Below are positions 1 to 47,942 of a stretch of 47,942 bases of DNA, piece after piece. Source of the DNA: a virus. A model generated the notes under the pieces. The model worked only from the letters and a program-made list of their open reading frames with translations. It was not told the origin of the DNA and did no database searches. Location: positions 1-47,942 of IMG/VR virus record IMGVR_UViG_3300008114_001593, one strand, 5' to 3'. Numbering within the stretch: position 1 is the first letter of the stretch; each line of letters opens with the position of its first letter. The translations under genes were made by a program, and so were the position numbers.

Positions 1-51
1 AATTCGGCGACCTACAACTATTTATAATTTTTTTGATTGGAGAATGTGGAA

Positions 52-888
52 ATGAAAGATTTGATTATCGGTGCAAGTACCGGATATACTTGGGACACTT
101 TGAAGTATTGGGTCAACTCAATCAATCAGAGTGGTTTTGATGGTGACAAGGTTCTAGTTCTTATGAATTGTGACCGCGAGACTACAATGAAAGTAGCTAA
201 CGCAGGTTTCACAATTATAGGATTTGAACAAGATGCACAAGGCAATCTTGTGTATAAGCATGAAGGAATACCCGTTCATGTTGAAAGATTCATCCACATC
301 TACGAACATCTATGCCGAACAGATTATCGGTATGTCATTACTACCGATGTTAAAGATGTTATCTTCCAGAAAAATCCAATTAAGTTTATTGAAGAAAATA
401 TTGGCAATAAGAATTTGATGTTTGCATCTGAAAGCATTCGCTACAAAAATGAAGCATGGGGTAATCAAAACTTGCTTGAGACATATGGTCAATACATCTA
501 CGAAAAGTTTAAAGATAAAGAAATTTACAACGTAGGTGTATTAGCAGGTAAAGGTTCAGCTATGCGTGATTTGTGTATCAATATCTTCACCGCGGCTATC
601 AATCGCCCAATTCCAATCTGTGACCAATCAACATTCAATTTTATGATTTCACAACATCCATATATTGACACATCAAAGTATATGAAGTCGGAAGATGGAT
701 GGGCATGTCAACTTGGTACAACTGGTGATCCAAGTAAGATTGAACAATTCAAACCACATCTATTGGAAAAGACACCAATCTTTGAAGATGGTAGAGTTTG
801 GACAAGTCATGGATATGAATTTACTATTGTTCACCAGTATGATAGAGTTCCAGAGTGGCGTCAAGTAATTGAGAAGAAATATGGTTGA
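52..888 (+). CDS. glycosyltransferase-like protein
   Basis: A 278-residue protein. I chose the ATG at 52 over the in-frame TTG at 37 because GGAG at 39-42 sits at proper Shine-Dalgarno distance from it. About a third of the way in it has the segment YVITTDVKDVIFQKNP, a DxD-like motif after a hydrophobic strand, as in GT-A type glycosyltransferases. There is no signal peptide or membrane segment, so it should be cytoplasmic. It heads a run of coupled sugar genes and its stop overlaps the next start, which supports a role in glycan assembly. Donor and acceptor cannot be told. The glycosyltransferase call rests on motif and context only. Confidence 0.6.
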   Translation: MKDLIIGASTGYTWDTLKYWVNSINQSGFDGDKVLVLMNCDRETTMKVANAGFTIIGFEQDAQGNLVYKHEGIPVHVERFIHIYEHLCRTDYRYVITTDVKDVIFQKNPIKFIEENIGNKNLMFASESIRYKNEAWGNQNLLETYGQYIYEKFKDKEIYNVGVLAGKGSAMRDLCINIFTAAINRPIPICDQSTFNFMISQHPYIDTSKYMKSEDGWACQLGTTGDPSKIEQFKPHLLEKTPIFEDGRVWTSHGYEFTIVHQYDRVPEWRQVIEKKYG

Positions 889-1567
889 TGGTATCTTTTT
901 CATTTCTTCTGCACTAAATGTAAAGCAGTTATCTGTCTTCTCAAACGAAGAAAGATATCAACAGACGGTAAATACAGTTAAGTCTATTGACAAGATGTGC
1001 CCAAATAATGTAAAATACATGTTTGATACATCGTATAAGATTCCAGAAGCAAGCTATCTTCAAGGCATGCATGATTTAGGTGTTAATTTTTTGTGGACTG
1101 GTTGGAATGACCAAGTGCAAAGACTATCAGACCAAGGGCAAAGAAGTTTGGCTGAGACTGTTGGCTTCATTATGATGCTTGATAAGTTTTATACAGAAAG
1201 AGTAGAAAGCAAGAGAATTTACAAAGTCTCTGGTCGTTATTGTCTAAACGATAACTTCACCGTGGACCGAGAAGACTTCAAAGATTCTTTTGTCTTTCTA
1301 CCAACAGTTGATTCGTGGATGTCCAAACAACATCAAGAACATGCTGGAGTAGATAGAATATTTGAGTTAAGATTATGGCACATGGATTACAATTTGCTGG
1401 ATGTATTCAGAATGGAATTATCCAATATATTAAATGATATGGTAAAATACAATATTGATGTTGAGCATTCTTATTACAAGAACCTAAACAAATATAAATG
1501 GACGACAGTTAAACCTATAGGACTAGAAGGTGTTATCGCACCAACAGGAGCAATTATTAATGAGTAA
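881..1567 (+). CDS. conserved hypothetical protein of the glycan cluster
   Basis: A 228-residue soluble protein. The ATG at 881 overlaps the upstream stop (886-888); a TTG at 869 in the same frame is less likely. It contains ESKRIYKVSGRYCLNDNF, reminiscent of the central part of phage and capsule-cluster glycosyltransferase-like proteins, but I see no firm catalytic motif. The coding end overlaps the next start at 1560. Position between a glycosyltransferase-like gene and an NDP-sugar dehydratase suggests glycan work; function unknown. Confidence 0.55.
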   Translation: MVDGIFFISSALNVKQLSVFSNEERYQQTVNTVKSIDKMCPNNVKYMFDTSYKIPEASYLQGMHDLGVNFLWTGWNDQVQRLSDQGQRSLAETVGFIMMLDKFYTERVESKRIYKVSGRYCLNDNFTVDREDFKDSFVFLPTVDSWMSKQHQEHAGVDRIFELRLWHMDYNLLDVFRMELSNILNDMVKYNIDVEHSYYKNLNKYKWTTVKPIGLEGVIAPTGAIINE

Positions 1568-2594
1568 GAATGTTTTGATTACTGGTGGTTGTGGCTTTAT
1601 TGCACACCACGTTATTGATTTGTTGATTCAAAAGACAGATTGGAATATTACAACTTTAGACAGACTAGATTATTCTGGCAATCTAAATCGTTTGCATGAA
1701 GTCTTGGAGAAATATGATGCACAAACTCGTAAGAGAGTTAATGTTGTATTCCATGACTTGAAAGCTGAGATTAATCCTCTTGTGAATAACTTCATCAACA
1801 AGTTAGGCAAGATTGATACGATTCTTCATCTAGACGCATCATCGCATGTTGATAGGTCTATCACACATCCAATGGAATTCATCCAAGATAATACCATTGG
1901 TACTGCACACCTGTTAGAGTATGCACGAAGACTTGATAACTTAGAAACATTCTTGTATTTCAGCACCGATGAAATCTTTGGTTCAGCACCTCCTGGTGTT
2001 GCTTACACCGAACGTGCAAGATACAATTCAACCAATCCATACTCAGCATCTAAAGCAGCCGCAGAAGAATTCTGTGTTGCATATGAAAACACATACAAGA
2101 TGCCTATGATGATTACACATACAATGAATGTATTTGGTGAGCGTCAAACACCAGAGAAGTTTATTCCATTGTGTATTGACCGTGTTCGTAAAGGTGAAAA
2201 GATTTTCATTCACTCAAATGCGGCTCGTACAGAAGCTGGAAGTAGATTCTATATTCATGCCGCAGATGTAGCCGAAGCATTGTTGTTTCTGATTACAACT
2301 AAACCTTCTTGCCCAACAGACTACGGTGATGCTAAATGCGCTAAGTTTAACATTGTTGGCAAAGAAGAAGTTGATAATCTAACCCTAGCTAAACTTGTAG
2401 CACAAGCACAAGACAAAGAGTTGATTTATGAAATGCTTGATTTCCATAACTCTCGCCCTGGTCACGATTTACGTTATGCATTGGATGGCACTTTGATGCG
2501 TAATCTTGGTTGGGAACCAAAGATTGCATTCAGCGAAAGAGTTAAACAAGTAAGCGATTGGTACTTACAGAACACACGATGGTTAGAACTATGA
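1560..2594 (+). CDS. NAD-dependent sugar epimerase/dehydratase (RmlB-like, extended SDR)
   Basis: A 344-residue extended short-chain dehydrogenase/reductase acting on nucleotide sugars. ATG 1560 has AGGAG at 1546-1550; an upstream in-frame ATG at 1530 lacks one. The N-terminus carries the Rossmann motif ITGGCGFIA (residues 7-15). The TDE triad at 136-138 matches the dTDP-glucose 4,6-dehydratase active site and Tyr161-Ser-Ala-Ser-Lys165 is the catalytic YxxxK. Length fits RmlB (about 350). Known role of the family: oxidation at C4 and loss of water at C6 of an NDP-hexose to give a 4-keto-6-deoxy sugar. A pure C4-epimerase cannot be excluded. The C-methyltransferase-like gene that follows would be expected to use a keto sugar. 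Confidence 0.85.
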   Translation: MSKNVLITGGCGFIAHHVIDLLIQKTDWNITTLDRLDYSGNLNRLHEVLEKYDAQTRKRVNVVFHDLKAEINPLVNNFINKLGKIDTILHLDASSHVDRSITHPMEFIQDNTIGTAHLLEYARRLDNLETFLYFSTDEIFGSAPPGVAYTERARYNSTNPYSASKAAAEEFCVAYENTYKMPMMITHTMNVFGERQTPEKFIPLCIDRVRKGEKIFIHSNAARTEAGSRFYIHAADVAEALLFLITTKPSCPTDYGDAKCAKFNIVGKEEVDNLTLAKLVAQAQDKELIYEMLDFHNSRPGHDLRYALDGTLMRNLGWEPKIAFSERVKQVSDWYLQNTRWLEL

Positions 2595-3856
2595 ATTCGG
2601 AATATACTATGATGAATCCAGAATATGAAATGATTGAAGAATGTATCGCATGTGGCAGTGAAGATTTGGTACCTGTATTGGATTTGGCTAAACAACCACT
2701 TGCAAACTCATACAAGAAAGATCCTTATGATACCGAATCATACTTTCCACTTGCTATCAATCGTTGTAAGGAATGCTTTCACGTTCAGTTGAGTGTGAGA
2801 GTTGATCCAGATTTGATGTATAAAGACTATGCATATGTTTCTGGTACTGCTAAAACTCAATTGGATTACTTTGATTGGTTTGCTGAATTTGCCGCAGAAA
2901 AGTATGGAACTAAGCCAATTAATGTGCTAGATATTGGGTGTAATGATGGAAGTCAATTAAATTCATTTCAAGATAGAGGAGCACAGACATATGGAGTTGA
3001 CCCAGCAGAAAATTTGTTCGCTACTTCTTCCCAAAGACACAAAGTTGTCTGCGGATACTTCACGGGTAAAGAATTCTCCCACGAAAAATTTGACATCATC
3101 ACATGTCAAAACGCATTCGCACACAACTTCAACCAGCTTGAATTACTCCAAAACATCAGGAACGTCATGCACAAAGACAGTTTGCTCTTTGCTACGACCT
3201 CCCAATGCGACATGATTCTGAACGGTGAGTTTGATACTATTTACCATGAACATCTTTCATTCTACAATGTCAAATCTATTGATGCACTTTGTAAACGTGC
3301 TGGACTAAATTTGGTTGATGTAATTAAATCTCCTGTGCATGGCATGAGTTACATCTTTGTCATTTCAAAATTTGCAAAAGCACCACGCACAATTGAAAAT
3401 CTTATTTTGCATGAAACAAATAAAGGTTTGTATTCACCAGAAACTTATGACAAGTACGAAGCTGATTGCCTTCATAATGTAAAACAGTTTGCCGACTTTA
3501 TTAAGAAAATGAAAAAAGAAGGACGAACCGTTGTTGGTTATGGTGCACCAGCAAAAGGAAACACTCTGATGAATTTTGCTGGCATTGGACCAGACTTTAT
3601 CATTGATGACAATCCATTGAAGCAAGGTCTGTATGCACCCGGTGTAAATGTACCAATCTATTCATCACAGTATTTGGAAAAGTATTCTGATGCAACTGGT
3701 ATAATTTTTATTCCACTTGCTTGGAACTTCTATACTGAGATTGTTAAGAAGATAAAGACTATGCGACCAGATGGAAAAGATATTTTTGTAAAGCATTTTC
3801 CACAATTTAAGATTGAGGGCGCACTTTACTCAGTAGTAGATTATCATCCTGTATGA
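2591..3856 (+). CDS. NDP-sugar C-methyltransferase-like SAM-dependent methyltransferase
   Basis: A 421-residue protein with three parts: an N-terminal zinc site (Cys18-x2-Cys21 and Cys59-x2-Cys62), a class I SAM-binding domain with LDIGCNDG at 113-120, and a C-terminal part with VVGYGAPAKGNTLMNF and IDDNP. This is the layout of the TylC3/NovU-type sugar C-methyltransferase family, whose members methylate 4-keto-6-deoxy NDP-sugars. ATG 2591 overlaps the dehydratase stop (ATGA), so the two are translationally coupled, consistent with consecutive steps. A TTG or ATG further upstream in frame would lie inside the upstream gene and has no ribosome site. Substrate is inferred. Confidence 0.82.
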   Translation: MNSEYTMMNPEYEMIEECIACGSEDLVPVLDLAKQPLANSYKKDPYDTESYFPLAINRCKECFHVQLSVRVDPDLMYKDYAYVSGTAKTQLDYFDWFAEFAAEKYGTKPINVLDIGCNDGSQLNSFQDRGAQTYGVDPAENLFATSSQRHKVVCGYFTGKEFSHEKFDIITCQNAFAHNFNQLELLQNIRNVMHKDSLLFATTSQCDMILNGEFDTIYHEHLSFYNVKSIDALCKRAGLNLVDVIKSPVHGMSYIFVISKFAKAPRTIENLILHETNKGLYSPETYDKYEADCLHNVKQFADFIKKMKKEGRTVVGYGAPAKGNTLMNFAGIGPDFIIDDNPLKQGLYAPGVNVPIYSSQYLEKYSDATGIIFIPLAWNFYTEIVKKIKTMRPDGKDIFVKHFPQFKIEGALYSVVDYHPV

Positions 3857-4545
3857 AGATTGGTTTTGGTTTCTACGGTATAACTGAAGGTACCGATCCT
3901 AGGACTGGATACAGTCGTGACTTCACTCATTGCTGGAATGGCATACAAGAAATGCTAATCCAGCCATTCATTGATAAAGGACACGAAGCAATTCTTTATG
4001 CGTCAACCTATCCTTTTTCAACAAAAGAATCGGAAGATAAATTCTTAGATGTTGTGAAGCCAAAGAAGGTTGTTTACTCCGACTTTGCAACATCTGATGC
4101 ATTCACATCCAAATCAAAATTGCATGATGCATTCATCGGTGAAGATTTAGATGTTATTATCTTTACTAGATTTGATATTCATTTCAGTAAAGTTATGGCT
4201 AATGAAGATATTGACTTCAATAAATTTAACTTTTTATTTCCAGAAGATCCTCAATGGTGGATGACACATAGATTTGCTTGTGATTGTTTCTACATTTGGA
4301 ACCATAGATACAGCGAATTAGTTAAGGATGCTATGCGTGAGACTTATGGATGGCCAAGAGGCACATTCTATCCTGATACACATGGACTAATTAATTTCTT
4401 AGATAAAAAAATGCCTATTGAAGAAATGCATTTTATCTCTAAAGATTGTCAGATAAGTAATGTGAATACATTTTATACACTATGTCGCAAAGATGTACCA
4501 GAACATCCTTGCAAACATCCTGAAGTGAGAGCAAAATATGGCTAA
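3853..4545 (+). CDS. glycan-cluster hypothetical protein (glycosyltransferase-like)
   Basis: A 230-residue soluble protein starting in an ATGA overlap with the methyltransferase gene. It begins MKIGFGFYGITEGTD and holds LDVIIFTRFDIHFSK, a strand followed by an acidic residue as seen in sugar-transferase folds, and several conserved Trp and Tyr. I cannot assign a family. Tight coupling on both sides places it in the same pathway. Confidence 0.5.
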   Translation: MKIGFGFYGITEGTDPRTGYSRDFTHCWNGIQEMLIQPFIDKGHEAILYASTYPFSTKESEDKFLDVVKPKKVVYSDFATSDAFTSKSKLHDAFIGEDLDVIIFTRFDIHFSKVMANEDIDFNKFNFLFPEDPQWWMTHRFACDCFYIWNHRYSELVKDAMRETYGWPRGTFYPDTHGLINFLDKKMPIEEMHFISKDCQISNVNTFYTLCRKDVPEHPCKHPEVRAKYG

Positions 4546-5281
4546 TTTGATTATATGCCCAGTTGGTATGGAAATGCCACACGATCCTCGTTGGAAAGAA
4601 GAAGACCACTGGCGCTGGACAAACAATGACCGTGACTACGAAACCCTATTGGTAGTTTACAACGATTTCAATCCTGAACCAGGTTCTTATGACCATCTGA
4701 TACGCCACAAAGGACATAAGTGGCAAATCATGCAAGCAGTCGCAAGAGATATTCCTCTTGGTAAATACAACTACATTGGTTGTGTTGATGATGACTTGAT
4801 TACTGGTTATAAAGATTTCAATATTGGTCTTTTTTATGCACAGACTTTCAAGTTCCAATACTGGCAATTATCTATGCCACATGATTCTAGTTTGATTTAT
4901 CAACCTTTGTTCAATGATCCATCTTGTGATTTTTCGGAGACAAACTTTATTGAAATGGGTTCATGCTTCTTTACCGAAGAAAAGTTTAGATTCTTGATGG
5001 AGTTTATTGGTCATTGGGACCTAGAGATTGCATGGGGTATTGATAAGACATTCTATGATTTGTTCCAATGTCCAGCGCATGTCGTCCATTCTGGTATGAT
5101 TCATCAACCATTCAGAGACAGTTACTATGACAAACAAAAAGCTATGGATGAAATGAATGACTATTTGTACAATAAGTATCCATCAATACTCAAACAACAT
5201 TATGGTCGCCAATCTAATTTTGCTGATAGACAAGATACTTTGAGAAAGTTTAAGTTAAATGTTGAAACTAATAATTCTTGA
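4538..5281 (+). CDS. DUF707-like glycosyltransferase
   Basis: A 247-residue protein with YNYIGCVDDDLITG near residue 80, a GT-A type DxD site in a strand-loop context, followed by SCFFTEEKFRFLM and a DLEIAWGIDKTF segment. This resembles the DUF707 family of putative glycosyltransferases in bacteria and plants. It overlaps the upstream gene by 8 bases and the downstream phosphatase by 23 bases. It probably transfers the sugar made by the neighbouring enzymes; the acceptor is unknown. Confidence 0.65.
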   Translation: MANLIICPVGMEMPHDPRWKEEDHWRWTNNDRDYETLLVVYNDFNPEPGSYDHLIRHKGHKWQIMQAVARDIPLGKYNYIGCVDDDLITGYKDFNIGLFYAQTFKFQYWQLSMPHDSSLIYQPLFNDPSCDFSETNFIEMGSCFFTEEKFRFLMEFIGHWDLEIAWGIDKTFYDLFQCPAHVVHSGMIHQPFRDSYYDKQKAMDEMNDYLYNKYPSILKQHYGRQSNFADRQDTLRKFKLNVETNNS

Positions 5282-5795
5282 TGTTGACGGTGTAATGACC
5301 GATGGTCGTAAATACTACGACAGAGAAGGAACAGTTCGGTACAAAACATTCTGTGATAAAGACTGGACTGCAATCAAACGCTTTCGTGCGCTAGGTCTTG
5401 AAGTTATATTTCTAACTGGTGATCCATTCAATGTTGCGATTGGTGAGAACAGAAAGATTGATGTAATCGTCAATAGATTTAGTGGCGAACACAGAGATAA
5501 ATCAGACTATCTAACCAAGATATGTGAAGATTATGGTGTTCAACCACATGAGATAGTCTTTATTGGTGATGATATCTTTGATGTGCATCTAATGCAACTT
5601 GTTGGTGTTGCTTTTTGTCCAATTGATTCTCCTCATGTTGTTAAGCAAAACGCAAGAGTGTTAGATGCAAAGGGCGGTGAGAATTTGATAGCAAAGATGT
5701 ATGACCATCTGGAAGCAAAAGGATTAATCAGCACAGGCAACTTTGCTGACCATTTAGATAAAGTTTATGAATTAGACCTACGTGAGAAATTTTAA
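5259..5795 (+). CDS. HAD phosphatase, KdsC-like
   Basis: A 178-residue HAD-superfamily hydrolase of subclass without cap (C0), the size of KDO 8-phosphate phosphatase. It shows LDVDGVMTDGR (nucleophile Asp8, acid/base Asp10), the motif II strand VIFLTGD, and FIGDDIFD as motif III/IV acid pair. KdsC-type enzymes remove the phosphate left on a 2-keto sugar acid or heptose before or after activation. Coupled to a PfkB-like kinase by a TAATG overlap. In this context it may act as the phosphatase step of a nucleotide-sugar pathway; exact substrate unknown. Confidence 0.82.
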   Translation: MLKLIILDVDGVMTDGRKYYDREGTVRYKTFCDKDWTAIKRFRALGLEVIFLTGDPFNVAIGENRKIDVIVNRFSGEHRDKSDYLTKICEDYGVQPHEIVFIGDDIFDVHLMQLVGVAFCPIDSPHVVKQNARVLDAKGGENLIAKMYDHLEAKGLISTGNFADHLDKVYELDLREKF

Positions 5796-6466
5796 TGTTT
5801 GATATTACTTTGTATGGTCACTTGACCAATGATACTATTATTGATGGCGACAATGAAACTATGTCTCTTGGTGGTTTGTATAACTGCTGGAGAACATTCA
5901 ATGAATTAGATAGAAATCTACAGATTGGTCTAATGCCTACTGTTGTTGGTACTGCTGAGATTACGATTGATAGAAAAACATCTACAAGAACATCAAAAGC
6001 AAATTTGAATGAAACTTATCTACAGACAGAGATAAAGCCATCAAGAATTTCACATGTGCTTTATCTAAACGAATTGGAAGATACATCTTTTCTACCAAAT
6101 TTAAGAGGTATTGTTAGTGCCGACTTATGTAAAGGTAGAGAATTAAACTATGACCTGCTTAAGTATGTTGATTATCTTTTTGTATCCGATGATGAACATG
6201 ATGTACAAAAGCTAAAAGATTATGCGGAAGGATTGATAATTTCTCATACTCCAAGAGGAAGCGTTGTCTATAGTGGTAATTTACTACAGCCATATCTAAT
6301 GCATAGAACACACATGGTTGAAGGCGCAAATGTCTTGGGCGCTGGTGATATGTTTGCATCGTGCTTTTTATACTCTATACATAAGAAGTGGTCATTGCAT
6401 GGTGCTATAGAATTTGCACACATTACCACGGCTGATTTGATTAGGAAATATAATGAAAAAATATAA
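5795..6466 (+). CDS. PfkB/ribokinase-family sugar kinase
   Basis: A 223-residue protein, short for the family (usually about 300). The C-terminal signature VEGANVLGAGDMFASCF (residues 176-190) matches the PfkB motif with anion hole and catalytic base Asp185, although the usual DT before GAGD is replaced. N-terminal YGHLTNDTI and a Gly-rich LGGLYN segment fit substrate binding. Family role: ATP-dependent phosphorylation of sugars, including the anomeric-phosphate step of heptose activation. Start overlaps the phosphatase stop (TAATG). Confidence 0.75.
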   Translation: MFDITLYGHLTNDTIIDGDNETMSLGGLYNCWRTFNELDRNLQIGLMPTVVGTAEITIDRKTSTRTSKANLNETYLQTEIKPSRISHVLYLNELEDTSFLPNLRGIVSADLCKGRELNYDLLKYVDYLFVSDDEHDVQKLKDYAEGLIISHTPRGSVVYSGNLLQPYLMHRTHMVEGANVLGAGDMFASCFLYSIHKKWSLHGAIEFAHITTADLIRKYNEKI

Positions 6467-7607
6467 TTTAGTTTTGCCGATTGCTGGCAAAGCACAACGG
6501 TTTATTGATGCTGGTTATTTAATGCCTAAGCCATTGATTTTGGCTAAAGGTAAACATGTTATTGATTGGTCACTAGAATCTATTGATACCAGCGATTGTA
6601 ACTTGATTTTTATCGTTAGACTGGATCACATTTACAATTTCAGCATTGATAAGATTTTGAAGCAAAAGTTTGGTGATGATATCTCCATCGTAACAGTTGA
6701 CCATGTAACACAAGGCGCACTAGAAACTTGCACACTCGCAGAAAGTTATATTGACAATGAATTACCTCTTTACATTTATACTCCTGATGTATATTTTCTT
6801 CCTCAGTTCAAGCCAGATTGTATCTCAAGTGATACCGATGGCTTTCTATTAACATTCCAAGCAAATAGTCCTGACCATAGCTATGCTGAGATTGGTGAAG
6901 GCGGTATTGTATCCCGTGTGGTTGAGAAAGAAGTTATTAGTGAACACGCTAACGTTGGATTATATTATTTCAAGACTGGTAAAATGTTCCTGCAATACGC
7001 ATGGGAAGCAATTAGCAACGGATTGTTAATTAAGGGCGAATACTACATTGCACCAATCTACAATTACATGATTCGGGATGGTCTTAAAGTTACCGCATGT
7101 GATACAGAGAAGATGCACATTCTTGGCACACCAGCAACATTTGAATTCTTCTGTGACAGAGTATTGCCTAGCTTTGGTGATAAGCCTGTTGCTATTGCAT
7201 GTGACCATTCTGGATTTGAATTGAAAGAACAATTCATTGACTTGCTGGAAGAATATTTGATACCATACATTGATTGTGGTACATATGTAAATAAGCCATG
7301 CGACTACTATGATTATGTAAGTCAATCAGCACAATTGATAAACAACAATGATTGCGACTTTGGTGTTTCATTCTGTCGTTCTGGTCAAGGTGTAAACATT
7401 TCTGGCAACAAAGCGGGACTAATCTCTGCATTGTGCTTTGATGAATTTACCGCAGAAATGGCAGTAAGACATAACTGCGCTAATCATTTTGCTGTGCCAT
7501 CTAAGTATGTTGATAAAGATATGTTACGTAAGATGATACAAATTTGGTGTATCACATCGTTTGATGGTGGTAGACATTTTACTAGATTAAATAAGGTACT
7601 AAAATGA
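6453..7607 (+). CDS. fusion: sugar nucleotidyltransferase + RpiB/LacAB isomerase
   Basis: A 384-residue two-domain protein. Residues 1 to about 240 form a nucleotidyltransferase: LPIAGKAQRF (6-17) is the variant pyrophosphorylase loop and PKPLIL the substrate lysine segment, with YTPDVYF as the metal Asp strand. Residues 245-384 match ribose-5-phosphate isomerase B: AIACDHSGFELKEQ at 247-260, Cys308 in FCRSGQG (family CGTG varied), GNKAGLISALC, and the end SFDGGRHFTRLNKV. Predicted roles are aldose-ketose isomerisation of a sugar phosphate and its coupling to an NTP. AGGAAA precedes the ATG. Neither half looks broken. Confidence 0.82.
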   Translation: MKKYNLVLPIAGKAQRFIDAGYLMPKPLILAKGKHVIDWSLESIDTSDCNLIFIVRLDHIYNFSIDKILKQKFGDDISIVTVDHVTQGALETCTLAESYIDNELPLYIYTPDVYFLPQFKPDCISSDTDGFLLTFQANSPDHSYAEIGEGGIVSRVVEKEVISEHANVGLYYFKTGKMFLQYAWEAISNGLLIKGEYYIAPIYNYMIRDGLKVTACDTEKMHILGTPATFEFFCDRVLPSFGDKPVAIACDHSGFELKEQFIDLLEEYLIPYIDCGTYVNKPCDYYDYVSQSAQLINNNDCDFGVSFCRSGQGVNISGNKAGLISALCFDEFTAEMAVRHNCANHFAVPSKYVDKDMLRKMIQIWCITSFDGGRHFTRLNKVLK

Positions 7608-8056
7608 CAATGTATATTGCACACAGAGGAAACTTAGAAGGTCGTGTCGCTGAACATGAGAATGATCCTGTATATCTCCAAGAAGCGATTACTGAAGGAT
7701 ACATGGTTGAAGTTGATTTATGGTGTTTTGATGGTCAACTAAAACTTGGGCATGATGAAAAATTTCACGATGTAACTTTTGATTGGTTATTTGAAAGAAA
7801 GCCATTCATTCTTAATCATTGTAAGAATCGTGAAGCCCTTGATACTGTATTGAGAAATTATCTACATGGTTTTTGGCACACCGATGAGGATTATGTACTA
7901 ACTACCTTCGGATATACTGTTGGATACCCAGGAAAAGAGCCGGTTGGTCAAACTTTCATACTTGGAGTGCCTGAAAGAGTGTATGCATTAGATGATATCA
8001 AGCACCGAATCACCTTTGGAGTAATGTCTGACTATGTAAAACTGCTAAATACATAA
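7604..8056 (+). CDS. short glycerophosphodiester phosphodiesterase-like protein
   Basis: A 150-residue protein with the start of the GDPD TIM barrel: AHRGN (His7-Arg8), VEVDLW with Glu36 and Asp38, and LGHD with His50. These are the catalytic His pair and metal acids of the family. Ordinary family members are 230-250 residues, so this is a minimal or truncated form. It could hydrolyse glycerophosphodiester or another phosphodiester in a glycan. A second ATG at 7610 is possible. No signal peptide, so it is cytoplasmic. Confidence 0.7.
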   Translation: MTMYIAHRGNLEGRVAEHENDPVYLQEAITEGYMVEVDLWCFDGQLKLGHDEKFHDVTFDWLFERKPFILNHCKNREALDTVLRNYLHGFWHTDEDYVLTTFGYTVGYPGKEPVGQTFILGVPERVYALDDIKHRITFGVMSDYVKLLNT

Positions 8057-8059
8057 ATA
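8052..8059 (+). promoter_or_regulatory. candidate T4-type late promoter box CATAAATA
   Basis: CATAAATA differs at one base from the T4 late consensus TATAAATA. It overlaps the stop of the glycan operon and lies 38 bases before the first virion-type gene. No -35 element is needed in T4 late promoters. Assignment is by sequence match and position only. Confidence 0.45.
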
Positions 8060-8096
8060 GATTATAAACTTAACTTGCTGTAGAGGCGGGGAAAAT

Positions 8097-10409
8097 ATGG
8101 ATTTTAAGCAGTTCCTAGAAGAACAAAAAGAAAAGCATGCCGTTCTAGCATTCGGGCGCATGAATCCACCAACAGTTGGTCACGCCAAACTTGTTGACAA
8201 AGTAAAAGAGGTTGCAAAAGAAGTTGGTGGCTCACACCATGTTGTAATCTCTCACTCACAAGACGAAAAAAAGAATCCTTTATCCGCACAGGATAAACTC
8301 AAACACGCAAAAAGATTCTTTCCAGATACAAATCTGAGCACCTCAGATAAAGAACATCCAACATTTCTTCAACACGCCGCTAAGTTACATAAAGCCGGCG
8401 CTACACACTTGCATATGATTGCAGGTTCTGACCGAGTTGATGAATATAAAAGTAAATTAGCGCAGTACAATGGCAAACACAAAGGCGCATTGTATAACTT
8501 CAAACACATAACTGTCCATTCAGCCGGTGAGCGTGATCCTGATGCTGAAGGCGTTTCTGGTATGTCTGCATCCAAGATGCGTGGTCATGCTGAAAATGGT
8601 AACTTCAAAGAATTCAAAAAAGGTATTCCTAAGCATGTAGCACCAGAACATGCAAAAGAATTGTACCATGATGTGCGTAAAGGCATGAACATCAAAGAAG
8701 ATGTAAACTATTTCTTTGAGCAGTTATTGACCGAAGGCGTACATGACAAAGCAATCTTCAAAGCAGTATTTCTATCTGGTGGTCCTGGTTCTGGTAAAGA
8801 TTATGTACTAGATAACACACTTGCTGGTCATGGTCTAACAGAAATCAATTCAGATAAAGCACTAGAATTCTTGATGGACAAAAAGAATCTAGACAAGACA
8901 ATGCCAGCATCCGAAAAAGAGGCTCGGGATATCGTTCGTGGTAAAGCAAAAGACTTGACTGAATTGCGACAGCGTTTAGCATTGTTAGGTCGCAATGGCC
9001 TTATCATCAATGGCACTGGCGATGATCCAAAGAAGTATGCTAAAATCAAAAAAGAATTAGAAGAACTTGGTTACGAAACTTCAATGATTGCTGTCAATAC
9101 AAAAGATGAAGTTTCATCAAAGCGTAACATTGAACGTGGTCAGCGTGGTGGTCGTACTGTACCAGAAAACATTCGTAAAGAAAAATGGGATGCAGTAAAT
9201 AACGCACGACCTGAAATGGCTAGTTTGTTTGGTAAAAATTATATGGAGTTTGATAACTCTGAAGATTTGAGAAGCGCACAGCCAGAAGTTGTAAAAGCAA
9301 AGAAAGAAGAATTGTTACAACTGTATAAGGGCATACAAGACTTTGTTAAAAGACCACCTAAGAATCAACAAGCATCTTCATGGATTGCTGGTGAATTATC
9401 TAAGAAAGATACATTACCAGTTCCTAAGAAAGGTGCTGAACAAATGGGACCAGATGGTTCTGGTGCAGCCGAAGAAGCACGAAAACTTGGACTACAATAT
9501 TTTGGTTTTGGTCGTTATGGCAAAAATGGCAAAGTAACTCATCATTCTGTACATGACAAACTTGTACAGGATCCTACCCATGTAGAACAACAAAAGATGG
9601 CTAAGAAAGCGGCTAATGTTACCGCCAGTGGAGCCAGCGGAAGTGTTCCGAAGAAAAAAGTAAACGAATCTATGTTGAACGAAGCTATAACCGTTACGTT
9701 TACTGCTGATACTGCTGATGAATTGAATCAAGCATTTCAGATGTTTAATAAGAATGATAAAGAGGCTGACGTTGAAGAAGAAACCTCGTATCAACTTTCC
9801 AATAGTAATGCATATAATGTTTTGACATTAGGAACTGATATGTTGAGAGAGGAAATCAGTCCTTTCAAACAAAAAGTTAAGCATTCTGATGGGCATACAT
9901 ATGTTGGCAAAGATAATAGACCTAGAATTTTTGCTATAAGAAACAACGCCGCTAAAGAAGCACATCGTCAAGATGGTGAAGTTGTGAGACATGAAAAAGG
10001 TTACATGGTTAAATTAAAGGAGAGTACAGATGCTAAAACTAATCAAGAGTTTCTTCAAGAAACCAACACCACCAGTGGAAGAGAAACATCCGCTAGACAT
10101 TCAGAAATATCAGGCACCATCACCTGCGCCCCAGGCAGTGGAACCGTTACCATCACCGAGCATTGTGGAGACTCCAGCTCCCACACCGGTGACGGAAGCG
10201 CCTACGATCCAACCAGAAGCGAAAGTAGAATCAAAGGCAAAATCTACCTCTCCCAAGTCAAAGAGCAGTGGAAGAAGAAAATCAACGAAATCGACCAAGG
10301 CATAGAACCTGGGATGTCAATGGCTGCTGGAGGTGAATCTATCAGCCGTGACATGGGTGAAGTCATTGGTAAGAATGGCAAAGCAACACCATTAAAGAAG
10401 AAAGTATAA
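8097..10409 (+). CDS. multidomain cytidylyltransferase / P-loop kinase virion-associated protein
   Basis: A 770-residue protein. Residues 14-180 form a nucleotidyltransferase of the HxGH class (FGRMNPPTVGH at 19-29, SGMSASKMRG near 154-163). Residues 222 to about 400 are a P-loop kinase-like domain with LSGGPGSGKD at 226-235. The rest is charged, linker-rich sequence. Similar two-domain proteins occur in T4-like phages near structural genes; role in the particle or in nucleotide or NAD metabolism is unresolved. From about residue 645 to 710 the sequence turns into unusual Thr/Ser/Gly-rich text that coincides with a second ORF in another frame (10030-10305). The last 50 residues look normal again. 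Confidence 0.72.
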   Translation: MDFKQFLEEQKEKHAVLAFGRMNPPTVGHAKLVDKVKEVAKEVGGSHHVVISHSQDEKKNPLSAQDKLKHAKRFFPDTNLSTSDKEHPTFLQHAAKLHKAGATHLHMIAGSDRVDEYKSKLAQYNGKHKGALYNFKHITVHSAGERDPDAEGVSGMSASKMRGHAENGNFKEFKKGIPKHVAPEHAKELYHDVRKGMNIKEDVNYFFEQLLTEGVHDKAIFKAVFLSGGPGSGKDYVLDNTLAGHGLTEINSDKALEFLMDKKNLDKTMPASEKEARDIVRGKAKDLTELRQRLALLGRNGLIINGTGDDPKKYAKIKKELEELGYETSMIAVNTKDEVSSKRNIERGQRGGRTVPENIRKEKWDAVNNARPEMASLFGKNYMEFDNSEDLRSAQPEVVKAKKEELLQLYKGIQDFVKRPPKNQQASSWIAGELSKKDTLPVPKKGAEQMGPDGSGAAEEARKLGLQYFGFGRYGKNGKVTHHSVHDKLVQDPTHVEQQKMAKKAANVTASGASGSVPKKKVNESMLNEAITVTFTADTADELNQAFQMFNKNDKEADVEEETSYQLSNSNAYNVLTLGTDMLREEISPFKQKVKHSDGHTYVGKDNRPRIFAIRNNAAKEAHRQDGEVVRHEKGYMVKLKESTDAKTNQEFLQETNTTSGRETSARHSEISGTITCAPGSGTVTITEHCGDSSSHTGDGSAYDPTRSESRIKGKIYLSQVKEQWKKKINEIDQGIEPGMSMAAGGESISRDMGEVIGKNGKATPLKKKV
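10030..10305 (+). CDS. candidate overprinted proline-rich small protein
   Basis: A 91-residue ORF wholly inside the large upstream gene, in the +1 frame. It has AAAGGAG about 7 bases before its ATG, a better start signal than many genes here. The product begins MLKLIKSFFKKPTPPVEEKH, continues as Pro/Ala/Glu-rich sequence and ends in a Lys/Ser-rich tail. This resembles a small phage membrane-associated or scaffold-type protein, while the same bases in the host frame give an odd Thr/Ser/Gly stretch. Either this is a true overlapping gene, or one of the two frames is spurious here. Function unknown. Confidence 0.5.
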   Translation: MLKLIKSFFKKPTPPVEEKHPLDIQKYQAPSPAPQAVEPLPSPSIVETPAPTPVTEAPTIQPEAKVESKAKSTSPKSKSSGRRKSTKSTKA

Positions 10410-10703
10410 ATGAAAAACTTCAAAGAATTTTTATTTGAATCTCCTGCATGGACACGCAAAGAGGGACAAAATCCAGAAGGCGGTCTAAACAGAAAAGGTA
10501 TTGCATCTTATCGTGCAGCCAATCCTGGTTCTAAATTGTCTATGGCTGTTACTACCAAACCAAGCAAACTAAAGCCAGGATCAAAATCATACAAGCGCCG
10601 TAAATCATTCTGTGCAAGAATGGGCGGTGTTGAAGGACCAATGAAAAAGCCAAATGGTGAACCTACACGCAAAGCACTTGCGCTAAGAAAGTGGAATTGC
10701 TAA
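10410..10703 (+). CDS. small basic virion-associated protein (DUF6321-like)
   Basis: A 97-residue, very basic protein directly abutting the large gene. It contains PAWTRKEGQNPEGGLNRKG and KSYKRRKSFCARMGGV, a pattern common in T4-like phages of aquatic bacteria that I associate tentatively with DUF6321. Role unknown; neighbours are structural. Confidence 0.65.
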   Translation: MKNFKEFLFESPAWTRKEGQNPEGGLNRKGIASYRAANPGSKLSMAVTTKPSKLKPGSKSYKRRKSFCARMGGVEGPMKKPNGEPTRKALALRKWNC

Positions 10704-11999
10704 ATGACACAGTTTAGTGTTGTAACAAACGATTATCTGAATAACAACAAATCCATCTATGAGGTGGTTATGTTGGCAGACAAATATGGAAATGTTGCTG
10801 GTGGTACTGGCGGAACATCCGTTGATGCTTTCGGTCGTTTGCGTGTTTCTCAGCCATTTACATTATTTGATTCGTCACATCGTTATCGTGATAATCAATT
10901 ATGGACAACATCTAATACTGCAAATACAACATTTGCTTTTAGTTCAAACGAAGGACTTGTAAACTTAAACGTTGATACGACAGCTAACTCCGAAATTATT
11001 AGAGAAACTACAAAAGTATTTTCATATCAGCCTGGTAAATCATTATTGATTTTTACAACAGTTGTGTTTGCACCAGCACAAACTAATTTGAGACAAAGAG
11101 TTGGTTACTATGGTGCAAATAATGGTATGTACTTAGAACAAACGGATTCAACAATTAATTTTGTTGAAAGAAGTCATGTTACTGGTGATATGATTGAAAA
11201 TAGAGTTGCACAAGATGATTGGAATGTAGACACCATGGATGGAACAGGACCATCCGGTAAGATTTTAGACTTGTCCAAAGCGCAAATTTTATGGATGGAT
11301 ATTGAATGGCTAGGACTTGGTACTGTACGTATGGGTTTTGTCATTGATGGTGAATTTGTGTTGTGTCACAGATTTAATCACGCAAATGAAGTAACTACAA
11401 CATACATTACGACAGCATCTTTGCCGCTAAGATATGAAATTAAAAATACTGGTGCTACAGCAAACAATAGTACCATGAAGCAAATTTGTTCTAGTGTTAT
11501 TTCAGAAGGTGGTTACGAATTAAATGGCTTACAACAAGCTGTGAGTAATGCTGTAGGAACACCAACAGATTTAACAAGTGCTGAAACATATTACAATCTT
11601 GTATCAATAAGATTAAAGTCAGCATACTTAGATGCTATTGTAATTATGTCTGCATTATCTTTACTTGGCATAACAAACAATGCAATTTACAATTGGCAAG
11701 TAAGAGCAACAGCAACAACTACTGGTGGTAGTTGGGTTAGTGCTGGAACAAATTCAGCGGTTGAATATAAGTTGGCAGCCGGAACAGTATCTGATGGAAG
11801 AATTTTAGCATCAGGATTTACAACTTCAACAACACAATCATCAGTACCAATTGATATTCTTAAAGAAGCATTATTCAAATTCCAATTGGAAAGAGATGGA
11901 CTAACTGGCACACCATATGAATTAACTTTGTGTTGTGCAACAAATACCTCGGGAGCAGACATTTATGCTTCTATGGATTGGGAAGAAATTTCAAGATAA
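10704..11999 (+). CDS. virion structural protein
   Basis: A 431-residue protein starting one base after the preceding stop. It holds TSVDAFGRLRVSQPFTLFD, a signature seen in structural proteins of many large marine and freshwater phages, and beta-rich Thr/Ser/Asn-rich sequence to the end (MDWEEISR). No enzymatic motif. Context is head or baseplate-associated genes. Exact place in the particle is unknown. Confidence 0.72.
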   Translation: MTQFSVVTNDYLNNNKSIYEVVMLADKYGNVAGGTGGTSVDAFGRLRVSQPFTLFDSSHRYRDNQLWTTSNTANTTFAFSSNEGLVNLNVDTTANSEIIRETTKVFSYQPGKSLLIFTTVVFAPAQTNLRQRVGYYGANNGMYLEQTDSTINFVERSHVTGDMIENRVAQDDWNVDTMDGTGPSGKILDLSKAQILWMDIEWLGLGTVRMGFVIDGEFVLCHRFNHANEVTTTYITTASLPLRYEIKNTGATANNSTMKQICSSVISEGGYELNGLQQAVSNAVGTPTDLTSAETYYNLVSIRLKSAYLDAIVIMSALSLLGITNNAIYNWQVRATATTTGGSWVSAGTNSAVEYKLAAGTVSDGRILASGFTTSTTQSSVPIDILKEALFKFQLERDGLTGTPYELTLCCATNTSGADIYASMDWEEISR

Positions 12000-12016
12000 A
12001 CAAAAAGGGAGAAACT

Positions 12017-12526
12017 ATGTACACCGATAAAATTACACAATCAGTTGCCGAAGCAGTTAAGCAAGTTCTTACTACTGAGAAGCTACATCCAAACCAACAA
12101 AAGTTGGATGTGCATGAACCAGAAAAAGACAAGCTAACTTCTAAAGATTTTGAAATGCTTCGTAAAGGTAAAAAAACTGAGGTCAAAGAAGGTTGGCAAG
12201 ATATGCTTGATGACGTTAAGAAACGTGCTGGTCCACAACCAAACGGTGGCGCTGGTATGAAACAAGGATCACGTTACGGCGGTTCAAAGCAAAAAGATGA
12301 ACCAGAAGATAAGAAAAAGAATGAAGAAGTTGATATCAACGCTATCAATGGCGTTCAAATGTCAACTATTGAAGAAAAGAAATTGACTGAGCCAGAAATG
12401 AAGAAGCGTGAAGAAGTTGCTAAGTCTATGAAAAAAGGACTAGCAGGTTTCAAAGAACGTTATGGTGACCGTGCTAAATCAGTAATGTATGCTACTTCAA
12501 CCAAGATTGCGAAAGATAAGGCCTAA
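12017..12526 (+). CDS. hypothetical virion/prohead-type protein
   Basis: A 169-residue highly charged protein. The ATG at 12017 has AAAGGGAG just upstream; the longer in-frame start at 11930 lies inside the previous gene. The C-terminus FKERYGDRAKSVMYATSTKIA is a short module repeated across T4-like phage proteins of this region. Acidic/basic linker segments suggest an internal head or scaffold-related protein. Confidence 0.65.
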   Translation: MYTDKITQSVAEAVKQVLTTEKLHPNQQKLDVHEPEKDKLTSKDFEMLRKGKKTEVKEGWQDMLDDVKKRAGPQPNGGAGMKQGSRYGGSKQKDEPEDKKKNEEVDINAINGVQMSTIEEKKLTEPEMKKREEVAKSMKKGLAGFKERYGDRAKSVMYATSTKIAKDKA

Positions 12527-12527
12527 T

Positions 12528-14252
12528 ATGAAAAAAGTATCAGATGTTTTCAAAAGCATCCGATTCGCCAAGGGCGAAACACGTGGCAAAAAACATTCAT
12601 CTACCGATGATGAAGAACACGGCACCGTTGGCGAGATGGAGTTTGACCAGCAATTAGCACACGCTAAGAAACGTGCTATGCAAGAAGCCAAAGATCCTGG
12701 TGAATATGACCAAGAAGGAGATATGGCTATGACACAGTTGCGTAGTATTATTTACCACGCACAAGAATTGCACGACCAATTAGACAAGAACGACAATCTT
12801 CCAGAGTGGGTACAATCTAAGATTACTCTAGCACAAGATTACATGCAAACTGCATGTGATTATATGTACTCACAAAAGAATGAAGAAGTTAAGAAAGCAA
12901 CTGGCGACTTGAAAGATACTTGCTGGACTGGCTATACCGCTGTCGGTATGAAAATGAAGAATGGTCGCAAAGTTCCTAACTGTGTGCCAACAAATGAAGA
13001 AGTTGAGCAACTAGAAGAAGGTCGCCCATCACAGCGTCATCCACTTGAGGGACATGAGTATCATAAAAAGACTGATGCCGAGTTGGTACACATTGCTAAG
13101 GATGCACACAAAGCAGCCGAAGCTATGAAGTCACACAATACTACTGCTGAAAATAAGTATCGTGACCAAGCAAATGATTCTGCTACTGTACGATACTATC
13201 GCCAAAAGAATGGTATGGCTGACTGGTACAAAAAGAAGTATGGTCATATCAAAGAATCTGATGCATCTTGGGCCGCGGCAATGGAAAAGCAGAGAGAGAA
13301 TCGCTTAACTACTGGTGATAAAAAGAAACTGGACCAAGTACGTGATATGCTTGCTAAGGAAAAGAAGCCAGTCAAAAAGGAAGTTATGGAATCAGTTAAA
13401 GTTGGAGATAAAGTTAGCTTTAATCATCCAATGACTGCCATTCCCGGAAAGACTATGAAGAAAGTCGGAACAATAAAGAAAATTGAAGGCGATACTGTAC
13501 ACCTTAAGTCATCAACAAAATATGGTACAATTTCATACCAGAAGAAAGTAAGTGAGCTAACAAAGGAAGAAGTTGTTAAAGAAGAAGTAAAAGATGAATA
13601 TGCACGTAAAGTTGATAAGTACCTGAAAAAGAAATATGGCAAAGATGATTCTCAAAAGAAATTGCCAATGGGTGCTGGTTTTGCAGCCGCAAGACGTAAA
13701 GCAAGACTTGCATCAAATGGTCGTATGGATGAAGCACTATCACCAGCAATCAGAATGCAAATGGCATTACAAAAAGCTAGGGAAGACCGTGAAAGGTCTG
13801 AGCGTAATGGTGAAGCAGCCTTAGCTGGTAAATTTTCTTCTGGTCCAGCTAAACAACCAACAAAGAACCATACTTTAGTTTCTCCTAAGAATGAAGAAGT
13901 TATTGTAGAAGACGATGTTATCAATAAAGTGCCAAAACTTCCATTTGATGAACCAACAAAAAAAGCTATAGGTAAAGTTAAAGACAAATCTGGTGCAGTA
14001 CATACACCTATGTCTAGAACTAGAGATATTGCTAGAACGGCTGCTCGTAAGCAAGCTGGTATCAAAGAGGCTGCGGATATAAACGATCCATTGGACAAAA
14101 TTGATACATCAGCAAAGCGTTCTCTATCAAGAACCGCTGGTATGGTTAAAGATTTGGCTACAAATGCAAAGGCCAAAGCTAAATCCAAAGATAAAAAAGA
14201 TACTTTTGAGCCAGAACCAGAACTATCTTCACAGATAATGAAGCAAGATTAA
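12528..14252 (+). CDS. modular, linker-rich virion/prohead protein
   Basis: A 574-residue polar protein built from short modules separated by Glu/Lys linkers containing EEV. Recognisable modules: a helical LRSIIYHAQELHDQL...YMQTACDYMY unit near 60-115, a CWTGYTAVGMK...VPNCVP unit near 130-153, a HPLEGHEYHKKTDAELVHIA unit near 165, and a KVGDKVSFNHPM SH3-like unit near 300. Such mosaics occur in T4-like phages near prohead genes. The true ATG is 12528; the upstream in-frame start overlaps the previous gene. No catalytic site seen. Confidence 0.65.
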   Translation: MKKVSDVFKSIRFAKGETRGKKHSSTDDEEHGTVGEMEFDQQLAHAKKRAMQEAKDPGEYDQEGDMAMTQLRSIIYHAQELHDQLDKNDNLPEWVQSKITLAQDYMQTACDYMYSQKNEEVKKATGDLKDTCWTGYTAVGMKMKNGRKVPNCVPTNEEVEQLEEGRPSQRHPLEGHEYHKKTDAELVHIAKDAHKAAEAMKSHNTTAENKYRDQANDSATVRYYRQKNGMADWYKKKYGHIKESDASWAAAMEKQRENRLTTGDKKKLDQVRDMLAKEKKPVKKEVMESVKVGDKVSFNHPMTAIPGKTMKKVGTIKKIEGDTVHLKSSTKYGTISYQKKVSELTKEEVVKEEVKDEYARKVDKYLKKKYGKDDSQKKLPMGAGFAAARRKARLASNGRMDEALSPAIRMQMALQKAREDRERSERNGEAALAGKFSSGPAKQPTKNHTLVSPKNEEVIVEDDVINKVPKLPFDEPTKKAIGKVKDKSGAVHTPMSRTRDIARTAARKQAGIKEAADINDPLDKIDTSAKRSLSRTAGMVKDLATNAKAKAKSKDKKDTFEPEPELSSQIMKQD

Positions 14253-14254
14253 TT

Positions 14255-14262
14255 CATAAATA
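14255..14262 (+). promoter_or_regulatory. candidate T4-type late promoter box CATAAATA
   Basis: CATAAATA lies in the short gap after the modular protein gene and 26 bases before the ATG at 14288, which also has AAGGAG. Position fits a late promoter for the following structural gene. Confidence 0.45.
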
Positions 14263-14287
14263 TAACAATAACAATAAGGAGACTTAA

Positions 14288-14638
14288 ATGTCACTATGGT
14301 CAAATACAGATGCTAACACAAGCGCACCTAAATTCGTTGGAGTTGGTGGATCACCAACACAAAGTGGTTTAACAATGTACGCAAATACACAAACAAGCGC
14401 ATTCATTACGGATCAAAAAGTTGGTGTTTTCGGCGTTGACGTTACCGAACAAGGTATTGCTGGAAATCCAAAAGGCGGTCATGCAGGTTGGAACTTAGTT
14501 AAAACAGGAACAGGTGGTCGTGCGGGACGTACACATGTGGAAACATTGGTAGCAATGGGCTCTATGGTTAACGTTGCTGATGGTGGTTCAGATGGTTCTG
14601 CTACAGCTAACGATGATGTTACATTTGTAGACGCATAA
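14288..14638 (+). CDS. small virion structural protein
   Basis: A 116-residue Gly/Thr/Ala-rich beta-type protein beginning MSLWSNTDANTSAPKFVG, with GVFGVDVTEQG and HAGWNLVKTGTGGRAGRTH. The same pattern occurs in virion proteins of cyanophage-like myoviruses. It has AAGGAG before the ATG and a late-type box upstream, so it should be strongly and late expressed. Location in the particle unknown. Confidence 0.7.
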   Translation: MSLWSNTDANTSAPKFVGVGGSPTQSGLTMYANTQTSAFITDQKVGVFGVDVTEQGIAGNPKGGHAGWNLVKTGTGGRAGRTHVETLVAMGSMVNVADGGSDGSATANDDVTFVDA

Positions 14639-14641
14639 TTA

Positions 14642-15070
14642 ATGTTTAACTTTAAGGCATACTTGACCGAAGAAATACAAATCGGTCAAGCTATCATCGC
14701 ACATGAGCCTACCGATAAGCAATCATTATCGGTAGGTAATCCTGTTGTGGTAGCAAAGATAAACTCAGTTTTTACAATAGAATTGGGTGATATCTTTTTG
14801 TCACCAGAATCTGGATTCCAAAAAGTACGCAAGGTATTACATAGATTCGGTCTAGACATGCCGCCAATGTATGGTATGGATCCTGATGGCGATGAAATTG
14901 TGCTAGATGTAACTCAATATGGTGATGCATCATTAGGTTCAGGATTACTTTATATCCTATACAGCCTCAACGATGAAGGTTATTATGATTTCTATGCTGA
15001 GATTAATGATGAAGCAGGCATAGAAGAATTATTGGCTTCTGGTATTGAGGGAGAAGACGAAGAAGATTAA
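14642..15070 (+). CDS. conserved hypothetical phage protein
   Basis: A 142-residue acidic protein (tail EGEDEED) three bases after the structural gene. It begins MFNFKAYLTEE, like other proteins of this region that start with a short F-K-x-Y/F-L-x-E motif (for example the genes at 8097 and 10410). That shared N-terminus may be a sorting or processing signal, which is my inference. Function unknown. Confidence 0.58.
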   Translation: MFNFKAYLTEEIQIGQAIIAHEPTDKQSLSVGNPVVVAKINSVFTIELGDIFLSPESGFQKVRKVLHRFGLDMPPMYGMDPDGDEIVLDVTQYGDASLGSGLLYILYSLNDEGYYDFYAEINDEAGIEELLASGIEGEDEED

Positions 15071-15075
15071 TAATA

Positions 15076-15525
15076 ATGAAAAAACTGACACATTTTCATC
15101 ACATTGTTCCAAAACATATGGGTGGTACTGATGATCCGTCAAATTTGATTGAATTAACTGTAGAAGAACATGCTAACGCTCATAAGAAATTATGGGAAGA
15201 ACATGGAAGATGGCAAGACGAATTTGCTTGGAAACTATTAGATGGTCAAATACATAAAGAAGAACGAAATAGACAATTATCATCATTAGCAAATAAAGGT
15301 AATAAGTATCGTTTAGGTAAATTTCATACGGAAGAATCCAAGCAAAAAAATGCGTTAAGTAATTCCAAAAAATGGAGAATTACTGATCCTTTAGGAAATG
15401 AATTTATTGTAACAAATTTGTTCAATTTTTGTAGAGAAAATAATTTACAGCAAGCATCAATGTGGAGAGTTTCTGTAGGAAAACAGAAATTTCATAAAAA
15501 ATGGAAATGCAAAGTTTATGTTTGA
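15076..15525 (+). CDS. HNH homing endonuclease with NUMOD-like domain
   Basis: A 149-residue protein. FHHIVPKHMGGTDDPSNLIELTVEEH (split here for length: HHIVPKHMGG, then NLIELTVEEH) is an HNH metal-finger of the mobile phage type. The C-terminal half contains WRITDPLGNEF and LFNFCRENNL, a NUMOD1-like DNA-binding helix pair. No good Shine-Dalgarno. It sits between two conserved phage genes and overlaps the next by 8 bases, as expected of a free-standing mobile gene. Confidence 0.78.
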   Translation: MKKLTHFHHIVPKHMGGTDDPSNLIELTVEEHANAHKKLWEEHGRWQDEFAWKLLDGQIHKEERNRQLSSLANKGNKYRLGKFHTEESKQKNALSNSKKWRITDPLGNEFIVTNLFNFCRENNLQQASMWRVSVGKQKFHKKWKCKVYV

Positions 15526-15907
15526 TGATTTGAATGTGAATAATGTTTTACTGTATTGCATGAAGGCTTACGATAAACCAAACTGTATTATGAGCGAATT
15601 CAAAGAGGATATGAAGCGATTCAATTATCTTAAAAGATTGTTTCGTAGATATCGCAAGATGGATGATTTACGGGAAAGACTTGTAATAAACCATCTGGTA
15701 GTCATATATAATGTTTTTGGTGTAGAAGTAGCAACACGTATGCTATTTTATAAAATGAGCAAAGATGATTATTCAGCATTGAAAACATATTTGATATTTC
15801 TAAATTACATGCCAGCAGTTGTTCATGGTATAAAAGGTCAAGATATCATATCTTCAGAAATACCTGTTGATATGAAAATTGCAGAAGTTCTTAGGGAGAT
15901 AAAATGA
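15518..15907 (+). CDS. conserved hypothetical T4-like phage protein
   Basis: A 129-residue helical protein beginning MFDDLNVNNVLLYCMKAYD, with RFNYLKRLFRRYRKM and VIYNVFGVEVATRMLFYK. This family is widespread in T4-like phages of aquatic bacteria and stands near structural genes. No function known to me. Confidence 0.65.
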   Translation: MFDDLNVNNVLLYCMKAYDKPNCIMSEFKEDMKRFNYLKRLFRRYRKMDDLRERLVINHLVVIYNVFGVEVATRMLFYKMSKDDYSALKTYLIFLNYMPAVVHGIKGQDIISSEIPVDMKIAEVLREIK

Positions 15908-16242
15908 TTGTAAAAGAAGATGTTCCAGGAAATTCAGCAGGATCAGGTGCTGTCGCTGGCATCGGTGTAGCAAGTCCTACACTACCAAATCAAGCAGAAC
16001 CGGGTGTAAAGAAACGCAAGAAGTTTGCGGGTTCTACCGTCTTCACAGTACCAACCAAATCATTTGTTATGGCTAAGATGCTAAAGCGCAAAGGCGTTCG
16101 CTTTGAATCATATCTTGGTGATCCAGATATTGCAAAAGAAGTTGGTGAGTTTGCAAACAAGAATTGGCATGAAGCTATCATTCTTGAAGATGAACAAACT
16201 GGTGCTATGGTATACCTACGATACGGTAAAGGTAACAGATAA
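15904..16242 (+). CDS. conserved hypothetical phage protein
   Basis: A 112-residue protein with AGGGAG before its ATG. The N-terminus NSAGSGAVAGIGVASP is a flexible Gly/Ala segment common in cyanophage-type proteins; the rest (FTVPTKSFVMAKMLKRKG) looks globular. Coupled by overlaps on both sides. Function unknown. Confidence 0.58.
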   Translation: MIVKEDVPGNSAGSGAVAGIGVASPTLPNQAEPGVKKRKKFAGSTVFTVPTKSFVMAKMLKRKGVRFESYLGDPDIAKEVGEFANKNWHEAIILEDEQTGAMVYLRYGKGNR

Positions 16243-16688
16243 TGTGGATTTTACAATGGCTTCCTAACTGGATATTCTATGCAATATTTTTTGCAGGTCT
16301 ATTAGGTCTGCTAGTTGCAACTGTAATGAAATTCATTCCGTTCGTGTACATGTATCGCACAGCAATACAAGCAGTATCTGTGGTATTGATTGCTCTTGGT
16401 ACATATATGGCTGGTGCAATATCAAATGAAGAAGCATGGCAAGCAAGAGTAAAAGAGATGGAAGCTAAGGTAGAAGCGGCTGCGGTAGAATCAGCACAAG
16501 AAAATGTAAAAGTTGTTGAGAAGATAGTAAAAAAGACTGAATACATTAAGACACGTGGTCAAGATATTGTTAAGTTTATAGACAAAGAAATTGTTAAGTA
16601 TGATACTAAGTTTCTTCCAGGCGGTCAATGCGAGATACCAAAAGAATTTATTGAAGCGCATAACAGAGCGGCTGAGGCACCAAAATGA
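16242..16688 (+). CDS. probable inner-membrane spanin subunit
   Basis: A 148-residue protein with hydrophobic segments at about 6-33 and 38-60, then a periplasmic-type coiled coil (EAWQARVKEMEAKVEAA) and a short polar tail. It overlaps by the ATGA a lipoprotein gene and both precede the endolysin, the arrangement of two-gene spanin systems. Typical i-spanins have one membrane segment, so the second is unusual; a holin role is the alternative. Confidence 0.62.
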   Translation: MWILQWLPNWIFYAIFFAGLLGLLVATVMKFIPFVYMYRTAIQAVSVVLIALGTYMAGAISNEEAWQARVKEMEAKVEAAAVESAQENVKVVEKIVKKTEYIKTRGQDIVKFIDKEIVKYDTKFLPGGQCEIPKEFIEAHNRAAEAPK

Positions 16689-16993
16689 GAAACGTTGAGA
16701 AACAACAAAGAATCAGCACAATACTATTTGTTATAGTGACAGCAATATTTTTTATTGCAATGTTCTCAGGATGTTCAACAACAGTACCAGTCACAGCTAA
16801 ATTTCCAAATGCGCCAGAACAATTGTTAGTCAAATGCCCACAATTAGAAAAATTAGGTAATGAAGTAAAATTAAGTGATATAAGTAAGACGGTTACTACA
16901 AACTATACAACTTATTATGAATGTGCTGTGAAACATGATGCCTTTATTGAATGGTATAACGTACAGAAAAACATTTTTGAAAGTGTAAAATAA
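16685..16993 (+). CDS. probable outer-membrane spanin lipoprotein
   Basis: A 102-residue protein with an N-terminal hydrophobic stretch ending in the lipobox FSGC (Cys30), followed by a short periplasmic domain. Overlaps the upstream coiled-coil membrane protein (ATGA). This pair is the signature of i-spanin/o-spanin, which fuse inner and outer membranes at lysis and so point to a Gram-negative host. Confidence 0.68.
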   Translation: MRNVEKQQRISTILFVIVTAIFFIAMFSGCSTTVPVTAKFPNAPEQLLVKCPQLEKLGNEVKLSDISKTVTTNYTTYYECAVKHDAFIEWYNVQKNIFESVK

Positions 16994-17616
16994 TGGAACT
17001 AACAAAACAACAACTAAAACAATTGCTTCCAAAAAATCCATACATTGACCATTGGCACCATGCCTTGGAACAATTGTTGCCAGATTATGAAATCAATACA
17101 CCACAGCGTATTGCCGCTTTCATTGCTCAATGCTCACATGAATCTGGTGGTTTCACAGCATTACAAGAAAATCTAAACTACAAGCCAGCAACTATTCGTA
17201 AGTTGTTTGGTAAATACTTCCCAACAGATGAATTAGCAAATGAATATTGCTCTAAGCCAAACAAACAAGAAGCTATTGCAAACCGCATCTATGCATCACG
17301 CATGGGTAATGGTGATGAATCATCTGGTGATGGTTACAGATACCGTGGTCGTGGTCTGATTCAATTGACTGGTAAAGATAACTATACATTCTTTGCTGGT
17401 TCACTACAAATTTCTGTAGAAGAAGCAGCCGAGTATATGGCTACATTTGAAGGAGCCGCACAGTCAGCTTGCTGGTTCTGGGAAACAAACAATCTAAACC
17501 AATGGGCTGATAAAGGTGATATTGTTACACTAACAAAACGAATCAACGGTGGCACCATTGGTCTTGATGACCGCATTAAACACTACGAACATGCACTTCA
17601 TGTTTTAGGAGTTTGA
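16993..17616 (+). CDS. endolysin, GH19 chitinase-like lysozyme
   Basis: A 207-residue glycoside hydrolase family 19 type lysozyme that cleaves peptidoglycan at lysis. Catalytic Glu50 in QCSHESGGF and second Glu59 in LQENLNY are present, then YRYRGRGLIQLTGKDNY and CWFWETNNLNQWAD, diagnostic for GH19. No signal peptide, so release should need a holin. Overlaps the o-spanin stop by one base. Confidence 0.93.
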   Translation: MELTKQQLKQLLPKNPYIDHWHHALEQLLPDYEINTPQRIAAFIAQCSHESGGFTALQENLNYKPATIRKLFGKYFPTDELANEYCSKPNKQEAIANRIYASRMGNGDESSGDGYRYRGRGLIQLTGKDNYTFFAGSLQISVEEAAEYMATFEGAAQSACWFWETNNLNQWADKGDIVTLTKRINGGTIGLDDRIKHYEHALHVLGV

Positions 17617-17617
17617 T

Positions 17618-17917
17618 ATGAATGATAGAAAATTGTTTTTTGTTGCAGTCGGCTTACTAGTATTGCCGCTTGCACTAGCATTCTTTGGTGGTGATAGATT
17701 CCGCTATCCATGCCAAGACCCAGATAACTGGGAAAAAGATATTTGTAAGATGCCAAAATGTGATGTGACAAGAACTTGTCCTGAACATATTTTTAAGGGT
17801 CAACGTGACCCTAGATTAGGACCTCCAAAAGATGGACAAACTCAAACAACTACGGCAGTGGTTCCAGCACCAGCTTGCCAAGCACCAACAACACAAGGAG
17901 CAAATTGTGGAAAATAA
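17618..17917 (+). CDS. small membrane-anchored or exported hypothetical protein
   Basis: A 99-residue protein with an N-terminal hydrophobic helix (residues 6-23) followed by a Cys-rich segment (PCQDPDNWEKDICKMPKCD, RTCPEH) and a Thr/Pro/Ala tail. Likely membrane-anchored with disulfide-rich periplasmic part. GGAG stands before the ATG. Lies in the lysis block; role unknown. Confidence 0.58.
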   Translation: MNDRKLFFVAVGLLVLPLALAFFGGDRFRYPCQDPDNWEKDICKMPKCDVTRTCPEHIFKGQRDPRLGPPKDGQTQTTTAVVPAPACQAPTTQGANCGK

Positions 17918-18404
17918 TCAAATGTATACCGAAGACCAATTAATGGCCAGATTGAAATTCTTTATTGGAATTTGCTTGGCTCTAACACTAACGGGTATTG
18001 TATTCGTTGTTCTTTACTCAATCATCTTTGTAACACAGCCATTGAATGCTATCAGCCCAATTGACCAGAAGTTTTTTGAGTTGATTATTCCTATCGCTAC
18101 ATTCTTAACTGGTACTCTATCTGGTATCATGCTGGCTGGCAATGATAAGGATGCTCAAAAAGCAGCCTTACAAGCGGCTAATAAAGGATGGGACAAACCA
18201 CCAACACCAATACAAAAAAATGAAACAACAACCAGCGCACCTTCCTTCTCTCCAGCACCTAGCGTTTCTCCAACAGTCACGAACTCGTTCGGATCACAAT
18301 CAATGGGCAGCGGAAGTAGCTTTGGAAGCGTATCTCAACCCCAAGTTGTCACAGGTTTCGGAGGCAAGCCAGCCCCAGCTCCAGCCCCTCAACCCGAACT
18401 ATAA
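17907..18404 (+). CDS. two-helix membrane protein, holin candidate
   Basis: A 165-residue protein. I chose the GTG at 17907 because AAGGAG lies 6 bases upstream; the next ATG is at 17922. Two membrane helices (about 21-46 and 60-80 from the GTG) are followed by a long Pro/Ser/Ala-rich tail. Position after the endolysin suggests a holin or an anti-holin-like membrane protein; this is inference. Confidence 0.58.
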   Translation: MENNQMYTEDQLMARLKFFIGICLALTLTGIVFVVLYSIIFVTQPLNAISPIDQKFFELIIPIATFLTGTLSGIMLAGNDKDAQKAALQAANKGWDKPPTPIQKNETTTSAPSFSPAPSVSPTVTNSFGSQSMGSGSSFGSVSQPQVVTGFGGKPAPAPAPQPEL

Positions 18405-18620
18405 ATGAACTTTATACTAAGCATGTTATCAGACGGTATCAACGATACCGTTTCCAGTAAAAGAGTTGTCACACTATTAGCATTTATAATGTGTGCGGGT
18501 GGCTTTATTGCTATGGTGTGTGGTTACCCATTAGATTCTAAAATATTTGATTCAATGATGTACATCGTGATAGCAGGCTTAGGTTTTACAGCATCGGAAA
18601 AGTTTTCTAAAAAGGAATAA
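18405..18620 (+). CDS. small holin-like protein
   Basis: A 71-residue protein with two hydrophobic helices (VTLLAFIMCAGGFIAMV and MMYIVIAGLGFTA) and a charged C-terminus, the layout of class II holins. It directly follows the previous membrane protein. Best holin candidate in the window. Confidence 0.6.
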   Translation: MNFILSMLSDGINDTVSSKRVVTLLAFIMCAGGFIAMVCGYPLDSKIFDSMMYIVIAGLGFTASEKFSKKE

Positions 18621-18623
18621 AAA

Positions 18624-18830
18624 ATGAAATCACTAGTATTATCAATCGCATTGTTATTTGGTATGACAACCGCAGTTTATGCTGAGGCTGAAAAGACCAA
18701 GGTATGTGTAGATGTTAAAGACAAAGATGGCAAGCCAGTTAAAGATGCCAAAGGCAATGTGAAACAGAATTGCAAGGAAATGAAAGTCCACAAGAAACTA
18801 GAGGGCACAGAAGTTCCTGTGAAGAAATAA
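18624..18830 (+). CDS. exported small protein
   Basis: A 68-residue protein with a clear Sec signal peptide (MKSLVLSIALLFGMTTAVYA, cleavage likely after residue 20) and a Lys/Asp-rich mature part with VCVDVKDKDGKPVKDAKG and two Cys. AAGGA precedes the ATG. Secreted into the periplasm by inference. Phage-encoded exported proteins of this size are uncommon; no function known. Confidence 0.6.
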   Translation: MKSLVLSIALLFGMTTAVYAEAEKTKVCVDVKDKDGKPVKDAKGNVKQNCKEMKVHKKLEGTEVPVKK

Positions 18831-19136
18831 ATGGCATCCACTGTAGAAAGAATTGGTATCGTTGAAACTAAGGTAGAAAACCTTAGTGAAAAGCTGGACG
18901 ATTTGAAAGTTGATGTTAAGGAAATGCATGATTGCCTTGATAAGACACGGGATGACTTGAAATCACAACTAGAAACCATGTATAATGCATCATGTGAACA
19001 ACACGCTGAGTTAGCCAAAAAGATTGGTAACTTGGAACAAATACGACAAAAAATGATGTGGATGGTAGCTGGTGCTGTTGCATTTGCAGGCATTCTTTCC
19101 GGGCATTTTGATAAAATCATTGCCTTTATTACTTGA
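18831..19136 (+). CDS. XhlA-like coiled-coil protein with C-terminal membrane helix
   Basis: A 101-residue protein: a long coiled coil (VERIGIVETKVENLSEKLDD, residues 5-75) and a single C-terminal hydrophobic helix (MVAGAVAFAGILSG). This is the layout of hemolysin XhlA-type phage lysis accessories. It closes the lysis cluster. Confidence 0.58.
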   Translation: MASTVERIGIVETKVENLSEKLDDLKVDVKEMHDCLDKTRDDLKSQLETMYNASCEQHAELAKKIGNLEQIRQKMMWMVAGAVAFAGILSGHFDKIIAFIT

Positions 19137-19161
19137 CATTTGTGCGGAGTTGTTATATAAT
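19133..19161 (+). promoter_or_regulatory. consensus sigma70 promoter (primase)
   Basis: TTGACA at 19133-19138 and TATAAT at 19156-19161 with a 17-base spacer, a perfect consensus. It lies on the last codons of the preceding gene. The primase ATG follows after only 5 bases and no Shine-Dalgarno is present, so transcription should begin at or next to the start codon. Confidence 0.85.
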
Positions 19162-19166
19162 GAGCC

Positions 19167-20192
19167 ATGCTTTCTACAGACTTAAAATTTACATTATTAA
19201 TCTCACCGCGGTTTGAGAAGTTTCAGCGCAAGTCTGATTACCTTTTCAACTGTCGGTGCCCTTTGTGTGGTGATTCACAAAAACACAAAGCAAAGATGCG
19301 CGGTTACATCTACCGCAAAGCCAATGAATTGCTTTATAAATGCCACAACTGTGGTACTGGTACAAGCATCGGCAATCTTATCAAGCAGGTAGATTCCAAT
19401 CTATACAAGGAATATATCCTTGAGCGATACAAAAGCGGTGAGATTGGCATCAACAATAATAAAGCAAAACTATTTGATATACCATCGCCACGCTTTGGTA
19501 TACTTGATGATGCTGTCTATGAAAATGCGGAGAGGTGTGATAAACTCCCTGATACGCATTTTTGTAAAATATACTTGACACGCCGCAAAGTGCCACCAGC
19601 AATGTTTGAGAAGTTATATTTCACAGCAAACTATAAAAAGTTTTGTGATGAAGTATATCCTGACCACGGCAAAGATATTGTATCCGATGCACGGTTGGTG
19701 ATACCATTCTATGATGAATGGAATTCTCTGAGTGGTGTATCTGGTCGTGCGTTGGCTAATGCAGAATACAAATTGCGTTATGTCACCATCAAGACAAACG
19801 ATAGCCCAAATAAACTAATCTATGGTCTAGATAGAATTGATTTTACAAAGCCAGTTAAGATTGTTGAGGGTCCGATTGATTCGTTGTTTTTAAGCAACTG
19901 TCTTGCATCTGGTGATTCAAGTTTATCTGTCACAGCAAAAAATATTTCAGCAGAAGAAAAAATATTAATTTTTGATAATGAACCACGCAATAAAGAAATC
20001 GTGAAGTTAATGAAAGATGCTATCAACTTAGGTCACAATGTCGTAATTTGGCCTGATAATCTCGTTGGCAAAGATATCAATGAGATGGTGATGAATGGCA
20101 TATCGCCTGATGAAATTGAAGCGATTATAAGTAATAACACATTTAAGAATATAGAAGCGCAAGCTAAATTTGTTTTTTGGAAGAAAATATAA
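19167..20192 (+). CDS. DNA primase (T4 gp61-like)
   Basis: A 341-residue primase making RNA primers at the replication fork. Zinc finger CPLCGD (Cys31, Cys34) with Cys59 and Cys62 in KCHNCG; TOPRIM motif KIVEGPIDSLFL with later IFDNE acid residues. Size fits T4 gp61. Preceded by a perfect sigma70 promoter 5 bases away and no ribosome site, which suggests leaderless translation. thyX follows and overlaps slightly in an upstream in-frame start. Confidence 0.88.
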   Translation: MLSTDLKFTLLISPRFEKFQRKSDYLFNCRCPLCGDSQKHKAKMRGYIYRKANELLYKCHNCGTGTSIGNLIKQVDSNLYKEYILERYKSGEIGINNNKAKLFDIPSPRFGILDDAVYENAERCDKLPDTHFCKIYLTRRKVPPAMFEKLYFTANYKKFCDEVYPDHGKDIVSDARLVIPFYDEWNSLSGVSGRALANAEYKLRYVTIKTNDSPNKLIYGLDRIDFTKPVKIVEGPIDSLFLSNCLASGDSSLSVTAKNISAEEKILIFDNEPRNKEIVKLMKDAINLGHNVVIWPDNLVGKDINEMVMNGISPDEIEAIISNNTFKNIEAQAKFVFWKKI

Positions 20193-20193
20193 T

Positions 20194-20874
20194 ATGAAAG
20201 TTAAGTTAGTAAGTCATAGCAAACCATCCCGTGAGATTGCAAGCGAAGGCCTTTATGATATGCAAGAGTTAATTGCATTCTGCGCCCGTGTATCCAATCC
20301 TGCAAATCAATACAATACCGATACATCTGATAAATTAATCAAGTATCTAATCAAGAATAAACATTGGAGCCCACTAGAAATGGTGTCTGTTTGTTTAGAG
20401 ATTGAAACGACTAGAGATATTGCAAGACAGATATTGAGGCATCGGTCATTTTCTTTTCAGGAGTTTAGTCAGCGATATGCAGACCCAACTAAAGATTTGG
20501 ATTTTGTATTGCGTGAAGCTAGATTGCAAGATACAAAGAATCGCCAGAACAGCATAACCACAGAAGATTTGCAGTTACAAGCATTTTGGCAACAGCAACA
20601 ACTGAGAGTTATCAATGCGGCTAAGGAAGCATACACCTGGGCTATAGATAATGGTATAGCAAAAGAGCAAGCAAGAGCGGTGCTACCAGAAGGTAATACA
20701 GTTAGTCGTTTGTATGTAAATGGAACATTAAGGTCATTCATTCATTACATTGAAGTGAGAACAGATAAGTCTACTCAAAAAGAACACAGGGAAATCGCTA
20801 TAGAAGTTTCTAAAGTTATTTCGGAAGTATTTCCTTTATCTGAACATTTTATTCATAGTGAATCAAATATCTAA
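20194..20874 (+). CDS. thyX: flavin-dependent thymidylate synthase ThyX
   Basis: A 226-residue enzyme making dTMP from dUMP with FAD and methylene-tetrahydrofolate. The ThyX motif RHRSFSFQEFSQRYA begins at residue 82 (family RHRxxSxxxxSxR). Later EQARAVLPEG and the Arg-rich active-site helix match too. ATG 20194 follows the primase stop; the earlier in-frame start at 20170 lies within primase. Serves phage DNA synthesis with the ribonucleotide reductase genes downstream. Confidence 0.95.
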   Translation: MKVKLVSHSKPSREIASEGLYDMQELIAFCARVSNPANQYNTDTSDKLIKYLIKNKHWSPLEMVSVCLEIETTRDIARQILRHRSFSFQEFSQRYADPTKDLDFVLREARLQDTKNRQNSITTEDLQLQAFWQQQQLRVINAAKEAYTWAIDNGIAKEQARAVLPEGNTVSRLYVNGTLRSFIHYIEVRTDKSTQKEHREIAIEVSKVISEVFPLSEHFIHSESNI

Positions 20875-20878
20875 TTCT

Positions 20879-20886
20879 TATAAATA
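20879..20886 (+). promoter_or_regulatory. T4-type late promoter box TATAAATA
   Basis: Exact match to the T4 late consensus in the short gap between thyX and the HNH gene, about 30 bases before the HNH ATG. It suggests the mobile gene is expressed late, apart from its neighbours. Confidence 0.55.
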
Positions 20887-20915
20887 CATTCTAGAATACA
20901 CTATAGGAGACTAGA

Positions 20916-21503
20916 ATGGGAAGAAAAAGTGTTTATAGCGTGGGTCAATTTTTTGGTAAACTTGAAGTATTGGAGATATTACCATCAAATGGCGCAGGAA
21001 GTCACGTAAATCTTAGATGTTTGTGTCATTATTGTAATAAAGAAACCATTAAATATGCGGGAAACATAAAAAAAAGAAATAGTTGTGGTTGTCAACAAAA
21101 CAATAGCTCCGAATGGAAAAATGTTGGTCCAAAAAATAAACCTTGGCAACTACCATTTGGTCATGCTGCCAGAAACGGTCTGGAGTATCAATATAAAAGA
21201 GGCGCAGCCAAAAGAAATTTAGAATATACTTTGACAATGGAAGAATTTGATGAACTTGTTATAGGAGACTGTCATTATTGTGGAACAGAAACGCCAGCGA
21301 CAGCAAGAGGTCAAGGAAAAACTAGTGGCGATTTTAAGTATACGGGAATTGATAGAATAGATTCAAAAAAAGGATATGTTAAGTATAATTGTGTATCATG
21401 TTGTTGGATATGTAACAACATGAAAGGAACAACAAATGATGAAGATTTTATAAAACATATTGAAAAAATATATAGACACAAAAAGAAGGAAAAAATGATA
21501 TGA
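20916..21503 (+). CDS. HNH homing endonuclease
   Basis: A 195-residue protein with AGGAG before its ATG. N-terminal CLCHYCNK and SCGCQQ give a zinc-binding region; the C-terminal HNH-like finger has CHYCGTETP, GIDRIDSKKGY and CCWICNNMKG, the pattern of phage free-standing HNH nucleases that cut and spread by homing. It lies between thyX and nrdA, a frequent site for such genes in T4-like phages, and overlaps the nrdA start. Confidence 0.82.
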   Translation: MGRKSVYSVGQFFGKLEVLEILPSNGAGSHVNLRCLCHYCNKETIKYAGNIKKRNSCGCQQNNSSEWKNVGPKNKPWQLPFGHAARNGLEYQYKRGAAKRNLEYTLTMEEFDELVIGDCHYCGTETPATARGQGKTSGDFKYTGIDRIDSKKGYVKYNCVSCCWICNNMKGTTNDEDFIKHIEKIYRHKKKEKMI

Positions 21504-22717
21504 ATATCGTTCACGGTATTAGGGTAGACTATTCCCGGGATAATTTGTTTGATGAACTTGGAATAAAACGATTAAAAGAAAGTTACATGAAAGATGAAGA
21601 AGTCTCGCCTCAAGAAAGATTTGCTTTCGTTTCTAGGGCTTTTGGATCAGACAACGAACATGCCCAAAGACTTTATGACTATTCTTCAAGACATTGGTTG
21701 TCTTATTCTACTCCTATTCTCAGCTTTGGGCGTTCTAAGCGTGGCCTTCCTATATCATGCTTCTTACCTTATCTACATGATAGCGCAGAAGGCTTGGTTG
21801 ATTGTCTATCGGAAGTAAATTGGTTGTCTATGTTAGGTGGAGGTATTGGAATTGGTCTTGGTATTCGTTCTGCTGATGATAAATCTACTGGCATTATGCC
21901 TCATCTTCGCACTTATGATGCATCCTCACTCGCTTACCGCCAAGGGCGGACTCGCCGCGGTAGTTATGCTACTTACTTGGATATCTCTCATCCCGATATT
22001 CTCATATTTCTTGAAATGAGAAAGCCAACAGGCGACCAGAATATGCGTTGCTTGAATCTGCACCAAGGTATCAATATTACCGATGACTTCATGCAGTTGA
22101 TTGAAAAATCTATGCTTGATCCACATGCTGATGATACATGGGAACTAAAAGATCCACACAGCGGTGAAGTGCGTGATACAATACCAGCAAGAGAATTGTG
22201 GCAAAGAATTCTTGAAGCACGAATGCTAACTGGTGAACCATACCTACATTTCATTGACACAAGCAATCGTGCTATGCCACAGTTTCAGAAAGATTTGGGA
22301 TTGAGCATTAGACAAAGTAATTTGTGTAGTGAGATTATTCTGCCAACAGATAAAGAGCGAACAGCAGTATGTTGCCTATCATCTGTAAATTTGGAGTACT
22401 ATGATGAATGGAAAAATGATGCCCTATTCCTTAAGGACATTGCTGAAATGCTTGATAATGTTCTGGAGTATTTTATTGTTAATGCACCTGATACCATTTC
22501 CAGGGCTAAGTACTCTGCTAGCCGTGAGCGTTCTATTGGCATTGGTGCCTTAGGCTTCCATGCATTCCTACAGAAAAGTAACATTGCATTTGAAGGTGTC
22601 ATGGCTAAAGTTATGAACAACCAAATGTTCAAACATATTAAGGAGAAACTTGATGAAGCGAATCTTCAATTGGGCTCTGAGCGAGGCAGTCCTCCTGATT
22701 GTGATGGTACTGGATAA
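21500..22717 (+). CDS. nrdA: ribonucleotide reductase alpha subunit, N-terminal fragment (interrupted)
   Basis: The first 405 residues of a class Ia/II-like reductase large subunit. Active-site elements present: Cys87 (first redox Cys), NLCSEI with Asn274, Cys276, Glu278, and the Cys291/292 site. It stops directly after GSERGSPPDCDGTG, where family members continue into the phosphate-binding segment (pattern APTATSSIIxGNTSPSIEP). That segment of roughly 50 residues is absent, and the reading frame shifts into the C-terminal piece. ATG 21500 has AAGGA upstream. Likely inactive unless the missing piece is supplied from elsewhere. Confidence 0.85.
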   Translation: MNIVHGIRVDYSRDNLFDELGIKRLKESYMKDEEVSPQERFAFVSRAFGSDNEHAQRLYDYSSRHWLSYSTPILSFGRSKRGLPISCFLPYLHDSAEGLVDCLSEVNWLSMLGGGIGIGLGIRSADDKSTGIMPHLRTYDASSLAYRQGRTRRGSYATYLDISHPDILIFLEMRKPTGDQNMRCLNLHQGINITDDFMQLIEKSMLDPHADDTWELKDPHSGEVRDTIPARELWQRILEARMLTGEPYLHFIDTSNRAMPQFQKDLGLSIRQSNLCSEIILPTDKERTAVCCLSSVNLEYYDEWKNDALFLKDIAEMLDNVLEYFIVNAPDTISRAKYSASRERSIGIGALGFHAFLQKSNIAFEGVMAKVMNNQMFKHIKEKLDEANLQLGSERGSPPDCDGTG

Positions 22718-23159
22718 AATTATCATTAAATTTTTACAACATGGTGATCCAGAACAAGCAGTTGACCAAGCAGAAGTTGATGAAATATGGTCTTCAATCA
22801 TTGCAAACGATGGCTCAGTACAACATCTATCATGGATGGATGAAAATACAAAAGAGGTGTTCAAGACTTCAATGGAGATTGACCAGCGTTGGGTTGTTGA
22901 ACACGCCGCAGATAGACAGCATTACATTGACCAAGCACAGTCATTGAATCTATTCTTTAGACCAGATGTAAATGTTAAGTACCTCCATGCTTGCTACTTC
23001 CTAGCATGGAAGAAAGGCCTCAAGACATTGTACTATTGCCGTAGTGAGAAATTGGCTAAGGCTGACAAAGTATCAAAACGAATTGAGCGTGATGTTATCA
23101 AAGAAATTGACATGACACAAATTGCACAGGGCAACGAATGTTTAGCATGTGAAGGATGA
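22653..23159 (+). CDS. nrdA: ribonucleotide reductase alpha subunit, C-terminal fragment
   Basis: A 168-residue ORF overlapping the N-terminal fragment by 65 bases. From about residue 20 it matches the end of NrdA: VLDKIIIKFL, EIWSSIIANDGSVQHL, IDQRWVVEHAADRQHYIDQ, LKTLYYCRSEKLAKAD, and the redox tail NECLACEG. The first 18 residues are out-of-frame NrdA. A good Shine-Dalgarno AAGGAGA stands before its ATG, so it can be translated alone. Compare the split nrdA of phage Aeh1, which is functional; here an internal block is lost, so function is doubtful. Confidence 0.82.
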   Translation: MKRIFNWALSEAVLLIVMVLDKIIIKFLQHGDPEQAVDQAEVDEIWSSIIANDGSVQHLSWMDENTKEVFKTSMEIDQRWVVEHAADRQHYIDQAQSLNLFFRPDVNVKYLHACYFLAWKKGLKTLYYCRSEKLAKADKVSKRIERDVIKEIDMTQIAQGNECLACEG

Positions 23160-23160
23160 T

Positions 23161-23673
23161 ATGAATAGAAGACCTCTACATTTTATTACCCGTGAGAAAG
23201 AATGGGAACTGATACAAAGATTAGAAACGATTGTAGATAGTTACGATTTTGATCCAAAAACAACTGCGGTAATAATGGCAAGTCCTGATTATTCAGCAAC
23301 AGTAGCCATGCACTTAGCACATGCATGGTCACGCAAAGGAGAAATGCTTCCAATTATTCCAGTTGATGTGGCTTATCCAAACGAATCTGTTACGCCTTAC
23401 ATTGATAAAATGACAATGCAAGCAGGAGATATCAGACAATATGAAAATCTTGTATTGGTAGAAGCTGGAATTATTCGCGGTGGTAATTGGACCTGGATGT
23501 TGAGTGTTCTTAATTTGTGGGGATACAATAGAACAAATATCACACTGGTTGCTATGTGTGAGAATATTCATAGCAAAGTTAAGTCCGATTATGTTGCTGA
23601 ATATTATGATGATGAAAAAGAAGAATTGATGTTTTACTTTGAAAAGTTTAATAAAAACTGGGCAGTTAGATAA
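23161..23673 (+). CDS. hypothetical protein, possible phosphoribosyltransferase-like fold
   Basis: A 170-residue protein with AAGGA 5 bases before its ATG, chosen over the GTG at 23149. It holds TAVIMASPDYSATVAMHLAH and ENLVLVEAGIIRGGNWTW, a strand-loop pattern reminiscent of type I phosphoribosyltransferases, but the key Asp pair is not clear. Located between reductase and exported nuclease genes. Function unknown. Confidence 0.55.
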   Translation: MNRRPLHFITREKEWELIQRLETIVDSYDFDPKTTAVIMASPDYSATVAMHLAHAWSRKGEMLPIIPVDVAYPNESVTPYIDKMTMQAGDIRQYENLVLVEAGIIRGGNWTWMLSVLNLWGYNRTNITLVAMCENIHSKVKSDYVAEYYDDEKEELMFYFEKFNKNWAVR

Positions 23674-23693
23674 CCACAAAAATAAAGGAAAAA

Positions 23694-24134
23694 ATGAAAA
23701 AAATAATTATAAGCGTAATGGCTATGCTATCAATCGTAGCATTTGCTCAAGGTAAACAGAAAGATGGAGTAATCTATGATGCGGTCATCACCAGAGTTAT
23801 TGATGGTGATACTGTAGCATTTCAAGCACCATTTCTACCTGCACCATTAAAGCAGGAACTATCCATTCGTGTGTTCGGTGTTGATACACCAGAAAAGGGA
23901 CACAGAGCGCAATGCCCAAGCGAGGATCAAAGAGGTCAGGCTGCATCGGCATTTACCAAAGCACAAATCAATGCATCAACCAAGCGTCAGGTCATTCTGA
24001 TGGACTGGGACAAATATGGTGGGCGTGTGTTGGGTGATGTTGTTCTTGATGGTAAGAGTTTAAGACAGATGTTAATAGCAAACGGTTTTGCCCGTGAATA
24101 CTACGGTGAAGCCAAACAAAGTTGGTGCAATTAA
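23694..24134 (+). CDS. exported thermonuclease-like nuclease (SNase fold)
   Basis: A 146-residue protein with a Sec signal peptide (residues 1 to about 18, ending AFA). The mature part has VIDGDTVAF with Asp37 and Asp39, Arg59 and Glu67 in RVFGVDTPE, and Arg111 in YGGRVLGDV; the Arg-8-Glu spacing equals that of staphylococcal nuclease. So it should cut DNA and RNA in the periplasm or outside. In a phage it may salvage nucleotides or destroy incoming DNA of competitors; this is inference. Confidence 0.85.
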   Translation: MKKIIISVMAMLSIVAFAQGKQKDGVIYDAVITRVIDGDTVAFQAPFLPAPLKQELSIRVFGVDTPEKGHRAQCPSEDQRGQAASAFTKAQINASTKRQVILMDWDKYGGRVLGDVVLDGKSLRQMLIANGFAREYYGEAKQSWCN

Positions 24135-24135
24135 A

Positions 24136-24381
24136 ATGAGAAAAATTATTAGATTTACGGCTGAATGGTGCCAGCCCTGCAAGACACTATCAAAACAATT
24201 GGAAACAATGGAGTTAAATCTTCCTATTGATGTAATTGATATTGACAAAGACCCAGAGATTGCAATAGAATATGGCATTCGGTCAGTACCAACACTTGTG
24301 CTTATGGAAGACAATGAAGTCAAAAGCAAAATCGTTGGGCTAAAAGCACCGCATGAAATTAGAGAATGGGCCACAGCATGA
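24136..24381 (+). CDS. thioredoxin
   Basis: An 81-residue thioredoxin, shorter than cellular ones (about 105). Active site WCQPCK (Cys14, Cys17 region), the cis-Pro segment RSVPTLVL and a final helix. Electron donor for ribonucleotide reductase is the expected role. An in-frame ATG at 24088 would add 16 residues that overlap the nuclease gene; the shorter start fits the family. Confidence 0.88.
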   Translation: MRKIIRFTAEWCQPCKTLSKQLETMELNLPIDVIDIDKDPEIAIEYGIRSVPTLVLMEDNEVKSKIVGLKAPHEIREWATA

Positions 24382-24452
24382 TTAAGAGAGTAATCTCTTG
24401 GCTAATTAAAAAAATTAAGAAACCAAAAACCAACGACAAATTTATTTACTGA
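24378..24452 (+). CDS. candidate 24-residue basic peptide
   Basis: A tiny ORF coupled by overlap to thioredoxin (ATGA) and to the next gene (TGATG). The product MIKRVISWLIKKIKKPK... is an amphipathic cationic helix that could bind membrane. It may be a real coupled microprotein or only a spacer that keeps ribosomes running between genes. Confidence 0.35.
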   Translation: MIKRVISWLIKKIKKPKTNDKFIY

Positions 24453-25108
24453 TGATAATTGCTTTTGGTGATAGTTTTACTTACGGATTCAATTTCAATG
24501 AGAGTGAGAGATTAAACAATGTTTATCCAACATTACTCGGAAAGAAATTGAATCAGCCTGTTTTAAATACAGCATTACCCGGAGCAAGTAACTGGCGTAT
24601 AGCTAGGATGATTCAGTCCATGAATATTACAAAAGATGATATTGTAATTATTTCATGGACCGAACCAACTAGATTTGAGTTAGGTGTTAACAAACGACAT
24701 TATGTGCCACCAATTAAGGAGAATAGAATTGGTGATTTGAATGAGACTGAGGGTGACTTGATAACTAAAAGATTCTTTATTCAACTTACGGATAGAACTA
24801 CCGATAAAGACGCAAAGAAAATAAACGAATTAGTCTATTCAGAATTCAATAATGAAAAATGGTTCCAAGAAATGTTTAAGGTGATGTACAATAGTTGCAT
24901 TCAAGTGTTAGAAAAGTCTGGTTGCAAATGGTTAATGTTTAATGCATGGATTAAACAAGCTGATGGTGAGTATCATAAGAATTATGTTTACAGTAATACT
25001 ACCATGAGTGGCATAATACAAAAAAATACTCCAGGATATTGGACTAAACAAGAACATGAAAAAGTTTCTAATACTTTGATAAATTGTTTGGATGAATTGT
25101 ATGGTTAG
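24452..25108 (+). CDS. SGNH/GDSL-family hydrolase-like protein
   Basis: A 218-residue protein starting MIIAFGDSFTYGFNFN, the block I GDS motif with nucleophile Ser8. Family blocks continue with LNTALPGASN and a C-terminal TKQEHEKVSN carrying a His, as in SGNH esterases acting on acyl or acetyl groups of glycans. No signal peptide. It overlaps a carbamoyltransferase-like gene, suggesting decoration of a polysaccharide. Confidence 0.72.
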   Translation: MIIAFGDSFTYGFNFNESERLNNVYPTLLGKKLNQPVLNTALPGASNWRIARMIQSMNITKDDIVIISWTEPTRFELGVNKRHYVPPIKENRIGDLNETEGDLITKRFFIQLTDRTTDKDAKKINELVYSEFNNEKWFQEMFKVMYNSCIQVLEKSGCKWLMFNAWIKQADGEYHKNYVYSNTTMSGIIQKNTPGYWTKQEHEKVSNTLINCLDELYG

Positions 25109-25937
25109 ATATTGGGGTGTTAATGCTTTTGGGCATGATGCATCTTTATGTGTTGTTGAGAATGATATGGTAATATTCCATAAATTGAGTGGTGGTGAAT
25201 TTTTGACAGAGGGCGTTGTTGATGATGCATTGTCATTTGGCAAGCCTGATGTAATTTGTTACTATGAGAATCCTTTGTTGAAACGAACAAGACAATTGTA
25301 TTCTGGCGAATGGAATAAAGCATTCAACATGTTGACACCAAAGTTACACATGTTGGAGTTTGGTATAAATTGCCCGATAAAGTATGTTGGTCATCATCAT
25401 AGCCATGCCGCGGCATCTTACTTGACAAGCGAATTAAATGATGCTATAATATTAGTTGCTGATGCTATTGGTGAATGGGAAACAGTTACAGTTTGGCATG
25501 CGGTTGGTAATAACTTAACCAAACTTGATAGTCACAGATATCCATTTAGTTTGGGTTTGTTTTATACAGCATTCTCCAAATTATATGGTGTTAGTGAAAG
25601 AGAATTTATGAAGTTGAGTGTTGATGAATATCCAATACACTATGTAAAGGCAAAAAAATATCTGGATATAAATTTGCATAAGGGAATAAAAGATTGGGGT
25701 GAAGTGGATAAAAATCTACCAGCTTCGGTCCAAAAGGTCTTTGTTGATGCACTTATAGATATTGTTAAACCATTTAAGGGAATGTCAAATAATTTATTGA
25801 TGGCTGGTGGGTGTGCATTTAATGAATTAGCAGTTAAACAATTAAACGCAAGAGTTACAATTAGTCCTGGTGATTCCAGTTCCTCCATTGGTGCTGTTGC
25901 GGCATATTTAAATAAAAGATTAAAAGGAAATAAATGA
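25101..25937 (+). CDS. carbamoyltransferase-like protein (NodU/TobZ family, short)
   Basis: A 278-residue protein with the Kae1-like N-terminal domain of NodU/TobZ carbamoyltransferases: WGVNAFGHDAS, KYVGHHHSHAAASYL (metal His), ILVADAIGE, LLMAGGCAFNELA and PGDSSSSIGAVAAY. Full enzymes are near 550 residues and carry a second domain that is absent here. It may form the activation half only, or a reduced enzyme. ATG 25101 is chosen; ATG 25092 is also possible. Adjacent to an SGNH hydrolase. Confidence 0.75.
   Translation: MVRYWGVNAFGHDASLCVVENDMVIFHKLSGGEFLTEGVVDDALSFGKPDVICYYENPLLKRTRQLYSGEWNKAFNMLTPKLHMLEFGINCPIKYVGHHHSHAAASYLTSELNDAIILVADAIGEWETVTVWHAVGNNLTKLDSHRYPFSLGLFYTAFSKLYGVSEREFMKLSVDEYPIHYVKAKKYLDINLHKGIKDWGEVDKNLPASVQKVFVDALIDIVKPFKGMSNNLLMAGGCAFNELAVKQLNARVTISPGDSSSSIGAVAAYLNKRLKGNK
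25422..25450 (+). promoter_or_regulatory. consensus sigma70 promoter inside carbamoyltransferase gene
   Basis: TTGACA at 25422-25427, 17-base spacer, TATAAT at 25445-25450. It is a perfect match inside coding sequence, about 480 bases before nrdB. It could feed nrdB separately, or be a chance match in AT-rich DNA. Confidence 0.45.
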
Positions 25938-26926
25938 TTAAGAAAACAACAAGCAGACTAACGGATGAAAGAAATCATTTCAAGCCGTTCAATTATCCAT
26001 GGGCCTATGAATCATGGCTAAAGCATGAACAATCGCATTGGTTGCACACCGAGGTGCCGATGCTTGAAGATGTGAAAGATTGGAAGAAGAAACTAACCAA
26101 TGAAGAAAAACAATTTCTAACGCACATCTTCCGTTTCTTCACACAAGGTGATATTGACGTAGCTGGTGGTTATGTAAAGAATTATCTACCACATTTTCCA
26201 CAGCCTGAGGTGCGTATGATGTTGATGGGCTTTGCCGCAAGAGAAGCATTGCACGTAGCCGCATACAGTCACCTAATTGAAACTCTTGGGCTACCAGAGA
26301 CAACATACAATCAATTTTTAGACTACCAAGAAATGAAGGACAAACATGATTACGTTTTGGATATATCTCTACAAAATGATTCAAGTAGTTCTGTTGCTAC
26401 TCATATTGCAGTATTCAGTGCTTTCACCGAAGGGATGCAACTATTCAGTTCCTTTATCATGTTACTTAACTTCCCTAGAACCGGTAAAATGAAGGGCATG
26501 GGTCAGATTGTGACATGGTCTATAGTTGATGAAACTATGCATGCCGAGTCCATGATTAAGTTGTTCCGCACGTACATTGAAGAAAACAAGGAAATATGGA
26601 ACGATGAACTTAAAGGAAAAATCTATTCTATTGCTGAGAAAATGGTTCAGTTGGAAGACAAGTTTATTGATTTGGCATTCAGTATGGGTCCTATGGATCG
26701 CCTTACTGCTGATGATGTTAAACAATATATTCGTTACATTGCTGACCGTAGGCTTATTAGTTTGGGTCTTAAGGGAATAATGAAAGTGAAACGCAATCCA
26801 TTGCCTTGGGTGGAAGAAATGATTAATGCACCAACGCATACCAATTTCTTTGAGAATAGATCCACTGATTACTCAAAGGGTGCCCTATCTGGTACATGGG
26901 ACGATGTTTGGGGCAAGGCTGCATAA
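25934..26926 (+). CDS. nrdB: ribonucleotide reductase beta subunit NrdB (class Ia)
   Basis: A 330-residue small subunit that houses the diiron-tyrosyl radical. Ligands and radical site are all visible: an Asp at 73 or 75, Glu104, His107 and Tyr111 in REALHVAAY, Glu166 in TEGMQLF, Glu200 and His203 in DETMHAE. Glu104-3-His-4-Tyr spacing equals that of E. coli NrdB. AAAGGA precedes the ATG, which overlaps the upstream stop. It looks intact, in contrast to nrdA. Confidence 0.95.
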   Translation: MIKKTTSRLTDERNHFKPFNYPWAYESWLKHEQSHWLHTEVPMLEDVKDWKKKLTNEEKQFLTHIFRFFTQGDIDVAGGYVKNYLPHFPQPEVRMMLMGFAAREALHVAAYSHLIETLGLPETTYNQFLDYQEMKDKHDYVLDISLQNDSSSSVATHIAVFSAFTEGMQLFSSFIMLLNFPRTGKMKGMGQIVTWSIVDETMHAESMIKLFRTYIEENKEIWNDELKGKIYSIAEKMVQLEDKFIDLAFSMGPMDRLTADDVKQYIRYIADRRLISLGLKGIMKVKRNPLPWVEEMINAPTHTNFFENRSTDYSKGALSGTWDDVWGKAA

Positions 26927-26931
26927 TTACC

Positions 26932-26960
26932 TTGACATTGTGATTGTATTGTTATATAAT
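26932..26960 (+). promoter_or_regulatory. consensus sigma70 promoter (leaderless type)
   Basis: TTGACA at 26932-26937, 17-base spacer, TATAAT at 26955-26960. The next ATG is 5 bases after the -10 box and has no Shine-Dalgarno. Confidence 0.85.
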
Positions 26961-26965
26961 GAACT

Positions 26966-27199
26966 ATGCGTATAATTGATTTGATTAAAAAACTTGAGGA
27001 CCTCTATTGCACCTATGATGATGAATACAAACATCACATGGGTGAGCCTGAGATTATGATTGATGTGTTTGGTGATACCGATACACCACACCTATTTGAA
27101 TATAGAGGTTTCTCAAAAGACATTTGCATAGACAAGAGTGCGGATGGTGTGTATGATATTATTAGAGCATTTGACATAAAGGAAGAAAATAATGGCTGA
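26966..27199 (+). CDS. hypothetical phage protein
   Basis: A 77-residue acidic protein with a helical N-terminus (MRIIDLIKKLEDLY) and IMIDVFGDTDTPHLFEYRG. Its ATG follows a consensus promoter by 5 bases, so the message is probably leaderless. It heads a short operon. Function unknown. Confidence 0.65.
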   Translation: MRIIDLIKKLEDLYCTYDDEYKHHMGEPEIMIDVFGDTDTPHLFEYRGFSKDICIDKSADGVYDIIRAFDIKEENNG

Positions 27200-27374
27200 T
27201 GAAAAAACTGAATTGAAACAAGAAGCTGGACCAAAGCGTAAGATTACCCAAATTACAACCGCAACAACAAATTCTGGTAGAATTATTGTGACTGCATTGT
27301 GTAACGATGGTACATTGTGGCGCCGTGATGTAATCAATGACAGCACCGAGTGGGAACAAATTAGAGGCATCTAA
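27192..27374 (+). CDS. hypothetical phage protein
   Basis: A 60-residue protein with a charged N-terminus and a beta-type body (GRIIVTALCNDGTLWRRD) like a single blade or SH3-type strand pair. GGAAG lies before the ATG; ends overlap both neighbours. Confidence 0.55.
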   Translation: MADEKTELKQEAGPKRKITQITTATTNSGRIIVTALCNDGTLWRRDVINDSTEWEQIRGI

Positions 27375-27724
27375 TGGCAATAACAAACATGATTGGAAAT
27401 AATCCAGCACAATTCAATTGGGCTGATGAAGAATTTACATTTAAAACAATGGAGTATCCTATCGGTGGTAAATTACTAAGCGGATCATTAGATATAACAT
27501 TTGCTGATATTGATAGATTTTTAACGGATGATGATTTCAAAAATGCTATTAAGCAAAGAATGGCAACACATCTGGTTAAATGTATGATGGAAAATAATCT
27601 AATAGAGTTTACTAAAATTGAAGATTCAACGACTGGTTCATACAGATTACATGCAAGGTGTTATCTAGCGCCTAATGACCAAGTAAAAATATTAAGGACA
27701 CATTATGGAAGTTGCAAAGCGTGA
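27374..27724 (+). CDS. hypothetical phage protein
   Basis: A 116-residue protein with helical and strand parts (ITFADIDRFLTDDDFKNAIKQ; YRLHARCYLAPNDQV). AGAGGC stands before the ATG. Overlaps both neighbours. I do not recognise a family. Confidence 0.58.
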   Translation: MAITNMIGNNPAQFNWADEEFTFKTMEYPIGGKLLSGSLDITFADIDRFLTDDDFKNAIKQRMATHLVKCMMENNLIEFTKIEDSTTGSYRLHARCYLAPNDQVKILRTHYGSCKA

Positions 27725-28058
27725 GAAGGATTGGTGGGAACATCACCCACTCCATAAACTATGGTGCAATGATGCTTGCCCATTAGTACCACGGTTTAAT
27801 TATAGACCAGGTGATGAATGGAATGCAAACGCTTGGTCATTACATTGGTTATTATTCCATATCTGGACAATGGAACATTTTAGTTTTGGTGTTGATGTGA
27901 ACCTACAAGCAGATAGTATTTCTGTTGGTTTCATTTTGCCATATCTGAGAGTTATAATTGGCTTTCATCATATGTGGCAATGGACATGGTTATATAAACT
28001 CAACCGTATGTTACGCCGTAATCCAGCATTGAAGAACTACAAAGGTGAATACAATTGA
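27705..28058 (+). CDS. conserved hypothetical phage protein, Trp/His-rich
   Basis: A 117-residue protein unusually rich in Trp and His (WWEHHPLHKLWCNDACPL; SLHWLLFHIWTMEH). AAGGA precedes its ATG. It may associate with membrane or bind metal. Related proteins occur in T4-like phages of aquatic hosts; function unknown. Confidence 0.58.
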   Translation: MEVAKREKDWWEHHPLHKLWCNDACPLVPRFNYRPGDEWNANAWSLHWLLFHIWTMEHFSFGVDVNLQADSISVGFILPYLRVIIGFHHMWQWTWLYKLNRMLRRNPALKNYKGEYN

Positions 28059-28171
28059 TCCAACTTGAATGGTTCATATACGGTGCATTCTTTGGTTGGA
28101 TAGCACAACCACTATGGGATGTAATTAAGAAAATTGTAAGTGAAGCAAAAAAAGCAAAGGAAGAATGGTAA
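28055..28171 (+). CDS. small membrane protein with TTG start
   Basis: A 38-residue ORF beginning at TTG inside the overlap with the upstream stop: one hydrophobic helix (WFIYGAFFGWIAQPLW) followed by a charged helix (EAKKAKEEW). It ends in a TAATG overlap with the next gene, and no other gene fills this stretch, which supports it as real. Confidence 0.5.
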   Translation: MIQLEWFIYGAFFGWIAQPLWDVIKKIVSEAKKAKEEW

Positions 28172-28377
28172 TGGAAATAGAATCAGCATTGTATTTTTTG
28201 GGTGGCTCAATCTTTATTGGGCTTGGTCTTTGTATCATTGGCGGTTTTGTATTGTTGTTGAACAATATTTACCATAAATTTTGGAAGCCTGTTGAATGGA
28301 CAATACCACAATATAGATTCATTGATGCGGTTGCAGAACCAAAGCCAATTGACAAGGCAAACGAACCTAAGCTATAA
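28171..28377 (+). CDS. small membrane protein
   Basis: A 68-residue protein with one membrane helix (residues 8-32) and a cytoplasmic tail with a Pro-rich end. ATG 28171 is preferred to the ATG at 28165 because AAAGGAAG at 28156-28163 lies at the proper distance from it. Confidence 0.55.
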   Translation: MEIESALYFLGGSIFIGLGLCIIGGFVLLLNNIYHKFWKPVEWTIPQYRFIDAVAEPKPIDKANEPKL

Positions 28378-28698
28378 TTAAAAATAATTATACTTAGTCA
28401 AATTTTCTTTACGAGTTAAAATTTGCAAATTATTCTCCACATGTAAACCAGAAACATCATCTCCATTTAATGGAATTATATGGTCAACCTCATGTTTAAT
28501 TCCAGTTTTATGTTCTAATAACACAGCTTCGGTGTATATTTTTAGAATTTCTGCTTTATTGGCCCAAGATGGATATTTTTGTTGTTGTTTAGCTCTACTA
28601 ATTCCTGACCTAAAACGTGAATTGATTGCATATTTCAACCAATATTGTTCTTTTTCCTCAGGTGTCTTTTTATTGTATGCGTTTGGATGATTTTTCAT
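28378..28698 (-). CDS. HNH endonuclease on the minus strand
   Basis: A 106-residue protein, the only minus-strand gene in the window. The HNH finger HEVDHIIPLNGDDVSGLHVENN is split here as HEVDHIIPL and LHVENNLQIL; it ends LTRKENLTKYNYF as in phage HNH nucleases of the small type. AGAGGG lies before its start. Its stop abuts the stop of the converging + gene. A recent mobile insertion is likely. Confidence 0.75.
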   Translation of the reverse strand: MKNHPNAYNKKTPEEKEQYWLKYAINSRFRSGISRAKQQQKYPSWANKAEILKIYTEAVLLEHKTGIKHEVDHIIPLNGDDVSGLHVENNLQILTRKENLTKYNYF

Positions 28699-28888
28699 TT
28701 GTACCCTCTGACTGGTTAATATATAATTTTGTGGGACAGCCCAACTCTGACTGGGTTTTCTAATGCTCCAACATTAGAATTACCACATTTATTTATGCAT
28801 TAGACTTGGTATTCTAGTGTTTTATTAGTGTAATTCTCTAGTTTGCTAATATATATTAGTATGACACAGCCAAAAGGAGTGCATACAA
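28699..28888. other. 190-base noncoding spacer with hairpins and repeats
   Basis: No gene of either strand fits here. Visible: a direct repeat CTCTGACTGG at 28706-28715 and 28745-28754; the inverted repeat TCTAATG/CATTAGA with 6-base loop near 28768-28787; and the 14-base palindrome CTAATATATATTAG at 28846-28859. A weak promoter TTGGTA-17-TGTAAT lies at 28806-28834. It serves as the divergent control region between the minus-strand HNH gene and the + genes, by inference. Confidence 0.5.
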
Positions 28889-28969
28889 ATGAAAAATTAT
28901 ATACAAGAACTTTACCTTGAATTAAAATTGCTTGTAAAAGAGTTTAATTCACCAATCGCTTATCAATAA
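28889..28969 (+). CDS. 26-residue microprotein
   Basis: A small ORF with a strong Shine-Dalgarno (AAAAGGAG, 28872-28879) 9 bases before the ATG. Product MKNYIQELYLELKLLVKEF... is one amphipathic helix. It lies 9 bases upstream of the next gene and could be a leader peptide or a real microprotein. Confidence 0.5.
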   Translation: MKNYIQELYLELKLLVKEFNSPIAYQ

Positions 28970-28978
28970 GGAAACAAA

Positions 28979-29206
28979 ATGGATATCAAAGAAATTCAAA
29001 CCAAATCAAAAGAATTCACAATCGCAATGATTGATGCAAACGAACAAGCATTCAATGCTGGTATCAAAGCATTTAACAAACTAATAGGATCCGATTATGC
29101 TACATATACGTATGGGCTAACATTTATGGGATCGGAAATTAGTAAAAATGCAAGAAAAATCGTTGAGGAATTCTCAGACCTTGCTCCTGCAGGAAATAAA
29201 AAGTAA
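28979..29206 (+). CDS. hypothetical helical protein
   Basis: A 75-residue mostly helical protein (EIQTKSKEFTIAMIDANEQA). Its arrangement resembles small phasin-like helical proteins, but I cannot assign it. AAGGAAA stands before the ATG. Confidence 0.58.
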   Translation: MDIKEIQTKSKEFTIAMIDANEQAFNAGIKAFNKLIGSDYATYTYGLTFMGSEISKNARKIVEEFSDLAPAGNKK

Positions 29207-29414
29207 TCTCAATTGCTTTCACCCGGTCGTTCGCAACGGCTGGGTTATTAAATTTTCCATCTATAAAGACACCGGCATTCTTCTAATTTTTACCTCAAAG
29301 TATACTGGCCAGACAATAATCCGATACTGCGATTCAGAAGATAGCGCGGTGGACTATATAAATATAGTCATAGAAAAAGACGCAACGGTCCATCAAGACC
29401 ACAGAGAATTTTAA
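29148..29414 (+). CDS. hypothetical protein, start uncertain
   Basis: An ORF of up to 88 residues. The first ATG (29148) lies 58 bases inside the upstream gene; a TTG at 29181 is also possible. The credible part is NGWVIKFSIYKDTGILLIF...YCDSEDSAVDYINIV, a beta-alpha domain. A 10-base-pair hairpin (29222-29244) lies in its 5' part. It also contains a late-type promoter box at 29357. Function unknown. Confidence 0.5.
   Translation: MQEKSLRNSQTLLLQEIKSNLNCFHPVVRNGWVIKFSIYKDTGILLIFTSKYTGQTIIRYCDSEDSAVDYINIVIEKDATVHQDHREF
29222..29244 (+). terminator. weak terminator-like hairpin
   Basis: Arms at 29222-29231 and 29235-29244 pair over 10 positions (two wobbles) with a 3-base loop. The downstream tract TTATTAAATTTT is not a clean U run. 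It follows the stop of the gene ending at 29206, so partial termination is possible, but it lies within an ORF. Confidence 0.3.
29357..29364 (+). promoter_or_regulatory. T4-type late promoter box TATAAATA
   Basis: Exact late consensus inside the 3' part of the preceding ORF, 59 bases before the tail-type gene at 29424, which also has AAGGAG. Confidence 0.5.
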
Positions 29415-29423
29415 GGAGATAAA

Positions 29424-29834
29424 ATGGCAATGACCATGTCGGGAACGACACTAACATTTAACGATAGTACAACACAATCAACTGCGGCGGGTGGTGCGCC
29501 TGCACACCTAGCAATTGGACATGTAGGACTTATGTTACACACCCTCAACTCTAAAACATTCCCCGGAAATACTCAATCTGGTGGTTATCTCTATAAACTT
29601 ACTTCTGGTGTACCAAGCCCCCGCGGCATCGGTGAGGTTCATTATTTTAATGGCCATGTTGTTAATAGCACAGCTGCCACCATTAACTTTTACGGTTCAG
29701 GCACATCATCTAATAGTTCTGGCACATGGAGATTTGTCGGCGCTTATGATTACATCATAACTCAAAACACCGTTGACGGTTATGGAATTGCGCTCACAAG
29801 CACCTTTCCAAATCTATGGCAGAGAATATCTTAA
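29424..29834 (+). CDS. tail fibre / virion surface protein
   Basis: A 136-residue protein. The N-terminus SGTTLTFNDSTTQSTAAGG is the repeat-type sequence found in phage tail fibre and structural tail proteins; the rest is a Gly/Ser/Thr-rich beta domain with IGEVHYFNGHVV and STFPNLWQRIS. AAGGAG before the ATG and a late box upstream fit strong late expression. Possibly a fibre tip or host-binding domain. Confidence 0.72.
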   Translation: MAMTMSGTTLTFNDSTTQSTAAGGAPAHLAIGHVGLMLHTLNSKTFPGNTQSGGYLYKLTSGVPSPRGIGEVHYFNGHVVNSTAATINFYGSGTSSNSSGTWRFVGAYDYIITQNTVDGYGIALTSTFPNLWQRIS

Positions 29835-29849
29835 TTTTGAAAGAAAATA

Positions 29850-30152
29850 ATGATTATAGTTCAAGAAATTAATTACACAGTTGTCCGAAATTTAAAATGG
29901 ACAAATCCAGAGCATACCGCATTTGATTGCGAAGTAAATTTCAATCATTTGTTTGAAAATTTTGTTCCATTTCATTGCACAAAAGCGGAAGCTGAAGGAT
30001 TGATATACACTCACTCAACAGAAATATGGGAAAAAGCGTTATCAGGTGAATTTGGTCCAATTGCTGAATACGAAGAACCTGTCCAACCAGAACCGGTTCT
30101 TATGCCCGGAATTGAAATTATTCCATCTACAAACCCAGGAGACTTTACATGA
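29850..30152 (+). CDS. conserved hypothetical, tail-associated
   Basis: A 100-residue protein with VVRNLKWTNPEHTAFDCEV and a Pro/Glu-rich C-terminus (YEEPVQPEPVLMPG). Related short proteins follow tail fibre genes in several phages and may be fibre-assembly helpers. Overlaps the next gene (ATGA). Confidence 0.55.
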   Translation: MIIVQEINYTVVRNLKWTNPEHTAFDCEVNFNHLFENFVPFHCTKAEAEGLIYTHSTEIWEKALSGEFGPIAEYEEPVQPEPVLMPGIEIIPSTNPGDFT

Positions 30153-30514
30153 GCATTCAAGTCCATATTGGTTGTGTGGAAAATTTATACACACGCATGA
30201 TGTATTTTGAAAATACTGGTGATATTGAAGTTGGTCACGTTCATCAACACGACCATTTGACTTTGCTTGCTAAAGGCAAATTAAAAGTAACCATTGATGG
30301 CAATGTAACAGAATTTAATGCACCTCATATGATTTATATCAATAAAGATAAAGTGCATGAACTTGAAGCATTATCTAACAATACAGTTGCTTATTGCATT
30401 CATGCATTAAGAGACAATGAAACTGGTGATATATTGGATCCTGCTATGGTACCAAAAGGATCCATTGCTCAAGCATTACAAGCGGCAGAGCCATTAATTG
30501 TTCGTGAGAGTTAA
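30149..30514 (+). CDS. cupin-domain protein
   Basis: A 121-residue single cupin barrel. The first cupin motif GHVHQHDHLTLLAKG (metal-binding His) and second motif with DKVHELEAL and its His are present. AGGAG before the ATG. Might bind a metal and act on, or bind, a small ligand. It pairs with the oxygenase-like gene that follows. Confidence 0.75.
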   Translation: MSIQVHIGCVENLYTRMMYFENTGDIEVGHVHQHDHLTLLAKGKLKVTIDGNVTEFNAPHMIYINKDKVHELEALSNNTVAYCIHALRDNETGDILDPAMVPKGSIAQALQAAEPLIVRES

Positions 30515-31001
30515 ACAACGATTAATTAAATCTTGGTCATACGCTAATCAGGTAGCTCCAGCGACAACAGGATTTATTAACAATCCTGTTAGTCTTGGTA
30601 GAAGATTTGCGGCACAAGATTCACATCCGCTGTGGTCAAAAGCATTTTCAGAATTTGGCCTTACTCCTGTTTCTGTAGAACCAGTATATAAATGTTTCAC
30701 TGGTAACCATTTTATTGATGGTACTTTTACTCACAAGCATATTGATAGAGCACCTGAAGGACTAGTCCACACCAGATGTAATTTAATGATTAAGAAACCA
30801 CCAATCGGTGGTGATCCAATTCTTGATGATGAAGTTATGCATGTTGAAGAAGGTGATTTATGGTTATGTTTGGCTAGTATGGAGTATCATGCAAGCACGC
30901 CGATACAAGGCGGTGAAAGAATTATATTTTCATTCGGTGGTCTTGTGCCAAAAGAACAAATCAATAATCTATTATGCATTACACAAAACGATTCAAACTA
31001 A
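30498..31001 (+). CDS. 2-oxoglutarate/Fe(II) oxygenase-like protein
   Basis: A 167-residue double-stranded beta-helix protein. THKHIDRAPEG holds the HxD metal pair, and MEYHASTPIQGGERIIFSFGG supplies the distal His and the Arg that binds oxoglutarate. Similar hydroxylases are frequent in cyanophage-type phages next to tail genes. The start is TTG 30498 or GTG 30504, both weak, within an overlap with the cupin gene. Substrate unknown; a virion protein residue is plausible. Confidence 0.7.
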   Translation: MFVRVKQRLIKSWSYANQVAPATTGFINNPVSLGRRFAAQDSHPLWSKAFSEFGLTPVSVEPVYKCFTGNHFIDGTFTHKHIDRAPEGLVHTRCNLMIKKPPIGGDPILDDEVMHVEEGDLWLCLASMEYHASTPIQGGERIIFSFGGLVPKEQINNLLCITQNDSN

Positions 31002-31097
31002 ACAAATATAAGTTAGTGCTTGCATACAGCATCAAATGGAAATCATTTCCAGGCGATGATGGTAGATATTATGAGAGTGAAGAAGTTAAGTATATCC

Positions 31098-31126
31098 TTG
31101 ACAATCACACCGGGCTATGGTATAAT
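31098..31126 (+). promoter_or_regulatory. consensus sigma70 promoter, -10 box in terminator loop
   Basis: TTGACA at 31098-31103, 17-base spacer, TATAAT at 31121-31126. The -10 hexamer lies in the loop of the hairpin 31112-31139. Transcripts would start near 31133, inside the right arm, and so lack the full hairpin. Confidence 0.82.
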
Positions 31127-31146
31127 GTTACTATAGCCCTTTTTTA
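31112..31146 (+). terminator. rho-independent terminator with embedded promoter
   Basis: GGGCTAT (31112-31118) pairs with ATAGCCC (31133-31139), 14-base loop, then a run of six T. It would stop readthrough from the oxygenase gene. The exonuclease promoter occupies its loop and left arm. Confidence 0.72.
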
Positions 31147-31159
31147 TTGGAGAAATAAA

Positions 31160-31744
31160 ATTTTTATATTTGATGTTGAAACTCTCGGTAAAGATTCCGA
31201 TGCCGTGATATTATCCATGGCCGCAATCTATTTTGATCCAGATAAAGAGCCGAGCCATACTCAATTAAGAGAGTCCGCATTCTTTTGTAAGTTTGATGTA
31301 AAGCAACAAATCAAAGACTTCAATCGGAAAGTGGACAGAGGTACCGTTGAATGGTGGTCCAAACAATGTGAGAATGCACGGAACAAATCATTTAAGCCAC
31401 ATCCAAATGATGTGCCATTTGAGATTGGTTACAGTGCAATGAGCCAATGGGTCAAATCAAAGAATGATAATAATTGTTGGGTATGGGCTAGAGGCAATTT
31501 GGATCAGATGGTACTGAGCCACATTGAGGATCAAATGAACCTTGAGAATATCTGGTCATATGCTAGATGGCGTGATGTACGAACTGCAATTGATTTTCTA
31601 TATGGCACCAAGAATGGATATGTGGATGTGGACACACCAGCCTGGGTAGAAGCATTTGATTCAAAGCTACATATTACAAAGCACAATCCAATTGATGATT
31701 GTATATTTGATGCCATGCAATTAATGTACGGAAAGAAAAGCTAA
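31160..31744 (+). CDS. DexA-like 3'-5' exonuclease (DEDD) with AUU start
   Basis: A 194-residue exonuclease of the DnaQ-like DEDD class as in T4 DexA. Motifs: IFDVETLG (Asp-x-Glu), NLDQMVLSH (exo II Asp), and KHNPIDDCIFDA (exo III, His and Asp). No ATG, GTG or TTG fits the N-terminus: GGAG at 31149-31152 is 7 bases before the ATT at 31160, and homologues start with M-F-[VI]-x-D-V-E-T. The longer frame from 30974 crosses the promoter and terminator and is not a likely start. AUU initiation is therefore the best reading; a sequencing change of ATG is the alternative. Confidence 0.8.
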   Translation: MFIFDVETLGKDSDAVILSMAAIYFDPDKEPSHTQLRESAFFCKFDVKQQIKDFNRKVDRGTVEWWSKQCENARNKSFKPHPNDVPFEIGYSAMSQWVKSKNDNNCWVWARGNLDQMVLSHIEDQMNLENIWSYARWRDVRTAIDFLYGTKNGYVDVDTPAWVEAFDSKLHITKHNPIDDCIFDAMQLMYGKKS

Positions 31745-31872
31745 TGAAGTATATAGGAATGATAATCAAATATATCTTTATCATATTCTATGCATTTGTA
31801 GCCCTTATGTTTGCTATTCTATTTTCTGGCATGGTATACGGTGGCTATAAAGAACTAATGAAACTATTATGA
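31744..31872 (+). CDS. 42-residue membrane protein
   Basis: A small protein with one long hydrophobic helix (IIKYIFIIFYAFVALMFAIL) and charged ends. It starts within the exonuclease stop codon region and ends in an ATGA overlap with the next gene, so coupling supports it. Confidence 0.55.
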   Translation: MKYIGMIIKYIFIIFYAFVALMFAILFSGMVYGGYKELMKLL

Positions 31873-32174
31873 ACACGAAATATTATATTATTGCAGGCAA
31901 TCACCGGGAAGGAACACAATTCATAAAAAACAAATGTCATACAATGGTGCGGTCTGGTTGGACTTCAATGTCTCTATCCAATTTTGTTTATGTAGCATCA
32001 CCTGAGATATTAAGAGGGCAAGATAATCCAACAGGATGGTTCTATTATTCATTGCGTGAAAGGGATGATATCGGTATGATTTTGATGATGCTAATATTGA
32101 ATAAGAGTAAAATACAACAACATTATACACCAGAATTTAGAGATGTATTAAAAGAATTTGGATTCAAGCTATGA
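31869..32174 (+). CDS. hypothetical phage protein
   Basis: A 101-residue protein beginning MNTKYYIIAGNHREGTQFI and containing PTGWFYYSLRERDDIGMIL. The pattern with a strand, Arg and Gly near the N-terminus recalls small phage P-loop-like hypothetical proteins, but no Walker motif is present. Function unknown. Confidence 0.58.
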   Translation: MNTKYYIIAGNHREGTQFIKNKCHTMVRSGWTSMSLSNFVYVASPEILRGQDNPTGWFYYSLRERDDIGMILMMLILNKSKIQQHYTPEFRDVLKEFGFKL

Positions 32175-32326
32175 AAATAACACCAGTACAAAAGAGAATA
32201 GATCAACAACGGATTCGGCACCAACAGGACAAGATCCACCGTGAGCACCTAGAATATGTCAGAAAAGAAAATCAAAAGAGAACCGAACATCCAAACAAAG
32301 GCAAAAGGATAGATGAATATGTATAA
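32171..32326 (+). CDS. 51-residue basic coiled-coil protein
   Basis: ATGA-coupled to the gene before. The product is Lys/Arg/His/Gln-rich with VQKRIDQQRIRHQQDKI, a single charged helix. Possibly nucleic-acid binding. Unknown role. Confidence 0.5.
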   Translation: MKITPVQKRIDQQRIRHQQDKIHREHLEYVRKENQKRTEHPNKGKRIDEYV

Positions 32327-32468
32327 TAATGATGTTGAAGAATACACCAAAGAATTGGAGCAGGAAATACTCCGCCTGAAGGCTATTATAGAAAAACTCA
32401 GCAATACCGAGGAGTTAAATCCACAAGCGGTGTTTGCATTTCCTAGCCCACCAAGGATTGATAGATGA
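32319..32468 (+). CDS. 49-residue coiled-coil protein
   Basis: AAAAGGA stands upstream of the ATG. Product has a coiled coil (EYTKELEQEILRLKAIIEKL) and a Pro-rich tail. Overlaps neighbours on both sides; unknown role. Confidence 0.5.
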   Translation: MYNNDVEEYTKELEQEILRLKAIIEKLSNTEELNPQAVFAFPSPPRIDR

Positions 32469-32692
32469 AAAAGTGGACAGAAAAAGAATATTCCCAATGG
32501 GTATATTATGATGATATTGATGGTAAAATCATCGGTGCATCCTACAAGGTTGGCAATATGAATAGCATATGGGGCGCCAAGATTTATAAAGATGTTGAGT
32601 ATGTCCTGGGTACCTTTATTGATTCAGATTATGCGAGGAGAGCGGTAGAAACCTATTGGGATATTGAGAGTAGGACATTATTAAATGAATAA
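32465..32692 (+). CDS. hypothetical phage protein
   Basis: A 75-residue protein, WxxxEYSQWVYYDDIDGKIIG at the N-terminus and DYARRAVETYWDIE near the end; a small alpha-beta fold. ATGA overlap with the coiled-coil gene. Unknown role. Confidence 0.55.
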   Translation: MKKWTEKEYSQWVYYDDIDGKIIGASYKVGNMNSIWGAKIYKDVEYVLGTFIDSDYARRAVETYWDIESRTLLNE

Positions 32693-32882
32693 AATCATTC
32701 TAAACGCAAATGATATCACAGAGATATCCAAAGTAATTGAAGAATATAAGGTAGACTATTTCACCTTAACACGTAACAATGTAAGTGCTATTGGATATTC
32801 TATTGATTTGGAGTATAATACCGAAATCAAGGGTAGGATGTGTACAGTTATAGTACCAGTCGTAGGGATAGAAGAATGGTAA
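32685..32882 (+). CDS. hypothetical phage protein
   Basis: A 65-residue protein with NDITEISKVIEEYKVDYFTL and a beta C-terminus. Overlaps neighbours at both ends. Unknown role. Confidence 0.5.
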   Translation: MNKIILNANDITEISKVIEEYKVDYFTLTRNNVSAIGYSIDLEYNTEIKGRMCTVIVPVVGIEEW

Positions 32883-33028
32883 GACCTATCACAGTATTAA
32901 TAATTGCACTGTATAATCTATCCCTATTTGCAGGAACAGCCTATCTTATTATAGAATATGACTGGAGCCCATGGTGGTTTCTATTGACAGTATTGGTTAT
33001 GGGAATGTATAAGCACAAAGATGACTGA
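32876..33028 (+). CDS. 50-residue membrane protein
   Basis: Two hydrophobic segments (ITVLIIALYNLSLFAGTAYL and WWFLLTVLVMGMY). The ATG at 32876 overlaps the upstream stop; the in-frame start at 32840 would lie inside the previous gene. Confidence 0.52.
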   Translation: MVRPITVLIIALYNLSLFAGTAYLIIEYDWSPWWFLLTVLVMGMYKHKDD

Positions 33029-33653
33029 GTTTTATGTTTACATGTACCTAAGGAAGGACGGTACACCATATTATGTGGGTAAAGGAAAAGGAAAGAGGGC
33101 ATACGCAAAACGAAAAGGAGTAAAGCCACCACCTATCGGAGATAGAATAGTATTTCCTTACACCAATTTGACGGAAGAAGATGCATTTCAAAAGGAAATA
33201 GAATTAATAGCCAAATATGGTAGGAAGGATAACGGCACTGGAATATTAAGAAATCTTACCAATGGTGGTGAAGGCTCAAGTGGATATATACCAACACCAG
33301 AAGTTTTGAAGAAACTCCGAGCAAGAAAGCAGACCTCTGAGCATATAGAAAAAAGAAGATTAGCTAACACCGGTAAAAAACGCTCCAAAGAATATTGCGA
33401 GAGATCCAGTATGAGGCAAAAAGGTAAAGTATTTTCACCAGAACATAAAGAAAAAATAAGTAAAGCACATTTAGGTAAAGAAAGATCCTTAGAACATAGA
33501 GAAAATATAGGTAGAGTGCAACGAGGTAAAAAATTATCACCCGAAACCATAGAGAGAATGAGACAAGCACAACTAAAAAGATGGAAGATTAGATTGCAAA
33601 CCAAAGCATTACAAGCACAAAATGCTGGATTAGATAATTTTCTGAGCGATTAA
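33021..33653 (+). CDS. GIY-YIG homing endonuclease with NUMOD3 repeats
   Basis: A 210-residue nuclease. N-terminal GIY-YIG domain: FYVYMYLRKDGTPYYVGKG followed by Arg and a Glu in the QKEIELI helix. The C-terminal half has several NUMOD3 DNA-binding repeats (RRLANTGKKRSKEYCE, MRQKGKVFSPEHKEKIS, HLGKERSLEHRENIG, RGKKLSPETIERM). This is the standard layout of free-standing phage homing endonucleases. It has no Shine-Dalgarno but overlaps the previous stop. Confidence 0.9.
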   Translation: MTEFYVYMYLRKDGTPYYVGKGKGKRAYAKRKGVKPPPIGDRIVFPYTNLTEEDAFQKEIELIAKYGRKDNGTGILRNLTNGGEGSSGYIPTPEVLKKLRARKQTSEHIEKRRLANTGKKRSKEYCERSSMRQKGKVFSPEHKEKISKAHLGKERSLEHRENIGRVQRGKKLSPETIERMRQAQLKRWKIRLQTKALQAQNAGLDNFLSD

Positions 33654-33678
33654 CGCACCGCAACCGCACTAGCGAGAA

Positions 33679-34014
33679 ATGAGCACCATAAAGACATGCC
33701 CGAAGTGTGGGATTACTCACAAAAAAAGAGGACCATTCTGCGGGTATTCCTGTGCCAATGCCCGTGAACAACCGCCTGAATTGCGTGAGGCCAAGAGTAA
33801 GAAACTAAAAGCATATCACCAATCGCCAGAGGGAATCGCAACGGCCTCAATGAGCCGAGACTTTATGCGGGCCATTAACAGAGAACGAGCCAATGACCGA
33901 AGCGGAGAATATACCCTACAAGACGAAGACTGGATGCTGGACATCCCGGTACCCCATGATGAAGAATACGGAGATACATATACCGATGGAAACGATATAT
34001 GGAGATCCGAATGA
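33679..34014 (+). CDS. zinc-ribbon protein
   Basis: A 111-residue protein with CPKCGITHKKRGPFCGYSC, a four-Cys zinc knuckle near residues 7-25, then NAREQPPELREAKSKKLKAY and an acidic tail. This finger type is common in accessory proteins beside phage homing endonucleases. Overlaps the next gene (ATGA). Confidence 0.65.
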   Translation: MSTIKTCPKCGITHKKRGPFCGYSCANAREQPPELREAKSKKLKAYHQSPEGIATASMSRDFMRAINRERANDRSGEYTLQDEDWMLDIPVPHDEEYGDTYTDGNDIWRSE

Positions 34015-34163
34015 AGACATTGAAACACACATGCGACAATTGCGAGGCCGCATTTAAGATAGTATACGACGGCGACCAAGCGCCAGATGATCCGACCTTT
34101 TGCCCATTCTGTAGCGAATACATAATGGAAGAGAGTGAGGATTCCGATGACTTGGACCTATAA
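34011..34163 (+). CDS. 50-residue zinc-ribbon protein
   Basis: Cys8-x2-Cys11 and Cys31-x2-Cys34 (CDNC, CPFC) form a minimal zinc ribbon; the tail is acidic (EESEDSDDLDL). Coupled by overlaps to the zinc protein before and the Seg-like nuclease after. Probably binds nucleic acid or protein. Confidence 0.6.
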   Translation: MKTLKHTCDNCEAAFKIVYDGDQAPDDPTFCPFCSEYIMEESEDSDDLDL

Positions 34164-34548
34164 TAATGGTGAAGTGACTGATGAACTGATTGGCGATTCA
34201 TACGGTTTTGTTTATATCATAACGAACTTGCAGAGCCAGCGCCGATACATTGGTCGCAAGTACTTAACTAAAGCAGCCTATAAAACGGTGAACGGCAAGC
34301 GAAAGAAGATCCGCAAAGCAAGCGATTGGGAGACATACTACGGCTCCAATAAGGTACTACTAGAAGATGTGAAGCGCCTTGGCGAAGTGAACTTTACTCG
34401 GGAGATTGTGCGGTTCTGCCGAAACAGGTCCGAGTGTGCATATTGGGAGACGCACCATATATTTGCGATGGGTGCTTTGCTGAGTGATTCATTCTATAAT
34501 GAGTGGGTGACATGCCGAATATCAAAGCGAAATCTTGGTGCCCGTTAA
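34147..34548 (+). CDS. Seg-like GIY-YIG endonuclease
   Basis: A 133-residue protein resembling T4 Seg proteins: GFVYIITNLQSQRRYIGRKYL is the GIY-YIG core (split GFVYIITN / RRYIGRKYL), followed by KASDWETYYGSNK and ECAYWETHHIFAMGAL with the catalytic Glu. ATG 34147 lies after AGGA and is preferred to the start at 34135. Followed by a terminator. Confidence 0.82.
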   Translation: MTWTYNNGEVTDELIGDSYGFVYIITNLQSQRRYIGRKYLTKAAYKTVNGKRKKIRKASDWETYYGSNKVLLEDVKRLGEVNFTREIVRFCRNRSECAYWETHHIFAMGALLSDSFYNEWVTCRISKRNLGAR

Positions 34549-34549
34549 T

Positions 34550-34574
34550 CGTTTTACGTATAAAAGCGTTTTTT
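34550..34574 (+). terminator. rho-independent terminator
   Basis: Directly after the Seg-like gene stop: TTTTA (34552-34556) pairs with TAAAA (34561-34565), extended by CG/CG with one bulge, followed by six T (34569-34574). It separates the left part of the window from the early region. Confidence 0.65.
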
Positions 34575-34703
34575 ACCCTTTATAAATCAACAACTTGGCG
34601 GGTGTTTTTTCGTGTTTTTTGCGTTTATACACGGAGGAATAGGCACCTATGTACCTCCAGCTTAACCTTCAATTATAACACGTTTTCCCGCTTTTGTCAA
34701 CAC
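34575..34703. other. noncoding spacer with nested hairpin
   Basis: No gene fits. GGAGG (34633-34637) pairs with CCTCC (34654-34658), and inside it ATAGG (34639-34643) with CCTAT (34646-34650), giving a nested stem. T-rich runs lie at about 34604-34620. The segment leads into the first early promoter. Confidence 0.5.
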
Positions 34704-34732
34704 TTGACAGGATAATCTTTTTATGGTATAAT
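34704..34732 (+). promoter_or_regulatory. consensus sigma70 promoter
   Basis: TTGACA at 34704-34709, 17-base spacer, TATAAT at 34727-34732. About 21 bases lie between the -10 and the ATG at 34754, including GGAG. First promoter of the early region. Confidence 0.85.
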
Positions 34733-34753
34733 TACTCTTTACGGAGAATTACC

Positions 34754-34897
34754 ATGTTTAAAGACTTAGATGACGCCAAGCTAGCCGACTTGCTGGAAAC
34801 TCTAGCGGACCTTTCCCTAGACGGAGAAACCTTCCAGATTTGCCATGCGGCTCTGCGCCTACAGACTGTCTTGATGGATCATTATCAGCCTGATTGA
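34754..34897 (+). CDS. 47-residue hypothetical early protein
   Basis: ACGGAGAA stands before the ATG. Product is a two-helix acidic protein (DLDDAKLADLLETLADLSLD; FQICHAALRLQTVLMDHY). Monocistronic between two promoters. Unknown role. Confidence 0.6.
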   Translation: MFKDLDDAKLADLLETLADLSLDGETFQICHAALRLQTVLMDHYQPD

Positions 34898-34916
34898 AGT
34901 TTACCAAAAATAACAC

Positions 34917-34946
34917 TTGACAAGCCTTGTAGTACTTAAGTATAAT
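34917..34946 (+). promoter_or_regulatory. sigma70 promoter, 18-base spacer
   Basis: TTGACA at 34917-34922 and TATAAT at 34941-34946. It lies 48 bases ahead of a second promoter; together they form a tandem pair before the gene at 35028. The stretch between holds no ORF. Confidence 0.72.
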
Positions 34947-34993
34947 GGGGCTGTGGGGCTTTCAGATACTTGATTATTTTAATCTGGTATTAC

Positions 34994-35021
34994 TTGACAT
35001 TAGTACCAGTCCTGTTATACT
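34994..35021 (+). promoter_or_regulatory. sigma70 promoter (leaderless type)
   Basis: TTGACA at 34994-34999, 16-base spacer, TATACT at 35016-35021. The ATG at 35028 follows after 6 bases without a Shine-Dalgarno. The spacer block CCAGTCCTGTTATACT is nearly shared with the promoter at 38252. Confidence 0.8.
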
Positions 35022-35027
35022 GTATAC

Positions 35028-35249
35028 ATGTTGAAAGTTATTGAGTTTATCGGAGTGTTCTGTGGCATACTAGGGTCGTTCCTAGTTGCAAGAGGATTCC
35101 TAGCAGTAGGGTTTTGTCTTTTTCTCGTTTCCTCTATAGCATTGTGCTATTCAGCCGTGAAACAAAGAAATTGGAACTTGACCCTCCTACAAAGTGCATT
35201 TTTGTTTTCAAACGTGCTTGGAGTTAGTAATTATGTTTTCGGAGTATAA
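35028..35249 (+). CDS. early membrane protein
   Basis: A 73-residue protein with two or three membrane helices (FIGVFCGILGSFLVARGFLA; GFCLFLVSSIALCYS; LLQSAFLFSNVLGVSNYV). The order resembles half of a PnuC-type transporter, but this is weak. Leaderless start. Confidence 0.6.
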   Translation: MLKVIEFIGVFCGILGSFLVARGFLAVGFCLFLVSSIALCYSAVKQRNWNLTLLQSAFLFSNVLGVSNYVFGV

Positions 35250-35250
35250 T

Positions 35251-35346
35251 ATGTCCTCAGAAGTGAAACCTTTCGTTTTCGGATTTGTTTATGCACTAGC
35301 CCTGGCTGTGCTTGTCCTTGATTTGCTTGTTTGGAGAGCCCTATGA
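35251..35346 (+). CDS. 31-residue membrane microprotein
   Basis: CGGAG 6 bases before the ATG. Product has a single hydrophobic helix (FGFVYALALAVLVLDLLVW). It overlaps the next start by an ATGA. Confidence 0.55.
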   Translation: MSSEVKPFVFGFVYALALAVLVLDLLVWRAL

Positions 35347-35496
35347 GCCGTTTGTCCGATATTTATCCAGTGTGCCCTGGAAGATGGTGAACTTTCGTTT
35401 GCAGAAATTGCCGCGATTTATGAAGTACCCATTACTTGGGTCATTGAAGTGGCCGAGTGGATTCACAATGATGAATTGAAAAAACTGCAAATGTAA
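35343..35496 (+). pseudogene. frameshifted HTH-like small gene
   Basis: ATG at 35343 reads MSRLSDIYPVCPGRW then stops. Moving to the +1 frame at about 35367 gives IQCALEDGELSFAEIAAIYE and then VPITWVIEVAEWIHNDELKKL. The joined product of about 50 residues has a helix-turn-helix-like pattern (AEIAAIYEVPITWV). Either one base was lost or a +1 shift is used; it could also be an assembly error. Confidence 0.5.
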
Positions 35497-35510
35497 TACT
35501 TTTTCTGTAC

Positions 35511-35539
35511 TTGACATATACCGAGTTTTCTGGTATAAT
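35511..35539 (+). promoter_or_regulatory. consensus sigma70 promoter (leaderless type)
   Basis: TTGACA at 35511-35516, 17-base spacer, TATAAT at 35534-35539. The ATG at 35547 comes 7 bases later with no Shine-Dalgarno. Confidence 0.85.
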
Positions 35540-35546
35540 AGAATAC

Positions 35547-35864
35547 ATGAAAAGCAGAAAACCAAGATCCGATAGAAATCATGTCCTGTACCGTGTCACC
35601 TGTGTGGATACCGGTGATTCATACATTGGTGTTACAGTAGCCAAAGGGCATGCGTTTGTAAGATCCGTCAAAGTCCGCTGGCAAAAGCATGTCAGCCGTG
35701 CTAAGTGTGAAGACAAGGCTTGGGCGTTTTGTGAGGCTCTCCGTAATCTGGCCGAATGTGAATGGCGTTATGAAGTGCTGGATGTGGTTCGTGGGCGTAA
35801 ACCAGCGCACCAAAGTGAGCGAGCACTAATTGACCTGTTTGAACCAACTTTGAATACTTTTTAA
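35547..35864 (+). CDS. small GIY-YIG nuclease-like protein
   Basis: A 105-residue protein: VLYRVTCVDTGDSYIGVT is the GIY-YIG core, with a basic patch RWQKHVSRAKC and a catalytic-type Glu in HQSERALIDLFEPTLN. No DNA-binding repeats, so a minimal nuclease. Preceded by its own promoter and probably leaderless. Confidence 0.75.
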   Translation: MKSRKPRSDRNHVLYRVTCVDTGDSYIGVTVAKGHAFVRSVKVRWQKHVSRAKCEDKAWAFCEALRNLAECEWRYEVLDVVRGRKPAHQSERALIDLFEPTLNTF

Positions 35865-35889
35865 CTACAGCAAAAAAGTCAAGTATTCA

Positions 35890-35917
35890 TTGACAAAGGT
35901 TGAAATCCTGGTATAAT
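35890..35917 (+). promoter_or_regulatory. sigma70 promoter with repeated leader (copy 1)
   Basis: TTGACA at 35890-35895, 16-base spacer, TATAAT at 35912-35917. The 34 bases 35907-35940, spanning the -10 and the leader CATAGATTGAGAGAAAAG, recur exactly at 37500-37533. Confidence 0.82.
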
Positions 35918-35940
35918 TAACCCATAGATTGAGAGAAAAG
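35907..35940 (+). repeat. promoter-leader repeat, copy 1
   Basis: 34-base block identical to 37500-37533, and similar in degenerate form at 38269-38302 and 45004-45034. It covers the -10 region, start site and 5' leader, so it is probably a duplicated early control unit. Confidence 0.8.
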
Positions 35941-35942
35941 AA

Positions 35943-36044
35943 ATGCCCGAAGTAGTAGAAACCGAAGAAGTTGCAGAAGTAGTCCCAGAAAATGAAATGT
36001 CGGACTACCAGTACATGATGAGTTGTCTTTACGATAACGATTGA
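35943..36044 (+). CDS. 33-residue acidic early protein
   Basis: The leader GAGAGAAAAG lies before the ATG. Product is very acidic (EVVETEEVAEVVPENE) with MSDYQYMMSCLYDND at the end. Acidic phage microproteins of this kind often mimic DNA or block host proteins, which is speculation here. Confidence 0.55.
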   Translation: MPEVVETEEVAEVVPENEMSDYQYMMSCLYDND

Positions 36045-36058
36045 AAAAGGAACAGAAA

Positions 36059-36298
36059 ATGACAAACCTCCAGATTACTCTAGCCAACTTGCAAAGCGAG
36101 TACCAGCGGAATGCAGAAATTAACAAGTCCCTGCGAGTGCAGATCCAAGACTTGAAATTTCAGGTCGTAAAGGAAAAAGCGTTTGCTAAGGTCTTGCGTC
36201 AAAGCGCCAAGTCCCAAAAGATAGCGGCCCGTGAAGCTAAAAAAGCGGCTCGGATTGAAGCCTTGGAAAAGAAATTAATGGCGCTTAGAATGCGCTGA
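36059..36298 (+). CDS. coiled-coil early protein
   Basis: A 79-residue protein, nearly all coiled coil (LANLQSEYQRNAEINKSLRV), with a Lys/Arg/Ala-rich C-terminal half. AAGGA precedes the ATG; an earlier in-frame start at 36041 has none. Unknown role. Confidence 0.58.
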   Translation: MTNLQITLANLQSEYQRNAEINKSLRVQIQDLKFQVVKEKAFAKVLRQSAKSQKIAAREAKKAARIEALEKKLMALRMR

Positions 36299-36309
36299 AG
36301 GAGTTTATT

Positions 36310-36537
36310 GTGAATGATTTTGTTTTTAGAGATTTTGTAACCGTTGCAGATATGATGGCCGCACTGTCCGCATTGCCGCCTGATGCAAAACTGGTGATGA
36401 CCCATTCTGGTTATTACTGTTACAACGAGTTGGCCGAAGTGTGTCTGCCGGAAGCATACACCATGGATGACGCCGAAGGCGGTCTTTCCGAAGGCGAAGT
36501 AGTGTATCGGCTGGGCCATTCGCACCAGTCTTATTGA
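36310..36537 (+). CDS. hypothetical early protein, GTG start
   Basis: A 75-residue acidic protein. AAGGAG stands before the GTG. Product FVTVADMMAALSALPPDAKL and YCYNELAEVCLPEAYTMDD; similar short proteins recur in T4-like phages. Unknown role. Confidence 0.6.
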   Translation: MNDFVFRDFVTVADMMAALSALPPDAKLVMTHSGYYCYNELAEVCLPEAYTMDDAEGGLSEGEVVYRLGHSHQSY

Positions 36538-36539
36538 TT

Positions 36540-36717
36540 GATTTCCTGATGCTAGGCAGGTCAAGGCCTAGCAGTCCTATCCCAAGGATCACCGATACTA
36601 GAATATCGGGCCGATGAGCATTGCAAGCCTTACCACGGGTGCCAATGGACGAGAATTTGGGAAGCAGTAGTTAGCAGTGGGAGACTTTGGTCGGCCCAGG
36701 TAAAACTGGGATTTCCT
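36540..36717 (+). ncRNA. candidate structured RNA upstream of an HNH gene
   Basis: A noncoding stretch with more G and C than its neighbours and dense pairing. GCTAGGC/GCCTAGC arms (36551-36557, 36566-36572, extended by one pair to 36550-36573); CCGATA/TATCGG (36592-36597, 36604-36609); TCCCAA/TTGGGA (36580-36585, 36657-36662); GGGCCGA/TCGGCCC (36608-36614, 36691-36697). The last arm competes with a terminal hairpin CCCAG/CTGGG (36695-36699, 36706-36710). The 8-base direct repeat GATTTCCT bounds it (36540-36547, 36710-36717). A regulatory RNA or an inserted element is possible; no known family was recognised. Confidence 0.5.
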
Positions 36718-36729
36718 CTAATCCTTTTA

Positions 36730-37188
36730 ATGAGTATTGAAATGAGTAAAGTTAAAAAAATTCCCGGTTTTGAGAATTATTCCGTGTCCTCCGAGGGTAC
36801 GGTATCCTCTAGATTCCGAGAATTGAAACCTTCCACGTCCACTGGATATGCTAGTGTAACGATATCTAATGGTAAAGAAAAACGAAACTTGCAAATCCAT
36901 CGTTTGGTGGCTAAACTTTTTATTCGGAATCCAAAAAATCTGGAGATTGTGAACCACATTGATGGCAATAAACTGAACAATGATGTATCCAATCTGGAAT
37001 GGGTTGACCGCAAGGGTAATGCTCGGCACTATGAAAAAGAGTTAGCCCCAAAACTCCGAGCCGAGCGTAAAGCGAAAAAAGAAAATGATATGAAAGCTAG
37101 GTTGTCAATTGTGAATTTTTCGCATTCCGCTTGTACTAGCAATCCTGAGTTGTTTCACTCAATTTACAAGACGGTGATGGAGATTTAA
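36730..37188 (+). CDS. NUMOD4/HNH endonuclease
   Basis: A 152-residue homing nuclease. NUMOD4-type N-terminus KKIPGFENYSVSSEGTVSS, then the HNH core with IHRLVAKLFI, VNHIDGNKLNND and SNLEWVD. Both ATG 36730 and ATG 36742 are possible and neither has a good Shine-Dalgarno. Lies directly after the structured RNA candidate. Confidence 0.87.
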   Translation: MSIEMSKVKKIPGFENYSVSSEGTVSSRFRELKPSTSTGYASVTISNGKEKRNLQIHRLVAKLFIRNPKNLEIVNHIDGNKLNNDVSNLEWVDRKGNARHYEKELAPKLRAERKAKKENDMKARLSIVNFSHSACTSNPELFHSIYKTVMEI

Positions 37189-37201
37189 TAAGGAGAACAA
37201 A

Positions 37202-37453
37202 ATGGAACGATATAAACAAGTGCTCCGTATCCAGCGGTTGCTCTTGGGCGAAGTAGACCACGAAGTCACGGTTAGGAATATCAATGGCAGATACCACTGC
37301 CGAGTTTTTACTAATGGTGAATTGAACCAAGAAGCCGTTTGCTATAGTAAGCGAAACATTGGTTACACTTGCCGCAGCCTTTTGCGTTGGGAAGATAAGT
37401 GTGGAAACCTGAGTGCTTTTGCTGGAGCCGCACGTAAACGGCTGAATACTTGA
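37202..37453 (+). CDS. hypothetical early protein
   Basis: An 83-residue basic protein with RNINGRYHCRVFTNGELNQE, a beta hairpin domain, and a basic end. AAGGAG before the ATG. Unknown role. Confidence 0.6.
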   Translation: MERYKQVLRIQRLLLGEVDHEVTVRNINGRYHCRVFTNGELNQEAVCYSKRNIGYTCRSLLRWEDKCGNLSAFAGAARKRLNT

Positions 37454-37482
37454 CTGGAAAAACTGAGAACTTTTGTAATATA

Positions 37483-37510
37483 TTGACAAATCTTGGATTC
37501 CTGGTATAAT
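37483..37510 (+). promoter_or_regulatory. sigma70 promoter with repeated leader (copy 2)
   Basis: TTGACA at 37483-37488, 16-base spacer, TATAAT at 37505-37510; the leader repeats copy 1 exactly over 34 bases. Confidence 0.82.
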
Positions 37511-37533
37511 TAACCCATAGATTGAGAGAAAAG
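37500..37533 (+). repeat. promoter-leader repeat, copy 2
   Basis: Identical to 35907-35940. It covers the -10 box and the leader with CATAGATTGAGAGAAAAG, and stands before the ATG at 37542. Confidence 0.8.
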
Positions 37534-37541
37534 GAAAAAAG

Positions 37542-37763
37542 ATGAATTACGGAATGTTCTCGGATGAAGGAAACCTTGCTGTTCATGGTATCGTGTTGTA
37601 CCATAAAGCGGTTAAAAGCCCTTGGCTAGTTGTCTATCAAAACCTGTGTGACTTGGCTGCAAGCAACCGGGACATGTTTGGTGAAGCTACCGACACCGAA
37701 GTGCGTGATTGTGTGTATGGCGCTATTGGTGCTGATAAGCGCGGCGAGTGCTTCTATGTGTGA
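37542..37763 (+). CDS. hypothetical early protein
   Basis: A 73-residue protein with AAGGAAAAAAG before the ATG. Product has GIVLYHKAVKSPWLVVYQNL and ends ADKRGECFYV. Coupled to the next gene. Unknown role. Confidence 0.6.
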   Translation: MNYGMFSDEGNLAVHGIVLYHKAVKSPWLVVYQNLCDLAASNRDMFGEATDTEVRDCVYGAIGADKRGECFYV

Positions 37764-37941
37764 AGCCTTTAGAGGATATAAAGATATTCCTAGCCAGGTC
37801 GTGGCTAGTGACTTGAAATCCAAGGGTATCACTCAGTATAGTTGGTATCCTGCAAATGGATGCATTGGTGTTACATACGGAAATGTTAGTTGTTACTATT
37901 ATGTCCGTGACGGTAAAATTGTGGATATTATTTTTGATTGA
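37756..37941 (+). CDS. hypothetical early protein
   Basis: A 61-residue protein with FRGYKDIPSQVVASDLKSKG and CIGVTYGNVSCYYYVRDGKI. The longer frame from 37630 is inside the upstream gene; I use the ATG at 37756 that overlaps its stop. Confidence 0.55.
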   Translation: MCEAFRGYKDIPSQVVASDLKSKGITQYSWYPANGCIGVTYGNVSCYYYVRDGKIVDIIFD

Positions 37942-37949
37942 GGTTCTCC

Positions 37950-38243
37950 ATGTCTAAATTGTACATTTTCACTCAGAATTACGAGAATTACGGCTCGGAG
38001 AATGATCCTTACTGGAAACCGAAGGGTGGTTCGGATTACTTTGTGTATGATTTTGATGGCGATGAGGCTACAACCATCATGCTGGTCCGTGACCAAATTG
38101 AGTGCGATAACCCGTTTTATCGGTCACAAATCGCTGGCTGGGAAGTAGTACCTAATAACTACCTTACAGAATTTGAGCAGAATCAACTGGACTACGAAGG
38201 AAGTATTCGTTTTCCAGCCCGTGTCATTTCCGCAACAAAGTAA
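37950..38243 (+). CDS. hypothetical early protein
   Basis: A 97-residue protein, YIFTQNYENYGSENDPYWKP and ASDYFVYDFDG-like strands, ending RVISATK. GAGG precedes the ATG. Small proteins with the FTQNYENYG pattern are common in T4-like phages; function unknown. Confidence 0.65.
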   Translation: MSKLYIFTQNYENYGSENDPYWKPKGGSDYFVYDFDGDEATTIMLVRDQIECDNPFYRSQIAGWEVVPNNYLTEFEQNQLDYEGSIRFPARVISATK

Positions 38244-38251
38244 AAAACCGC

Positions 38252-38279
38252 TTGACATTCTTACCAGGCCTGTTATACT
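38252..38279 (+). promoter_or_regulatory. sigma70 promoter
   Basis: TTGACA at 38252-38257, 16-base spacer, TATACT at 38274-38279. The leader (TCATAGATTGATAGAAAAG) is a variant of the repeat seen at 35907 and 37500. Confidence 0.82.
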
Positions 38280-38315
38280 ATATTCATAGATTGATAGAAA
38301 AGTGAAGGAAAGAAA

Positions 38316-38399
38316 ATGTTGTTAGTCCTCTTAGGTGTTTTTGTTGCTCTGGTTCTTACCGGAGTTGTTGTTGGTTCTTCCGTAACTTCTTTGGGATAA
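38316..38399 (+). CDS. 27-residue membrane microprotein
   Basis: GAAGGAAAG before the ATG, so the start is well formed. Product LLVLLGVFVALVLTGVVVG is one hydrophobic helix. First gene of its transcript. Confidence 0.55.
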   Translation: MLLVLLGVFVALVLTGVVVGSSVTSLG

Positions 38400-38402
38400 A
38401 TC

Positions 38403-38675
38403 ATGCGTACCAAGACAATCATAGAAGGTTTTAAGAATTCTCAGAAATTCCGTGTTATCTTCAAAGGTGACGGGTCTGAGAATGACATTGGTTTTTATAT
38501 GACGGTCCAGCAAATGACGGAACAATTCGCCACTGTGATGGCGCGGTGCATTTGCTGGGAAGCGTTGATTCAGTTATCATACGAACGCCGTATGGCCGAT
38601 GCTACACGGAAACCCATTCCTACGGGTCTTGGCACTACAATTCGTGGCAAGCAAGTGCAAGTAGATTTGGTCTAA
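38403..38675 (+). CDS. hypothetical early protein
   Basis: A 90-residue protein with FKNSQKFRVIFKGDGSENDI and MTEQFATVMARCICWEALIQ. Close after the microprotein gene. Unknown role. Confidence 0.58.
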   Translation: MRTKTIIEGFKNSQKFRVIFKGDGSENDIGFYMTVQQMTEQFATVMARCICWEALIQLSYERRMADATRKPIPTGLGTTIRGKQVQVDLV

Positions 38676-38684
38676 GGAAATATC

Positions 38685-38864
38685 ATGGACAAAGCGATAC
38701 AGGAATTCTTAGCATCTGGCGGTAAAATTGTGAAGTGTAAACCACGTGCTCCGCGCAAGGGTGAAAAAACTTGGACGGCCAGTAAATACTCTATTGCCAA
38801 CATTGGCGCTAAAGCTATGGCGACTGGATCACGTGGAATTAAAGCAACGAGGGATTATGTTTAA
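38685..38864 (+). CDS. 59-residue basic early protein
   Basis: AAGGA 7 bases before the ATG. Product has KAIQEFLASGGKIVKCKPRA at the start and is rich in Lys and Arg, so it may bind nucleic acid. Overlaps the next start by 8 bases. Confidence 0.62.
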   Translation: MDKAIQEFLASGGKIVKCKPRAPRKGEKTWTASKYSIANIGAKAMATGSRGIKATRDYV

Positions 38865-39381
38865 TATTGAATACATTGAAGTGGATCAACCCGTGAAACA
38901 TGCTCGGGAGATTGTGTCGGATTTGCTGGATTCTCGCTGGCTTGATTGTGGTGCCTTTGCTAATGTGTACCGCTTTGAAGATGAAATTCTCAAGGTTTTT
39001 GAGGATGACAAAGGCTACCTAGCGTACCTGGAAGCATTGTCTAAGCTGGAGAAGCCGAATTCCTATGCGCCCGTGATTAACTATGTCAAGGTGTTTACAA
39101 GCGGTAAAAAGTCGGTTGGACTTGTGTCCATGGAGCCGTTGATAGCCTGCAGTAAATTACGAGGCGACAAATACAAGGATTTTCGGAAGACTGTGGGTCA
39201 GATTAGCAATTATTTTGATGGTAGCAAAAAGTATGAAATTCCTGAGGAACTTGTAACATTGCGTAACCTTATCAAGGATGCGAAAAAAGTGACACGGCGG
39301 ATTTGCTATGATATCCATACCGGTAATGTCATGTTGCGGGCGAACAACACTTTGGTCGTTACTGACCCTCTAGCATATTGA
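38857..39381 (+). CDS. small protein-kinase-like phosphotransferase
   Basis: A 174-residue protein with the marks of a protein-kinase fold in miniature. Gly-loop GAFANVY (32-38), ATP lysine ILKVFE (Lys46), catalytic loop YDIHTGNVML (Asp152, His154, Asn157), and the metal Asp in VVTDPLAY (Asp170). Cellular kinases have about 270 residues, so it is reduced. ATG 38857 is used; the longer in-frame start at 38746 lies inside the gene before. Early expression suggests it phosphorylates a host protein. Confidence 0.75.
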   Translation: MFNIEYIEVDQPVKHAREIVSDLLDSRWLDCGAFANVYRFEDEILKVFEDDKGYLAYLEALSKLEKPNSYAPVINYVKVFTSGKKSVGLVSMEPLIACSKLRGDKYKDFRKTVGQISNYFDGSKKYEIPEELVTLRNLIKDAKKVTRRICYDIHTGNVMLRANNTLVVTDPLAY

Positions 39382-39406
39382 CATGGTACTGGTTTTATCG
39401 TATAAT
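39378..39406 (+). promoter_or_regulatory. consensus sigma70 promoter (leaderless type)
   Basis: TTGACA at 39378-39383 overlaps the kinase stop; 17-base spacer; TATAAT at 39401-39406. The ATG at 39414 follows 7 bases later with no Shine-Dalgarno. Confidence 0.85.
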
Positions 39407-39413
39407 TAAAGAT

Positions 39414-39665
39414 ATGAACAAGATTTTTATTTCCCGTAAGACGGAATTGCGACACGGTTATTTTGTGATTCCTTTTGTATGTTCCGACTTAGCCAATGTT
39501 GATACTGATTTATCGCATTTGGATAGGTCTGATTTAGATAATAGAAAACTTGCGGATGCATCGGTTAGGATCCGTGCAAAAATGCTAACCCTTGGTTATG
39601 AAGTTGAGGCTGTAAACTTCCGCAATATGAGTATTTCCGCTCGGTACCAAAGTTTTGTAGTATAA
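39414..39665 (+). CDS. hypothetical early protein
   Basis: An 83-residue protein with IFISRKTELRHGYFVIPFVC and ADASVRIRAKMLTLGYEVEA; an alpha-beta fold. Start follows a promoter without leader. Heads the paralogue block. Unknown role. Confidence 0.58.
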   Translation: MNKIFISRKTELRHGYFVIPFVCSDLANVDTDLSHLDRSDLDNRKLADASVRIRAKMLTLGYEVEAVNFRNMSISARYQSFVV

Positions 39666-39886
39666 TGATGAATGAACAAATAAAACAATTTATTGAACAG
39701 TCTCAAAAAGTTGTCGGATATACTGATGGCGGGTATACTGAAATCAAAGCATTAGACCCAGAAAAATTCGCCCTGTTGCTTGTTCGGGAATGTATTTGGG
39801 AAGTGGTCAAAGACAATGAAGTTCCACATAACATTCAAGTATTGATTGGTGAGAGATTTAAACAACATTTCGGAGTTGAAGAATGA
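39665..39886 (+). CDS. early paralogue family member 1 (HFGVEE-ending)
   Basis: A 73-residue protein, MNEQIKQFIEQSQKV at the start, PEKFALLLVRECIWEVV in the middle and KQHFGVEE at the end. Same plan as the genes at 41503, 41742 and 43522. Two adjacent ATG codons; overlaps neighbours by 4 bases. Unknown role. Confidence 0.65.
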   Translation: MMNEQIKQFIEQSQKVVGYTDGGYTEIKALDPEKFALLLVRECIWEVVKDNEVPHNIQVLIGERFKQHFGVEE

Positions 39887-40098
39887 TGCACGGAATGAAC
39901 AAACCGATTAAGAAACTTTGGAAAAAAGCTGGCGGATACTATGATAAGACCAATAAACAATACATCATTGATGATCCAGGAAAATTTGCAGATTTTATTA
40001 TTTTAAAATGTTATGACATATGTGATGAATATCGTGAATTGGGTAGCGGTGAAACTTGTGCTGGTGAAATTATAATGTATTTTGGAGCAGAAGAATGA
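39883..40098 (+). CDS. early paralogue family member 2 (divergent)
   Basis: A 71-residue protein with PIKKLWKKAGGYYDKTN, PGKFADFIILKCYDIC and final YFGAEE. A divergent copy of the same plan as its neighbours. ATGA-coupled. Confidence 0.6.
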   Translation: MMHGMNKPIKKLWKKAGGYYDKTNKQYIIDDPGKFADFIILKCYDICDEYRELGSGETCAGEIIMYFGAEE

Positions 40099-40301
40099 AT
40101 GGCCGAATTCAAGAATTGGTCAAACAGGTCTATGGTTCACAAGCAACCGAACAAGAAATGAAGTTAGCCTATTTGATTATTCGGGAATGTAGAGATATTG
40201 TAGGTAAGACAAGGGACCAAGCGATTGAAGAAGAATGGAATGTGGATGAAGCCATGTCTACAGCAATGTTTGATATTGAAGATTATTTTGGAGTTAAATA
40301 A
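40095..40301 (+). CDS. early paralogue family member 3 (divergent)
   Basis: A 68-residue protein, GRIQELVKQVYGSQ, LAYLIIRECRDIV and final EDYFGVK. Most diverged copy in the series; lacks the KF before the middle helix. Confidence 0.58.
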   Translation: MNGRIQELVKQVYGSQATEQEMKLAYLIIRECRDIVGKTRDQAIEEEWNVDEAMSTAMFDIEDYFGVK

Positions 40302-40522
40302 TGGAAAACATTAAGGTATTTGTTGTCGTAAGAGATGAAGAATCAGAATCTTCTTCCGAAATTCTTGGTGTCTTTTCTAATAGAGTGGATGCACAAATGT
40401 ATGTGTATGATGCTATTCATACCGAATTTGATATTGATGATGATATTCCTGATGAGGAATTGTTTGATGAAATCGCTGGGTCTGGTATTAACTTCACAAT
40501 TGAAAGTCATTACTTGAGGTAA
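40301..40522 (+). CDS. hypothetical early acidic protein
   Basis: A 73-residue acidic protein with VFVVVRDEESESSSEILGVF and VDAQMYVYDAIHTEF. Does not follow the paralogue plan. Overlaps the copy before it. Unknown role. Confidence 0.55.
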   Translation: MENIKVFVVVRDEESESSSEILGVFSNRVDAQMYVYDAIHTEFDIDDDIPDEELFDEIAGSGINFTIESHYLR

Positions 40523-40525
40523 AAT

Positions 40526-40702
40526 ATGATTAGAATAATCCTAGCTTTTGTTATTGTTTTTGTATTGTTCTTTTTCGGTATTCAGTACCTACGGAATATG
40601 TCCGGGAAAGAATCGTGGAGTTTGATAAAACTCTTGACATATAGTGCGGTCTGTGCTATACTTACTTTCGGTAGTTTAGTTGCTCTTGTGGTACTTTTTT
40701 AA
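40526..40702 (+). CDS. 58-residue membrane protein
   Basis: Two hydrophobic helices (IILAFVIVFVLFFFGIQYL and YSAVCAILTFGSLVALVVLF). A promoter lies inside its 3' half. It stands between the paralogue block and the SPFH lipoprotein gene. Confidence 0.55.
   Translation: MIRIILAFVIVFVLFFFGIQYLRNMSGKESWSLIKLLTYSAVCAILTFGSLVALVVLF
40634..40662 (+). promoter_or_regulatory. sigma70 promoter inside the 58-residue gene
   Basis: TTGACA at 40634-40639, 17-base spacer, TATACT at 40657-40662. It would feed the lipoprotein gene at 40709. Confidence 0.75.
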
Positions 40703-40708
40703 GGATAT

Positions 40709-41506
40709 ATGATGAAAAAATTTGCTCTTACTGGTTTGGTTGTTGCTTCAATTCTCGCAACGGGTTGTACCCGAATTGAGACTGGTGAAGTTGGTGTTCG
40801 TGTTGGCTTTGACAAACAAGTCCAGCAAGGTGAATTATTGCCCGGTTCTTTTAATCAAACCATGGTCGGTGATGTTCTTACATTCCCCATTAAAGATGTG
40901 AATGTTAAACTTGAGGACATGACACCTGTTGCTAAAGATAACAGTACCATGAAAGACTTGGATGCAGTGGTTATCTATAACATCAACCAGGCACAGGTTG
41001 CTGAATTGTACAGCCAAAAGAGTCAGGCATTCCATGCTCGACACAACGGCGACATTTATTTGATGTATAACTACATTGTCCAAACTACCCGTAACTCTAT
41101 CTACAAGGAAGCACGAAAGTATGAGGCTCTAGATATGGCTGATAATCGCCAAGCGATGGAACAAGCTATCAAAGAACAAATTCAAAAGAGTTTGGCTGAT
41201 GAAAAACTTGATGGTAGTTTGATTATTGGTCAAGTGTTGATTCGGAATATTTTACCTGCTGATTCGGTTGTTGCAAGTGCAAATGAGTTGGTTCGTGCTA
41301 AGAATGAATTGAAACAAAAAGAAGTTGAAGTTAAGACTGCTAAGATGGAAGCAGAACGTATGCAAGCATTGAGTAATCAAGGTGCTCAAAGTATCGCTTA
41401 CATGCAAGCGCAGGCTATGATGAATATCTCAGAAGGTATCAAGAACGGCAAGGTGCAAACGATTGTTGTGCCAGCAAACTTCAATGCGCTGATGATGCAA
41501 AAATGA
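40709..41506 (+). CDS. SPFH/prohibitin-like lipoprotein
   Basis: A 265-residue protein with a signal sequence and lipobox LATGC (Cys20), so it should be lipid-anchored in the envelope. The body is an SPFH/Band 7 domain (TGEVGVRVGFDKQVQQGEL, PIKDVNVKLEDMTPVAKDNST) and then a coiled coil (ANELVRAKNELKQKEVEV) with an oligomerising Ala/Gln tail. Prohibitin-like proteins occur in several T4-like phages; role unknown. Envelope stress control or superinfection exclusion are possibilities. Confidence 0.82.
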   Translation: MMKKFALTGLVVASILATGCTRIETGEVGVRVGFDKQVQQGELLPGSFNQTMVGDVLTFPIKDVNVKLEDMTPVAKDNSTMKDLDAVVIYNINQAQVAELYSQKSQAFHARHNGDIYLMYNYIVQTTRNSIYKEARKYEALDMADNRQAMEQAIKEQIQKSLADEKLDGSLIIGQVLIRNILPADSVVASANELVRAKNELKQKEVEVKTAKMEAERMQALSNQGAQSIAYMQAQAMMNISEGIKNGKVQTIVVPANFNALMMQK

Positions 41507-41745
41507 ACGAACGAATTCAACAACTTGCTGAACAGGCTGGCTTTAAAAGCAATCCCGATATCTATGACCGCAATCAATCATTTGATATATCTAAGTTCGC
41601 CGAGTTGATTGTGCGGGAATGTGCTGAACAGATTATAGCAAAGGGAACAGATTGGGTTGATTTTGCTCCAAGTCAAACAGGCGTGAGACCGGAATATTGG
41701 GATATGGCTCAACAGATTAAACAACATTTCGGAGTTGAAGAATGA
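41503..41745 (+). CDS. early paralogue family member 4
   Basis: An 80-residue protein: MNERIQQLAEQAGF, ISKFAELIVRECAEQI, QQIKQHFGVEE. The canonical form of the family. ATGA overlap with the lipoprotein gene and with the next copy. Unknown role. Confidence 0.68.
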   Translation: MNERIQQLAEQAGFKSNPDIYDRNQSFDISKFAELIVRECAEQIIAKGTDWVDFAPSQTGVRPEYWDMAQQIKQHFGVEE

Positions 41746-41951
41746 ATGAACGAATTAAACTACTTGCTGAACAGGCTGGCTTTATTGATATAGGTAATAA
41801 TCATACTGCTTATATGAATTTTGACCACGAAAAGTTTGCCGAGTTGATTGTTAAGGAATGTGGTGTGGCATTAAGTCCTATGTTGCGTGATATGGTTAGT
41901 AGAGGACAGGCTTTTGATTTGATTAAACGACATTTTGGAGTTGAAGAATGA
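41742..41951 (+). CDS. early paralogue family member 5
   Basis: A 69-residue protein: MNERIKLLAEQAGF, HEKFAELIVKECGVA, DLIKRHFGVEE. Adjacent tandem copy with high similarity to member 4 at both ends and different middle. Confidence 0.68.
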   Translation: MNERIKLLAEQAGFIDIGNNHTAYMNFDHEKFAELIVKECGVALSPMLRDMVSRGQAFDLIKRHFGVEE

Positions 41952-42304
41952 AAGTTGTAATAAACGCTTGTCACGGTGGCTTCGGCTTGTCTGATGCAGC
42001 CTTTGAGAAATTCCTTGACCGTAAAGGTATAGCATGGGAAAAACAACCTCGTGGAGGTTATGGTTGGCATGAATATTATCATGCTGGGCACTTGGGTAAA
42101 GACGAACACTATTTGTATTCACGTACAATGACTGAGGATCGGTCTGATCCTGATTTGATTGCCGTGGTGGAAGAAATGGGTCAAGAGGCCAATGGTTTCT
42201 GTGCTGAATTGAAAGTGATAGAAATACCCGATGATGTGGAATGGGAAGTTGAAGAATATGATGGTCTTGAATGGATTGCTGAAAAACATAGAACCTGGAA
42301 TTAA
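41948..42304 (+). CDS. conserved hypothetical T4-like early protein
   Basis: A 118-residue protein: MKVVINACHGGFGLSDAAFE is a recognisable start of a family seen in many myophages of aquatic hosts; C-terminal half acidic, with VIEIPDDVEWEVEEYDG. Unknown role. Confidence 0.72.
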   Translation: MKVVINACHGGFGLSDAAFEKFLDRKGIAWEKQPRGGYGWHEYYHAGHLGKDEHYLYSRTMTEDRSDPDLIAVVEEMGQEANGFCAELKVIEIPDDVEWEVEEYDGLEWIAEKHRTWN

Positions 42305-42319
42305 TTAAAGGAGAACGAT

Positions 42320-42796
42320 ATGCCGAATTGGTGCGCTAATACACTTACACTTGAACATGAAGATCCTGCTATGATTGAGCGGGCGAAGACTGCATTTGCT
42401 GAAGGTAAATTTCTTAAGGAACTTGTACCCCCGCCAAGCAGAGAATGGGACTATAATTGGTGCGTAGAGAATTGGGGCACTAAATGGGACGTTGGTAGTG
42501 ATGACGGTATCAATGAGTTTACTGATACCACTTTGGTACTTTATTTTGATAGTGCATGGGCACCTCCTTTAGCCGCTTATAAAGCTATGGAAGAATTAGG
42601 TTTTACTGTCCGTGGTATGTACTATGAGCCTGGCTTGTGTTTTGCTGGTATCTACGAGGACGGCTTTGATGATTACTATGAATATTCCAATTTGTCAAGT
42701 GAAGAAGTTGCGGCTATGATTCCAGATGAATTGGATGAAACTTTTAACATTAGCGAACAATTGGCTGACTGGGAAGAGGAGAATGAGGATGAGTGA
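42320..42796 (+). CDS. YubB-like ferredoxin-fold protein (DUF1281-like)
   Basis: A 158-residue protein with the MPNWCANTLTLEH N-terminus and the AKTAFAEGKFLKELVPPP segment typical of YubB/DUF1281 proteins, followed by GTKWDVGSDDG and WAPPLAAYKAMEELG. AAGGAG before the ATG. Common on plasmids and phages; biochemical role unknown. Confidence 0.82.
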   Translation: MPNWCANTLTLEHEDPAMIERAKTAFAEGKFLKELVPPPSREWDYNWCVENWGTKWDVGSDDGINEFTDTTLVLYFDSAWAPPLAAYKAMEELGFTVRGMYYEPGLCFAGIYEDGFDDYYEYSNLSSEEVAAMIPDELDETFNISEQLADWEEENEDE

Positions 42797-42974
42797 AGGT
42801 TGGTTTGGTTTTATTTTCGGTATAATTACTGGTATTGTTTTGGTCGGAGCAATTCAACAATTCAATCCAGGGGCTGCGGTAAATGTTGTTGCAAAAGAGA
42901 TGAATGAGTGTGAAAAGTCATTGCCACGGGACCAGAAGTGTGTTATAGTTGCTGTTCCTCCTTCTAAAGACTAA
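42789..42974 (+). CDS. small membrane protein
   Basis: A 61-residue protein with a single helix (WFGFIFGIITGIVLVGAI) and a polar C-terminal domain with two Cys. ATG 42789 lies after GAGG; the longer frame from 42726 overlaps the YubB-like gene. Confidence 0.57.
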   Translation: MSEGWFGFIFGIITGIVLVGAIQQFNPGAAVNVVAKEMNECEKSLPRDQKCVIVAVPPSKD

Positions 42975-42977
42975 ACT

Positions 42978-43322
42978 ATGAGCCTTGATGTTGATTTGAT
43001 TGTGACACAACCCGTATCAGTATTTGATGCGAATATCACACATAACCTTGGACTCATGGCTTCGGAAGTGAAATTATCCAATGGCATGACATTGTATGAT
43101 GTGCTGTGGCGCCCTGATGAACAATACGGTTTGCTTTTTGCAAGAGATATTGCCGAATTGTTGGATGAAGGTTGGAATATTCTTCTATCTGATCCAGAAC
43201 GTTTTCGTAAATTTAATCCTGCTAATGGTTGGGGTTCATATGATGGGCTGTGTAATTTTGTATATAAGTACAGGAATGCATGTTGGGATAATCCTGATGC
43301 TGAGTTGAGAATTTCAAGATGA
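42978..43322 (+). CDS. conserved hypothetical phage protein
   Basis: A 114-residue protein: SVFDANITHNLGLMASEVKL, LYDVLWRPDEQYGLLFARDI and NPANGWGSYDGLCNFVYKY are strongly patterned and recur in many phages. Unknown role, single-domain. Confidence 0.75.
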   Translation: MSLDVDLIVTQPVSVFDANITHNLGLMASEVKLSNGMTLYDVLWRPDEQYGLLFARDIAELLDEGWNILLSDPERFRKFNPANGWGSYDGLCNFVYKYRNACWDNPDAELRISR

Positions 43323-43525
43323 TTAAAGAAATAATCCATTGCGACAAGTGTAATTCGGATAATGTTATTCACGAACCTAAGCGCGGACCTGTGCAAGAGA
43401 ATCGCCGCACAATGACAGAGGTGATTGAACAAAAAAAATACAATATGGTTAATGCTGTTTATAATTATCAACACTGGATTCTTCTGTGCAAAGATTGCGG
43501 GCACCGTTTGGAGTATTACGTATGA
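43319..43525 (+). CDS. zinc-ribbon early protein
   Basis: A 68-residue protein with Cys8-x2-Cys11 (CDKC) and Cys57-x2-Cys60 (CKDC), a minimal zinc ribbon with a middle insert. ATGA overlap with the gene before. Unknown role. Confidence 0.62.
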   Translation: MIKEIIHCDKCNSDNVIHEPKRGPVQENRRTMTEVIEQKKYNMVNAVYNYQHWILLCKDCGHRLEYYV

Positions 43526-43794
43526 ATGAGCGAAGTAAGAAACTGGCTGACCAAGCCCAGTATTATGCTGAGTATACTACACCACAAGGCTTGGAGTGGT
43601 TGCCTGCGTTTAAAGAAAGATTCTTCAAGGTGATGACAAAAGAATTCATTGGCTTACTTGAATATGAGATTGCTATGTTGGAGAAATATAAATCCACATC
43701 ATGCAATGAATCTGACCGCAGATGGCATGAAGGTAAGATTGTGCATTTTCGCCGAATGATAGATAAGACTAAAGACCACTTCGGAGTTGAATGA
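43522..43794 (+). CDS. early paralogue family member 6
   Basis: A 90-residue protein: MNERSKKLADQAQYYAEYT, FKVMTKEFIGLLEYEIAML and final KTKDHFGVE. Shares the start and end of the paralogue family. Overlaps neighbours by 4 bases. Confidence 0.63.
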   Translation: MNERSKKLADQAQYYAEYTTPQGLEWLPAFKERFFKVMTKEFIGLLEYEIAMLEKYKSTSCNESDRRWHEGKIVHFRRMIDKTKDHFGVE

Positions 43795-43988
43795 TGTACC
43801 AACTAATTTTAATATCATTGTTAGTCACCAATGGTAAGTTGGAAATGCATCAAACCAAACTGGATACATTCTACACCGCAAAAGAATGTGAACAATTTAA
43901 GATTGTGCTGGAGAATAAAACTCTGTTGAAATTAAACTCCAATACAACCAATGCAATTATTGTTTTTGAATGTCGGAGAGAAGTATGA
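43791..43988 (+). CDS. small hypothetical early protein
   Basis: A 65-residue protein with an apolar N-terminal helix (YQLILISLLVTN) and a Cys pair (KECEQF, FECRRE) in the body. Could be exported or membrane-linked. Unknown role. Confidence 0.55.
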   Translation: MMYQLILISLLVTNGKLEMHQTKLDTFYTAKECEQFKIVLENKTLLKLNSNTTNAIIVFECRREV

Positions 43989-44191
43989 GTACTGTTGGAA
44001 ATTTTAAGATGTTCAAGTGGGTACCTGATGGCACTTATGACTACAGTGGATATCTTGTGAGGTATGTTATTGTTAATTGTAATCCTGTGACTACGATTGC
44101 AAAAGAATGGTTAGATAGAGGCGGACCAGATGATGTATCGGTTGAATTGAAACGACCGTGGGGATCCTTTCCTGATTTTCCACCCAAGTGA
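43985..44191 (+). CDS. hypothetical early protein
   Basis: A 68-residue protein: VGNFKMFKWVPDGTYDYSGY and AKEWLDRGGPDDVSVELKRP. GGAGAGAAGT precedes the ATG, which overlaps the previous stop. Unknown role. Confidence 0.58.
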   Translation: MSTVGNFKMFKWVPDGTYDYSGYLVRYVIVNCNPVTTIAKEWLDRGGPDDVSVELKRPWGSFPDFPPK

Positions 44192-44198
44192 GGTTTAT

Positions 44199-44597
44199 AT
44201 GAAAGAAGAATTAGATAAATTGCTCTGCGAGAGATATCCAAAGATGTTTGTTAATCGTGACAAGTCAATGCAAGAAACGGCTATGTGTTGGGGCTTTGAA
44301 TGTGGTAGTGGTTGGTTTGAATTGATTAATGCGCTTTGTGCTACCATTCAAAACTACATTGACAACAATTCACGACCGGGGAAAGAAATTCCTCAAGTGA
44401 CTGTGGATCAAGTAAAAGAGAAATATGGTACTTTGCGTTTCTATGCTTCTGGCGGGGATAGATTGACAGATGGCATGATTTGGTTTGCTGAGAGTATGAG
44501 TGCCCACACTTGCGAAACTTGCGGGCATCCTGGCAAATGGCGAGGTGTCGGTTGGTTCTATACATCGTGTGATGAACATGCCAAGGATGGCGAATAA
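44199..44597 (+). CDS. conserved hypothetical phage protein with zinc-type Cys
   Basis: A 132-residue protein: QETAMCWGFECGSGWFELIN, VKEKYGTLRFYASGGDRLT and SAHTCETCGHPGKW. Widespread in myophages. The CETC pair with a downstream TSCDEH may bind zinc. GAGG before the ATG. Confidence 0.75.
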   Translation: MKEELDKLLCERYPKMFVNRDKSMQETAMCWGFECGSGWFELINALCATIQNYIDNNSRPGKEIPQVTVDQVKEKYGTLRFYASGGDRLTDGMIWFAESMSAHTCETCGHPGKWRGVGWFYTSCDEHAKDGE

Positions 44598-44616
44598 TTT
44601 TTTTAATGGAGTTTTT

Positions 44617-44814
44617 ATGACTTATGAAGATGTAATTGAGACCCTTGCTTTGCGGGCTGCTAATCGGTTCATTCACCGTATGCCTGCGCCGTGGTTGATG
44701 AATGATGAAGATGTGATTTATGCGAAAGCATTTGGGCATGATGTTGATGCGGTTCATTTCGGCGTGACTTCATTGTTCCAAGATGCGGTAAGATATCTCG
44801 GCAGTAATAAATGA
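44617..44814 (+). CDS. hypothetical early protein
   Basis: A 65-residue protein: YEDVIETLALRAANRFIHRM and HDVDAVHFGVTSLFQDAVRY, mostly helical. TGGAG before the ATG; the longer in-frame start at 44500 lies in the previous gene. Confidence 0.56.
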   Translation: MTYEDVIETLALRAANRFIHRMPAPWLMNDEDVIYAKAFGHDVDAVHFGVTSLFQDAVRYLGSNK

Positions 44815-44963
44815 GTTTGATTTTTCCTTTTATTTTTGTAGCGTGGTCTGGCTGGCGATTGATTCATCTAGATTACACTAAACATCCGAAATGGTATTAT
44901 TTGCTAGATGGCTTGGTTTTCTCATTTAATCTAAGTGTAATACTTTTGAATCTATTTCCTTGA
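44811..44963 (+). CDS. 50-residue membrane protein
   Basis: Two hydrophobic segments (LIFPFIFVAWSGWRL; LLDGLVFSFNLSVILLNLF). ATGA overlap with the gene before. Followed by a promoter. Confidence 0.52.
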   Translation: MSLIFPFIFVAWSGWRLIHLDYTKHPKWYYLLDGLVFSFNLSVILLNLFP

Positions 44964-44987
44964 TGTTGTAATTCTGCAACAAAGCAC

Positions 44988-45015
44988 TTGACATGGTACC
45001 TAATCCTGCTATACT
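44988..45015 (+). promoter_or_regulatory. sigma70 promoter
   Basis: TTGACA at 44988-44993, 16-base spacer, TATACT at 45010-45015. Leader (CTATAGATTGATAAAGGA) is related to the repeated early leader and carries the Shine-Dalgarno. Confidence 0.82.
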
Positions 45016-45042
45016 ATACCTATAGATTGATAAAGGAACGAA

Positions 45043-45297
45043 ATGTCTACAGCGATTCAAATCTCCCGTGAAGTCCAGATGTACGGCTCACCAAAAGCCC
45101 AAATCATGGAATCAATTGAGCGGTCAATTACTTTTAAATTCTCAGGTATGGGAATGATTATCTGTGGTTACATGTCCGACATTCAGGAAATGAATGAACG
45201 AAATCAAAACGGCATCTACACTGAGCAAATTCGGCAAACCTTGAATATTTGCAAAATGCTTATGATGGACACCGAATTGGGTTTCAAAAATATTTAA
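45043..45297 (+). CDS. hypothetical early protein
   Basis: An 84-residue protein: IQISREVQMYGSPKAQIMES and FSGMGMIICGYMSDIQEMNE, ending DTELGFKNI. AAAGGAA precedes the ATG. Unknown role. Confidence 0.62.
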   Translation: MSTAIQISREVQMYGSPKAQIMESIERSITFKFSGMGMIICGYMSDIQEMNERNQNGIYTEQIRQTLNICKMLMMDTELGFKNI

Positions 45298-45310
45298 TTG
45301 GAGTAAAAAA

Positions 45311-45697
45311 ATGGGAACACGTTGTTTGACTTATGTTTATGAGGTTAATGAGCCTATCGTTTGTTTGTATCGCCAGTTTGATGGTTATCCATCTGGTCAT
45401 GGTGCAGAGTTGGCTGACTTTCTAAATAAAATTGAAGTCGGCAATGGTATCCTCGGCAAGCCTGAAATGGGTGAATTTGCTAACGGCATGGGCTGTCTAG
45501 CCGCTCAACTAATTGCACACTTCAAAAAATCCGTTGGTGGTTTTTATATCCATGCGATAACGGATTCTGTTGGTGTGGATTATGAGTACCATGTTTATGC
45601 CAATAAAGTTGTGGTAAAAGATTCCGATGAAGAAGTTGTTTTTTCAGGGTCACAGAATGACTTTGTTGAATATTGCAAAGCGGAGAATAATGCGTAA
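45311..45697 (+). CDS. conserved hypothetical phage protein
   Basis: A 128-residue protein: MGTRCLTYVYEVNE, LYRQFDGYPSGHGAELADFL and ANGMGCLAAQLIAHFK are a well-known conserved pattern in myophage and other phage proteins of unknown function. GGAG before the ATG. Confidence 0.75.
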   Translation: MGTRCLTYVYEVNEPIVCLYRQFDGYPSGHGAELADFLNKIEVGNGILGKPEMGEFANGMGCLAAQLIAHFKKSVGGFYIHAITDSVGVDYEYHVYANKVVVKDSDEEVVFSGSQNDFVEYCKAENNA

Positions 45698-45884
45698 ACG
45701 TGACATTGCCTACCTTGTGAATAATCATATAATGAATGATATGTTATTTGCTATGCTGGGTAGTGATGAATTGGTCCAGCTTTGGTGGGAAACGCCAAAT
45801 AAAGCGTTTGATATGAAGTGCCCAAAAGATGTTGAAGAACAAAAGGTTTACCAATACTTGGGCGCACATTGTTTTGGTTTTTAA
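45690..45884 (+). CDS. hypothetical protein, weak antitoxin-domain resemblance
   Basis: A 64-residue protein: AMLGSDELVQLWWETPNKAF and MKCPKDVEEQKVYQYLGAHC. The W-x-x-x-PNKAFDMKCP piece resembles the toxin-binding domain of MbcA/ParS/Xre antitoxins, though weakly and without the N-terminal helix-turn-helix. CGGAG precedes the ATG, which lies inside the end of the gene before. An antitoxin or adaptor role is speculation. Confidence 0.55.
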   Translation: MRKRDIAYLVNNHIMNDMLFAMLGSDELVQLWWETPNKAFDMKCPKDVEEQKVYQYLGAHCFGF

Positions 45885-45893
45885 GGAAATAAA

Positions 45894-46097
45894 ATGGCTT
45901 ACGTAGAAGTTGAAGTGGACTTGAGTGATTTTGATACCGATGAATTGTTAGAAGAATTGGAATTGCGAGGAACAGAAAGTGCTGGTTTTGCTTATGCTGA
46001 ATTGGTGCGTAAAATTTACGAAAAGCGTAGGCTAAATAAAGACTACCAAAAAGAATTGGATGAATTGATTTATCTTGCAGTTGGAAAAATAGTATGA
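45894..46097 (+). CDS. acidic early protein
   Basis: A 67-residue acidic protein: EVEVDLSDFDTDELLEELEL and YAELVRKIYEKRRLNKDYQK. AAGGAAA before the ATG. Overlaps the next gene. Unknown role. Confidence 0.58.
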   Translation: MAYVEVEVDLSDFDTDELLEELELRGTESAGFAYAELVRKIYEKRRLNKDYQKELDELIYLAVGKIV

Positions 46098-46294
46098 AAG
46101 CAATTTTAGAATTTAATTTGCCTGAAGAAAAACAGGAACACAATTATGCAGTAAATGCCTTGGAAGCATTTGGTGCATTGTCTGACATACAACAGGAATT
46201 GCGCCGTGTTCGGAAGTATGATGCTGATCCGAAAGAGGTTTTGGAAGCGATTGAAAACATTGTAATGGAAATCAATTGGAAATATGAACAATAA
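46094..46294 (+). CDS. conserved small phage protein
   Basis: A 66-residue acidic helical protein: LEFNLPEEKQEHNYAVNALE and FGALSDIQQELRRVRKYD. Proteins beginning L-E-F-N-L-P-E-E occur widely in T4-like phages. Overlaps neighbours. Confidence 0.65.
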   Translation: MKAILEFNLPEEKQEHNYAVNALEAFGALSDIQQELRRVRKYDADPKEVLEAIENIVMEINWKYEQ

Positions 46295-46415
46295 AATAAA
46301 TAACTTGAAACAAAGCCTTTCTGACCTTTGGTACAGAATGTCATTGCAATTCACATTAGTGGAATGGATTGTTTTACTTGGAGTTGGAACATGGATACTA
46401 AGCCGCGCAATTTGA
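46284..46415 (+). CDS. 43-residue membrane protein
   Basis: A single hydrophobic helix (FTLVEWIVLLGVGTWILS) after a polar N-terminus. Overlaps the previous and next genes. Below the usual length cut, yet in a consistent operon position. Confidence 0.5.
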   Translation: MNNKINNLKQSLSDLWYRMSLQFTLVEWIVLLGVGTWILSRAI

Positions 46416-46534
46416 TAGCAAAAGACTTACGCACACCTAAGTATAGGATGCGTGTGGTCAAGTGCGTCAAATTGTATGACCGCAAAAAAGAGCAAGTGAA
46501 ATTTCACAAAGAGGTAAGAAATGTCTCAGTATAA
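46391..46534 (+). CDS. 47-residue basic protein, possibly ArfA-related
   Basis: TTGGAG before the ATG. Product PRNLIAKDLRTPKYRMRVVK followed by a Lys/Arg tail. The L-x-x-P-x-[YF]-R-x-R-V-x-x-x-K pattern recalls the ribosome-rescue factor ArfA and a phage family derived from it; resemblance is short and unproven. Confidence 0.55.
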   Translation: MDTKPRNLIAKDLRTPKYRMRVVKCVKLYDRKKEQVKFHKEVRNVSV

Positions 46535-46880
46535 ATCCGAGATGGATGGATACGATGGATTCATTTTCTTGCCGCATGATGATGAAGATTCACAAGAATT
46601 CCGATTCATAAAATACAAAGAAGATTTTGGCGCACCGATTGAAGGTAGTGAAGCTGGACACAAGTACCATGTTGCACTTTTTAGGCGGGATGATGAAGGC
46701 GATTTTGATTTTGATGAATCATTTGAAGCCATCTTTTCCGATCCTATGGTTTATGCTAAAGGATTGTGTGGTACCAATACATTTGGTACAATTATCAGGA
46801 AACAGGAAAAAACAACGGAATGGTTCAAAGAGTACTTGACTGACCTGATTTTTTCTGTTAAAATATTGAAAAAGCCCTAA
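46521..46880 (+). CDS. hypothetical early acidic protein
   Basis: A 119-residue acidic protein: DGYDGFIFLPHDDEDSQEFR and KYHVALFRRDDEGDFDFDES. A beta-rich fold is likely. A promoter lies in its 3' part. Unknown role. Confidence 0.6.
   Translation: MSQYKSEMDGYDGFIFLPHDDEDSQEFRFIKYKEDFGAPIEGSEAGHKYHVALFRRDDEGDFDFDESFEAIFSDPMVYAKGLCGTNTFGTIIRKQEKTTEWFKEYLTDLIFSVKILKKP
46836..46864 (+). promoter_or_regulatory. sigma70 promoter at the end of a gene
   Basis: TTGACT at 46836-46841, 17-base spacer, TAAAAT at 46859-46864. One mismatch in each hexamer; feeds the gene at 46893. Confidence 0.6.
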
Positions 46881-46892
46881 AGGAAATTTATT

Positions 46893-47183
46893 ATGATTGA
46901 AGCAAATTTTAATGTCGCATTCACCAACGATGAGGTGAATCGCAAATGGTTGTGCCAGCTTTTGGCTGATGGTGTTGTTGCTGTTAAATTCACCAAGAAA
47001 GATGGCACAGACCGCACCTTGATGTGTACTCTCAGCCAAAAAGTTATTCCCGATGAATACGCCCCAAAGGGCGAAGATACCCGCAAAAAATCAAGTGATG
47101 CACTAGCCGTCTTTGATGTTGAGAATGAAGGCTGGCGTTCATTCCGTTGGGACTCTGTTAAATCTGTTTCTATGGAGGCTTGA
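46893..47183 (+). CDS. SH3-like beta-barrel protein (DUF2693-like)
   Basis: A 96-residue protein: LLADGVVAVKFTKKDGTDRT, MCTLSQKVIPDEYAP and VFDVENEGWRSFRWDSVKSV. This pattern matches phage SH3 beta-barrel/DUF2693 proteins. AAGGAAA before the ATG. Function unknown. Confidence 0.78.
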   Translation: MIEANFNVAFTNDEVNRKWLCQLLADGVVAVKFTKKDGTDRTLMCTLSQKVIPDEYAPKGEDTRKKSSDALAVFDVENEGWRSFRWDSVKSVSMEA

Positions 47184-47184
47184 A

Positions 47185-47472
47185 ATGAAATATATTGTTG
47201 AAACTGTTGGAATGTTTCGGATGGTTCATGTTGTTGAATGTGAAAACGAAGCCGATGCATTGTTGATTGCCGAACATGCTGATGACAATTGGCAAGAACA
47301 CCTTGGTGTTTTGAAATTTGATATTGCTGAATACAGCGAAGAAAAAGTAAAACGGTTCCGAGAGAAAGATTATTTCTGGGAAGGTACCGCATATATCAAT
47401 GAAGATGGGCGTATTTCATACCTTCATCCAAATGGTGAAGTGCGGGACATTGATGGACCTAAAGTAAAATAA
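47185..47472 (+). CDS. hypothetical early protein
   Basis: A 95-residue acidic protein: YIVETVGMFRMVHVVECENE and VKRFREKDYFWEGTAYINED. GGAGG precedes the ATG, which follows the previous stop. Unknown role. Confidence 0.6.
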   Translation: MKYIVETVGMFRMVHVVECENEADALLIAEHADDNWQEHLGVLKFDIAEYSEEKVKRFREKDYFWEGTAYINEDGRISYLHPNGEVRDIDGPKVK

Positions 47473-47942
47473 ATGCCACGCAGAGATACCAATTTTCGGT
47501 TCATTGCTAAGAATCTGGATGTAAGTAAAATACTAAAACAAGTATTGGACAATCCACAAGATTGGAAAGCCGTTAGTAAATTTGAGAATACATTGGGAGA
47601 TAAAGATCCGTATGGATTCCTTCCACTTCAAATGGCGGTAGTACGTGATGCATCCGAAAATGTCAAAGATTCCGAATTGTTGCGTCGGACGGTTCTATAT
47701 GATAAGTACACCGAAATTCATAAATTTTGGAAATCTTACGGCATAAAGAAACCAGCAAGATGCGCCTTCTTTAAATTACCTGTTGGTGGTGCTGTTGGCA
47801 GCCACATTGATGATGGAACATACTACCTAAAGAAGGATCGCTATCATTTGTCACTTCAAGGAAAATACAAGTATGAATGCAATGGCGAGGAACACATCAT
47901 TGAACCGGGAACATTCTTTTGGTTCAGTAACAAGCTGACACA
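47473..47942 (+). CDS. aspartyl/asparaginyl beta-hydroxylase-like dioxygenase, partial
   Basis: The window ends inside this gene after 156 complete codons. Visible: FFKLPVGGAVGSHIDDGTYY with the HxD metal pair, RYHLSLQGKYKYECNGEE and IIEPGTFFWFSNKLTH with a second His, the AspH-type 2-oxoglutarate oxygenase core. Related enzymes hydroxylate Asp, Asn or Arg side chains. Its 3' end is outside the window. Confidence 0.75.
   Translation, partial: MPRRDTNFRFIAKNLDVSKILKQVLDNPQDWKAVSKFENTLGDKDPYGFLPLQMAVVRDASENVKDSELLRRTVLYDKYTEIHKFWKSYGIKKPARCAFFKLPVGGAVGSHIDDGTYYLKKDRYHLSLQGKYKYECNGEEHIIEPGTFFWFSNKLT

Follow-up and report, generated by a model that had tools for sequence, protein, structure and literature searches.

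The nrdA gene of the phage contig analyzed in this study, which encodes a class I RNR large subunit, is interrupted by the loss of a conserved segment of 152 bp. This gap is probably an assembly or library-preparation error confined to this single contig, the real nrdA gene of the phage being intact. The window, meaning the whole stretch of DNA analyzed, comprises 47,942 bases and corresponds to the IMG/VR virus record IMGVR_UViG_3300008114_001593. The features discussed below are compiled in Table 1.

Table 1. Positions of the features discussed (window coordinates, unless a contig or the sibling is named).
Feature	Position	Strand	Description
HNH/endonuclease VII-like gene	20916..21503	+	Between the thyX-like gene and nrdA; same gene in the sibling
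nrdA, N-terminal piece	21500..22717	+	405-aa ORF; stop codon at 22715-22717; residues 1-404/405 match the intact sibling
nrdA junction	22711..22713	+	TGG, three shared bases; sibling (G001) 8799-8950 (152 bp) absent
nrdA, C-terminal remainder	22714..23159	+	Different frame; residues ~456-603; Tyr pair and C-terminal CLACEG retained
Substitution	22995	+	T in the window, C in the sibling; His550 (invariant in 77 relatives) to Tyr
nrdB	25934..26926	+	RNR small subunit; intact
Second contig-specific junction	31095..31096	+	Sibling (G001) 17333-17459 (127 bp) absent; no shared bases
nrdA split by HNH homing-endonuclease gene	L082:937-3487; L072:39-2616; L091:2135-4229		Insertion at codons 401-405

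The nrdA break and the intact sibling gene

The N-terminal ORF terminates in GSERGSPPDCDGTG, and the remainder restarts at VLDKIII in another reading frame, its mechanically derived ORF extending from 22650 to 23159 with the first ATG at 22704. The ORF coordinates thus agree with the preliminary description, which had placed a frame-changing break at this point. Profile PF02867 (Ribonuc_red_lgC) matched the window in two pieces (profile positions 2-354 and 438-522), leaving out positions 355-437. A third match was absent across the whole 47.9-kb record, and the possibility that the missing segment lies elsewhere in the record was accordingly rejected.

When viral contigs were scanned, the N-terminal piece serving as the query, the contig IMGVR_UViG_3300032116_000833 (32,350 bp; G001, loci L003/L086/L087) was retrieved. 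This contig, hereafter the sibling, is ~99.9% identical to the window on both sides of the junction, over 8.8 kb to the left and 8.4 kb to the right. The nrdA gene of the sibling is intact and encodes a protein of 603 aa from the ATG (open frame of 611 aa with the upstream codons), the first 405 residues of which (L003) are 100% identical to the N-terminal piece. Its protein matched PF02867 across the barrel with an E-value of 1.2e-103, as expected for a class I RNR large subunit, whereas the window matches the same profile only as two pieces. Alignment to this full-length gene showed that exactly 152 bp are missing from the window (nrdA nt 1215-1366; the placement can shift by as much as 3 nt), the sibling reading ACTGGTCGC at the left end and GTTGGATAA at the right end, which confirms the loss of ~150 bp that had been proposed before. 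Since 152 is not a multiple of three, the reading frame changes at the junction. The shared bases had been given as CTGGAT, and the comparison reduced them to TGG.

The missing residues (~406-455, RRFAHVMAIAPNASSSIIMGNTSPSIEPYRANAYRQDTLSGSSLTKNKWL), spanning RRFAHVMAIAPNASSSII to LTKNKWL, are absent from both ORFs, as had been noted from the sequence, and when 77 relatives were aligned, 33 of the 50 positions proved to be invariant. Among the lost residues is the P-N-A-S-S-S loop, which, judging from E. coli NrdA, should correspond to the substrate-phosphate-binding stretch of class I RNRs. Since neither piece nor any other part of the record supplies these residues, the pieces cannot jointly form the enzyme, and this contradicts a working split enzyme. 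A functional two-piece enzyme as in phage Aeh1 is therefore hardly conceivable, even though there are two ORFs, nrdB is intact and the catalytic Cys and Tyr motifs are spread over the two pieces, the intact nrdB and the retained Cys motifs being in accordance with the preliminary description. Furthermore, the pieces lack the kind of tails that truly split relatives carry, and the start of the second ORF lies within what used to be coding sequence and has no dedicated ribosome-binding site. The Shine-Dalgarno sequence previously ascribed to it, a GAGG-like site ~18 nt from the ATG at 22704, turned out to be ordinary nrdA coding sequence that is unchanged in the intact sibling.

That an intron or mobile element was lost, as also considered earlier, was not supported, since in every intact relative the missing bases form a normal part of the nrdA coding sequence. 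The same applies to a group I intron or an intein: the missing DNA is coding and stop-free in the sibling, and Rfam matches were found neither in the window nor in two relatives with split nrdA genes (L072 and L082). Among the interpretations offered before, an assembly collapse and a defective enzyme thus stand as first and second choices, respectively, while intron or mobile-element loss and a split enzyme were not supported.

Gaps confined to single contigs

The window lacks a second segment of the sibling, 8.4 kb from the first one. This 127-bp gap truncates an ORF of 80 codons, so that each of the two gaps breaks an ORF, and it created the ORF at 30974-31744 as a spurious fusion. Apart from the gaps, a single substitution (position 22995) separates the window from the sibling between 18.8 and 31.1 kb. 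Outside this interval, two patches dense in substitutions (18692-18791 and 45412-45570) look like local recombination, the remainder being nearly identical.

A perfect promoter follows the end of the 127-bp gap at a distance of 2 bp. In total, eight exact TTGACA-N17-TATAAT sites were detected in the window (19133, 25422, 26932, 31098, 34672 on the minus strand, 34704, 35511, and 39378), compared to approximately one expected even if one mismatch is tolerated. The promoter at 31098 overlaps the inverted repeat GGGCTAT...ATAGCCC, an arrangement recalling the mobile promoter stem-loop cassettes of T4-type phages. Families of diverged direct repeats (34-47 nt) mark the beginnings of small ORFs between 39664 and 43810, a pattern that suggests duplication of small genes.

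To place the two gaps in context, all loci were compared pairwise, yielding 28 clusters of near-identical IMG/VR contigs (≤0.3% mismatches over ≥3 kb; ~60 contigs). Three further contigs showed gaps of the same kind: L174 (3300008259_004303) lacks 131 bp at position 652 (no shared bases), L025 (3300008116_005989) lacks 243 bp at position 1692 (one shared base), and L190 (3300008110_001843) lacks 153 bp at positions 7939-7942 (three shared bases). Each of them differs from a sibling by 0-1 mismatches over ~10-14 kb, and each gap breaks an ORF and is confined to one contig, several others retaining the segment. The ORF broken in L190 is, judging from its sequence, presumably a HesB/IscA-like gene. 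No other gaps of this kind were found in the 28 clusters, so that four of the ~60 contigs examined, including the window, bear them. The control contigs thus resemble the window in the loss of 131-243 bp from one contig, in 0-3 shared bases, in the broken ORF and in the nearly unchanged background. They differ in that other genes are affected, and in that the window features two events, the nrdA one affecting a well-known enzyme of the essential type.

The gap sizes of 127, 131, 152 and 153 bp bunch near short-read length. A common largest assembler k-mer is 127; deletion length as the fingerprint of one assembler k-mer was nevertheless rejected, as the lengths of 131, 152, 153, and 243 bp differ from this value. 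The three control contigs also carry neighbouring dataset numbers (33000081xx-82xx), which was noticed post hoc and hints at a batch effect. Nothing specific on such assembly or library gap artefacts was found in the literature.

A technical cause is preferred mainly because one-off gaps recur in near-identical contigs. It is also favoured by the ~99.9% identical sibling carrying both missing segments, by the ratio of two ORF-breaking gaps to one substitution between 18.8 and 31.1 kb, and by the absence of the junction 37-mer from the other viral contigs scanned (0 matches), a scan that may not have covered records close to that of the window. In natural divergence, substitutions far outnumber frame-breaking losses of 100-150 bp. 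Real harmful deletions are less favoured, since each of them would have to be the majority allele of the sample in a near-unchanged genome. Under the technical explanation, the consensus would have lost 152 bp at 22713/22714 and, by a like event, 127 bp at 31095/31096, either because contig ends were joined across a thinly covered stretch or because chimeric molecules were present, and the population behind the window would carry the 152-bp segment.

Some observations weaken this explanation. An assembler would need more than three shared bases to make a plain k-mer or overlap join. Moreover, the left end of the nrdA gap lies within ~10 nt of a homing-endonuclease insertion site in three relatives, a coincidence not to be predicted from an artefact, the sole substitution in the surrounding 12 kb hits an invariant His of the same nrdA, and the second gap stops just short of the promoter mentioned above.

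Intact and broken nrdA genes among relatives

Four viral scans (three with NrdA queries and one with an HNH protein query) yielded 239 distinct loci, with nrdA in 169 entries. The gene is intact in 163 of these; the six exceptions comprise the window, L039 (stop codon), L067, in which the contig end cuts the gene, and L072, L082, and L091, which contain an HNH gene after nrdA codon ~401-404. The deletion was not found in any other of the 169 nrdA-bearing contigs, and the break is consequently not a lineage trait.

A real deletion allele, in which an illegitimate 152-bp deletion inactivates nrdA and the phage relies on its host or another reductase, appears unlikely in view of these numbers. 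The gene is intact in the sibling, which hardly differs otherwise, and the window harbors an unrelated second ORF-breaking gap of the one-off class also seen in other contigs. In favour of a real deletion, the C to T exchange at 22995, the only substitution nearby, alters an invariant His in the very same gene, and this single change might fit relaxed selection on a decaying gene. Furthermore, the otherwise intact nrdA of L039 has an in-frame stop codon at approximately residue 364 (L039:7087-7089). Broken phage RNR genes are also on record (PMC3653736): the nrdD of Aeromonas phage phiAS4 is fragmented, and Campylobacter phage Cpt10 retains a remnant of nrdA.

The left gap end (nrdA nt 1211-1214) coincides with the interval (nt ~1204-1213) in which the HNH gene is inserted in L072, L082 and L091. 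An endonuclease of a co-infecting relative could have cut nrdA near codon 405, with repair following a one-sided loss of 152 bp, and for T4 homing, illegitimate repair of endonuclease cuts has been described, with extensive degradation and with junctions at microhomologies (PMC2988022). Such damage is nevertheless considered very unlikely: the second gap at 31095 would be unexplained, an endonuclease of this insert family would have to be present in the same sample, and the coincidence was recognized post hoc, its chance being ~1-2% by our own estimate (two endpoints, 1809-nt gene). It is likewise highly improbable that failed homing near codon 405 left a real 152-bp scar destroying an essential-type phage gene in nature. 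The HNH gene located upstream of nrdA is not itself the cause of the difference between the two contigs, as the sibling possesses it as well.

As a probable assembly or library-preparation error, the nrdA gap illustrates that what looks like a striking 'precise deletion' in an uncultivated phage can reflect a loss in one contig. One-contig gaps turned up noticeably often among near-identical IMG/VR contigs, and claims of pseudogenes or split genes from single metagenomic contigs need a comparison with siblings.

Comparison with truly split RNR genes

The useful biology is found next door, in the relatives that are truly split at the same nrdA spot and possess tails that look intein-derived. 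In L072, L082, and L091, the first product (NrdA-a) ends in a tail of ~45 residues with 13 positions invariant among the three. The second product (NrdA-b) bears a short MKVK-like extension ending in WAGKRF in L072 and L082, while the L091 contig ends within the extension. An AlphaFold model of the NrdA-a tail, based on an alignment of the three, comprises five strands (mean pLDDT 86), and its best PDB matches in Foldseek were almost all inteins, together with the hedgehog autoprocessing domain (probability up to 0.99, TM by query ~0.7, rmsd 1.2-1.4; the E-values are ≥0.4, the domain being tiny). In addition, a profile of the three tails matched residues 80-118 of the Pab PolII intein (E 0.013), which we assume to be the region of the conserved T-x-x-H intein motif. 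The tails show NSS where T-x-x-H stands and have neither an intein start nor an intein end. They are therefore predicted to represent a Hint/intein fragment devoid of the catalytic residues, and may be remnants of non-splicing split inteins that hold the halves together like a zipper.

Cellulophaga phage phi13:1 has a split DNA polymerase III alpha gene, and the first half of the polymerase carries a similar tail at its C-terminus (L310:2501-2632); taken alone, this match reached an E-value of 0.6. The second polymerase half begins with MKIINIEQ.

Compared to these three relatives, the window is broken at the same place, the left gap end corresponding to codons 401-405. Hardly any residues are missing from the relatives, which have acquired an endonuclease gene and tails, whereas the window has lost 152 bp and acquired nothing. 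NrdA-a and NrdA-b of Aeh1 reportedly need such tails for assembly, a finding attributed to Crona and others in 2011. Like Aeh1, the nrdA of which is split by mobE (reviewed in PMC2988022), the window contains two nrdA ORFs and an intact nrdB nearby. Unlike in Aeh1, the catalytic core is not complete over both pieces, 50 conserved residues being lost; the pieces are directly joined instead of being separated by an endonuclease gene, and the residues at the junction result from the frame change only, not from added tails. The window also resembles the nrdD of phiAS4, an RNR gene broken in comparison with a near-identical relative and with gaps near the breaking points (PMC3653736), but that case concerns another gene and the genome of an isolate.
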